From positions 50,294,086 through 50,358,085 of the forward strand of contig NC_091135.1 in NCBI RefSeq assembly GCF_041381155.1: a DNA stretch of 64,000 nucleotides, read 5' to 3'. The notes beneath the pieces were generated by a model. The model was not told where the DNA came from, ran no database searches, and worked only from the letters and a program-made list of their open reading frames with translations. Made by a program: the position numbers and the translations under genes. Positions 1-64,000 of this stretch are shown here, in pieces; the stretch's first letter is position 1, and each line of letters begins with the position of its first letter. The stretch comes from Argopecten irradians (lineage: Eukaryota > Mollusca > Bivalvia > Pectinida > Pectinidae).

Positions 1-760
1 CCGATGAGCTGATGTGACACTACATTACCAGTGTTGTTCTAGCCTGTCTTCTTTTATGACCCATCCATGGCCAGAGTTCATATCAGGAACAACAGGTTCA
101 GAGATGTGGGATCTCCTTCAGATTCTTAGATATCGATATGCTGTTTCAGACTTCTCTGGCATTATGGAAATTACACCAGAACCACATTTTTCGAATGGTG
201 AAATTGGTTCTCCTTTGCACATTAGCTTCATAATTCGTATGAAGTACCATTCATCCATCTTGTGGACCCTTGTGCGACCATAAATGGCACATGTGTTATC
301 ATCGAGGTCATTAATGAGGCCATAAATGTTAAATGTTTTTCATTGGTCTGACTTTCCCACTCCCTGGAAGGTGCTGGTTGTGTCACATCTGGTATTTAAG
401 TAAAGAAACCATTGAAGACTCTCAAGAAAATAGTTCTCTACAGTGCTTTCCAGACTTGACGAATAGTGGAACTTCACTGCAGACCTCATATATGACCTCA
501 AGAATCCTCCTGTGCCATCTATGGTCACTAAGGGTTCACAAGAATGAGGAATTGTGCTTCATGCGAATTAAGGAGAACCAGCTCAATCCTTCGCAGAATG
601 TGGATCTGGTGTCTTTTCCATCATGCCGGGAAAGTCTGGAACATCATATACGATATGGGAATCACTAGGCTGGAAACAGGAAGAGCTCCCACATCCCTAA
701 AGCCGATGTTTCTTATGTTAACTCTGGCCATGGACGGTTGACAAGTTAGAACCACGATGG
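1..760. other. unrecognised window-edge region
   Basis: No gene can be assigned. On the minus strand, about 121-345 stays open for roughly 70 codons in a protein-like composition (it includes IYGRTRVHKMDEWYFI) and ends at a stop near 121. A second open stretch at 340-540 lies in another frame. The two do not join across plausible splice sites, and I recognise no family. It could be a decayed mobile-element ORF or the tail of a gene lying outside the window. Confidence 0.2.
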
Positions 761-1107
761 TAACCCAGTAATGTAATGTCACATCAGTTCATCAGCTCAT
801 CTATTAGTTGGCGTTTTGCTGTAATAATTCATTTTGAGACGGTAATAGGCTCCATAATATCGAACATGAAAATGGATTATTTTGAAGTCGCACTTCAGCC
901 AACTTTAAATTCAAATTTGTTAAGATTTCAATCGTCAATAGCCAGTGTCATATTCAGGACATTCTAAGACACCAGGAAACTGTAGTGTTTGTGGTTTGGA
1001 AAAAATAACAATCATATGCCCTGTATACGCATCCGATGATGTTTTGTAAACCAAATGATGGTATAACAATAGTTCTCTTTTGCATTTTTATATATTTTGT
1101 TGTTATT

Positions 1108-1455
1108 TCTACTGATTGAAAAAAACATCAAATAACTGATTACGAATAATACTTTGTTGTTAGGAAACATTTTTGCTGCGTCAAGCCAAATATGAAAAAT
1201 TTGCTGAAAATTTACCATTTTTGAGCTTAAAATCTTATTTTTTCATTTTCTGCGAACAAATCACTACATGTATTGAATTATTTGGTCCTGATATGTATTT
1301 ATTGTCCTATTGTGGTCATTTTGATACCTCATTTGTCTACTTCAGTTGAAAAATGTCAATGTTATGACTATTTTTCACATTTTAGTAAAATTCTATATGG
1401 CGGCCATTTTGATGACGTCATCACCGGAAATTATACAATGTAAACGTTGGTTTTT
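1108..1455. repeat. diverged direct repeat, copy 1
   Basis: About 345 bp that reappear at 1834-2183 in the same orientation at roughly 85% identity by eye. Shared landmarks in order are AGCCAAATATGAAAAATTTG, TTTGGTCCTGATATGTATT, TTTTGATACCTCATTTGTC and a GGCGGCCAT...TTGATGACGTCAT block. The unit is unclassified. Confidence 0.75.
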
Positions 1456-1476
1456 GTTGTTGTTTTTGTTTAAACT

Positions 1477-1827
1477 TTCTGTCCCCTGGCCGAGACACAC
1501 CAAAGTCTATAAAAGTGGTAGTTTCTGCTCCTGCTTAGCGTTCAGCATACAGGGAGTGGGACGACTGGTTCGCCCGTTGTCAGTATAATGTGACCGGGTG
1601 GGGTGTGTTGCTTGGTGTCTTCGGCGGCATGCTTCAGTGATATAGCACTATAAAAAGGGCAACAGTTCCACTATACAAGAAGACACAACACGAACATACC
1701 GCAGTCTCCCAGTACACTCACCTCGCACAACATACACGCAACACACCGCATACATGGGAGGCCGTCCTTACATGACCATAGCTGTTAATAGGACGTTAAT
1801 AAATCAAACAAAAACAAAAACAAACAA
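1477..1827 (+). mobile_element. SINE-like interspersed repeat with 9-bp target duplication
   Basis: A 351-bp unit, richer in GC than its surroundings, beginning at CTTTCTGTCCCCTGGCC and ending in an A/C-rich tail. It is flanked on both sides by GTTTAAACT (1468-1476 and 1828-1836), a 9-bp target-site duplication. I associate this sequence type with abundant bivalve repeats; that is recollection, not a search. The A-rich end and duplication suggest retroposition, so SINE-like is my best call, although a non-autonomous DNA element is possible. It sits at the junction of two direct repeats. Confidence 0.6.
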
Positions 1828-1833
1828 GTTTAA

Positions 1834-2183
1834 ACTGATTGATAAATGGTCAAAAAATGTATTAGAAATAATAGTTTGTCTTTGGAAAACATTTTTTCTG
1901 CGTTAAGCCAAATATGAAAAATTTGCTAAAAATTTACCATTTTTGAGCTTAAAATCCGATTTTTTCATTTCCTGCGTAAAAATAACTACATATGTTGGAT
2001 TGTTTGGTCCTGATATGTATTAATTGTTCTATTGTAGTCATTTTGATACCTCATTTGTCTACTACGGTTGAAAAATGTAAATGTTATGACTATTTTCATT
2101 TTATTAGTGAAATTCGAGATGGCGGCCATCTTGATGACGTCATAACCGGAAGTTCATCCCAACTTATGCAATGTTAACATTTT
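1834..2183. repeat. diverged direct repeat, copy 2
   Basis: Partner of 1108-1455. The two copies form a tandem duplication whose junction now carries the SINE-like insertion. Confidence 0.75.
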
Positions 2184-4960
2184 GATTTGTGATCAGTGGG
2201 TCAGAAGGGTTAAGAAAAATATGGTTCGGAGGTTTGGCGGGGGTGCATTCGGGACCCTCCTAACCCTTGGCCTACAACATTTTAGAATAAAACTTAAGAA
2301 TCAGTTAAATTACATCAAAACTAAGTATTTACAGATTATGTATCAGAAATATACTGATTTATGAAATAGCAGTCTATGACTTTGCCCAAATCACACTAAA
2401 ACGGTTCGTCATTTTAATTACGAAAGTTTGAAATCCAGACGATTTTACAAAACACCTTGTTAATGCTGTTACAGAATTATGAATCAGCATCAAAACACCA
2501 TTTAAACACCGTAACTTACCAACTGTATACCATGGTTTGTCGTTTGCCATTCTTGTACTGATAGCAGGTCAAGAAATAAAATTAAGCTGCAATTAAATCA
2601 AGTAATATTTTTAATAGAATATTATGTAGCTTGTTTAATACTGTTATAATACATAAATGTTTATTTTATATTTTTGAAAAGATATATTCCTAATTTGTTT
2701 TCATTGAATCATCCTTTACTGTATCAGTCTGAAAAAAGCTTACGGTCCACCTTTTGATATAATTCAGAATTACTTGAACAGAAATAGTTCCTTCAAGGAA
2801 AGGCAATTTATACCGCATGTGAATCCATAATCTTGATTATGACAAGAAGCTAATCCTCAATCGAAGTGTGTTTAAAAACAAAAATGAAATGAAAACTAAT
2901 TGTCGATGTATTTTATATGTTCTTTGACAACTATCTTATCTATAAAGTCCTTTTGTTGATTATATAGAACCATTGACTATCATTATCACACAATAGCGTT
3001 CAGCAAAGGTAAAACATATATCTTACCGTATACCAGATGGTTGTTCTTTACACTACACCTGTGTTGAGATGTTTGTTACGTCTAACTATGTTTTACATAC
3101 GGACCATACCATCTTAACGAAACATGTGATAGTGACAGATAGCTTCAGCTGCTGGTAGGTGTGTCGTCAGCGATGTATCAATTTGATATGCTCTATCATT
3201 TTGTGAAAGTTGCATGTCAAAATGGTAATAATCAAAATCGATACTGTGTCGTTTATATTCGCGAGCGGGAACGTTCGGGACCAGTTCGTCGGTATGAATA
3301 AGCTTTTATAACCATTTAGATAGCCTTAAAGGACATTTTCTCACGATATATACGTAACTGGCATTGAATGATCCACTACAGGTCATTCTTCATCCTCATA
3401 AAACACATATAGTTTCATCAATTAATCAATTATACTTCCAAGAAGTATGGTTGGTCATTTACAGATTTATTATTGTTTCGAAGTAATTCATCACGAGGAA
3501 TACAATCGTGAGTATTTATTAAGGATCTGGTTCAATTTTCTCAAAGATTAATCTCTTCCTAGAGAAAGACAAGACATCCCACAATGGCGTGGGTAAAGTT
3601 GGTGTGTAAAACACAATACAAAATGTCGACCAAACGTTTGTTAATTAATATGTAATGATCAGGGATTGGTCAGCCAATAAAAAACGTTTTGGCTACCGAG
3701 CCATGTGGAAACTCAAAGTGATAATTTAAAGGCATATCTAGGATATGTAATCGTATTCCCTTATATATATATATAACATCTATATACAGGAATGGTTTAA
3801 TTGTGACATGTTTACATGTAGATATTCGCTGCGTAATTTGAGAGCAATAGTTATTTCTACACTCATATGTCTCACCCGTCATGTGGGGATGTGAAATACA
3901 TCCATGTACATACATAATTGAATAATTGGAAATTGTAAATGCATCGGAATATTAGTTAACATCTTTGTTTAATTAATCCATATATTTTACAGTTTAGAAT
4001 ACAAAAATATTATTTATTATCCCGACAGTTGCATAATTTTTAAAATACCCCTATTTTCGCCCGTCATTCATAAGTCCCCACTAAAAGTGAAGTGATGACC
4101 CCACGTTTCCTGCCGTATTTCGGCATTGACAACAAAAGAAAATAGTTCCCCGTTTCTTATGATTTTTCACGGTCACCATGTCATAAAAACATTCATTTTT
4201 AACAAAATAAATAATTGCCAAAATCAATTAAATATATTAAACAAAGCTTTCATGTCTTTACAACATTTCTTTACATTTTGCAATATGAATCGGCGCACGT
4301 GTTCTTCTATCATTATACACTGATAATGATAAAACTAGAAAGCATGGTTATTGAGTCCATGTCAGTGCAAACTGTAAATATAAGACATTAAATGAATATG
4401 ATTGGAAAATTTCGTAAATTTCGAAAGCACTGAGTTATGACTTATATGTGTTAAAGTCTGATTTTGTAACATATGAACTGTATGTTGATCAATACCTGCT
4501 GTATACCCGCATTACGATTAAACTATATACGTCAATGTTTTGTAGGTTTCTTTTTCGTGATGATACAGGTAGGGAGAACAGGTGTTGATTGTAACAGATT
4601 CATGGCTGCTTGATTGAAACTCTTGAAGAACAACCTTACAGTAAGTGTTGCAACAACACACTCCCGTGCTGTCAATTACAGTTGCTAGTCTATGGCAAGT
4701 TATTATTGCTTAATAATGTTATTATTGTATGAAGTTCCACAAGTGTTTTTTTTTCATGTTGGGTAGTTCGATCGAGTTCTTAGCCTCTACTATATCGCCC
4801 TTGGTTTTTTCTTAGATTATACACACACACACATATATAAGCGGTATTTGTAATAGGTATAGGTTAAAATTTAGGTATATACGTTTACAGCAGTAAGTCG
4901 TTATATAACGGAAAGGATTACGTCAATTTGGAAAATGTTTGTCAACATGTGTGTATATTT
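2184..4960. other. gene-free flank
   Basis: AT-rich sequence with short noise ORFs only. I see no splice-framed exon, repeat family or RNA gene here. It lies downstream of the transglutaminase stop, so part may be 3' UTR or intergenic sequence. Confidence 0.5.
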
Positions 4961-5125
4961 TTAATTTGATGTAATGGAATGCTTTCCTAATGCGCCCGGC
5001 GGGCTAGGTTGGCAAACTGATATGTTTGTGTTGTGTCTTTTATTTAGTAGAGATTGGACGTCGGGAACAAACACTATAGTCCCCTCCGATTTCACCGGCA
5101 GGGAACTAGTACAGATACCTTATAT

Positions 5126-5184
5126 AATGCTGTCCGTTAGTAGTAAATATGTTGGTAAGTAAATCAAGTAGTAAATATGTTGGT
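5126..5184. repeat. 28-bp tandem duplication carrying GGTAAGTA
   Basis: The unit AGTAGTAAATATGTTGGTAA plus GTAAATCA occurs twice head to tail. Each copy carries a near-consensus plus-strand 5' splice site. The upstream open stretch (4974-5162) has no recognised homology. Confidence 0.6.
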
Positions 5185-5578
5185 AAGTAAATCAATTTCG
5201 TCCATTTTCAATGCATTTTACTTCTATTTCAGAATCACAATATATAATCACAAGTCACGTATATACCTGTAATGGTCGAATCATGAATACGAATCGAGAA
5301 GTGAGAAGAGTTGACAATAACCACGTAATGAGCTAAGAATATAGTTCTCTTTTACAAGTATGCACGAAGATCGTTTCCGCATATACTCGATAGGGCGATA
5401 GGCTATACTTCTATAACGTCGGCCGTCACATGTAAATTCTCCGTACGTCCATTCATACTTCTTTGAACTTTGAGTATTGCATCTGTCATACACACATGAA
5501 TGTTGAGTATTGCATCAGTTATAATCCTTGAGATGGAGTATTGCATAAGCTATTCATCCCTGTCTTTTGATTATATAA

Positions 5579-5720
5579 TCAATCATACACCTGCAGCTTT
5601 GTCACTCCTTGTATGCCTGGTATTTCTTTACATTCGAATGACACAAATATAGTCCCTGTACCTGACTTTTTCGCTGTCACTGGTACTGTCATGTGCCAGC
5701 GGCCATGAGGCTTTACGTTC
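5579..5720 (-). CDS. transglutaminase-like, exon 15 (last)
   Basis: Residues 756-802, second C-terminal barrel strand block ([20 protein letters not shown]), ending QVYD and TGA at 5579-5581. Acceptor TTTGTAG precedes it. I see no confident polyadenylation signal downstream. Confidence 0.88.
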
Positions 5721-8700
5721 CTACAAACAGAATACAGTTTCAACACAAATGACATAAATGAAAAACAAAGAATATGTGTGGTAAAGTATAGTCAGAAATG
5801 ACGAAGTTGGAATATTGTACACCAGTGTTTAATCGTTATAATTAACTTTGTACATAGCCCCCTTATTATGATAATGGAAGCTCAATCGGTGACAAGGGAA
5901 CGCTTGCAGGTGGATTAGCTATAGATTGTACACTCGGATCGACTTTACACTTTACAGAATGCAAATTTACACTAAATATAAATTGAAAATAAGATAATAA
6001 ACCAAAGTAAAGAAAATGAATAGAATAACGCACTATAGAAAAGAAAAGTATTTAAATGTGTAGATTTCAAATTGTCCACAAAAACCCGAAAACCCTCCGT
6101 AAGATGGTTATTTTGATGGTTTGAGAATAAGACTGGCACGGAGCGTACATGTTTGAATAAGAAATCTACCATCAACAATAATACAAATGTACTATATTAC
6201 ATGAACTATTTAAGGATGCTCCACCGCCGAAAGCGCATAAACAATATCTATCATTTGAACAATATCTGATTTTAATCGTGTGTATTCATGTATGTCTAAT
6301 TAACACAGAAATTTTAGCGTTCCATATACGGCATAGTGTCAGGGGTTTATTCAGGATGCAAATAATTATTTTAGATAATTTTATATTGAAGTGAAATAAG
6401 AAGCTCAAACTTTCCACTGATGGTAATAGTGTAAAATAAGTTACTTTTGCTACTGTAGTAAAAGACTAATTCATCTGCTTCTGTTTTTATTAGATAAAAA
6501 TGCCATTCGTCGGTGGTGTAGCATCTTTAAAAATCTTATAGGTATAAAATCATATATAAAAACAGTTTTAAGGTTCCTCATTGACCGGATTTGATTGGGC
6601 ATTGATTCGACACTACGTGATAACTCGTTTTACTTTTGTCGATGATTTACAATTTTCACACCTGTGATTTTATATGTAACCCCTAAAACCCCACTGGTTC
6701 CCAGATGATTAAGTAGACCGATATAATCTTTTTGTTGATGTCTGATATAGCATTCATTTTAAATATTTCAATGTAGGTATGAATAAGGTTTACGTTTAAG
6801 TACCATACCGGCGATTAAAACAGCGAAATACCACACAATGTTCAGTTACAATTTTGCAATGTCATTGAATACGTAAAATTAAAATCGGGTGAATTTATGA
6901 AAATCTAAAACGTCAAGATTTAGAAAAAGATAGGTGAAAGAAAGTTGCACGAGCGCATAACTACCCATCTGTAACATCTCTATCTTCTGCATAAATATAA
7001 TCAATAATGCGTTTATATAAGTGGTAATTACAGTCATATTGCCGCATTGATTACAGATTTAGACCGACAAAAAATACCTTCAAAATGTAACAACTAACTT
7101 ATTGATAATTGTAAATAAAATCGGCTGAAAATAACTACTCTGTGAAAATACATACGGCTGTGGTATGGGTGGAGGTGTTCCGAATAAGTTTCCTTCAATA
7201 GATACCACACAGAACGTCAACCACGTGTCATGGAACGGATTCCGAAGGATCAAATGAACATCTGTCGGCTCATCAACTTTACAGTGGCTCTGGGTCTGGA
7301 ATGTTTAATAAATATGGAGTTGGCGGTAAAATGTGCGATTTCTGATCGGGACCGGGCAAAAATCATCTCAATATGTAATAATATAATTGTCGTGTAGTGT
7401 AACAAAGGTATTTTAATAATGTGCGTGTAAATTAATAATTATACAATTTTGGTTCTTAATACCTACAGAAACATCCAGCTATAGCGAAGATATAACATGT
7501 GATGTAATCTTAACATGGGGAGATAACTCTGTCTAGACTTATGCGACTCGGTGAGATGTTAGTCTAGTTTTACAAATGCGCTTTTAACAATATGACCACG
7601 ATTTTGTGAAAAGACATTACAAGGATAATAAGTTTCACCTCATCTAATATGTATTGAAAGCGCATGATAGCAATAGAGTGGATTGCTAAAAATGGTAGGC
7701 GTAACTTATTTTTAATGCAGAATATTATTTTTTTGTTGTTGCACCCATTGTCATAGATTACAAGAACAACGTTTCCGCAGGAAATGGTAAAAATGTAATT
7801 GGCCAAATTCAACTACTGTCTAAGATATCAATGCGCCACAACCCAATTTGTTTTATTGTAAAATAAAATAACGCAGGAAAACTAATACCTAATATTAGTA
7901 CCTCACTGAGTTATTTAAATCAAATTGTAATCATTATTTGGGATAATGAAGTGGCGGTTTGTCTATGACTTATGAGACCCAAAGGATAATGAGAATAATG
8001 CTTAAATACACTTGAGTGATACTTCTAACATCGAACAGAAATCAAAATAGAATTAAACCATAGTAAGCTTATGAACTTGTCTATCAGAGAAACACGTGCC
8101 GAGTGTAGGAGGTGGGTGAGATAAGCTGGCAACTACTGAAAAAACTGGTGTGGAATGACAAGTGTCAATGTTGATATGTGTAGACACCCTTACAGTTCAT
8201 CCACCACTAGCCCCATAACAATGAGTCACTGTAAAACATTAAGTCTACTAACATTGTTTCTATGATATATTCTTTACTATGTTTAGATTTGTGATGCTGA
8301 CTTATCAATATTAATTTTAGCTGTTTCGCTCATTTTGGCATTCTTCAATGAAGCAGAGAACTATTAATGCAACTAACAATAAATACTCCAATGATACGAA
8401 ATTCCATTCTGCAACAACTATAATGTTAAACATTTACTTTAGTATCTTTAGTATATTTACACGGACTTACCTAGAAATAATAAAGACTTCAGTATATTTT
8501 CTTCTAATCAATACGATTATTGAGATGTAGTCCTTATCAAAAATACCTGTATGACAACAGTAGGAGGTGTAAGACTATAGTCCAGCGCGGCCACGGCAAT
8601 ATTACCGGTCTCTTTCACATTGGCAGTAGCTTCCACCTCAAATATCAAAAGTGGTTTCAGGCCGAGGTCGTAATCTGCCGGCGAAACCCGTAACTGGTAG

Positions 8701-11700
8701 CTCAGTACTAGAAACAGAACACACATAGAATTAGGGGTGATTTCTGACATTGACAATTAAAATATATACAGTCAATTTAGAAGAAAGAGTCAAAACATTG
8801 GCGATACACATACATGATTGATATCAAACCACTTATTCGCACTGTTAAATATAGCATAACATAATAAAGCTAAAAGCATTTAATCATCCTTGTATTCAAA
8901 CGTTAATACTGTCATCTTTTTTTAAAGGTTCTATATTTTTCTATATTTTGTAAGAAATATGTCATGAAATTTTGTAAGATAACACTACTTCCAGATCTTA
9001 TCCTTATTTGACATGAGACCTACAATGTATCATGTACTTGGACAATTGAAGATGAATAATTTCCTAGAACTGGACGAGTATTTAAGTACTGTGTGTAACG
9101 AATTACGTTACATAAAGTACTTGTCGAGGTCCGAGGATTGGTGTTTTCCTATATATACTCCTTACTATATGGGAAATAAATACAATGTGATACTAAACAA
9201 AATTTGAGTTGGATGTTTCCACTATACTAACCTTGCCTGCATTTCAGTTGAATATTTCCACTATACTCACCTTTCCTACATTTTAGTTGAATATTTCCAC
9301 TATACAAACCTTATCTGAATATTTCCAATATTACTAACTTTGTCTATATTTTAGTTGAAAAGTTCCAATATACTAACCTTGCCTACATTTTAGTTGAATA
9401 TTTCCACTATACAAACCTTATCTGAATATTTCCACTATTACTAACTTTGTCTATATTTTAGCTGAAAAGTTCCACTATACTAACCTTGTCTATATTTTAA
9501 TTGAATATTTCCACTATACTAACACTACATTGTATCTATGTTTTAGTTGAATATTCCATACTAAATTTATATATAATATAGTTGAATATTGATACTATAT
9601 ATATACTAACCTTGTCTATATTTTAATTGAATATTTCCACTCTACTAACCCTACTTTGTATCTATGTTTTAGTTGAATAATTCCTGCATAATAACCTTGC
9701 TTATATTTTAATTGAATATTTCCGCTATACTAACTCTACATTGTATCTATATTTAGTTGAATACTTTCTGCATACTAACCTTATCTATATTTAGTTGAAT
9801 ACTTCCTGCATACTAACCTTGCCTATATTTGAGATGAAGGCTACTGTACACAACCTTTTTGAGTGGCGTTACATCCCCACCAGTATATACGTGAGTTGTT
9901 ACCGTGATAACCAGATTACCAATGGTCAGTTCTTCATACTCCCGGCTGATATTGGTAACTTTAATTGTAAAATACACGTCGGAACCAACCATTTCTGACC
10001 GCTCTGACACAATATCCAGCACGATATCCTGAAGCACCGTGTCCAAACAATAATACAAAATATAGTTATACTTCACTATAAAGAATAAATGAAAATAGGT
10101 CAATATTTTCAACATTTTTTTATGATTTTATCTTAATGTTAGGCATTCAAAAATAAAAAAATATCCAAGGCTACTATCATGAAAGGAACGTTATCGCCAT
10201 ATTTTAAGTGTTCATTGAGACTATAACACAGAAATATATCAACATTCACCTGTTTTGCAACTTCGGCGGTCTCTGATTGGCGTTGTACCTTCATGCTACG
10301 TAAGGCGTTCCTCATCACGATCTCTGATTCTTCGCTGTCTGGTAGGACAGACCGTTATTAAACAGCAATTACCAGTAAAAGAAACCAATATCGTATCATA
10401 TAAACATTCCAGCTTTAGCTCATAACATGATTCCAGCTTTCAATCTTTTAGTTTCTCATAAAGAAGCTTAGTTTCCCAGGCGGCTAAGCTAGTCATTATG
10501 TATTTGCGATCCTTTTTTTGAAATAAATAATTATATTATTTGTTTTAGCTAGCGAAATTAAAACAGACACATTTGTGTCGATTTCCACGTTGACATGCAA
10601 TGAACAAACATATAGACCGAATGCTTCAAGAAAAAGATGAAGGAATTGAATTTGAGAAACAAAATTATCTCGTTTTGTCAACCTGGAAAATTAATAGATA
10701 TGACAAAATAACGGAATATGCACTCATTACCTTCCGGGTACTTGTAAAACTCCGTCAGATCATATCGGTTGGCTTCCGTGTCCTCCCCAGTGTATGGACG
10801 ACCGTCTGGGTATTTGGTACTGATCTTTTTTCCTGAACTAAACCGATTGAAATAGTATACGGAAGTTAAAGGAAAACCAGGAAAGGAGATGTTACATGGC
10901 CGCCCATGATCAATTTTAAAGTTTTGAGTACAAATGCATCAGTGTTTATTTCATGAATAAAGTATTCCCGCCCTTATGTACAGCGCTACCTTTTATCAGT
11001 TGTACTTCCGACTCCTACTTGTGTGTCTTTAATGTAACCTATATGTAACACTAAATCAATATAGTGAACAAATAAATATGACAAATTCAAATGTATAAAA
11101 ATTGTACATTGACGGTAAAGTTAAGTTCTAAAACAATACTTTGTATGTGTAATAACAAAGGCATTCTTGATAACCAAGGGCAAAACGTTTAATTTGAAAA
11201 AGAAACAAAAAATAATTGAAATGGAAGAAAATAACCTACATATTAGAATTTTCCTTGATTTTGACCCAGTTTACCCCGGCTCGTCTCTGCCAAATAGTTC
11301 TACCCGCATTCACTTCGGAGAAAACAAAGGCCGTGTCAAAAGCTATGTCACAGAGCCCTTTCCTCACGGCTGTCACTGGGGTAGGACCACACACGTATAT
11401 ATCTGTAAAGAATTATTGAGTCAACCACGGTATAACACGACCTAGTCGTGTGTACGTTCTTTTGGGGTGTGGGATTTTGATATAATTTCGTGCTTAGACG
11501 ATAGGGCAATAACGTATCGTTTTCTAAATCCAAGGTATCACAGCAAGTGGCCACACAACATACATTTGATGCTATACAGTACATTTCACTAGGTCTGAGA
11601 ACACATTTTGTATTGCTGTAAATAAATGCAGGTATAAGATTCAGCTTTTGACACGGCTTGCATTTATAGATTTGTATCTCTAGTGTGTCGTACTTTGAAA

Positions 11701-14700
11701 GTTTGGTATTTTCTTCACATTTCTTTTTTTCGCCTTCTATTTTCCTATCCTTAATAGTGTTATACTTTCCGAAAGGTAATGCACCAAATGGGACCATACC
11801 TTTCTAAAAACTACAATCACAACAGTCAAATCAATATCAAAAAAATGTTGTAATGTTACAGAATACAAAGAAACGTGCTTCTTACGTCCTGAAGGTTCTT
11901 GTGGAGTGGGGTCGAGAACCTGCCAGCCACTTAATTTGTCAGGTTTTTCTGGCAGGTCTGGTCTTTTCATCCATACCTCATTCCACACGTGGAAATCCCT
12001 GTCAAAGAGAAAAAAAAAATTGATTACTCTTTTTTTCATTCTGAAAACAAAACAAAATAGTATGGCAAACATTTTATACAATACATGTATACTTGTATAA
12101 ATTGAATTTGTCACTACAGGTCGTATTGCGATAATGTAAAATAATGTGTTCTTGCAATGGGCAAATACATGAGACACTTTTTTAAAACCGATCTTAAACC
12201 AATAATTGCCGTAGTAGGGTAACGAGCTCATTTGATACTCGTAACATACGGACATAGATATATCTTATCCTTATCATGCGGTAATATTTATAAAATAATT
12301 TTCTCTAATTGTTCCATTTTCCCAGTTGATAAATGATTCAGCTCGTCGCAATATTCTCTTATACAGTTAAGATTACTCCGGTGAACAACTGTTCTAGGAA
12401 ACTTATGGTAATGTTTCAAATAAGCCTGCTTTCGATAATAAATAACAGCTTGAAATACACGTAACAAAGAAAATGTACTTAATTCGGCGTAATAATATTT
12501 TCGAGCAAACTCTCACCACAGCGCATGTGTATCTACCACCTTCTCCACTCCGTTAAACGGGTCAATTGTGTAACCTTTGTCTATGGAAAGGTTCCGGTCG
12601 GGGTCATGTGCAGATACAAAGTTAGTGACACTTCGGCACGGCAGTCCAAGTGCCCTACAAACTAAATTGATGTAGACAGGATTAGGGATTTAACGTCCGA
12701 TGGTTACAAAAAGAAAGCTGTGCTGGTGTACCTTGGTTTGGACTATACTATAATTACAGATGTTTCAGTTATTGGAAAGTGGTGTAATAATTCAACTTTG
12801 CAGCGAAAGCAACCTGTTAATAAACACATTAAGAATATTTATATATCATTGGCTTGACAAAATATATTCGTATACGTGTTTTCTGTTGTCACTAACATAG
12901 AAATCGTCATGATCTCATCGTAGGAAGAGGAACAACTCTAGGTAGCCGTTACATACATTATATACGATACTTACCGGTAGTGTAGACCCCAGAAAACACC
13001 CATGGCTGTCCGTATTTGACAGGTAAACCGTTTTGTTCATTATACATCTTCAATATCCGTGGACTCCCTACCCATGCCGTCGGTCGAACACCGTCAGCAA
13101 AGGTCCCGCGGTACCTCCCAGTCATTACACCAGAACCATCTATATTGTTTATCTGGTATAAAAAGGATGGTACCATGGTTACTATTTTACATTGTAATGT
13201 CTACTTCGGTGGAAAGGTTACATTTTTGTATCGTTAGCTTTCTTAATCAAAATAAGGTGTTCTATAAAACTACGCAAATGATTTGTATAGGCCACGCGTA
13301 CTGCGAAACATACTGAAATCTGAAATACATGCTACATGTAGTAAAATGATATATTATCATATACTCTCGCTCTCAAAATATTAAAATATACGATCAAAAC
13401 AAAATTATATGATGTACGTATTACGAACGATACGACCACTGATCTCATTTGTAGGTTGTAAGGAATAGGAAATAGATGTGCTGCGGTAATAACATAATAG
13501 TCATGCCGAATCAGGTTGGCATCTTTATTTACTTTCTTAGAATTTCTACATTATCTTATATTACTGCCCAAAATATAAGCATTTTCGTTAATGTATCAAA
13601 CTTTAAAATTAAGGTTTCTTTCCGAAACAAGATTAAATATTGAAATCTGCTCACTGCTATGCTGTGCTATAATTATAAGTGTATGGGTTTAATTGTGTTT
13701 GAGAGTGAATAAATAAATGAACTAACAACTCTTGTTAAGGCTATTCCTATTTGTGTTTAGCCATTATAATCATGAGTCATTAACTGTCTAACATTGATGT
13801 TTATCTTAATATAACGGTTTACCACAAAGCTAATGAAAGTATAACGAATACTGTGGCACAAAACTGATGAAAGTAATACGAATACTGTGGCACAAAACTG
13901 ATGAAAGTAATACGAATACTGTGGCACAAAACTGATGAAAGTAATACGAATACTGTGGCACAAAACTGATGAAAGTAATACGAATATTGTGGCACAAAAC
14001 TGATGAAAGTAATACGAATACTGTGGCACAAAACTGATGAAAGTAATACGAATATTGTGGCACAAAACTGATGAAAGTAATACGAATATTGTGGCACAAA
14101 ACTGATGAAAGTAATACGAATATTGTGGCACAAAACTGATGAAAGTAATACGAATACTGTGGTACCAAACTGATAAATGTAATACGAATACTGTGGCAGC
14201 ACATTGCTAAATATAATACTAATGCTGTGGCACCAAACAGATAAAAGTTATAAGACTACTGTGGCAAAAAACTGATAAAAATAATACGAATACTGTGACA
14301 CAAAATTGATACAAGTAATGCGAACACAGAGGCATCAAACTAGTAATACAAAGCTGTAAGCTGTAGTACCAAACTGGTAACAGTAATATGAAAACTGTAG
14401 TACCAAACTGGTAACAGTAATACAAAGCTGTAGTACCATACTGGTAACAGTAATACAGGTTGTAAGCTGTAGTACCAAAACTGGTAACAGTAATACGAAA
14501 GCTGTAGTACAAACTGTTAACAGTAATACGAAAGTTGTAGTGCCAAACTGTTAACAGTAATACTAAAGCTGTAGTACCAAACTGTTAACTGTAATACAAA
14601 GCTGTAGTACCAAACTGGTAACAGTAATACAAAGCTGTAGTACCAAACTGGTAACAGTAATACGAAAGCTGTAGTACCAAACTGGTAACAGTAATACAAA

Positions 14701-17700
14701 GCTGTAGTACCAAACTGGTAACAGTAATACAAAGCTGTGGTACCAAACTGGTAACAGTAATACAAAGCTGTGGTACCAAACTGGTAACAGTAATACAAAG
14801 CTGTGGTACCATACTGGTAACAGTAATACAGACTGTAAGCTGTAGTACCAAAACTGGTAACAGTAATACAAAGCTGTAGTACCAAACTGGTAACAGTAAT
14901 ACAAAGCTGTGGTACCAAACTGGTAACAGAAATACAAAGCTGTAGTACCAAACTGGTAACAGTAATACAAAGCTGTAGTACCAAACTGGTAACAGTAATA
15001 CAAAGCTGTAGTACCATACTGGTAACAGTAATACAGGTTGTAAGCTGTAGTACCAAAACTGGTAACAGTAATACGAAAGCTGTAGTACAAACTGTTAACA
15101 GTAATACGAAAGTTGTAGTGCCAAACCGTTAACAGTAATACTAAAGCTGTAGTACCAAACTGTTAACTGTAATACAAAGCTGTAGTACCAAACTGTTAAC
15201 AGTAATACAAAGCTGTAGTACCAAACTGTTAACAGTAATACACAGCTGTAGTACCAAACTGGTAACAGTAATACAAAGCTGTATTACCAAACTGGTAACA
15301 GTAATACAAAGCTGTAGTACCAAACTGGTAACAGTAATACGAAAGCTGTAGTACCAAACTGGTAACAGTAATACTAAGGCTGTAGTACCAAACTGTTAAC
15401 AGTAATACAAAGCTGTATTACCATACTGGTAACAGTAATACAAAGCTGTATTACCAAACTGGTAACAGTAATACAAAGCTGTAGTACCAAACTGGTAACG
15501 GTAATACAAAGCTGTAGTACCAAACTGGTAACAGTAATACGAAGGCTGTTGTACCAAACTGGTTACAGTCATACAAAGCTGTAATACCAAACTGGTAACA
15601 GTAAAACGAAACCTGTAGTACCAAACTGGTAACAGTAATACGAAAGCTGTTGTACCAAATTGGTAACAGTAATACATAGCTGTATTACCAAACTGGTAAC
15701 AGTAATACAAAGCTGTGGTACCAAACTGGTAACAGTAATACAAAGCTGTATTACCAAACTGGTAACAGTAATACAAAGCTGTAGTACCAAACTGGTAACA
15801 GTAATACGAAAGCTGTTGTACCAAACTGGTAACGGTAATACAAAGCTGTAGTACCAAACTGGAAACGGTAATACGAAAGCTGTAGCATCACAACGATAAA
15901 AGATGCGAAATGTTAAGTATATAAAATGTAACTGATATATGAAGATAAAATGTACCTGATAATTAAATATGCTCCACTAATGACAAACAGAAGCAGACTG
16001 CTTATATTACATCATTACCATCATTGAAAAGTTTAAGCTTTTAATTTTACTTCAAGATAACAAGACTAAAAATAAATTATTGCGTCCCGAAAAACCATGT
16101 TCAATATGGAATGAAGTACTGATTGCGCATGCACCAAAAGCAAAATAAATTGGTTCTTTTTGTGTTAATTATACATATATATACACAATTTAACAACAAT
16201 TATTGGTCAAATAATAAGTATCGTTAATGCTCTGTCGGCGATTGAGTGTCTTTAATTCAATATGAAAACGATAAAGTTGACTAATCATTTTGTCATCTCA
16301 TTACCAAAGTCTCCATATAAATGATTGGATTAAAGTGTCCGATAATGTTTTTCAATTTTTTTTACTTCAGTAAAATAAATGGCAGTTTAAATATTGTTTT
16401 TTAATTTGCGTAGAAAGAGACTTCTTATTAAATCATTAACGTCAGGTATCATTATTTGCAAAATATATATAACATGTATTACAAACTTTGCAATGAAACT
16501 TTTAAAAGCAGAATAGAGCAAAAAAAAACCAGTTAACGAATACAAAGTTACGGTGAAAAAGTCGATACACTTTGTTTTTGATAACAATGCTGCAAAACTT
16601 ATATCATGGTAAAATTCCTAATGGTGGATGAAATTCGCTGAAACGACTCAGAAACCCGCAATATGTGCAAATATTCTTTGTTCGGTAAAATCAGTTCAAT
16701 GTCAGATGGATGCGATACCTAGCCCCACTTGTTACTTACCACTTTAGTGAGGCCCCTTGACACCAATACGGGATCAGACAACTGACTCGTCACCTCAAAG
16801 TTAAAGGCCTTCCTCAGTAAATGAAGACTTATTTTCAAAACGTCCTCATCAAACTGAAAAATTCAATTTTTACTTGAAGGAAAATAAATTTGCTCTTATT
16901 GATCTTTTTTGTTACATCTTAAACACAGAATGTTGATGAATCCATATTATTGGTGATGTTTAGTTTTGTCGCTCTTTTCTATCGCTAGATAGGTAACGGA
17001 ACACCCGTCGACAGTTCAACGGAACACTGATGTCTGACATATACATTCCCGTTGGGATTACTGGTTTTGGTGCATGGCAATGAAACAAGGAAAACAATGC
17101 TAACTACAACTAGAACACTGGCACGCCGGAAGGTGCCCCGCTCAATGTGCCTTACTATTAGAAAAGTAACATTTGACAATGAAAATTCATAGTTGAAGAT
17201 ATGACTTGAAAATGACTGATGGCAGTATTACAAGAAATCCGGTCGTAATGGAATCTACTAATAAAATTTGAGAAATATACCTTCAGCACTTTCTGAGAAA
17301 TAGCGGTAGAAATTTTAAACTTTCAAATTCCAAAATGCATCCCTGGCGGCCATCTTGTTGACCAATCGATCCCAAAATGCAATATGCACAATTAGGGTTC
17401 TAGGGGAACCTACATATGAAATTTGAGACAGATCCTTTTAGTACTTTCTGAGAAATAGTGGTAAAAAGAAAAACGGACAGACACGCGGACGAACTGACAA
17501 ACTGATTACTATAGGGCACCTGCATCTCGATGCCGGCCCAAATGAACATGCATGCAGAGGAAAACAATTTAGATAATAGATATAAGTGATTAGCCAATCC
17601 CCCAGAGAATGCATAGATATCACAACTGTATAAGTTACGTAAAGTACGTTCAGGCACATACCTGTCCATAGTTCCATGGTTTGGCCACGATTTTGTCTTC

Positions 17701-20700
17701 CCTCCCCATGAAAACAATTCCACAATCATTAAGACCGTACTCATCAATAGGTTCAGTGCGACCTCTCACTCCAGCTTCCGGACAGAGAACTCTGTCTATG
17801 TATACCTGATCAGCTGTCATGGAAACCAAGCATCGTCATAAACGGTTAGACGAAAAATAGACATATTAACATCCACGACAAGGGATACAAAGATCCATAT
17901 AACTGAAAACCGTTTCTCTGAAATGTTCAACTCATCCGAAAGTAACAAATATTTAATGTAAATAAGGGTAAAGTTTGATACGTTTAAGATCGGATGAAAT
18001 ATCAAACACTAGATGGCACAGACATGGAATGTCGTAATTATAAATCATTTCTTCCTACCAAACTAAGATTAAAATTAGTTAACTACTTCATTTTTCTACA
18101 TGCCTTGAGTGGGGGATTGAGAAGGTCACACCAATTAACACGACATGAGATAAATCAAGCGGTTCTTGTTGGACAATCAATCGTATACTGCTAATTAGTT
18201 GGGTTGTGTAATAGAACAAGGTTGGCGATAAAGCGATGTCCTATCAGCAGGCAATAGATAATATCTAAGCTTCATAAAAATGTCCGGCAGTTATACTGTC
18301 GATAAAAAGAAGAATTTATGCTACAGTAATTTTGATGTAACAATAAATTGATAGCTTTTATAACTAGCTCTCCTCTCGAAATGTCTTACTAAGGACAATA
18401 TGTGACAGCTTCCTATCATTGCCTGATTTAAACATCAGTCGCCATATAATGGTCTGTTTTGTAATTAAACTCTAATGAAAGTGTAGCTCTTGTATTAAAT
18501 AAAGAGTAGCACAGCCCAGAGTATTCGCCTTGATGTTGCGCAAACTTCAATTAGTTTATTAAATAGAATGCTTAAGAATACAATAAGCAGCAGCGCAAAT
18601 GAAAAAATACATCGAAAAATTTAGTTCCCCACGCAATGGTTCTTGAGAAAAAGTAAAAGTAAAACGTACCAGGATTCCAAGGATTGAACAGTATGATGAT
18701 ATCCCCAGGGTATTCATATCTCAGCTCTCGTTTAGCAGGTACGTAAATCCCAAGTGTTGTCGAAAATATACTGAGCACCCACTCGCCAATCGTGCAATTA
18801 GGGGGCGTGGTCACCTCGAGTACCATGGACTTGTTGGATGACCTGATGACGTACATTCGCCAGCCATGTTTCTTCCGGAGTCTGTCGTACTCATCCTTTA
18901 CATCTAGTAAAACCCACGTACCGTCCGCAGGATTCGGTCGGTCACTTCCTATTGAAAATGAAATAGCAATATCACCATAAACAACCGATATTGTAAGAGG
19001 AGTTTCATAAACATTATTTTATCGGGTTGTGTCGACTTTCCTGTTTCCTTTTTGTTTTATTTAACAGAAAGTAAAACTGGAGTTACTTTTTTTATTTGTA
19101 AAATTACGTTGTAGCATTTTTGATATAGTACACTGCTATCAAAATATCCAAAATTGGTTTGGAAGCATTCTTTTCAACATTTACATTTCAATTACATTGC
19201 AATATCATAGCAGGGATTAGAGAAGGGAATTATATCATTTTTGTAGTGCTTTTCATTGTGTCTATGGACATGATCACAGGGGAAATGGAGACATAAGGAT
19301 TACTGTCCTAGATTACACAACCACCAAGCAGTGGATTCCTGGATGATCTGGCGATCACGGAAACAACCGATGTACAGCCATGGTGGATTCGCCCTCCATC
19401 AATAGTAGTCAACCTTATAAAGTGTTTTAAGAAATAGTACGATGACAGTTTGAAGGACTCCAACAAAAACGGAAAAATAAAGCAGCATATTTGTAAAGGA
19501 CTGAGAAATATCGACAAGAAATATCTACTAGGAAAGGACTACATTACTGCCGCGGCTATCCTGACCACAGACAATACTTGCGATACCCTTATTAAAGTTG
19601 TATGGTCTATAACTTTTGTCATAGTGAAAACTGTTTTAAGTGTTATACACATTTTTTTTCTCCGTCTGTATGAGGTTTAAACTTCCCAATTTTACCACTT
19701 TTTATAAAAAAAAGTAAAAAAATCTGTTTAACGTGTACACGTGAAAATAGGCTCAAAAGATGCAGAATCATTCCGAATCATTCTGAACTCTTCCGAACAT
19801 TGCCGTGACAATCTTGAATTAACACGAGAGTTGTTAAACCAAGAGTAAATGTCAACAATTTTTCATTAACAAAACATGACATCGACCTCAGCAGAGTGGA
19901 TCTACAAAGAAAATAATGCTCACATATAACGATATTTGATACACACAATATTTACGGCAATGTGTGAATTGAATGTTTTAAATACTCATTCTGTGGACAT
20001 ATACCAACATGATTTGCTCATATTAGCCAGAAGGAAACGTTAATTTGCGTACAAAACACGTGTGCGCTTACACTAGTTACCAGCTGGCTCACCACGTGCA
20101 GGCCGTGCATGTCGACGTCAGTCATGTGATACGGTTCAGAATCCGACAAAACTCGAAGTCACTGAACATGGCGGTAATTGAAGGTGCTTTATTCAAAATC
20201 AGGAATATATTAAGGGAGCTAACTCATCAAGTTACATGTCAATGTTCAAATATCAATAGATTTAAGCGACATATCGTTACAGTGAAATTAGCATGAAATG
20301 TAACTTTATCATGGAGGGACTGGACAGAAGAATAAATATCTCAGGAAATGGTACGGCAGAGGTAGAAAAGAACAGACTACACCACAACGTAAGGGCATCG
20401 TTGGAACAGTCTGCATAAAAAAGACATAGGTTGGGATTAGATTCGGTTAGGTTGAACCAGATAAAAAATGCTAATGCTTAGAGAAAATAGTAAGCTCATA
20501 GCTCAACAGAAAATTAGACAAAAAGAAGAGGCCAGGAGGGTGGGTGCAGTGGGGATGGGGAGTCTACGAATACGGTGGAAAAACAACAGAAGAGATCAGA
20601 AATACCAACCATGGCAGCTCAAGTTCATTCTGAGAGCAGTCTATGATGTACTTCAAACCATGACCAATATGTGAGAGATGGAGATTCGTGAAAGACCAAA

Positions 20701-22100
20701 CATACCAGCAGTGTGATAAGGACGGAAGCTAGAGGCCCATAATTTATCCATGTGAATTCTGCCTCGAGGTCGATACTCATGGAGACATGACTAGGCGTTC
20801 AGGCAGCGTGCAGACACTCGACAAAAGAAAGGAAAATATAATGGTAATGGTGGAACTGGCTGAGCTCTGGAAAACAAGATGTCAATCGGCGCACGAGTGT
20901 TAATTGCCACGACAATGTATACTGGGTTGACGAAAGAATATGGAAGGGTTGGAAGGCATGTAACTTCCCTGCAAGGTAGGCTGTCGATGATTTTCTAGCC
21001 AGTCATGCTGGAAGATGTTTGGAGCCCTCGGTATCACAGGGACGACAAGGAAGACTGTCGTTTGAGAGTTAGGGAAGGGGGCAGATAGGAGAGAGCATCC
21101 CGCTGGCTGTGGATGCGCAGAGGCACAGCGTAGCTGGAAGCCAATCGTAAGAGAGGTGGGGACTGATTACCACTACTGACCCACTACCACGAAGAGTGCC
21201 AGGACTAGGATTGAAACCCTCGACGATGAAGGGATCTGGCTGACAATTAGAACGGTTCAGCTGCATTATCAACAGCAGTATTACGGTGCAATATCAATTA
21301 CTGTTTGTTTTACTTTATTTACCATAAAGACAATGCATAACCGATGACTGAAATTGTAACTCAGTTTCATCAAATTGAAGTCTTCATTAGATTGCCAACT
21401 CCATTCCCTGGGATTTGACTTCACCAAGACCAGAAATACGTGACCTTGACCGATAGCCTAATGTAAATTTTATATAACTGTGTGTATTACCTGTAGAGAA
21501 ACTTAACTGTAGGTCATGTTTCCCCCTGTTGAACGTTTCATTGAGACTCACAGCAACAAGGAACGGTTTACCACGCCTTACAATCAGATCAGGTTCATTG
21601 GAACTCTCCTGTCTCAGAATGAATCTGTCTGTATGGTGTTCCTCTGAAGCTCGATCTAGATACAGCTCCACGCCTGTCACACACAAGTTGTTCTCAAGGT
21701 CTCTTTCACGGGCCTTGTCCTCGAACGGTCTGGGATCTGTCAGAAAAAAACCCACCAGTGATATTATTTATTATACATGTAACAATATAAACATAATTCC
21801 AAAACCCTCTACACTGTCAATTTTATGTTCAGAAGGTAATATATGTTATAAATGAAAGTGTAGTAAATGATTGAAGCTCATTGATAATAATATATCATAC
21901 ATACGCCCCCGTCTCGTGAGACGCAAGTCCCTTTCCCATGGATATTCTTTCGTTCTTTCCGGGCCGTAACGTAGGGAGTTCAGGCGGATCTTCGGAGACG
22001 TCCGTGGGGTTATGTCTGAAGGAGGCATATCTGGCCATCGGAAACCCAAGTCCTCTTTCCTGAAAGGTCGTACTTTCTTTCCCCTCAGCTCGTGAGAGTT
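5579..22100 (-). CDS. transglutaminase-like protein, catalytic Cys replaced by Pro (15 exons)
   Basis: Transglutaminases cross-link proteins between Gln and Lys side chains in a Ca2+-dependent, Cys-based reaction. Exons run right to left: 22100-21905, 21736-21491, 18948-18670, 17813-17662, 16853-16740, 13152-12975, 12661-12517, 11998-11886, 11402-11240, 10837-10731, 10338-10250, 10028-9845, 8707-8547, 7295-7156, 5720-5579. They total 2,409 nt, a whole number of codons with every junction in phase, giving 802 residues plus stop. Domain order: an N-terminal extension, as in annulin-type enzymes (1-65); transglutaminase N domain (about 66-240); catalytic core (about 241-590); two C-terminal beta-barrels (about 595-802). 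Core motifs match the family ([37 protein letters not shown]). The active site reads [10 protein letters not shown] where YGQCWVFA is expected, with Pro at residue 379. The first exon with the initiator is not identified. This is most likely a non-enzymatic scaffold, as in vertebrate band 4.2. Confidence 0.93.
5721..7155 (-). other. transglutaminase intron 14
   Basis: Contains the TIR element at 6210-6530. The remainder is AT-rich with no further structure that I can see. Confidence 0.6.
6210..6530. mobile_element. MITE family A, copy 1
   Basis: Terminal inverted repeats of the form TTAAAGATGCTCCACCGCCG bound a 321-bp non-coding unit. Internal sequence is shared with copies near 15963, 49289 and 50203. 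Orientation matches the 49289 copy and is opposite to the 50203 copy. Confidence 0.8.
7156..7295 (-). CDS. transglutaminase-like, exon 14
   Basis: Residues 710-755, including [14 protein letters not shown], which matches the family pattern of a strand followed by NP at the start of the last barrel. Acceptor ATTCCAG, donor GTATGT. Confidence 0.88.
7296..8546 (-). other. transglutaminase intron 13
   Basis: AT-rich, with no repeat, exon or RNA gene visible. Confidence 0.5.
8547..8707 (-). CDS. transglutaminase-like, exon 13
   Basis: Residues 656-709, including [20 protein letters not shown], which corresponds to the end of the first barrel in transglutaminases. Acceptor TTTCTAG, donor GTATTT. 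Confidence 0.88.
9207..9835. repeat. intronic tandem repeat, about 39-45 bp unit
   Basis: Roughly 14-15 imperfect copies of TTGAATATTTCCACTATACT followed by AACCTTGCCTATATTTTAG, with unit-length variation. It lies in transglutaminase intron 12 and stops just short of exon 12. Confidence 0.85.
9845..10028 (-). CDS. transglutaminase-like, exon 12
   Basis: Residues 595-655, first C-terminal barrel ([20 protein letters not shown]). The acceptor GTGCTTCAG is good. The 3' end is the least certain boundary in the gene: ending before GTAGCC keeps phase 1 and the expected length, and ending at an upstream GTGGGG is also in phase. Confidence 0.82.
10250..10338 (-). CDS. transglutaminase-like, exon 11
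   Basis: Residues 565-594, the charged linker between core and barrels ([20 protein letters not shown]), matching the family pattern after YKYPEG. Donor GTGAAT. Confidence 0.85.
10731..10837 (-). CDS. transglutaminase-like, exon 10
   Basis: Residues 529-564, [17 protein letters not shown] through FYKYPE, a strongly conserved core segment. Of two nearby acceptors, GTTTAG gives the correct phase and the closer TTCAG does not. Confidence 0.9.
11240..11402 (-). CDS. transglutaminase-like, exon 9
   Basis: Residues 475-528. It holds [20 protein letters not shown] and [10 protein letters not shown], standard transglutaminase core motifs that follow the catalytic Asp segment. Confidence 0.92.
11886..11998 (-). 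CDS. transglutaminase-like, exon 8 (catalytic His and Asp)
   Basis: Residues 437-474. [15 protein letters not shown] contains the triad His (codon 11989-11991), and [11 protein letters not shown] contains the triad Asp (codon 11911-11913). Both are kept even though the Cys is lost. The Trp just before DFH (TGM2 W332 position) is rebuilt across the splice junction. Confidence 0.95.
12517..12661 (-). CDS. transglutaminase-like, exon 7
   Basis: Residues 389-436, [19 protein letters not shown], the helix and strand after the nucleophile. The acceptor CAATTTAG at 12662 restores phase. The closer TTGTAG would shift the frame. Confidence 0.93.
12975..13152 (-). CDS. transglutaminase-like, exon 6 (nucleophile segment, Cys to Pro)
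   Basis: Residues 330-388. The nucleophile motif reads [15 protein letters not shown]. The codon at 13003-13005 is CCA (Pro) where TGC or TGT (Cys) is invariant in active family members. Upstream, GVMTGRYRG places Tyr343 where TGM2 has Trp241. Acceptor TATACCAG, donor GTAAGT. Confidence 0.95.
13826..15893. repeat. 2 kb minisatellite, 33/34-bp units, two subfamilies
   Basis: About 60 head-to-tail units in transglutaminase intron 5. Left block (about 13826-14210): GTGGCACAAAACTGATGAAA followed by GTAATACGAATACT, 34 bp, around 11 copies, very homogeneous. Right block (about 14330-15893): GTAGTACCAAACTGGTAACA followed by GTAATACAAAGCT, 33 bp with some 34-bp variants, about 45 copies. A longer pattern is duplicated inside the right block (14440-14590 resembles 15030-15180). 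Because 33 bp is a multiple of three, long artefactual minus-strand frames appear. They are not genes. Confidence 0.97.
15963..16255. mobile_element. MITE family A, degraded copy 2
   Basis: It ends in ATGCTCTGTCGGCGATTGAG and its left end is eroded (ATGCTCCACTAATGACA). The interior matches the 50203 copy, in the same orientation. Confidence 0.65.
16740..16853 (-). CDS. transglutaminase-like, exon 5
   Basis: Residues 292-329, [17 protein letters not shown] and [18 protein letters not shown], the core segment before the nucleophile exon. Acceptor TTTTCAG, donor GTAAGT, phase 0 on both sides. Confidence 0.9.
17221..17545. repeat. interspersed repeat with internal duplication
   Basis: Two related blocks (17264-17315 and 17418-17466), each with AAATTTGAGA then ACTTTCTGAGAAATAG, followed by an ACGGACAGACACGCGGACGA stretch and CTATAGGGCACCTGCATCTC. 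The composition resembles bivalve repeats that I recall. It lies in transglutaminase intron 4 and its class is unknown. Confidence 0.5.
17662..17813 (-). CDS. transglutaminase-like, exon 4
   Basis: Residues 241-291. [15 protein letters not shown] and [15 protein letters not shown] then KPWNYGQ open the catalytic core and match family consensus closely. Confidence 0.95.
18670..18948 (-). CDS. transglutaminase-like, exon 3
   Basis: Residues 148-240, second half of the N domain: [15 protein letters not shown], then [11 protein letters not shown], the hallmark end of the N-terminal beta-sandwich. Confidence 0.95.
18949..21490 (-). other. transglutaminase intron 2
   Basis: About 2.5 kb. The stretch 18949-20330 is ordinary AT-rich sequence. 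The stretch 20340-21290 is a distinct, more GC-rich block listed separately. I see no exon that would fit the phase. Confidence 0.6.
20340..21290. repeat. GC-richer unclassified degenerate block
   Basis: About 950 bp clearly richer in G and C than the flanks, with purine-rich plus strand and protein-like fragments but no long frame. It looks like the remnant of a foreign or repeated element. The family is not recognised. Confidence 0.35.
21491..21736 (-). CDS. transglutaminase-like, exon 2
   Basis: Residues 66-147, start of the transglutaminase N domain: [20 protein letters not shown], then [19 protein letters not shown], the typical RRGQPF-like signature. Donor GTAATA. Confidence 0.95.
21905..22100 (-). 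CDS. transglutaminase-like, first recognised exon
   Basis: Residues 1-65 of the partial model, a basic and proline-rich extension ([20 protein letters not shown]) ahead of the N domain. The acceptor TTGTCCAG shows that at least one exon lies upstream. A speculative starter is the ATG-TAT pair immediately before GTAAGT at 23357, which would be in phase. Confidence 0.8.
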
Positions 22101-24340
22101 CTGGACAAAATAGAAGCTTTATTTATCCTATATTCACCAGAACAAATGTATATTATAGATATGAGATCCCAACATTTATTTTAATTGATTGGATGTTTTG
22201 TTGTTGGAAGATTTGTTTTAATTATTATTATTAAAAGACATTGTATGCATGCACACAGCCGGAAATTTAAAGGAACTGTACAATTTGCGTTCTAGAATAG
22301 TTAAATTATAACTCTCTTCAAGCGAAATGTCATAATATATATTTTTAAGTGGTAAACGCGTGCACAAAAAATATTCTTTTTTATACCACTGATATTCAAT
22401 ACTCATGTCATCAGTTTTTCAATTAGAAATATCCCAGCACTCTTTTTTGATATTCAACGAAAATTTGAATATCTCTGTTAAAAACCTCTAGTTCGGTCTC
22501 AATATTACTTTTAATGAATAGTCTTATTCTGTTTAATGATTTTATCAACTCTATGTATGGCCCTCGGAAACTGATAATCTCAAAAAAGCAAGTTCACTAA
22601 ACTAATTAAAAATATAATTGTCATCATTTATATCAAATTATTTATTTTTTATTAGTATATAGAGATGTATTATTAATAAATGCCAAACATTAGTTGGAAA
22701 ACGTTGCTCACTAATCCTTTGTCGTGTTATTCCAATTAAATAGATTTAAACTAAACTTAATTGATACTATCAAGATCATGTTTTGAACGAAATATCAACT
22801 AATTATCTTTTTATGTTTCATATATGTAACATTAGTTGTTTAAACCCCTAGTCTCTCAAAACACGCTTAGAATCAATCCATAATCTATATATAAAATATA
22901 TAGCACGCCCTATTTTATGAAATGCAGTATTAAATTGTCCTATGTTTCAAGTTTATAATAGATACGCAAACCAAACTAGGAATAACACGATAGTCTGATA
23001 AATATAGTAAATACACAAATCACTACACCTTTCTTAGCTGTATCCGACAAAATCATTTTTGAGCATACCTGTTACAAATCATTTGCATGCTAATCTAACA
23101 CAGTGTTAAAATAGGTACACTAATATATTTCAAGTCGATTCTTTTATACACATTAAAAAGACATAGTCGATATTACATTTTCGCTATTCATAGCTTAGTT
23201 AGATGACATAAGCTTTATTGCATTGTAACAAGCAGGTTTATACAAGAATCAAAATAGAAATGAGGATTAAGTATATTTCATACATACTTGTATAATGAAA
23301 CTTCGATTATTGTGTAATTAAAAAGCAGTATACATAAATATACATTAATGTACTTACATACATGTTTATTCCTCTTCTAGTAGAGTTTAGGCAAATAACA
23401 CCATTTAAAATAGTTTAAATCTTGTAGCATTTTTGTTGCGTATACATGCCCATGAGCACTATTTGACTTTTACAAATATTTCGTTCTGTGTTAAAATAGT
23501 ATCCATTTTAGCACGGACTTGAACTTATGGTTTGCCGTAATATAAAGTTTGAGGTCGAAAACATAGGGACATGTGAATCACACAAAGTATACATGTTTGT
23601 AGTAGGTAACTGTACCTATAATAAGCATACGGTATATATTTCAGTTGCTCAAAGAAACAAAATAAATGTTGTCTAATTAGAGATGAAACAATTATGTATT
23701 TTGTTATCGTTTAAGTTGATAATATCATATAACCGAGTGATTTAACTTCATGTCATTAAACTGCAATCTCGTGTTCCTGTGTTTACTCATTAAAACAATA
23801 TACCGATATGAAGGCGCACATGTGTATTGTTGTATGTAGGTTAATACAGTTAGGTCTGAGGTCGCCACGCTATGTACATATACTTTGAAGGGTATATATA
23901 TATTTGTGGATATATATTAGTGTCTATTGTGTCATTATTGATACACATTATTTACATGTAGAACAGGTATTGAAATCTCATCGCTATTAGATCGATACGC
24001 AAGGCCAAATTGAGTACAGAATTTATAATATATATACATACATGTATATATTGTGTTCAAGTTGCCACATCATCGAACAGAGAATGACGCGAAAACCCGA
24101 CTTTATTTTGACGTCACAATAGAGACGTCGACGTTGCAAAGTGATTTAGAAAAAAAATCCTTTAGAAAATCGTTGGAATCGTATATTTAAATGTATTTTG
24201 TATTATAAAGAGTCTGAAAAATTAATTATAAGCATTAATGTAACTATTTTTTAACATCATCGGAGTATGAAATAAATTTAGGTCCTTTATGTCTATATAT
24301 CCTCTATGTGTAGAATTTATTTTTGGCATATAATTAAGGA
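22101..24340. other. divergent intergenic region, part
   Basis: Between the 5' ends of the transglutaminase (minus) and GCSH (plus). Very AT-rich. The missing first transglutaminase exon and promoter should lie here, with the donor-like GTAAGT near 23352-23357 (minus) as a candidate. Confidence 0.4.
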
Positions 24341-24960
24341 TTAACTTGAATAGATTTTTTTATGTTATGGAGACATAACATAATAAATCTATTCACATTA
24401 TCCTTATCATTCAATTTACTAAAGATAATCTCTTTAATACTCAAAATTCATTTTTGGACTCTTTTGTCTATGAAATCATTACGCCGTCATCTCAGCCAAT
24501 CAGAAGCAACGTCACAAACGACGAGGCCATTTTTTCCTTTATTGGCTGATAAAGTAATTTTTAAGCCAATGAAAGCGTTTACAATTAAACAAATATGTTT
24601 ATATATTGATAATTCAATTTTGCTTGAAAGCAGCGTTTTCAATGGCTTAAAAATTACTTTATCAGCCCATAAAGGAAAAAATGGCGTCGCCGTTTGTAAC
24701 GTCGCTTCTGATTGGCTGAGATATGGGCGTAATGATTTCATAGAAAAGAGAGTTCCAAAATGAATTTCAAATTTTGAAGAGACACGTATGTTTAGTAAAT
24801 TGAATTTTAAAAAAGAATTAATTTGAATAGATATTTTATAATATGGAAATATAACACAAAAATCTTAGTGTACTCTAGATTTACAGTGAAAATAAACCGA
24901 GAAACAGCGAGGTTTTTGTGATATATCTCCATAACATAAAAAAAAAACTATTCAAGTTAA
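24341..24960. mobile_element. foldback element, 620 bp
   Basis: Ends TTAACTTGAATAG and TATGTTATGGAGA are inverted at 24341 and 24960. Two nearly perfect inner arms (about 24470-24583 and 24633-24745) surround a loop of about 50 bp. Each arm carries CAGCCAATCAGAA or its complement and AAAATGGC-like sequence. A third terminal-like motif (TTTGAATAGATATTTTATAA) sits near 24828. It has no coding capacity: frames on the two strands mirror each other. Confidence 0.88.
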
Positions 24961-25193
24961 ACTACATATGTAGTCCTAGCCCATTTCGGTCGGACTCAAA
25001 AAGGTGGTCTTAATACACAGGTAGATGACCACAAAGGTACATACACGTGAACAGTGTACATATAAATGTAAGGTTTTATTGTGTTGATTTAGAATTCTGC
25101 GATTGATTTAAAATGTACAACTTCTTGTGAAATTGAACACTCGTCGATCGCTGGATACGAAAATAATGCGGACTCCGAAAATAAATCGTTCGA

Positions 25194-25229
25194 GCATGCG
25201 CCAACCGCGAATTTAGTAAAGATGGCGGC
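25194..25229 (+). promoter_or_regulatory. GCSH start region: NRF-1-like and TISU-like motifs
   Basis: GCATGCGCC at 25194-25202 resembles half of an NRF-1 site. AAAGATGGCGGC at 25218-25229 spans the start codon and matches the TISU/YY1 pattern SAASATGGCGGC except at the first base. In vertebrates such elements mark housekeeping and mitochondrial genes with very short 5' UTRs. Confidence 0.5.
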
Positions 25230-25348
25230 TCGGGTGTTGAGACATGCGATTCAGCAGCAAGTTTGCCTGCAAAAAATGATATCTAGCAATATAGGCGGGT
25301 GTCGTGTGAATGTGAGATTGATTAGCACAGCTAACAGACTTTTATCAA
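25222..25348 (+). CDS. GCSH: GCSH exon 1
   Basis: Mitochondrial presequence, residues 1-42, positively charged with no acidic residue. Donor GTAAGT. Confidence 0.93.
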
Positions 25349-28300
25349 GTAAGTATATAGCTAAGATCTCGTTTAATGAGTGCTTCCCGCAATCCGAATC
25401 CATGTGATGCCGATTGGTAACCTTGTCACTTGCACCTAAGTCAGTAGCGGACGTTACGTACTGGGTCGAACAGTCAAGGGTTCGTTAAAAGGGCACTTAC
25501 CGATGGTATTGTTTACATGTGACATGTGGCGACAGTGCGATTGCATGTGCATGTAAGTACATTGAGGTATACTGATTCACTTACATGTACATGTAAGTAC
25601 ACTGAGGTATACTGGTTCACAAAGATGTGACAATACTAAATAATATTGTTTCGGTTGTGATCTGTTTGTCTGTGTCTATCAGAACAGAAGAATCGTCTGT
25701 TTTCGCTTTTAAATGTCATACACCTTATTCCAGGTTATTGCAAGGGTTATGTCACTAAATAATTTGAATAGATAGTACAATGTTCATAGAATCAGAAACA
25801 TTATTACTGTAATATAATAATGGAAAAGTTAAATTTAAATATATTAGTTGTACCATTGAAATACAAATATGTTTTAACAGTACATGTATGTATTCGCAGT
25901 CCATGTCTGTACATGTGGCCTAGCTAGCCTTAGGGACCTGTCGTCGTGTCGCGTAACATGTTGTCGAGACATTGATGAAAGCTATTTAACCAAACAGTTA
26001 TACATGACTATGATTTATCATGTCTGCTAATGGTCAGCATTTCGATGTAACTCAGAATGACTCTGTGCTTAACATTGATTTATAGATATTACTCAACACA
26101 AACATGTAGGGCTATTTAAGGCCACCAACCCATGCATAGATTGTCAACTTTCCCCAGCATTCGACCATGGGTGCTGGGCCATACTTTGCCATGCGGAATA
26201 AAGTACTGAAACTACATTGCTGCGTTTGACTCAACTTTACTCTACACCAACAATACACCTCATCGTAGATAAAGAGACACAAAGAAAAGAATACTTCATT
26301 TGGCGCTGTGCAGAGAAAAACAACCTGGGTTTGGACACTTCACGAAACTACTGCCACTAACGATCATTGGTTCACAGGTACGTGGATTTGTCTAAACTCT
26401 TTTAAAAAGCAATTATTTGTACCACAAATTTTTCCTTGCACAAAATCATATTACCGTTTTACCATGGCTATTTCACCACTGAGAACCATACTTATTCTTA
26501 GTGTGAATTATTTTTAACATTATATACAATGTACATCTTATGAACTAAAACCAGTATGTAGTTTTACTTTGAAGTACACACATAAAACGTACACAAAAAC
26601 ACAGACATGCACCACAGGGAGTTGACCACATAAATACATCTATCGCACACATTTACACCAAAATAAACAACTCATCATTTTGTTATGGAAATGTTTGATT
26701 CTATAAATTTATTAATAACCTTGCTAGATATTTTGTTTTACTATGATAAGTTGCCACATTTAACATATCCACTGTTTTATCAATTTTTATCACTGATACT
26801 ACTTTTTCTCTCCCGTGACATGTTCATGAATTAGGTCGATTGTTTTCATCACGAATTTAAGAGGTTCCTTAATGTTTATATACATATACTATTTTTCTAT
26901 TACACAAATACACATTTTACATATTTTTACCTAATGGGAAGTTTTATCTCACGTGATTACTCACGGAGAAATATATGTCTTAGTAACTTTCCATTTATTA
27001 TGTTAGGGGCAGAGTAGTGATGTGATTAAACACACACGTTAATTTGTAGTTGCTCTGATATCCTCATATAACGTAATACGTACATTATACTTTTTATATA
27101 CATAACAATTTTTCATACAACATAATACACATGATGATTATATTATTTATTGCATTATTGGAGGAAAGTATTACCTGATGCAATTGAATGCAAGGTTTTA
27201 TTTTTAATAGTTTTCTCCTACATTATTCATTTTACATATACACTTATTAGACTTATGGAACTTTCTTTGATGAGTGGTCATCTAGATTGCATCATGTCTG
27301 AGTTAAGCCGCAAGTACGTACGTCGGCCAGACGCTTTACTAATTACTTGTCATTTACCCTATGGCAATAACATCGTGAACATGTCCTCGAGGTCGTAATT
27401 AGTACATATTAGCTGATACATAAGTATATAGGTTTTTTCCCTCAAGCATTCCAATCCAATCATATGCAAGGTTAAGCTAATCGAATCAATAAAGTAACAT
27501 TGATTATATATATTTACTTACACATTTTTATGAAATTTTGCAGGTATAGGTATATTTTTCTCATACACAACAAAACATTTTACATTTTATCTAATACAAT
27601 TCACAAAGTTACTTACTCAAAAAAAAAAAGAAAAAAAAAGAAGAAAAAAACACAGAGTTAAAAAAAATGTAAGGAAAGTAACTCATAAACTATACATGTA
27701 TGCTATACTTTTGTTATGTTATCATATAGTTTGCACATATTCAATATCTGTGCTTTTGCAACATAAAGAAATAAATATTGATTAATAAGTAATAATTATC
27801 CAATAAGTGTTGCATATATGAAATTGTTATAAGTATCAAAATGTTTTACCCGTAGATAATACCCGTAGATAAAGAGACAACTATATTGTTACATTTTACA
27901 TACGGTTATGTTAGTTTTAACGCTTGAAAGCGCAGTTTACATGTTTATTTTTATACTATTTACAACAGCAGTTAATATAGGCCAATAGAACACTACAAGT
28001 TCAAGATCGTTTGTTTTGAATTAATTGGCTTTTTAACACATTATAATATATATTCCTCTGGATATTTTTTTTCTACCAGTTAAAATACAAACTAATTATT
28101 AGTTAAAATGTTACATGACAGGTCCCATTGTCTCTATGACAAATAAACAATCATAATACAACTATTTATTGATACGTATAAAGTTATTGAGTGATTAATT
28201 TATTATCTTTTATTCTTCAAAATAGTTTTTCTATATTTCTGGTGATGTCATGGTATTATTAGTAATATATTTGTGATTGGTACAATTATTTGCAAAGAAA

Positions 28301-31300
28301 AGAGTGAAAAGGTAAATCTATCAAAACTTGTCGCTCTTGATTCAAAAGAGAAAAATCTTCATCCAAGCCACAGAAAAATCATCTTTAGTACAGCCTCCAG
28401 TGATAGAAGAGGATATGCAGTAATCCAGTATACTTTGACTTTAAATTGTCTTCGTTGTGTATTGACTTGTTTGTGTATGCCGTATCATTTAGTCATCAGA
28501 GTTCCATTTCTACACATCTTCATCGAAGAAACTTTTACAACATTTTACTACATTTTCAACATTCATGGAAGAAACTTCTACATCAATACCAACACATCAA
28601 ACATATTTTACATCTTCTGGATAGTCCCCCTGATGTGATTCCTCACCAGGTTGTTATCGTAAATTAGGACTATGCCAGGCTATGTCAGAGTACAGAGACT
28701 GTGACGTGTTATTTCACGCACATTTTATATTATATATCTCTGTACTCGAAGACATGAGCATCAACATACCACATCAACACATCAACATTCATCACTTACA
28801 GACTCAACGGATTTGGAAATACCTGATGCAGTCTAATGCCAGGGGAAACGTGTTATATTTTCATCTCCGAAGAGGATCCACGATCAACACTCAACTTATA
28901 TTTAACATTTTTAAATGGAACTCTGACATTCATTATATATATATTTCTCAGCCTTGTTGTGCGAGATTTCATCGTTGATTTCAAGATGGTTGTACATCGT
29001 TTTCAACACTCATTAACTTTCATCACGTGACGGCATATTGATAAACATTTCTATATCTACGTTGGATAATTTTAAAGATGTTTTATATTTGAATGCTGTG
29101 TTTTCATATTCTATGTGGAAGTCTACGTTTTTAGATACTATAATTTTTTTTTTTTGTTGCTCATATGAATTTCCCTTCAACATTTTTATCAGTATCAATT
29201 ATTTCCATTTATGGATAAAATATGAAAAAGTTAAATTTTTAGAAATGTAACGATCTATTATATCAAATTATTGCTAATTTGATCTAATTTATAACAATAT
29301 GACGAATGTAATATAATAATGGAAAAGTTAAATTTAAATATATTAGTTGTACCATTGAAATACAAATATGTTTTAACAGTACATGTATGTATTCGCAGTC
29401 CATGTCTGTACATGTGGCCTAGCTAGCCTTAGGGACCTGTCGTCGTGTCGCGTAACATGTTGTCGAGACATTGATGAAAGCTATTAAACCAAACAGTTAT
29501 ACATGACTATGATTTATCATGTCTGCTAATGGTCAGCATTTCGATGTAACTCAGAATGACTCTGTGCTTAACATTGATTTATAGATATTACTCAACACAA
29601 ACATGTAGGGCTATTTAAGGCCACCAACCCATGCATAGATTGTCAACTTTCCCCAGCATTCGACCATGGGTGCTGGGCCATACTTTGCCATGCGGAATTT
29701 CATAATATATTATACCAATTTATAGCTAAATTGTTATAATTTATAACATGGAGACGAATGTGCCATTATATGGAAATGTTAAATATTTAGAAAATTAACT
29801 TTATGTATAATTCAATGAATACACTTAGTCTACTATAGGTACACATATAGCCTTAGACATCAGGTCGCAGTAACCAGACGGTTATAGACGGTTATATGTA
29901 TATGCCTTGTAGCTATCATGATCAAGTCAACAGATTCTGATACACTATTACTTAAATGCATATTCGTGACAAGAAGTGGTCAGATTACTTAAGAAGGATA
30001 TGTACTCTGACATTTATTATAAAACTGATTGATGTTGATTGTCCATGTATCTCTATATAAACTAAGATTTCACAAGGCAACGGAGTCGCTCTTAAGGACT
30101 CCACGAATAAACACCAGAAGCTACCAACACGTGTTTGAGTCCTACATATACACACCACTACAGAAAATACAACAAACTACAGAACTTCTACATTTCATTA
30201 CATAGATATATGTGTTTCTGATAGAATAATGACAAAAACAAATATATAGCTATTTGTAATTCCAGTTTTGTATGGTTCCTGGCTAACATTGAATTGGTAC
30301 AAAGAAATTTCACAGGGGTCAAACTGTATGAATTCCGGAAAGAGCGATCACTGAAGCCAGACATTTTGTTGAAGATATGCATGCAGTGACCCAGTTAATT
30401 GTTGATCATGTCATTGTGATAAAGAGGGTGTTTGTGGCATAAAATGATTAATGTGTAGAAGAACAGGGAAAACACACATATGATACCTGTTGAGTGTCTG
30501 ACCAGGAATTCGAAACGAACCTGGGTCTCTGTTGCGAAAAAACTATGGCTCTACCGACTGAGCCAAAGAAGCATGCTCCATCAGCTGAGAGACAGAAACT
30601 GTATCTATCTACAATAACCACACCAACCCACTCTTTTTACACAGCTCCCCTGTTTTTCTTGAGATTTCCTTAATCTCAACCTGAGATTCACTATATAACC
30701 ACCTTAAGCTTCCATGGGTTATTTAGTTCGATGCCAATGTAGAAGAACTGGAAAAGAATTACATATTCCTATCTAGTGCCCTGTTCAGGAATCAAACCTG
30801 GGTCGGGGCGTGTAAATCACAGCTCTACCAACTGAGCCAAAGATGCATGCTAGCCTCCGTCAGCTGAGTGTCAGATATCGTATTTTTTACTATGTACAAA
30901 CCACACTGACTCGCTCCTTATACAAATGCATCCTAAGACCAACCTTTGATAAAAACTGGAAAATTCCAGTAACAACTTTAATTAGCACTTAGTCATCATG
31001 CCTCGAGTTTGGTTATCCCTCTATTTTTATTTACAACCATTGACTTTAATGATTCAAAGAAAATGTAATTACAATGAATGCATTTATTATAAGTGTTAGG
31101 TCAAGTAAAAAAATATTCTTGTTTCCGATAACACCCTTTAAGAATGAAGGGTTAGGTTAGTAGGTAGGGATTTTTGTTTTTGGGTGTTTTTTTAAAATAT
31201 TTTTTCTCATCATCCCAGTTTCCTGCAGTGAAAAACTGAAATAAACTTTATTGAACCTTGTATAAACCATGGGTTTGATTACCAGGTTATCATTGGTGTC

Positions 31301-34300
31301 TTAAATGTCCAGAATTTGTACAGTACCCATATTCCTGATTTTGTGCAAAACCAAAAAAAACAAAACAAGGTCGTTATTTGTTTGCTGGAGGGCAAAACTG
31401 ATAAAAAAGGTTTTGAGTAGACAATGATTTTATAAGGTTGGTTGGGTTACCGGAAACACAAATATTTTTTTGTATGGCCTTATTTATGATTAGGTCAACC
31501 CTTATTTAAATAGCACCCATGCTACTTTATGGTTAATTGATATAGCAAAGCAAATTCACTATATGTTGATAGCAATTTCAGCAACAAACCATACAGTAGC
31601 CAGCTGCCATTGAAACTATGGGATATACACAATCCATCCAGGCACTATAACTTCATACCAATTATCCTTGATTGCCCTTTGATATGTTCATTTTTTATTA
31701 GCAGTCTCATTTCATAACTCATCAGATTTATTATTACTAATTCATATTTATATAATATATGCAGAAATGCAGTAAACTCGAATGAAAGTGTTGGTGATTT
31801 GTCGCAGATTATGTTACATGTATGCGAGTTTAAGAACACAAATACATGATACCTGAATATTGTATCATAATTGTTGCAAATAAATGCAGGACTTTTTTAG
31901 GTAAATTTGGAAAAAGCCTCCAAGTGAATTTCGGAAAAATCATAGACATATCGACAAAAGGTTCTTTTGATATGACCAAATATGCATATTATTAATTCTT
32001 TTAACTTTATCTTCATTGACAGATACCTAGATTTATCTAGGTGCTTCCATGCCACTGAAAATAGGATTAAATATTTTCAGTCCTGATTAGTCCCGTAAAT
32101 GACTGAGCATTGTATTTTTAGGATGACCTATTGTCATCGTGTTTTGTCCGTCATCGTGCGCCGTCCGCCGTGCGTCGTGCATAAGACTATTTATACAAAA
32201 TCCTACTCCTCCTTCATCCTTAGATGGATTACATCCATGTTTAGTGTGAAACATCATTGGGAAAGGACAATCATATTTTATATAAATGAGTCTGGTCCGA
32301 CCCCGGGGCTGAGGGGTGGGGCCCCAAAAGGCAAATTTTCTTAATTTTAGCTTTAAAATCATACTCCTCCTTCATCCTTAAATGGATTTCATCCATATTT
32401 GGTGTGAAACATCATTGGGGAAGTACAATCTTATTTTATATAAATGAGCCTGGTCCGACCCCTAGGGGCTGAGGGGTGGGGCCCCAAAAGGCAAATTTTC
32501 TTAATTTTAGCTTTAAAATCCTACTCCTCCTTCATCCTTGAATGGATTTCATCCATATTTGGTGTGAAACATCATTGGGGATGGACAATCATATTTTATA
32601 TAAATGAGCCTGGTCCGACCCCTAGGGGCTGAGGGGTGGGGCCCCAAAAGGGCAAATTTTCTTAATTTAAGATTTTAAATCCTCTACTCCTCCTTCATCC
32701 TTAGATGGATTACATCCATGTTTAGTGTGAAACATCATTGGGGAAGGACAATCATATTTTATATCAATGAGATAGGTCTGACCCCTAAAGGCAGAGGGGC
32801 GGGGCCCCAAAAGGGGAAATTTTCTTAATTTAAGCTTTAAAATCCTACTCTTCCTTCTTCCTTGGATGAATTTCATCCATATATATTTACACTTGCCAGG
32901 CTTGGTCACTATACGCTAATACTAGCCGATTTTGTTTACCATAACTGCATGGTAACATTGAACTTTGAACTTGCGTAAGGAAATGTTGTGTGCAACGTAA
33001 AAGGACTACTTTTTTTAAAAAGAAACACATGGCTTTGTTTACATTTTGACGCAATATTACGTGTATATTGTTGTTTTTCATAGAATTTTGGGAAAATGTA
33101 AACAATATATACATGTTTTATATTTATAAATGATTCAAACAATTTTTAAATCAACAATTGTATAAAGAAACGGAAAATTATCCCGACCGGGCGACGTGCT
33201 TTCATTTTTGTTAAAAATGATGGGTGTCAAATGTAAACATTACCTCTGTGCCTATGTTCGTCCTACGATCGAGCCTTTGGGGTGGACGGGTGTGAGACCC
33301 TCTGATAGAAGTCAGTTATAAACATATCCTCTTGTCTTTGTTCTTTGAGTATTTAATCATGTGTATTATAAAACATGCACTGCTAATAATCCATGTGTTG
33401 ACAGTTCCGCATCACCACAAATACATTGTATCCATCGAACACAAGTGAATTTGTTTCATCTATCGATGGCGATATGGATCTAAGCGTAGATTATATAATC
33501 ACATGGCTCCCAAGGATGTAATATCGTCAAGTCAGACGACATCTAAAACACATTACATTGAGCTACTTGAAAATCGGTGTTTTGACAACTTCGGCAAACT
33601 AAAGTGTGTAAGCGTACGTCAGCTTCGCCTCGCTACACAATAATGGTCACCGAGTTCACACATGTAGCCGTGTACAAATTCTTTATGTTATTACGCTATA
33701 TATTAACTTTTAGCAAAATTGAATAAATAAAATTATCTCTGAAATTTACTTTGTTTGTTATGTTTATTTTACACTAAAATATTGAACTTTTTTGTCGTCG
33801 CGGATGAATAATTCTACCTTACGTAAAGCGTCATCATTCGCTGTTCAATTGAGTAAGCTCCTCCCACTTTTGACCGACTTTTATTGAATAATTACGTCAC
33901 TTTCAAATGACGATTTTATTGCATGAAATATAAATAAAAAGTCGTGTGAGTGTAAATATAGGGATTGGATTTCGTTTTTATGTTAACCATGCTTGTATGG
34001 AGCAATTCCTCTAAGAATATATTCAATATATTCTTAGAGGAATTGCTCCATATATATATTCTTAGAGGAATTGCTCCATACAAGCATGGTTAACATAAAA
34101 ACGAAATCCAATCCCTATTTGGTGTGAAACATTATTGGGGAAGGACAATCATATTTTATATAAATGAGTCTGGTCCGACCCCTAGTGGCTGAGGGGTGGA
34201 GCCCCAAAAGGGCAAATTTTCTTAATTTTAGCTGGCCCACTTCCTGTTTTCAGGTTTCGGTCTCTGTTCTCAATGAAAATTAGTCTATAGGGGTTTAAAT

Positions 34301-37300
34301 TGATGCCGAACAACATGCAAACATTTTCGTAAAGATTTTGGTATTCCAAGATGGCCGCTGACCCACTTCCTGTTTTCAGGTTTCAGTCTCCGATCTCAAG
34401 ATAAATTGGTCTATAGGGGTTTTAATTGATTCAGAAGGGGGAACTTCAGGTGAGGACAATCATATTTTATAAAGGACCGAGCTAAGACCCTTGGGGATAG
34501 TACGGCGGATGTCCAAAATGGAAGCTTTGCTGAAATTTGGCTTTAAAATCTGACTCCTCCTTATATAAATCCATGAATGGGTTACAACCATATATGGATG
34601 AAGTGCTACCAAGTTTGTTCAACAAATGACATTTACCTATTTCAGAAACTTACATATTCAACTAAGGAGTTCCTCGTATTGTTTATATTAATCTTTAACC
34701 AATACTTTATACTGTGACTTTGCTGTTTCAACGCGTTTTCAGATGGGGAACAATTAAAGCCCATGGAATCCGAACTCTAAAACTTATTGGGAATGGGGTC
34801 GAATATTGGCCCCTACGAGACCCTAGAAATAGCCCTGAAATGAAATAATAAAGACAAGCCCATTGAATCTGTTTTGACTAATTTTACAATTTTGTAAGAC
34901 TTTATTATCATTAGAGAAACCTTTGCAATATAAGTGCATGAAAACCTCTTATTTTAATATGTCTCTTTGGAGATCACTTTTTCTGGAACACATACAGTTG
35001 ACCAAGTTAAACCCCTGTAAAATTTGTACGGCTTTATATATACATGTATGTACATGATGTATGTATCTGCTATACAACTTTATAATGTACAGTAATATAA
35101 GGGAATGAAGACAGCAATACAGATTCTTTTTTGTGTTTCGATTTCATACCATTTTGTTCAACCTTGTAGTTCGTTATAGTTGATTGCAATAACAAGCTTT
35201 CAGATAAATTTAAAAAAATCCAGTCTAGTAAATTTATGCTCATTATTTGTTCTATACAAACACTTTTTATTCACTCATGTACACTTTTATTGTTAAACTT
35301 TACAATTACTGCATATGATAATTATGCATGTATGCTTATATGACCAGATATGCTAGATCTACAATACACAATAAGATACAAGATACTCTGCAAAATTAAA
35401 AATTGCATAAATTCAAATTAATTTATAAAATTAACTTTTCATTTTTTAGACAAACTATTTTCTGACAAACACGAGTGGGTGACAGTCGATAATAATGTTG
35501 GGACTGTTGGAATATCTGACTATGCTCAGGTAAGTTACATCTAGATCTGTTTGGTTGACCATGCAAATCATAATCTTGTTCATTATACCTAATATGCTAT
35601 ATATAACTCAATGATTATTGCGTTTAAACTATAAGTTGAGATATTTGGACCATGGCCTTCATACATATACATTAGAGTTTATATATTACCAATATATATA
35701 GTGATTCAATCGCCTTCAAATTTTCACTTAACTGGTGTATTGACTAATATAAAACAATTGCTTTCTTGATCCAAATTTTTCTGTATCGGTTTATAAGGTT
35801 GATGATCATGAGGTTAACTAGCTAGTGTTTGTATGAAGATTTTCTCAGTAAAATGTGGAAGTTAGTCTTTAAATCTAGATTAATTCCTTATTTAATGAGA
35901 ATTAGAATTTAAGGGTTCTTTCCTTCGATGATGTTTCTTGTGTTAGAGAAGGAGTCAGAACAAGTATATCTCTTGGTTGAATAACATAATTAGAGCTCCA
36001 TATGCAATCAGTCAAGTGAAATGCATTACCAATTTACTAGTAGTTGACCAAAATGAATCATACAGATGTCATGACACATTGTTCAGATATGTCCTGTATA
36101 CATTTGTACATGTGCAAAATTTTCTTATTTCAGGATGCTTTAGGAGAAGTAGTATATGCACAACTTCCTGAGGAAGGAACAGAACTTGAGAAAGATGGTA
36201 ATTGTTTGTCTGTTCAGATTTGTTATTCAATATTCATGACCCAATTGTAAGCAATAGCTATTGTCATAATTATGAAATCATTGAGGTGATAAAAAGAGCG
36301 TAGACAAGTATTTTGGTCTGATGGAGATCTTAAAGGAGGGAAATAACTCCTATTTCATTATATGATCTTTTTTTTTATAAAGAAAGTAAAATTGTGTGTA
36401 CAAAATCATGAAAATAAAGTATTTTAATTAGTATTGTTATATACATGTATCGTCCATGCATCATTTTCACCTCAGCAGATTTTTTTTAATGATTTTATAG
36501 CCGAAGCAAATCTTTACAAAACAAGGTAAAACCTAAAATAATAAAAGTATTCAAAATTAAAAACAATGACCAACATTAAAGATGCACAAATGATACTACA
36601 TGTATATATGTTTAACTGTTTATGTCCGCCAGAGAGAGCTCAAGGTTGTCATATGTAATCACTTCATTGTTGTTGATGGTTTTTGTGTTTTCAGTTACAG
36701 CATTATGAACTGTTAGTACAAGTGTAGACTGGCCACCAGACACTAGATAATATTATAAGACTCTTTCATATGTGGATATGAAGGATAGGGATATTCTACC
36801 CGAGGGTCACAAAATGTAGGAAAACCCGAGGCTTGCCGAGGGTTTTGCAACATTTTGTGATCTCGAGGGTAGAATATCCCTATCCTTCATATCCACTTAT
36901 GAAAGAGTATATTTCTTACATACCGCGACGTTTTATTACAATTTAACAGCTATAATATTCCGCCATTTTGAGATAAATTCGAAGAAATCCACGACTAGAA
37001 GTCAATTTTCCATACATGAAAAATTTCGTGATAATATCAACACAAATTCCGTTGTTTGCATCTTTTATAGTAAAACCAGTCATATTTGTGAAAAAAATGT
37101 TAAAATTTTACCGAGGAAATAGAGATTTTGTTGACGCCGTGACGTCAAAAGGCTTTATTGCATGGGTAGCCATGCAATACAGCCTCAGGCGACATGAGTG
37201 TATTGCCCTAGACCAGCCAGTATTACACCCGTAGGTATGAAAGAAAATTTAGTTATATTGATAAGTCTTTCTCAGTAGAGTTTAATAATAGATGATCTAC

Positions 37301-40300
37301 CCCAGTTTAATATTCTAGAGATTGATGGCTGATCTAGATCTAGTGTTAAATGCTCTTGTGAGGAAGGGATGTCGGAGATTAGCTATACAATTCTCAAACA
37401 ACTTTTATCACACAACTGGCATATTAAGTCATATCATACGCCCATGTCATAAATATTGTAACACACACGTGTAATAACACCATTGTAACATCACTGATAA
37501 TTATGAGGTCAGTATCAAAATATGACATTGGACGATTGTCTCAGTAGACGAAAACTTCAAATCTAAGCCGGATTTTTACTGTTTTATGTGGAGACGAAAG
37601 TAATTGATGAAATTTAATGTTTTTCTTAAATTTCTATTTACAAAAGTTATGTGATTAATAAAATCTTATACTCTTGACTATGTGTTATTAAAATCAAACT
37701 CGTTAAATGATTTGATATATATGTCACTTACCTTAAAGCTCATGGCATATCAAATTATTGAACTTGTTTGATAGATTTGATGATTTATTTATCAGATGAA
37801 ATTGGAGTGTTGGAGAGTGTGAAGGCCGCCAGTGAGATTTATACACCAGTATCTGGTACTGTTGTCTCAAATAATAAAGCCGTGGAGGAGGATCCAACGC
37901 TGGTCAACACCTCCTGTTATGATAAAGGTAAGCTCTCCCCGCCCTGGTCAACACCTCCTGTTATGATAAAGGTAAGCTCTCTCCACCCTGGTCAACACCT
38001 GATATGATAAAGGTAAGCTCTCCCCTGCCTGGTCAACACCTGATATGATAAAGGTAAGCTCTCCCAACCCTGGTCAACACCTCCTGTTAGATAAAGGTAA
38101 GCTCTCCCAACCCTGGTCAACACCTCCTGTTATGATAAAGGTAAGCTCTCCCGGCCCACCCTGGTCAACACCTGATATGATAAGGGTATGTAAGCTCCCC
38201 CCTGTGACCCCACCCTGGTCAACACCTGATATGATAAAGGTAAGCTTTCCAACCCAGGTCAACACCTCCTCTTATGACAGGTAAGCTCTCCCACTTTGGT
38301 CAACACCTCCTGTTATGACAAAGGTAAGCCTTCATATATACGCGAGTTGTTCTGGTATATGTTAAGGAAAAGTTTGCCCTGATTTATTCCTTGATAAAAC
38401 TGGATAAATGATAAGGCCAAATTAAAAAATATTCTTGTTTCTCGTAACACTATTTAAAAATGAAGGATCACTACGTAGGTGGAATTTTTTTTTTTTGGGG
38501 GGGGGGGGGAATATTTTTTCTCTTCATCTCAGGTTCTTGAAGTGAAAAACTGAAATAGACTTTATTAAAACTCATATAAACCATGGATATGATTCCCAGG
38601 GGATTATTGGTATCTTAAATTTACAGAATTTATGCCAAAATTCCTGATTTTGTGCAAAACCAAACAAAAATTACAGTGAAATGCGTTCAAGCGTCCGGAA
38701 TTGCCTTTGGGATCGTTCAAACCACAAATCACGTGAATAGTTTCAACCAGTCGTATGCGCGTTTATCGGCTCGGAATAGCGTCAGTCAAACTGTGGGCGG
38801 AGTTTAGTAACAGCGATAGTCTAACTGAGGGCAGAGTTCACCTGTTATAGTTGTTACACATTCAAAAACTTACGCAATTTCAATCATTAATACCGCAACA
38901 ATTTGGTATACAAAATCGTAAAATAGAAGCAGAATTACATGCATGTATATAATCATGATCTACATGTACATATAGCCATAGTCACAGCTAGGTTAAAGTG
39001 AGTAGAAATTTGGTATTTGGTATCTTAACTTTACAATACTACATGTATCTTATTTGAAATCACAGGAGCCAGAGAGTCGTTACAAATGTACTTTATACAT
39101 GTACATATATACATGTATATATATGCATTCCAAACGTCAAATTATGCTTTCTTGAACTACAATAAGAGTGTTTTTAGCACAACTTATCATAGGTTTGAAT
39201 ACATATTTACAAGCACACTTTTAAACATCACTATTACAATTCATACAGCTAGCAATGCATAATTAGTGGTGAGATGTCTTCTTCCGGATGAAACATCTTC
39301 ATTAGGCCAAAAAAAGTCTGTTTAGGGTTACCCGACCGACCCTATTTTTTGTACCTAAAAGGATACTCCTATTAATAGTTTAACTCTATGCCAATCTGAG
39401 CTGTTACATGCAATACTTCTTTCTTAGTCAAATCTCCAATTATTCATATTGTTAAATAAAGAGTCAAGAGTGAAAGACACTAATGTTTAATCATTTTATT
39501 AATAAATAGGAGCCACATGTGTTTAGTAAACAGCTCGCTATTGCATCTGAACTTGACAAAAAATATTTATATAAAAAGAATCCCTACCTACCGGCCGTAT
39601 TTTTTTTTGCCAATGTAACCCTAAACAGATATATTTTGGTCTTATACATGTATACAATGTATACAGCTACAACCGTGTATGTTCCAGGGAACGTTTTACG
39701 AAGCTGTCAAGATATAGTGTTGTTGTCTTTGATGATCATATATGGTACGATTGACTTAAAAACATGTTTGAAACCTTTTTATCTAGAAATGTATGCTAAC
39801 AAATCTTTGGTACAAAGATGTGACCGAGTCAAATCGGTAGATCCCTTTGAAGTCAACATTGTTTGCGCTACACCACATGGAGTCTAACCAATCGAGGCAA
39901 CTTTCCAGAGTTTTCATTGGCTGTCGTTACAGAATATTACAACATTTAAGGGAGGAGTCTAATCCGGACGCTTGAACGCAGTTCACTGTAAGTTGTTATT
40001 TGTTTGCTTGAGGACAAAACTGAAAAAAAGTTTTTGAGTAGGTGCTGATTTTATAGGGTCAGTCGGGTTACCGGAAACACGAATAATTTTTTTGTATGGC
40101 CTTATGGATTTGTCCCTAAATTTGGTGTGTTGGGCATGTGGAAGGATTTGTAGGGATGAGTATACGTACCGTAAGATTTGCATCATGTTTGTCTATTGTC
40201 TTGACATTACATGTTTTGCTATACAAGTATCTCATATACTACAAGTTTATCGTTAGAAGGTCGAGTATTTGTCTTTAAATTCTATCTTTAGACAGGTTAC

Positions 40301-40777
40301 TACACTATTTTCCAAGTGTATATCAAAGATACTTCCATTTGGAATAATTACCCAAATAAAGATGAAAAACTCTGTCCTACAGCCTTAACTGTTACCTGCT
40401 GAACAATATCTGATGAAGATCATTTATTTAGTGCAGACAGGATACAAGGTGTTACAAAATGAAAAAGAAATTGTTCTTGTTTTTATTGTATTATTAATTC
40501 AAATGAAAATGAATATTGTAGACTTGAAATGTTAATTCTACATGCACATTGCTGTTGTGTAAGATTTTTTTGCTCTTCTTAAAGAAATCTATTTAGACAA
40601 ATCATTTCATTTTAATTTGATGTTCGTAAAGTTCAAAAGATGCAAAAAGTTATGTAGATCTTTTTTTGCCATCTCTTTACAGGATGGTTATTTAAACTGG
40701 AGTTAACAAACCAGTCAGAGTTGGGTGGATTGATGTCTGAAGAGGATTACAAAGTGTTCTTAAAGACACTAGAATGA
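25222..40777 (+). CDS. GCSH: glycine cleavage system H protein, mitochondrial (5 exons)
   Basis: The H protein carries a lipoyl arm that shuttles the aminomethyl group among the P, T and L proteins of the mitochondrial glycine cleavage complex. Exons: 25222-25348, 35450-35529, 36134-36197, 37796-37927, 40683-40777. They total 498 nt, all phases consistent, 165 residues plus stop, close to the usual size of about 170. Residues 1-42 are an Arg-rich, acid-free presequence ([13 protein letters not shown]...). The mature domain starts around [23 protein letters not shown] and [16 protein letters not shown] follow, then the lipoylation site [11 protein letters not shown] with Lys100, and [10 protein letters not shown] near the end. 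All key residues are present, so it looks functional. The start is the ATG in the TISU-like motif. Intron 1 is 10.1 kb and full of repeats. Intron 4 begins with an array of copied donor sites. Confidence 0.97.
25548..25621. repeat. short tandem duplication
   Basis: Two copies of ATGTAAGTACA(T/C)TGAGGTATACTG(A/G)TTCAC in intron 1, separated by a few bases. Confidence 0.7.
25808..26198 (+). repeat. LTR-like direct repeat, left copy
   Basis: Near-identical to 29307-29697. It is followed by a putative R/U5-like tail to about 26295. Confidence 0.75.
29307..29697 (+). repeat. LTR-like direct repeat, right copy
   Basis: Same length and orientation as the left copy. It lacks the tail that follows the left copy after AATAAA. 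Confidence 0.75.
29748..30180 (+). mobile_element. possible solo LTR-like remnant
   Basis: It begins GACGAATGTGCCATTATATG, partly like the sequence at 29301, and later has AATAAACACCAG followed by an ACAC-rich end. The layout resembles a U3-R-U5 unit. Fossil, family unknown. Confidence 0.3.
30453..30585 (-). repeat. tRNA-derived SINE fragment 1
   Basis: Read on the minus strand it has an A box TGGCTCAGTCGGTAGAG and a B-box-like TTTCGAATTCC at tRNA spacing. It shares TGTAGAAGAAC on the plus strand with the next copy. A complete cloverleaf is not evident, so it is not a functional tRNA. Confidence 0.6.
30737..30850 (-). repeat. tRNA-derived SINE fragment 2
   Basis: Minus-strand A box TGGCTCAGTTGGTAGAGC and B box GGTTTGATTCC, both near consensus. 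Same family and orientation as the copy about 285 bp upstream. Confidence 0.65.
31097..31482. mobile_element. MITE family B, intact-looking copy
   Basis: 386 bp with ends TAGGTCAAGTAAAAAAATAT and, inverted, TAAGGCCATACAAAAAAATA, followed on both sides by GTTTCC and GTAACC-like sequence. Non-coding. It supplies the uninterrupted reference for the 38412-40104 copy. Confidence 0.7.
32197..32882. repeat. tandem repeat of about 160 bp, left part
   Basis: About 4.3 head-to-tail units of 159-162 bp, starting near CTCCTCCTTCATCC (32206, 32364, 32523, 32685, 32848). Each has TTTCATCCATATTTGGTGTG, TATATAAATGAG and GGGGTGGGGCCCCAAAAG. The array breaks off mid-unit at 32882 and resumes at 34118. Confidence 0.93.
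32883..33960. mobile_element. insertion splitting the tandem array
   Basis: About 1.08 kb with short inverted ends (TATATTTACACT and AGTGTAAATATA) placed exactly where a tandem unit is interrupted. No transposase is visible. It is probably a non-autonomous DNA element. Confidence 0.5.
33958..34118. repeat. long perfect palindrome
   Basis: Arms of about 60 bp, starting TAGGGATTGGATTTCGTTTT on the left and ending with its complement on the right, look identical by eye. The spacer holds one extra inverted copy of GGAGCAATTCCTCTAAGAAT. It lies between the insertion end and the resumed tandem array. Confidence 0.9.
34118..34620. repeat. tandem repeat remainder and related degenerate units
   Basis: 34118-34235 completes the unit broken at 32882. 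It is followed by two blocks with CCACTTCCTGTTTTCAGGTT and GGTCTATAGGGGTTT and a degraded 160-bp unit ending near 34620. Confidence 0.75.
34621..35449 (+). other. end of GCSH intron 1
   Basis: Ordinary AT-rich intron without repeats that I recognise. It ends in a good polypyrimidine tract and TTTTTTAG. Confidence 0.6.
35450..35529 (+). CDS. GCSH: GCSH exon 2
   Basis: Residues 43-69: [15 protein letters not shown] and [11 protein letters not shown], start of the mature lipoyl domain. Confidence 0.97.
36134..36197 (+). CDS. GCSH: GCSH exon 3
   Basis: Residues 70-90, [20 protein letters not shown]. Acceptor TATTTCAG, donor GTAATT. Confidence 0.96.
36760..37241. repeat. foldback-containing repeat
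   Basis: 36760-36908 is an inverted repeat whose arms read CTCTTTCATATGTGGATATG, then GATAGGGATATTCTACC and CACAAAATGT. A CCGAGG-rich loop centre separates them. A third inverted CTTTCATA-type end near 37234 suggests a larger unit. It lies in GCSH intron 3. Confidence 0.7.
37796..37927 (+). CDS. GCSH: GCSH exon 4 (lipoyl-lysine)
   Basis: Residues 91-134. [13 protein letters not shown] holds the lipoylated Lys100. [20 protein letters not shown] follows. The first of ten consecutive donors (GTAAGC at 37928) is the only one that joins exon 5 in frame to give the full H protein. Confidence 0.97.
37903..38330 (+). repeat. tandem array of ten copied exon-4 ends and 5' splice sites
   Basis: The unit is about 43 bp: the last 25 or so bases of exon 4 (GGTCAACACCTCCTGTTATG, then ATAAAG) plus the first bases of the intron (GTAAGCTCTCCC). 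Donor GT positions are 37928, 37972, 38013, 38054, 38097, 38141, 38186, 38240, 38281 and 38324. Unit lengths run 41-54 bp. Some units have the shorter CACCTGATATGATAAAG form. Reading exon 4 onward meets a stop at 38005-38007. Confidence 0.95.
38674..39988. mobile_element. Tc1/mariner-type non-autonomous transposon
   Basis: Terminal inverted repeats of at least 24 bp (CAGTGAAATGCGTTCAAGCG... with one mismatch between ends), flanked by TA on both sides, the Tc1/mariner target. It is 1,315 bp and no transposase is recognisable. The 39519-39887 frame has no family signature. It carries a nested family B unit. Confidence 0.75.
39303..39644. mobile_element. MITE family B-like unit nested in the Tc1-type element
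   Basis: 342 bp with inverted ends TAGGCCAAAAAAAGTCTGTT and TAAGACCAAAATATATCTGT, each followed by TAGGGTTAC. Related to family B but a distinct subfamily. Confidence 0.6.
40683..40777 (+). CDS. GCSH: GCSH exon 5 (last)
   Basis: Residues 135-165, [20 protein letters not shown] to KTLE, with TGA at 40775-40777. Acceptor TCTTTACAG. Confidence 0.97.
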
Positions 40778-42620
40778 TGAGAAAGACGACTTGTTTAGCT
40801 GTTGGTCTGTCCCATTGTGTAACAAGCTGACAAGTGCTGATGGCCAGGCTCCCATTGTGTAGCCTGGTCCTAGAGTGTTATGTTTTACTGTTAGCGTTTT
40901 TATGCTGGACTTAGTGGTGTATGATGGAATGTGTGCACTCAAATAATATTCTGTGTGATTTAAGCCTGAAGTGAAGGTAGAAAACACCCAAATGAAATCG
41001 ATCTGTGGGATACTACATATATTTTTTTTTAATGATTTATTATTATTTTCTCATAGATCTAACACTATAGATATAGAAACCTATTTTACAAGTTGATATT
41101 TCATTTTCTACAAAAAATAAATGTTCAGATAATAACATTGTTTTTATTGTGTTTTCCCTAATATCTACAAAATAATCCTGCTGCAACATTATTATCTAAA
41201 ACTCTATTTATATATTTATGTTTTGAAAATATGCTTTCTTGGTTTTTTTCCAATATAATTGGATGCTTTTTTAAAAATCATAACAAACAGCAGTATTTTT
41301 GTAAAGCCAAAATAAGATGTTATTTCTGTCATAGTAGAAATTTATATATACAGGCAATATTTCTTCATGTAAATTTCATGTGATTTTTTTCATGTGAAAT
41401 TCATATGAAATTCATGAATGTTTTCTTTACGTGAATTTCATGTGAAAATTTTCACTTGAAATTCACTTTTTTGCCCCGGAAAATTACTTGAAATTTACTT
41501 GAAATATTGCCTGTGTATATACTGAAGGCATTATCAACAAATGCTCAGGAAATAATTATGATATATTATTTGTTATATCAGAGGAATCTCAAACTAAAAG
41601 AAAATCATATTCAACAGTATTCTCTGTTTTTGTATATGTTTATGTGGCCTATTAAAAGCATTCATAGGATTCTGCTGTCAAACATTCCCCAATTAGATAT
41701 TGTCTTTGCACACCTAATGATAAATTACAAACATGTTGACTGGGCATATGTGGAGAAAGTTTTAAACTAATTCTTGTCTAGCTGTACAAACAGAACACAC
41801 ACAATAATGGTATGCATTCTCCTAGTATTTCAGTTTCTATTTAAGTGAATTTTTTGTCCAAGTTTTAAGTCAAATTCTTTTGAAAGTATTTGATGGGCCT
41901 AACTTCGTTCTCTAGACCAAAATTCTTTGTACGTTTGTATTTCTTCTCAAATAATTATAATAATTCACATGTCGACAATACCTAGAAATGCATAAATTAC
42001 ACAAATTTTACCAAAACATTCTTGCCATGTCATGATGATACTACTTTGCACATGTTAACAGGGAATCTTACAGCTATTAATTAGTGTGCTAAAGTTAAGA
42101 TATAGTGACATTAGGATTTATTTCACCAGATCATTGTATATCTTATTATTTATTCAGAAATGCATGTTAGAATAATACTGTAATAGTAAATTAACATACA
42201 GCTTTAAGTGAGTGGTAATTATAAAGATTTAATGATGTTAGTGAGGATGTTTCCACAGTGTACTGCTTTGTATAGTTATCTCCCCTTCATCGTAATGAAA
42301 AGCAATATTCGGGAATGGACCGAAATCTGTATGTATTGTTTGTGTCAATTTTAGCAAAACAGCAAGAATTATCTGTTCGAAATGCATAGTTAGATATAAA
42401 GTAGATACTCAATTAAGGTATTCTATGACATTTGATGTATTTTACTTTTGTTTGCATTTATGATTTAATTATTCTAAGGAATTTAAAATAAATCTCCGGC
42501 TTTGTTGATCATTAGATTTGTGGTAACAGATGGTGTGTGAGTGAGAAGTACTTTGTGTCCTATTTGTCCATTGTCTTTCAGAGATTAAATATAATAAACC
42601 TTATTTGCATACAGTGTTTT
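40778..42620 (+). other. GCSH 3' UTR and flank with poly(A) signals
   Basis: AATAAA occurs at 41116-41121 and again at 42593-42598. The second is followed by a T/G-rich stretch and is the better 3' end. The rest is AT-rich, including a run of TTCATGTGAAA-like inverted words at 41365-41465. Confidence 0.4.
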
Positions 42621-44536
42621 CTAATTTTATTTTTGAGTCAGAAGATAAAGTTTGAAGTATTTTATCTTGTACTGTTGTCATCCATTACCCAACACATGAC
42701 TTAAATTGTACTGGTAAATAATATATACATGTATATATATATATATATGCGTGTGTATTTAACCTCCTTGATAATCAAGCTTCAATGTGCTTGGTTATAA
42801 ATGAATATGAATGATTAGTATAACATATACAGTATATAAATGAAAATACGACACTCATAATTGAGGGGTGTCTCCGAAACAATTTTTGAAAAAAAAAAAA
42901 AATTCAATATATTATTTTTAAACTGACAAATGTATTTTTTTAACTTGCATTGTTAGCTTTAAGGTCCTAGTCAAAGAAGGGTAAAAATAATAATAACTTT
43001 TATATCAAGATGTTTTTTACTTAAGACAAGAAATTATATGATACCTGATCAGAAATTGCCATTTCAATTGATTATGATGGATGGAAAAGTTTTTAAGTAT
43101 GTGCATGTAGCTCAAAGTTTGAACTATGCTTTCGATGGCGTATATACCTACATTGTATGCTGACCATGGTATTTTGTGTTGTGATTCGTACTACATGTAG
43201 ATGCTACTTTACCTTTGACCTCACTTTGTTTAGATTTGATCATAACAAATAGAAACCTGTTTCAAAGTTGACTATTATATGCAAGATAAACTTGATACGA
43301 CCATATTCCTGACCAGGTAAAGTCTTTTGGTGACGACTGTTGCCAGATTTCCTGAATATGTCTGAAGGAATTATTTAAATATTAATTATTTTAGGCTTTT
43401 CGCAGACCATATGTAATTGAGAAATATTGACCCCTGAAAATACCGGCTATTAGGTTTTGTGATATGAAATAACACATGATATGAAAGAATAAACAATCTT
43501 TATTTATCTAAAGTTAGAAATACTACAACATAACATCATTTGTATTAATCATAATGGAATGACTGAAAAACACAACATTTCAGGAGACAAATATGAATTT
43601 GAGTGAAATAAAGTCGACTGCATACAATTCAGTGTGACACAAAGCACTTAGTGGTGACAAATACTAATTGTAATAAATACATAAAATGTCAATCATTTAA
43701 AAACATTGATTCGTAATCTCATTCATAGTGGGTAAGTCTTGGGTAAATTACTTGTATATTAAATGATATGTCATGAGTGTGTAACACCTGACCCTGGCTG
43801 ACCCCAATACGTCGCTTATTCGTCTAATGGAAGGTTAAAATTAGGGTTTACGTTATCACCAAGGAGAGATTGTAACTTTTGGTTTCTGTCATCTGTAGTT
43901 CACGACAAGTATTGTTTAGTCATAATACTAATGAAATGACAAAAGGGCGAGTTTTAATGATATTCTATTTAAATCATTGTTATTGTATTGTCATACCGAC
44001 TGATTGTCGATGCATCATTTTCTACACGAAATAACTTTCAAATGCACGTAAAAGGGGAGGAACTCCTGAGACACAAGTATAAATAAAAAGGTAACAAATT
44101 TTATCTGTTGACAGAAGTTGGCTTACACCTGTTATAATGTACACACCGTCAATGTATAAGGGCTTCCTCCAAAGTGAAAAATTTGTTACATATATGCTTG
44201 TTAATTGTCTTCCTGTATGAAAACAAAGGAACATTTTACTTTATCCGGATTTGTGTTTATGCCATACTCGTATCCTTTTGAGCACTGATAATGAAAAGGA
44301 CCAGATACTTTCTGAAAGTCCATAGCAATTGCAAAACGTGTTACCATTTTATCTGAGAAGGACCCCATTTATAGAATGCTTAGCACAAACTCTGTACATG
44401 AAAATACATAAAATGTAACTTAGCAATGATGATGATACAACACTCTTACACGAAGGTAACACGACATCATTCGCAGTATAAAATTCCAGTTACATAAATG
44501 TAGAATCGTCGTGTATATAAAAATACTTCAAGATGA
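42621..44536. other. convergent intergenic region
   Basis: Lies between GCSH (plus) and PMT (minus). A minus-strand AATAAA is possible near 43500. Nothing else is recognisable. Confidence 0.4.
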
Positions 44537-44544
44537 CTAGTAAC

Positions 44545-45184
44545 TAGGGCTGCCGCGATACGGCAGAAGCGTACCACGATATATTGCGATACACAACAAC
44601 TGTATTGTGATATGTATTGCAATATTTTGACCTTAACATATGTGTTGTCTATTTTGTATATATTCCATAGTAAAAACACCCATTACATTATACAAACATA
44701 CAGTGCTATGTTATGTAGTTTTACATCGATTTGAACCATGTTGTTGAGTAAGAAAAATGTTCAAATGTGTTCTTGTTTTAAAAAATACGAGTCTGTTTGT
44801 GAAAACGCTAGGCTAACTGTTACAGACGATCGTAACCTAATAATGCAATAACTAAACATGATAGTGTCTGCAAATATTTACACTTTATGCAAATGTTTGA
44901 ATCATTTGAACATACACGTTAGTTACAAACATTTGACCGACATCTGAATCGAATGAAAACGAAAAGGATACCCACATGGCTTCATATTATCGGAAAGGAA
45001 AACAAATACAACTTGCTGGTTTTGTTTTAATGACAGGACGTTTTAATTATATCAAATTAATGAAATTATGATACTAAGAAAATATATCGTAAAAAAACCG
45101 GTACAGGTAAACTGTATCGCGGTACAATATTTTTTGGTGGTGTATTGCAATACCCCAATATACCGGTGAACCGCGGCAGCCCTA
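44545..45184. mobile_element. hAT-type non-autonomous element with perfect 8-bp TSD
   Basis: 640 bp with inverted ends TAGGGCTGCCGCG. Both sides carry CTAGTAAC (44537-44544 and 45185-45192), an exact 8-bp target duplication as expected for hAT. The ends are followed by alternating ATATTGCGATAC-like words, also inverted. No transposase. Confidence 0.9.
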
Positions 45185-45658
45185 CTAGTAACCCATGAAA
45201 AATTTCCTCAAGAGGTTTGATAAAATCATATTCTTTTACCTTGAAAATAATTCAATGATATAAAAATAATTCACACATCGACTTGTAAAGGTTTTTACTG
45301 TGACTATACGATATATCGGGCATTTGATACATATATCTATATTTAAAAAAGGATGCCAACGGAACAGTTACAAGTACATTTTTTTCATTGAAAAGCTACA
45401 GACAAACGTTTGAGTATGTTTCCCCAGAAGAAATCTCGTATTTTAGTTGCATTTGTAATTCATCATTAATGACAATATTCTCGAAAAGATCATACCTGAA
45501 CTACACTGCAATGCTCTCTTAAAGTTTGATATCTAGGATGGTGAGATGGTTGCTCATAAAATCATGAAACATTCACTTCATTTCAAAAGGAAAGCACGGG
45601 GTACTTCAGGGTTATTAAGGCTTAAATTACGTCAATAGTCATCGCATTGCAATGCAAA

Positions 45659-45772
45659 TTATTTAGGATTTTCTGCATAGAACAGTCCAAGAATTTGATC
45701 TCCTACGGCAGCACACTTCCGGGTATTGCTCCACATTGTCGAAAATGCTTCATAGTCTTCTAGGGAAAATTC
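45659..45772 (-). CDS. PMT: PMT exon 11 (last)
   Basis: Residues 467-503, [20 protein letters not shown] through [14 protein letters not shown], with TAA at 45659-45661. Family-typical W-x15-G-L-F ending, but Thr483 sits at the usual Lys position three residues after the Trp. Confidence 0.93.
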   Translation of the reverse strand, partial: EFSLEDYEAFSTMWSNTRKCAAVGDQILGLFYAENPK

Positions 45773-48700
45773 CTGAAAGACAGACAGATAACGCTATTTC
45801 ATTGCTCCTAGAAACCAGTCCTAATCATCGTTAACATAGAGTAACGAATACTAGTAATAGAATAGCAATAACCAAGCACATCAATATATACTTACAAGTA
45901 GATATATCTTTAGCTGAGATAAACATAGAACAAGCAATTCGTTCCTTTAATCGATGTGTTATTTACTTATCTCATTATCAGTTAGCTTGTTCCCCAGACC
46001 AAATGAATGGAATGTTTTATTTCAAAAGGAAATTGGTTTTCTGGAATGATGATGGTTTCCCAGATCAACGCATGAAAATACCGAAATATACCCATATAAT
46101 TTAATTATACATGGTAGCTGAGATCTTTGTTTTCTCTCGGCAGTACACCACCATCCCTGTCACCAGAGGCCTTTGATCCTCAATATATTAGTGTTACACA
46201 ATACTATTGCTGATTTAATTTGACATGTCGACAGGATGGCCGACGTCTTTTGTACAACTCAGCGCTAGGTTACAGAAACACAGCTCATGTTGAACTGTTA
46301 ATAAAATTCTTCCCTTATATCCCCTTTTATCTCATTAACGTCTTATTGGCGACTATATCATTAGTTCCCGATAAACGATTTATGTCTTTTTAAAACCACA
46401 TTGTGTTACATCTCCGTAAGAAGTAAACGCCCATAGTACATCCTAATTAAATGTAGCGCATTAATTAGTCTCAATTAATTAAAACACCAATCGATAGACA
46501 TGCATCATTTCAGCCTTATACTTTGTGATGGATCTGGGACGTCTGGCAGACAGTGGTACCTCTATATATTCCTGCCTCCGACTGACTAGTCGATCTAACT
46601 CCTGTGTGGTGGTTTTGATGAATAAATCAGTCTTGTTCTCGGTATCTATCTGAACAAAGCCAGCTTCTTCCAATGTCTGTAAGAGATAAAACAGATAAAA
46701 TCACAATCAACAGGTATCGTACATTCGGAAATGTCTTATTCTGCAATCGACTAACGTATAATGTTATCCTTAATGTATAACTTCCGAAATACACAACAAC
46801 GATAGGTTTATCTCATATGTCTTTACTACTAAATTCTAATGTTGGCAAAGTCATATATAAAATCTATTACATCTGTGTAATATACTCTTTTTTCAATTTC
46901 GTTAAAATGTTGATTATAATCGGGACGAAAAATGTGTTGTTTATCTTATCTTTGATTTATTTACTTCTATTGTCTATGCGAACTGAGGTAAGTGCTTACG
47001 GCACAGTATTCCCGCTGTGATAGTATGCTGTACCCAAACGTCTTCACGTAGTCCTTGAACTGTTGGGTGTGCTCTCCTTCGCTACAACAGTAATCTGACA
47101 CTAACACTTGGCCTCCGGGCTTTAGGAATGTCTGCAAAACAACATTTCATCATCAGGTTCATTATAATGTATCGGTATTGCAGAGGAATAGTTAAATTTG
47201 TTAAACCTATTAATTGTTTGAGCCAAAAACAAGGTAAACGAATTTCCCAACAAATTGCTCCTACAAACTTCAGATGTCTTAGTTATGTACATGTATGTAT
47301 CTCACTATAATTTTTCAAATTATCAAAAGATTCACATACAAGTACAGGTTATTTCAGCATCTGTTCATCAATCTATTTTATTTTGCAAATATAATCAATC
47401 TAATGCTAAGTATAGTTAAATCCGTGTATTGATTTTGGGTTCATTATCATCAGCCTATGACAAGTTTAGAGAAAATAATCCTATTTAGAAAAAAAAATAC
47501 TTCCGATAGAGTTTCTTTTTCTATCAACGTACATAAAAACCTTTATCCAAGCTAACATTGACGTACCTTAAACTTTTGGAAGAGTTGAAGCTTGCCAGCT
47601 ATGTGAAGTATGGTATCTCTACTAAATATGACGTCAAAATAATCCTCTGGATACTCTCGTTTCGTGGCGTCAGCAACTTCGAAGTCCACGTCCTACAGAT
47701 AAGTGAAAACGGAGAGAGGTAGAGAGATGATTGATAGGAATGTCAGGAATTATAAGAAGATCAAAATACACAACATAATTATTTTTCATTGAGTTCCTTA
47801 TCCGGCATTTTACGCAACGATGTTCTTGAAACAATGCATACACTTTGTGGTTGATATTCACTCAAAAATCTTTTTGTTGAGTTGAAAAACTTTAATTACC
47901 TACCTTTCTTATGATTATAGAAGTAAAACAATACCTTGCACTTCATTATTTAACTTATCTAATTATTTGATTAATTGAATAATTATAAAGTAATATTACA
48001 ACGCACCGCATGACAAAGTATAGTTAGATTGATAACCGGAAGAAGAGTTACGAAAACCTTTGATGAAAAAAAATTCGAAGAAGATAAATATAATTTCATT
48101 GCAATTTAACTATTATTTAGTAAAAACAATAGTACATTAATAATTCACAGTAATATCCATCAAATGGATTGTAATGCACACAAAAGTGGCAATTGGATCA
48201 ATGTGCTTTATATATATATATGATGTTTGTTTCAGTTTTAAGCAAATGCTTTCATTGGAGAAATGTATAGATTAGCTAACTTTCATACGTTAGACACGAC
48301 ACATAACAAAATATCGATTCTAGATCAGAATTAAAATAAAATAATAAGACCATCAAAGTTGCTGATATACATTATACACCCATAACATTCATGTAGGGAA
48401 ACCTGTCTTTGTTGAGCAAGTCTACCGAATATGTATAGAAATGCACTATATTGTTCCAAATAAACACAGAAGTATCCATCATCCGCTTTATTATTTAACA
48501 CCACTAGTTAGAGGAGATGTAATCTCCGCCTTGTAAATAGATCATTGCCTTAAAACATAAATCAATTTAAAGTGGGTTAGAGAGTACAGGTTACACACTG
48601 CTGTCTTATCGATGCAGCAGTCCTATATGGTACGATGGCGAAGCACTTGTTTTACACTGATTTCCCCTATAAAGGGGTAATTACCTTGTGCTTCTTACAA

Positions 48701-51700
48701 TACAAATCAATTGACTATCTAAATATTTATGTGTAATTGCTACATAACGTTCCGAAACAAGTGGTATCGTGCTGAAGATGGTGTCAACGTTTCCTTATAT
48801 AAATCCTATACGATTTGCTTTATTTTAAGATGGCTTCATGTTAAGCCAAAACACTATAGCGATCAATAATGGCACAAAAAGCTCAGTAATATTGTACTAC
48901 ATACGGAATTTCTAGTAGGCGGCAAGTGAGAGGATTAATTTCATTTTTGTTTTTAAATCACTAGATAACTTCATTCTACGGAAAGAAATCACGATGAAAT
49001 TTATCTTTAAAATCACAACGTAGTAAATTCCGTATTCATTTTACTTTGCATTCATTTGACTTGGTGGCTTGGTTGTTGGCCTTTCATTGATTTATATTTT
49101 AAACGAAAATCGAGCTTCGAATAGCCTACTCAAATTCTATTTATCCCTGCTATTTTTTGTCGTATGAGGATAACATCATTTTGATAAAGTTAACGCACCT
49201 TTGTCTTACTTAATCAGAAATTTATTTTGAAAAAGTTCATAAAATACCTGAATTTAATCCTAATAAGAAAATGACTTCAATGAAATCGTTGAAGATGCTC
49301 CACCGCCGACAGAGCATAATTGGTGTTTACTCATATAAATGTAGAAACACAAAAATAATATAACATAATTTATTTTGCTTTTGGCGCATGCGCAATCAGT
49401 AGCATAGAGGACATAGTGCCAAGGAATTATTTCAAATATTTTCATCTGAAATAAATTAGATGCTCAAACTTTTTAGTGATTGTATTATGTAAAGTAAGTC
49501 ACTTTTGTAACTGAAGAAAATTCTAATTCTAAATATGTTCCTGTTTTTGGTATAGAAAAAAAACATCAGCGGTGGAGTATTTTTAATATAAAGTTATGTA
49601 CATTAATGGATGCCTTCCTGCTGATGAAAATAACACTAGTACTGCGCCTTACTTATGTACTAGTTTAACTATGTCAGCAAACACAATTTTATCCTATCCT
49701 TGCTGTATTTCTATCGGCTAAAAGCTCTAATTATATAACTGTGATGGAAAGTGTATCGCGACTAGCGGCTATTGAAATGGAATTTATATCACACACATAA
49801 GAAATTTCTTAAAATTGACACTTGTCACATTTTCAAGCTCTTGAGTTTTGTAACTTTAAACGATTGATAACGTGTGATTTAAAATAAACTTCTGGTTGTG
49901 TAACCTCATGAAACTTTAATTACATATTACTTGATGAATATCAGATATACTAAAGAGAGTTGATGAGTCTTATCATTACTAAGCACGTAATAGGTCCGAG
50001 AGTTACATAGCAGTTGATGACCTTAATAATCACTGACAAATCTATGACTACTTAACAGATGTCATCAATGTGGAAGGAGGTGGCGATCTTATAATGATAT
50101 AACAGAAATCATTATGAAGAGAATAACGACTAGTCAAAATAATTGGTTTCTATGTAATCATTCTACAAGTATAGATATTTCGAGCGAAATAGATAACGCT
50201 TATTAAAGATGCTTCACCGCTGACAAATGGTATTTTTTCACTATCAAAAACAGGAGCAGACGATTTAGTATTTTTCTTCAGTTACAAATGTTACTTACTT
50301 TACACCATTACCACCATTAAAAAGTTTGAGCATCTAATTTTATTTTAAGTTAAAAATACAAAAAATAATTAATTGCATCCCGAAAAAATTCTGTGGCAAC
50401 TGTATTTTATATGGAATGAAGTACTGATTGCCCATTCACCAAAGGCAAAGTAAATTATTTTACATTATTTTTGTGTGAATTAGACATATATATACCTGAT
50501 CAAACACCAATTATTGTTCAAATAATGAATATCATTTATGCTCTGTCGGCGGTGGAGCATCTTTAAGCGATGATCGCCAGTTTTAAAATTATCTTCTTAA
50601 ATATTTACTGTATAACGGCAAATGCACATTAAAATATTATAACGTCGATTACATGTACAACAATTTAGAGGAAAACATATTGGCATAGTTGCAATGTGTG
50701 TAGTCTTCTTACCACTTTGTTATATCTTTAGCAATAAAGTACCCTCTTTGAATATTTTGTTCAATTGCGGTTTCGTTACATTGATATATTACTCGTTATC
50801 CCTAATGAGTATCGATTAACTACTGAACACAGAATCAATAAACTAATTAATTAATCAACTGTACGTCAGGTTTGACCTTGAATTCAGATTCAGGAGAAAT
50901 CCCTATCTTATTCTAAGCACATTTCCAATTTTTAATGTTGTGCTATCTGTAGAAATATTACACGTTTTTCATATACTGCTTATTTTATTGACATATTAGA
51001 GGATGTCAGAATTCTTACACATTCCATAGCTGTCTATTTTATTGTTATTAAAGGTACATAGTTTTTGTTTTAGACGTTTAGTATTTTTTCATTCTTTGCA
51101 AATTGGATCTAAGAAAAATAAAATAACTTACCGATTCGGACACATCGAGTTCTTTTGCTCGCTCCCTAGCAATGTCAATCATATTTGATGAAAGATCCAT
51201 AGCAATAACTTTCACTCCGAATTCCTGAAGCAGGTTATTGATTGTTTTATACAAAATGTAGAATTGTTTTCAAAGACAAAACTTAACTGTAGTAATTTAA
51301 CGAAGGATTATTATAGACTGGGAAATATACCCCTGTTAGAAGAAACTCTCCTGACATTTGATTCTAGGGCGATACGGATGTCGATATATCTATCTCCACA
51401 TGTCTGTAAATGTTGTATTGTGCAAATATGAGTGTATTGAATGAGTCCCCTAATTGATTTAGAACAACAATTTAACGACGTAAAATTATTTTCTAGATAA
51501 AAATGGTTCTATTGATTATTTGTATTTTGACCTATAAATGAGGGCATACCTGACATCCATTGACTTAGAACAGTCTTAGATACAATTTTCATTTAAAGCA
51601 GATGATTCCTCAATTTTCGAACCATATGGGACAAAATCGTCTTTCTATTGGTTTCGCAAACACTCTTAAAACATTGGTCATGATATTCAATCTAGATCAT

Positions 51701-54700
51701 TGAAATGGGACATTTTAATGTTTGATCATTATAGAACAACGGTAGCCATCTTGCTGAAAGAAAAAAAGGTGAAAAATTATTTGCTTATTAGTTCACGATG
51801 AATGGACAGACTGACATGCAGAGAGATGTCAATACTATGTGGGTCTCTCATAATTAGTACTTGCATAATTTGTATAAAGCCATTCGCAGAAATAAGTAAA
51901 TGGTACTTGATACAATTATCATCATTAGCATACCTTTGCCATGTAGATTGCGTTGCCCCCAATCCCACAACCAACATCCAGCACCTTCATTCCAGGGCGA
52001 AGGCAGAGTTTCTTCAGGAATTGCTTTAAAGATGACAGAAATGCAATAACTGTTTGTGCTACTTTGATATGTTTTCTCTATGTATTTAGTATTATCCTCA
52101 AACATTTAGGATTTTGTTCTTATATGAAACTTTATGAACCCGCTCGTAGAACATGATATATTAAAATATTTCCCATCCTTTGTAAACAAGTATTACAATA
52201 TTATGACAATTCATTTACATAAAAAGTTAAATATGCGTTATAGCACAACGTATTTTGACAGACCTAAGTCTATCTAGTCATGACACCTGTAACACTGACA
52301 TCCCATCATCCACATCATAACCTTTTTGATATTCATATGTGTATATATACATGAACTATGATATCACGTAAATTTAGTGCACGTAAAATATATTATCAAG
52401 TAAATTTATTACACGTAAAATATGATATCAGGTAAATTTATGGGAAGGGACATACGTAAAATATGATATCAGGTAAATTTATTGCATGTTTGGAACAAAC
52501 GTGAAATATCATATAAGGTAAATTTATTGCATGTTAGGGACAAGCGTGAAATATGATATCAGTGAAATTTATTGCATGTTTGGAAGAAACGTGAAATATT
52601 ATATCAGGTAAATGTATTACATGTTTGGAAAAAACTTGAAATATGATATCCGGTAAATTTATTTTATGTTATGTGATAATGTGTGATAACGTAAACGTAT
52701 TGTTACCTTTGTTGCAGTAAGTCCGCCAGCGCTAACAAATGTCCTTCCAAATATGCTTTCGAGCTGCCTAATTCGTACCTTGGTGTAGAGTTGATTATTG
52801 AGTATTTCCTGTAATGTTGTGAATGTCATGTCTGTATTTACTTTCCTTTTGACCTTTTGAAATAACCACATCATTTTTCTGTCTGCCTCATTTTCACGTT
52901 GCTGCTAAAATAGAAACATATTTTATGTTCAATTGAAAACTAAGTAATGTATATCGCTAGGAAAGGTTCTGAAGAAAGAAAGAAACGTCATTTAACTTTA
53001 TTCCAAATATAGGAAACAATGATTTGCAATTTCTATTTACGGAATACAGCATAAATCTATGTTCAAGAGTTTTTGTGCAACGTTCTTCCATTCATAAAAT
53101 TGATCGTTTATGTAATGCAAAATATGGTCAAAATTGTATAAGTTGTGTATAAGATATTTATACAATATCAACCTAGTTTTCACATAGTCATCATCAAGCC
53201 TTTACTATAACATTGCCTTTAACCAAACATTACATTAGTTGTCACATCTCTTTCATGAGATCTAAATATTTCGGCAAAATTTGAATGCCGTCAGTGGCCA
53301 TTTCTTTGGGTTTGCCTTTTAAATCATATGGTTATCATTGCCAATGACCAAATTAATCATTGAGCTATTTTGTTCCAAATGAATATTGTGTCAAAAGAGG
53401 TACGTTTTCAGTTTCTATTAATAATAAATAAGTAATATGATTATATATGCAACATAAAGATAAACAATGAAAACAATTGCATCTAACTTAATATTCGATC
53501 AAATGTGGTCACTTAAAGCTAATTTAAGGAACAAACAGTCCATATTTCCCTGGGGAAATAAATAATCCGTATCAGTACTCTCTAACACGTAGCTGTAGAA
53601 AGACACATTAATTCACATGCTTAAATTGTAATGTATTACATTAATAATGCAGCTCTTGGAGGGGAAATAGAAGAAATGTGAACAATGTAACAATACGTAC
53701 TGTGAAAGGCCCGCTGATATGTCTGATTAGTATAAGATCTAGCCCGAACACCTCCTCTGGCTGTGTGCCATTATAGGTCGCCGAGGTGATCCGGCACAGA
53801 GTGTCCGTACTCTGCTGTACACTGTTCTCTATAGGACAAAATTCATGAATCATGAGGATAATTCACCAAGACTGAGCGAAGATAATGAATATCGATATAC
53901 TTACAGAAACATGTTTGAACTCAATCTTAACTTGTCAGAAGCAAGTATAATCAAGCAGTCATTTTTTAAGCAACACGCCCTACCAACAGCTACCATCAAC
54001 CGAGGCCATATCCGTGTATAACTCATTAAATAAACAATTTAAATTATAAATTATTATTCTCGTTTGACACTCTGCAGCGTTTATGTGTATACATACTGAT
54101 CACGTTACATTTATAGATCTAATTGTTTTGTTTTGTTTGATATACTATAAACCGATTTCCATTTCGAAACAAATTCGCACAGATTAAAATCTACGGATTT
54201 AAAAATTTAATGAAATTCCTACCAATATAGATGATGTAGATGTCAATTCGCGGAAACAAGTTTTTCTAATTCACTCGAATCACGAAATTCGCGAAAGCAA
54301 ATTGCACGCTAGAGAAAATTATACGATTTTGAAGCGAAATAATTTGTATTCGAACCCACCTTTCCCTGGATTTGTCGTCTGTAAGAAGCAAACATATCCG
54401 TGTTCTCGTACCCACGATAGTGATCGCTTCAGGAAATGTTTTTGTTCTTCGTTAATAAGGCTCACACGGTGATCGTAAATAAGCAGATCTCCACTGAAAA
54501 TTAAAATTAAAAGTTAGAAGAAGGGCGATATGCTGTCTGTGTCGTTTCGAATTACAATAAAAACTATATATAATAATTTTGTAACATTGTCCAGCGTCAG
54601 ATTTTCATGTAAGTATACAGTTTTTAATTGAAGCAATTTATTCAAATTAAGGCTTATTCTAAAAAGATAAGTATTTCTTATAAAATTATAACAGTATCTT

Positions 54701-57700
54701 CTGATACCTGTATTGGGGTTCACATTATTTGTGCCTATTCTGAAGGGACAGACGCTATCTGTATTGATGAAATATGACCCACATCAGCTTATCGATCGGA
54801 TCTGTATACGGCATGCTGGATGTACTTTGCGAGTAAAATAGGTACAAAATATGACCGTGTACTACCATACTACCATTAGAGTGCATATAAGTGTAGTGTA
54901 AAGTGAAAAAAAAATCACTAAAAGCCAGATACTGTATAACATTTAAAATTAGCGGCGATTTCATTACGCGTTTTCATGTCTACTAAATCTTCCACTACGT
55001 ATTAATTTCGTGGTCTACATTTAAACCGTCTATTTTACTTATATTATTTTGTTTTGCTAACTATTGCAATATCCGCACAATTTAATCACGCAGTTTGTGA
55101 CGAAATGTTATTATAGAAGTGACTACGAAATTGTCGTTTTAATCAAGCATATATATAAATCGTATGGCGTTGCGGTTGTTACATTACATATCAAAGAAGA
55201 GCGTGTTTTGGGAGGTTTAGGGATGTGCTCATACGAAGGAAATGCATTAATGGACTAAAGGTCACTTATTCATAAATGAAAACAATCTTATAGCTGTATA
55301 TTCACAATATTTTTTCGGTTTATGAAGTCATAGACAAAGAAAGGAATGACATTCTTGTCCTTTCGTTTTTTGCCTATTGTTTCATAAACCCGACATATAT
55401 TTGAACAATGTTTATGATTTTATTAATAACCTAATATTTACAATAAAACCAGTTCAGTTGTGACACATCTTGGACCTTAGTTTGGCCAATGCGTGTATCA
55501 CTTTAAATCTCCCACGAAAATGTTCTTTGTGTTTGACGTCATAATATTCGACATATAATTTGTTCAGACTATACAAAAGTAACCTCAAACGTCTAACCAA
55601 TGAAAATGACTGTAACAAATGATACTATATTATAAAGAAATAATATCAGGCTTTCCTGATATGTAATTGTCTTGGTGTGCATGACCAGGGTTTAGGTATC
55701 GGAGTTAGTGTCATCAGTCGTGCTGGTATAATGTGGTGTTGACATATGTTATAGCAAAACTTCGACATTAAAGGCAAATTCGTGTGGCGCTTAGACCAGT
55801 TACAACCTGAGAGCCGCCCTATAGATATATAAAATGACCATAGAAAAAGAAGTGTCTAGTCTATATGTCGTGATGTTGTTTAGCTGTTGTGACCATCAAT
55901 CTGACCGTTCGTCTAGCGGGTTACTGACCTCTACTAAACTGCTTCTGGTACAAGGTCATTCCCCTTCTGGGGTGGTACTTCTTATTGCCATGATCGATTA
56001 TACCTGTAAATCATTCTATTGGTCGTTATGGTATAATGAAAATTCCTTCATGACTTAGTTACAAGCGTAAACTACGGGTTTTGTATTGTGCGTTGAATCA
56101 AACATTCAATCATTACATGCATTAAGAATGTTCACGTAACCTTACAGTATCATGTATATACAGGTAATACTTGCAACGTATTGAAATATAAATAAATCTG
56201 TCTGAAGAAAAATGAAGTTCTTGTACAAGCATAGTTGGTAATATATAAATACAAAAACGCATATTAACAAGGAATATCAACTTGTACTGGCCATGAGTTC
56301 GTCAGTAGGACCGACATTATAGGTTTAATAGCTGACTTTGTCCTACAATTGTTGGTATTACCTCTAACGAACGCAGACATCAATAAATACTAGATTATCC
56401 GGGGGACACACCAATAAACACCGACCACAATATCGTGTTCGTCCCTTACTGGCCTATGTAATGACAACGTAGGGATATATATCCAATAAATTACTAACGC
56501 TATACCTATATGTGACGTCATTATTTCAGATTATTTTGATTTGTGTTATTTTTCTAACAGTATGGTTGTTTGATAGCATGAATTTCCACTCACCTTTTTA
56601 TTCTTTTTGTTTTATTTTTTAACAATTAAAGGTTGGTATAAACGTCAATCTAGAGGAATTCCTTCTTTTACTATATTGATGTCATTGTTGTATATTTTGT
56701 TTTAATTTTTCTGTGCTGTGTTTCTGGACATATCATTGTTTTGTATTGTAAAGATGACATTTAAATGGCGTTGCTAGAACTGTTTTGAGTAGATAGAGTA
56801 CTGATACTGATGACTTCAATCTGGCAAAACCAAATTGAATTTAAATGCTAAATGCTATTATACTGACGAGAAATGCGTTGTAATATGGTTCTTTTTTGTT
56901 ATCTTGATGCATTTCAAAACTGATTCATAAATTCATAATTATTGTAGGATATACTACATGACTGAAAGTTATTGAAATAAAAAAGTGAAATCGATAGAAA
57001 TAAAATGCCAATAACTTTAGTATTCTGACACGTGGTTTGTACTTGACATCAATAGTTACAATTCAATATTCCAGCGCATCGTTAACGGGAAAACATGAAG
57101 CAGACCGATAAGCATTCAGCAACCATGATCTTCCTTTTTCAACGAAGAATCAGTGAAATGGTTTTCTTAAATCCTCGAGTGTAGTAAATCCCCTGTTACT
57201 TAAAAGCCATGTACACAAAACGAGATGCGTATACTACCTATATAGCTACCAGACGGTGAAAATAAAGTGATAATGCACATGTACAGTACGTGTATATGGT
57301 TTTAATGTTAACTATTGTCTTCAATGGCAAAATGGTTGTTTTTTTTTTATAAAAGAAAGTGGTTAAATGCAATATCCTTTTTCAGGTACATATTGAGAAA
57401 TTTGTGATTACCATTATAATACGGAAATATAGATTGTCCACAAGGATTTGAGATACTGGGAAGGATCACATCTGTATTTCCTAAAGTTTATGTCAAGATA
57501 ATTGTGGCGCAAATCACGTAGTTATCAATTTCAAATGGCGCTACATTAATTGAATTTAATCAAGACCCTGTAAAACATGCTGGTGCGATTCGTTGAGGCC
57601 CCGCATCAGTGCCCTCTTCAGTGCCAGAACGAAAACCTGGTCAATATTTAATCATGTGAGAATATTTGTCACTTCTAAAATCAGCACCAGTAGTTCACGG

Positions 57701-60700
57701 TGGGAATGTGATGCGACATGTCCTCTAAAATCAACACCAGTAGATCACGGTGGGAATGTGATCCGATGTGTCCTCTAAAATCAGCACCAGTAGTTCACGG
57801 TGGGAATGTGATGCGATATGTCCTCTAAAATCAACACAAGTCGTTCACGGTGGGAATATGATCCGATATGACCTCTTACTGTGGATTACATGGTTCTTCT
57901 ATGTCTCTACTCGTGTTTTGATAAAAGGACCGAATCAATTAAAACCATGACAAAAGTTTTGATAATGATTTGAGTAAATTATTATGAATGTCATTATTAT
58001 TGATTCACGATTTATGACAAATGAAGATAATGACACTCTCTGATCTACATGGACAGGATGTGGTAATCTCAGTGATGTAAGTAAAGATGATAAATAAAAT
58101 CGTTCTAAAACAAGTTTCATAAACTGGAATAATAACATTGTTTTACCCACTTCCTTCATGCTTTGTTTGATATTGCTTCCATACCACACACTATCCCCAT
58201 AACATACATGTAGTAAAGCAACACTTGGATACCGCATCGCGTATGTTGTAATAAACCTAGAGTGAACCATGCAGAACACAGCGTTACGGATATATCCATC
58301 GTTCACCCGAATTGTGTTTATTTTCGGTCGACTTTCATTTTATCATTTAAAAGAACAAATGATCTTTTTACATTTGAAGAATTTCATCTTGAAATAATTT
58401 ATTAACAGATACTCATATATAAAATTGAGTGATATATGCAAGTCAAATGCAATATATTTAAACTCCAATAAATACAGTTCAATATATATGATATTTTCAA
58501 AATGTCCTCGTAAACAGTGGATATACAAGAACACCAATCATTTCTTCGGTGTAGTCCTACAAAACGTCTTTTTAACACAAATGTATTTGTCCAATAAAGG
58601 CAAACTTGTTTGACAGATTTTTACCTGGATTTTTTCGACCAGTTTGATTGTCGAATAACCTAAACTTTAGCAAATGTCCAGATTTGTTTTTACTATTTAT
58701 ATGTCATATCAGTAAATATACAATATGCAGGAACAACTAGGTTAGTGATACAGCAAAGAGGCGGAGATAGTTTTAAAAGAATCTCTGATGTTGTTGGAAT
58801 AAATTACGTAAGATTTACTTTGTGTGACGACAGTCGTCGTGCATATTTCCCTCCACATTCAAAGTACTGCGCACCAATGTACTTTCGACTATACGATATT
58901 TATCTTCTTTGTTATATTCGCAAAAAAGGAATTCGCATTAGAGTTATCTTGCGAAAATGAATTACGCAAAACTTTGTATGAAATAGTGTACAGTATTCCA
59001 TACTGGTTTTTATATTTTTGGAAAATAAATATAATTTCTGATTCTATGAGCGTTTATAATTGAGCAATGTAGTTGGTGTATCGTAAGAGCATTCTACCGT
59101 AAGAATTTATGCAGCGTTTTTTTTAAATAATAGGAAAAAAACATACCGAAGAAGCCACAAAAATACACCAATGCATTCATGCAAAATTACATTCATTGCA
59201 ATTGGTGCTATTTTAAAATGTATAATAGTACAGATGAACAATGAAAATGTTGTGTTTGCAGGGATGATGTACCTATTTTCAGCGACCATGGTTTTCCTTG
59301 AGTCTCCTTCAGGGACAGATGGAAAGTTCCTTAATCGTATAGTAGAGGAGTGATAGTGCAGCTCTCCAGGATCGATACTGATGACTTGTGCGGCCCTCGC
59401 AGCTACTTCGGAAGCGCTAAGTCTGTAAACAGGTTAACGGTCTCAGAGTGTAAAAACTTATTACTAAAACATAAACTGCCAATGACAGTACAGAGGGTTG
59501 AAAGTTACTGTTGCTAATTTCATGCATTTAGAATTATCTTTGAAATTAGGTTTTGCACCTTAATTATGAGTAGAGGGATTACGGACACCTCATTAACAAT
59601 ATAGTTCTATTTTTAGTGTTACCGCTCACGCACGCTCAACCACATTGTCTTAAAACATATAACTCCTCCATTGTCATAAACATGATGGCTATAGAAGGAC
59701 GTGATGGCGATAATTCGTCAGCAGTAATGAATAAATATCATGGTTAGGAAAACCATGTCGTAAAAGATCGTTGTATGATATAATTTTACCGCGCTGTTTA
59801 CTCATGTTGTCTTTGCCCTTTACACAACAATGGCTGATGTTTTATTTTGGCATTTAGCATTGGATCATTACACGTATCTATCGTTATAAACAAGGCGATC
59901 ATAGTTCGATTCATTTAGGGGTCGTGGAAACCGATTATTAGCCTCTGATCAACGGTATGTTTATAGATCGAACTTGTATCTTATTTATAACTCTCCATAA
60001 GTACCTCTGTATTATCAGTAGAAACTATTTTACATTATTGAGTTACCATCTCGAATATGTTAAACATAAAAACGAGTTTTAAAAATCAGTTTTATTAACA
60101 ATTTGAAGGATTTCTTTTAGAGAATTACATTTGCTTCATACGATAAACCCGATGCAGATTTGTGATAGACAGTAGAACTGTTATTATAAGCATTGTTTAT
60201 TCTCATTAGTTTCTTTTTCTTTGGTATTTTTAAGAGACAGAATTGTTGTAAAATAATAAATAAGATTCCACTTCTTTTCAAATAAATAACCAACGTAATT
60301 TAAAATTTATTTGAAAGATAGATAAAAACAGCTATGTATAAATAGAAACAAAATATAAAGATTCAGAAGTAATCAGACACAGAGAAATAAATACACGTAA
60401 AACTTAGTAAAGTGTATATGATAGTGCCAATTATTGATTTCCATGCACGTAACCTCTACCACAGTCTATAGGAGAATAGTACTATTGCATGCTGAGCAAG
60501 ACAGGTTACCTTTACCGTCATCAAATATATAGCCCCTGTCATTATTTAAATAAAATTAATTGACATTGGGCACGTTATGTTTAATTAAATTTTCAAAAAT
60601 CAATATTTTCCTTATATGGAAATAACACAACATGAAAATAGAAAGCACTGTCATGGAATAGGGATACCTCGCTGAGTTTCCGATGATAATAATCCTTCTC

Positions 60701-60837
60701 CCGTCACATCTTGGAAGGTATGACGTCACGTCGTTTAGTAATGTAAGAGAGGCCTCGCCTGGGTCTATAGGTGAAATCTTCCCTTCTTCTGTTTTATTGC
60801 TTAATGTCGCCATAGATCTATTTATATAACTTTTCAT
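45659..60837 (-). CDS. PMT: phosphoethanolamine N-methyltransferase, two-domain (11 exons)
   Basis: PMT enzymes use SAM to methylate phosphoethanolamine stepwise to phosphocholine for phosphatidylcholine synthesis; they are cytosolic. Exons right to left: 60839-60668, 59422-59273, 54493-54360, 53828-53701, 52904-52707, 52023-51934, 51224-51132, 47692-47567, 47131-47000, 46676-46500, 45772-45659. From the ATG at 60837 the model totals 1,512 nt, 503 residues plus stop, all phases consistent and near the usual 490-500. MT1 (1 to about 195) lacks the Gly-rich SAM motif ([13 protein letters not shown]). MT2 (about 225-503) has [20 protein letters not shown] at 274-283, the Tyr234/Asp347/His351 set ([15 protein letters not shown]) and [14 protein letters not shown]. 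Two basic phosphobase contacts of the Plasmodium enzyme read Phe395 and Thr483 here. The start is somewhat uncertain because an acceptor precedes it and an upstream exon may add residues. Confidence 0.93.
46500..46676 (-). CDS. PMT: PMT exon 10
   Basis: Residues 408-466, [20 protein letters not shown] onward. Acceptor CTCTTACAG. The 3' end is uncertain: GTCTAT after the CAT codon is used here, and a GTGTTT 15 bases further on is also in phase. Confidence 0.88.
47000..47131 (-). CDS. PMT: PMT exon 9
   Basis: Residues 364-407, [14 protein letters not shown] and [18 protein letters not shown]. The PMT-typical DYC and two conserved Tyr are present, but Phe395 replaces the usual Arg. Donor GTAAGC. 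Confidence 0.95.
47567..47692 (-). CDS. PMT: PMT exon 8
   Basis: Residues 322-363, [20 protein letters not shown] then [11 protein letters not shown] with the catalytic Asp and His of MT2. Donor GTACGT. Confidence 0.96.
49289..49586. mobile_element. MITE family A, copy 3
   Basis: Left end GAAGATGCTCCACCGCCGAC followed by AGAGCATAAT, and right end GGTGGAGTATTTTTAA inverted to it. 298 bp. Confidence 0.78.
50203..50566. mobile_element. MITE family A, copy 4
   Basis: 364 bp with ends TTAAAGATGCTTCACCGCTG and, inverted, TTAAAGATGCTCCACCGCCG. The interior includes TTAAAAAGTTTGAGCATCTA, shared with the other copies. Confidence 0.85.
51132..51224 (-). CDS. PMT: PMT exon 7
   Basis: Residues 291-321, [20 protein letters not shown], motif post-I of the SAM fold with the acidic ribose-binding Asp. 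Acceptor GCTTCAG, donor GTAAGT. Confidence 0.95.
51225..51933 (-). other. PMT intron 6
   Basis: About 700 bp, AT-rich. I see nothing else in it. Confidence 0.6.
51934..52023 (-). CDS. PMT: PMT exon 6 (SAM motif I of MT2)
   Basis: Residues 261-290, [20 protein letters not shown], an intact SAM motif I. Acceptor TCTTTAAAG (AAG rather than CAG), donor GTATGC. Confidence 0.95.
52366..52672. repeat. intronic tandem repeat of about 45 bp
   Basis: Around 7-8 imperfect units of GTAAATTTATTGCATGTTTG, then GAACAAACGTGAAATATGATATCAG; early units are shorter. It lies in PMT intron 5, about 35 bp from exon 5. Confidence 0.85.
52707..52904 (-). CDS. PMT: PMT exon 5
   Basis: Residues 195-260: the domain-linking [12 protein letters not shown], then NNQLYTK with the MT2 catalytic Tyr234, then [17 protein letters not shown]. 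Acceptor CTATTTTAG. Confidence 0.95.
52905..53700 (-). other. PMT intron 4
   Basis: AT-rich. Nothing further recognised. Confidence 0.55.
53701..53828 (-). CDS. PMT: PMT exon 4
   Basis: Residues 152-194, [20 protein letters not shown], equivalent to the Y-R-x-x-x-Y region that closes MT1. Donor GTACGT. Confidence 0.9.
54360..54493 (-). CDS. PMT: PMT exon 3
   Basis: Residues 107-151, [20 protein letters not shown] and [16 protein letters not shown]. It aligns with the D-LIFSNWLLMY and GGYIFFRE parts of MT1, with YDH in place of SNW. Confidence 0.9.
54494..59272 (-). other. PMT intron 2
   Basis: 4.8 kb, AT-rich. Only the 50-bp array at 57671-57876 stands out. Confidence 0.6.
57671..57876. 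repeat. 50-bp tandem repeat, alternating dimers
   Basis: Four units (57671, 57721, 57771, 57821) of TCCTCTAAAATCA(G/A)CACCAG, then TAGTTCACGGTGGGAATGTG and ATGCGATATG. Units 1 and 3 share TCAGCACC with ATGCGA. Units 2 and 4 share TCAACAC with ATCCGA, a 100-bp higher-order period. Confidence 0.93.
59273..59422 (-). CDS. PMT: PMT exon 2
   Basis: Residues 57-107, [20 protein letters not shown], corresponding to the helix after motif I and the acidic end of strand 2 in MT1. Acceptor GTTTACAG, donor GTACAT. Confidence 0.88.
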
Positions 60838-60839
60838 TT
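60668..60839 (-). CDS. PMT: PMT exon 1 of the coding model
   Basis: The ATG at 60837-60835 begins [20 protein letters not shown], matching the usual PMT N-terminus (M-x-x-YW...SxxAT). The exon ends inside IIIIGNSAR, where the SAM Gly loop should be. An acceptor (TTCTTACAG) lies two bases upstream. Confidence 0.88.
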
Positions 60840-63643
60840 CTGTAAGAAAAAGGGGTGATTGCAATACCGTATGTGTTTAATAATATCTACTAAATAGGGC
60901 GGTACTTAGGCAATATTTCTAAATCAAATCATTTGATAAAATGTTAAAAGCAGAATCTAATATTTTTTTTTTAAATTACGTAATGGATGAAAGCAGCAGA
61001 AAAAAACCCCCAAAAATCCAATGCTTATATACCAATTAGAAAAGTGTTATTAGCCTCATGTTACTGTTTAGTGCACTGTAGTTAGTTAGTCGTTTGTGTT
61101 AATGTAAAGTCTTTAGATTTGATACGACACAATTTCAGCTAAGGTTTGGGATACATGATGTAGATTAAAACGGAGAATGACAATTCCAAATAAATTTGAT
61201 TTTACTATATGAGGGGTAACATGACATACATGATAATAACAATGTCAGCCATGCTACATAAACATATATACAACATTCGTAATATCTTGATTCTTATATA
61301 ACACTAGAAGAGTGGTGCAGACCTATACTGACTGAATTCTTTGCAGTCTTGTGACATGTTTTGGTGCTCAACTGCTTTGGTATATTTGATAAGGGATATT
61401 TGATATCACTATCTGATGTGAAGAGTTTTTATAAATAGTCCCAATCGATATATAGGTTTAGTACATGCTGAGTTTAACGGCTGCTTTGATGCCCGAAGTC
61501 TGCCTCATTTCAAATAAGACGGTTTTTTTACTGAAAAAAACCAAAACAGCATTAATGTACCTGTCTGCAGACGTTGTCATGGTCTCCTGTTCTGAATACG
61601 ACGGTTTGGATTAGTATATGTTTATTCAATGAAGACATACAAGAAAATACAAACATGAATATGATGAAGAAGAAACAAGTGCTAGTGTATTTGTATATAG
61701 TTCTTCTCATCATGCATTATATAGACGTAACTGAGAATACTTCCTTAAACGAATATAATATAGTTGACCAGATCTAGATCCAATATCGAAATAATCAGTG
61801 GGACGTCCTATTGAGTTGCGACTTGGAAAATTTATAAAAGAATACAAGGATGAATTATTGCGAATATATTTCTACGATATCTTTCCATAGGGTTAAAACT
61901 GATGGACGGAAAGACTTTCTGTAAAATTCCGCCGGACACCTGAAAGAAATCGTTTAATCGTTACGTGTATTTTTATTTGTAACGCTGATGATTTTTCTCG
62001 GAAACCTTCAGTTAATAATGAAGAATGGTAGTATGAATATTTAAGCGTAGCAACAGGATGATGACTTCACGGATACGTTTTGTGTTATGTACGTGTTGTT
62101 TTTCTACATCATTGTGCTGTTGATCCAATCCTGTTCATTCATTTCGTTAATATTTATAACAACGGACAAGCCATTGCCCCACTCCTATTATGCTCAGTGC
62201 TAAGTAGAAGTAGAAATTCCCACATTATAGATAGGAACACGTTAAATGGTGTTATTTTAGATTTATGTATTCATTGCTGAATATAAGAATACCACATATT
62301 GTAAGTAAAACAAAGTTAGTATGAAAATATCTGTGTTAATGAAAGTTCTAATACATTAAGAAACCTTGAAACAATTACTAAATAGTAGATAGATGTATAC
62401 AACAAAGAGGACATTTTTAAATATTTCTAAAACACAAAGTTTTGCATCATCAAAGTATTTTGTTTTCTCTTTCTCCCTTTCTTTAATTTCTGAAAAAAAT
62501 CACTTTTTGAAATTGTTCTTGTACAAGTAATGACAATAACTTTACTTTCAGGTTTAAACAACAATTGTTTACGAAAATGGTAACTTGTTATTGGTAACTT
62601 GTTATTGGTAACTTAATAAATGGTAAAGACATTATCGTACTCGTACTATCTTATGTGGAATCAATACAACGTGCCAAACTAGGATAATAAACATCTCTTC
62701 ACCTATATATTCCTACTTTAATATGCAATGTGTTATTAACAGGTAACCAATCTACCTTGAAAACTACTGACTATGACAAGGAGTAAATGTTGAAGATATT
62801 GCTTGTGATGAGGACCAATACATTATTTATCACCTAACTTAATCACTTCTCGTTAAGTTTACACAGCGGCGTTTCTGCCTTTACTGTATCGTAATTGTTT
62901 ATAAGGATAAAAACTTAACATAGGCACCTGTATTCGTCATTGGTTCAGTCTCCACGAAAAAACGTATTATTCGTCATTATTTCAATCTCAAGGGAAAACG
63001 TATATCGTTAAATTATGCTTATGTGAATTTGAACGGTTGAGCAGTCAAACTGCTTTGTTAGTCAGATATAAGGATACATGCATCATTATCTATACTGAGA
63101 TAATTCCATTCTCTTTATCACTGCCCCGAAAATGTTCGATTACGTGATATACTTTGGTGTCACTTGCGGCTACAGTAAAACGTATCAAACCCGGTCCTTG
63201 TTTAACCAGGACACCTACATGTATGTCTATTTAAACTATTAATAATATCTGTCTGAATTTGTAGTGTGATTAAAACCTCTGTAATCTGGAAATCTGACTA
63301 TACCAGACAAATAGGCTGGCCCCGGTGACATCTAGTTTAGCCTGGCCACACTGTATATAAACACTACTATAAATGACAGAAGAATTTTTGTTTCAAGTAA
63401 AATTCATAATATCACATTGACTTATATTTACTTTTTAATTAAAGTATGTAATATCAAGTATTATCGATGTCATTATCGTATAATACTTAATTACAATTAC
63501 ATGTGGTTTTTAAAAGAGATACTAGTTAATTCATCAAATTCTTCTATAATTTACTATATCCGATACCTCTGATAAAGATAAAATGATGATCACCCATAGA
63601 GGATGGACGTATAAATCGGTTAGACGTGGCCTTGTATACTTAC
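60840..63643 (-). other. upstream PMT intron region
   Basis: AT-rich except for the possible exon at 61870-61939. No repeats recognised. Confidence 0.4.
61870..61939 (-). other. possible upstream PMT exon
   Basis: Acceptor TTTCTTTCAG at 61940. It is followed by VSGGILQKVFPSISFNPMER in an open frame and a weak donor GTAGAA that would join the next exon in phase. It may be 5' UTR or N-terminal coding. Confidence 0.3.
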
Positions 63644-63760
63644 CGACACTGCTCCGTCCTACCCTAGAACCGCTTGCTCACTAGTTCCATTGTGTTGATA
63701 TGATTTGAAACATTGTACCTAGCACATCCCTGCTTCAATTACCACAGTCGGCGTATAGCA
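63644..63760 (-). other. probable PMT 5' leader exon
   Basis: A near-perfect donor, GTGTCG/GTAAGTATAC, occurs at 63644/63643 on the minus strand. The sequence before it has a short upstream frame, MELVSKRF then stop. Its left boundary is unknown. Confidence 0.35.
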
Positions 63761-64000
63761 GCACGCGCCTCCCCGACAAGTCGCACATCATCACATTCCT
63801 TCACACAGACGACAATGGGAGACATACATCCAAGGTGTAATCCATTGAAGAAGTCACGTGATGGCCAGTAGACCGGTAATGATTGAAATGTCAAATTTTG
63901 ATATTTTAACGTAAAGATCAAGAAAGTACACTGTGTCATTGTAAGGTCGATATTGCTACTATACTCTATCCAACACTTGGATAATAAAGTACTGTTAGTT

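Follow-up and report, generated by a model that had tools for sequence, protein, structure and literature searches.

An Intact Transglutaminase Gene on the Minus Strand

The window, a 64-kb stretch of DNA (G000:C2:50294086-50358085), lies within the 73-Mb contig C2 of an 846-Mb genome and carries on its minus strand a gene whose predicted N and core domains and near full-length similarity place it in the animal transglutaminase family. Fifteen exons, found by six-frame reading together with splice sites, join between window positions 22100 and 5579 into 2430 nt (Table 1), and the resulting frame of 809 codons has a single, terminal stop and no internal one. Since exon borders were placed at AG and GT, the GT...AG form of the 14 introns is in part a product of that choice; the E14/E15 border, picked among close alternatives, is the least certain. 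No in-frame Met precedes residue 25, and E1 opens at an AG, which makes the choice of start codon tentative: translation possibly begins at residue 25, or an upstream exon exists beyond E1. With borders chosen in this way, the earlier description of 15 intact exons in phase holds.

Residues 97-807 of the predicted protein (711 residues) align colinearly with human TGM3 (1l9m; phmmer E 1.1e-95), and the protein matches 18 distinct PDB sequences, 17 of them transglutaminases and the other protein 4.2. Pfam searches detected Transglut_N (6.4e-23) and Transglut_core (9.2e-11), while homology of the C-terminal part comes from the phmmer alignment, with no Pfam match. The DxDxNxS cluster, which we take to be Ca site 3 of TGM3, is present as in TGM3. 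Elsewhere in the window, one of the nine neighboring ORFs tested had a Pfam match; an ORF on the plus strand matches the glycine cleavage H-protein (PF01597, E 5e-16), and short repeats (PPWSTP...) make up the ORF stretches that come after it.

Table 1. Features of the window and of related loci (window positions unless a locus is given)
Feature	Position	Strand	Remarks
E1	21905..22100	-	First identified exon; N-terminal extension; Met at residue 25 may be the start, unless an upstream exon supplies it
E2	21491..21736	-	Transglut_N domain
E3	18670..18948	-	Transglut_N domain and linker
E4	17662..17813	-	Core
E5	16740..16853	-	Core
E6	12975..13152	-	Active-site exon; Trp241 replaced by Tyr, Cys277 by Pro
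Codon CCA (Pro)	13003..13005	-	Nucleophile position
E7	12517..12661	-	SAHD (His305) and Trp332 retained
E8	11886..11998	-	His335, Asp358, Thr360, Glu363 retained; Asp at Asn333
E9	11240..11402	-	Core
E10	10731..10837	-	Core
E11	10250..10338	-	After core
E12	9818..10028	-	C-terminal part; 3' end inside minisatellite
E13	8547..8707	-	C-terminal part
E14	7152..7295	-	C-terminal part; 3' border uncertain
E15	5579..5710	-	Last exon, stop codon; 5' border uncertain
Exon-12 array	9202-9838		38-39 bp x 16
Intron-5 array	13823-15885		33/34-bp units
H-protein ORF and repeats	37762-38281	+	PF01597
Paralog donor-site array	L018:1642-3186
Paralog donor-site array	L064:1664-2760
Paralog donor-site array	L046:1662-3186
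Paralog donor-site array	L059:1610-1855
Paralog donor-site array	L058:1553-3117
Paralog donor-site array	L056:1562-3048
Paralog donor-site array	L062:1576-1961
Frame-shifted active-site exon	L064, near 1640-1680		C13:36.546 Mb
Frame-shifted active-site exon	L076		C682:39550-39950

Predicted Loss of the Nucleophile and of Both Oxyanion Donors

The active-site exon, E6, is bounded by the acceptor ...ttttataccag and the donor gtaagtatc, and coincides exactly with the interval singled out in the sequence-only reading. Its translation of 59 residues retrieved 17 transglutaminase sequences by phmmer (E 2e-11 to 4.4e-10) along with 2 chance matches, and the catalytic position is Cys in all three transglutaminase alignments listed for that search. 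The position of the catalytic Cys (Cys277 in TG2 numbering, used throughout) is occupied by Pro, encoded by CCA at 13005-13003 in an otherwise intact exon, as had been noted; as also noted, passing from TGY to CCA takes three base changes. A further substitution in E6 had gone unnoticed: position 241, that of the oxyanion-hole residue Trp241, is Tyr, a two-base change.

The rest of the active site is largely preserved. His305, Trp332, His335, Asp358, Thr360, and Glu363 are retained, and Asn333 is replaced by Asp, a change shared with paralog H, the other 11 of 13 exon-8 sequences having Asn. Thus, relative to TGM3, factor XIII A, and TG2, the window gene has the same His, Asp, Trp332, and Thr360, but differs by Pro for Cys277, Tyr for Trp241, and Asp for Asn333.

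Proline has no backbone NH and offers neither a thiol nor a hydroxyl. According to one source, the oxyanion donors are Trp241 and the backbone nitrogen of Cys277 (PMC9139979); another names Trp241 as an oxyanion-hole residue and describes the triad as well conserved among active human members, with Trp241, Trp332, and Thr360 strictly conserved (PMC13073648). Since Trp241 is Tyr and the Pro at position 277 lacks an NH, both donors would be lost along with the nucleophile, all within one exon. Measured against the features of an active transglutaminase, the protein lacks the catalytic Cys and Trp241, and has His335, Asp358, Trp332, and Thr360. The proposal that the protein is non-enzymatic is thereby strengthened, as the loss of Trp241 adds to that of Cys277 in the predicted sequence.

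A nucleotide-binding role, offered earlier as an alternative to a structural one, found no support. The GTP-site residues of TG2, which we take to be Arg476, Arg478, Val479, Met483, and Arg580, correspond in a hand alignment of a weakly conserved region to Asp, Val, Ser, Glu, and Leu, with no basic residue among them. A structural role is plausible.

Paralogs in the Same Genome

Searching the genome at the protein level and with Pfam, which scored only the best candidates, so that the family may be larger, revealed further transglutaminase loci, most of them on C2 (at 30.5, 46.36, 46.41, 46.44, 50.88, 51.03, 51.12, 55.6, 65.75, and 70.46 Mb) and the others on C13 (36.55 and 36.63 Mb), C15 (9.49 Mb), and the small contig C682. 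The comparison omitted loci L073-L075 as well as 5 of the 13 Transglut_core matches in the genome (three on C10, one on C11, and one on C3), which may belong to other transglutaminase-like families. We denote the genes compared by letters. All 12 other active-site exons that were read have Cys, and all 12 have Trp at position 241; two of these exons (gene D on C13 and C682) contain frame shifts, and for them the reading switched frame. The C682 sequence closely resembles gene F and has several indels, reflecting either sequence errors or a decaying copy. Two loci look partial: M (C2:50.88 Mb) has only exons 8 and 9 recognizable in 8 kb, with 5.8 kb preceding exon 8, and N (C2:70.46 Mb) has none of exons 6-8 recognizable in 9.5 kb. 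Paralog G (L031, C2:65.752 Mb) has Phe in place of Trp278, the residue after the catalytic Cys (GQCFVF).

An LG+G4 tree of exons 6-8 (13 genes and 147 columns, with no vertebrate sequence, exon 6 missing for D, exon 8 alone for M, and N left out) places the window gene, which has the longest branch, as sister to I, J, and M with a moderate ultrafast bootstrap of 90. I (C2:51.11-51.13 Mb), J (C2:51.02-51.04 Mb), and fragment M lie 0.6-0.8 Mb from the window gene on the same chromosome-size contig; I and J, the nearest in the tree together with M, carry Cys and Trp, unlike the window gene. Over exons 6-8 the window gene shares 47-54% identity with the other genes (71% with M, across 34 residues), and despite the grouping, I (48%) and J (47%) are at the low end of this range.

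Purifying Selection and the Time Since Cysteine Loss

The codon alignment spans exons 6-8 only, amounting to 143 codons of the window gene; it left out the frame-shifted exon 6 of D, C682, and N; D is represented by exons 7-8, M by exon 8 alone. In a branch codon model, omega = 1 was rejected for the window branch (2ΔlnL 13.9, P = 1.9e-4), and the rejection persisted with branch lengths capped at 5 (2ΔlnL 11.5, P = 7e-4), with another topology (2ΔlnL 17.1, P = 4e-5), and without codons 241 and 277 and gappy columns (2ΔlnL 10.1, P = 1.5e-3), all these P values being rough since synonymous sites are saturated. Allowing the branch an omega of its own was no improvement on the background value of 0.12 (two-ratio vs. 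one-ratio model, 2ΔlnL 2.1, P = 0.15), giving no sign of relaxed selection; as the branch length is at its bound of 40, the omega value itself is unusable, and only the rejection of omega = 1 is to be used. The earlier description of the role as conserved therefore stands as far as purifying selection on the window branch in exons 6-8, a branch that includes time before the Cys was lost, the times before and after the loss not being separable.

The codons themselves bear on what followed the loss. While the codon specified Cys, its third base could not turn to A, as TGA is a stop, so that further substitutions came after the loss. Of random substitutions in the coding sequence, 4.1% create a stop. 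Were the gene unconstrained, two more specified changes, with splice sites and frame still intact, would have a joint probability of 2.5e-6 at best if indels are left aside, or 3.8e-7 if they occur one tenth as often as substitutions, figures that assume independent single-base changes, which multi-base mutation or gene conversion would escape, and that have no constrained-case counterpart. Unconstrained decay fits the window gene poorly, and none of the signs of a pseudogene (stops, frame shifts, lost splice sites, or neutral codon evolution) is seen in it.

A Probable Pseudo-Transglutaminase

We consider it probable that the window gene is an intact, full-length, maintained pseudo-transglutaminase, that is, a catalytically dead paralog kept as a binding or scaffold protein. 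The predicted protein would retain the sequence features of the fold and have lost the chemistry: with no thiol, no backbone NH at that residue, and no Trp indole, neither transamidation nor deamidation should be possible. It would then stay folded and act through binding, serving as a scaffold or, toward active relatives, as a competitor or partner that yields no product, a function suggested by the presence of band 4.2 in the family and of nearby relatives with intact active sites.

The main alternative is that the gene was inactivated recently and is turning into a pseudogene, its frame still open only for want of time. Loci that look damaged or partial do occur in the family (the frame shift in exon 6 of D, the two exons of M, and N without exons 6-8), the selection test spans the time both before and after the Cys loss, and the persistence of His335 and Asp358 is compatible with such a history, as the retained His, Asp, Trp332, and Thr360 would also fit a recent loss. 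Yet further substitutions followed that loss, as the A at the third codon base indicates, with the joint probability under independent single-base changes as low as given above when indels are disregarded, and Trp241 was changed too, by two bases; we therefore regard recent inactivation as unlikely.

The other explanations have far less to recommend them. At least one contig of the assembly, C682, is indeed error-prone or damaged, having frame shifts in what is nearly a copy of gene F, but an assembly or sequencing artefact at the CCA codon would have had to produce three clean changes there and two in the Trp codon with no indel and with flanks and frame intact, in a window that lies in a 73-Mb contig. 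The Pro-codon pattern occurs once genome-wide, and a protein search found no near-identical second E6; no second haplotype copy is thus seen, the next-best exon-6 match being 53% identical. The earlier judgment that a sequencing error is unlikely, with three changes in one codon and intact flanks, was reasonable, and we think an artefact very improbable. An unusual active enzyme, using another nucleophile or catalyzing another reaction, would account for the retention of His335, Asp358, Trp332, Thr360, His305, and Glu363, but proline has neither thiol nor hydroxyl to supply, and the two oxyanion donors described in the literature are gone, which makes this option hardly credible. A Cys-bearing isoform produced from an alternative active-site exon is scarcely to be expected: three motif patterns matched only the Pro exon in six frames of the 64-kb window, whereas a nearby alternative exon with YGQCWVF had been named as grounds for abandoning the claim.

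A maintained, catalytically dead paralog has a known parallel in band 4.2 (EPB42), which is likewise a transglutaminase relative without a working active site, which presumably has Ala at the catalytic Cys position, and whose structure 7tvz is a homologous match here (E 2e-47). We considered whether the window gene is an EPB42 ortholog; this is not supported, protein 4.2 being the weakest of the 18 PDB matches (E 2e-47 vs. 1.1e-95 for TGM3). In the literature, band 4.2 is described as lacking the triad and Trp241 (PMC13073648), and EPB42 as a tetrapod gene whose catalytic residues and activity were lost in distinct lineages (PMC11152450). The window gene, by comparison, keeps His335 and Asp358. 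Given the far better score to TGM3, the grouping with paralogs of its own genome (in a tree without vertebrate sequences), and the tetrapod distribution of EPB42, the sequences suggest that catalysis was lost independently in the window gene. It is tempting, if speculative, to see in it an invertebrate counterpart of band 4.2 that evolved independently, a dedicated pseudo-transglutaminase holding or blocking the substrates of its active neighbors and so, for instance, restraining cross-linking in clotting or in shell or adhesive secretion.

Loss of catalysis in this family is already known from EPB42; the present case appears independent and differs in the residues concerned. Among the matches listed in a literature search, which most subscription papers lay outside, there was no Cys-less transglutaminase from an invertebrate. 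An independent invertebrate case that lacks the nucleophile and both oxyanion donors yet keeps the rest of the triad would make it possible to test which non-catalytic functions suffice to preserve the fold, and would provide a naturally inactive enzyme alongside relatives in the same genome whose active sites are intact.

Minisatellites Over Splice Donors

Eight minisatellite arrays in the transglutaminase genes have a unit that comprises the 3' end of an exon and its splice donor; seven were found in a scan of 20 exon loci, and three of the eight reach the end of the locus scanned, so that their extent is at least that given. Four are at exon 6, in genes A (53 bp x 29), D (41 x 27), F (41 x 37), and K (77 x 3), and three at exon 8, in D (69 x 23), F (69 x 22), and B (64 x 6), while the one at exon 12 belongs to the window gene. 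The donor within the unit is GTAAGT in six of the eight arrays and GTAAAC and GTTAGT in the other two. That donor sites of a single gene family have been amplified again and again seems unusual, and splicing could be affected. A separate 2-kb array fills much of intron 5 of the window gene, ahead of the active-site exon.
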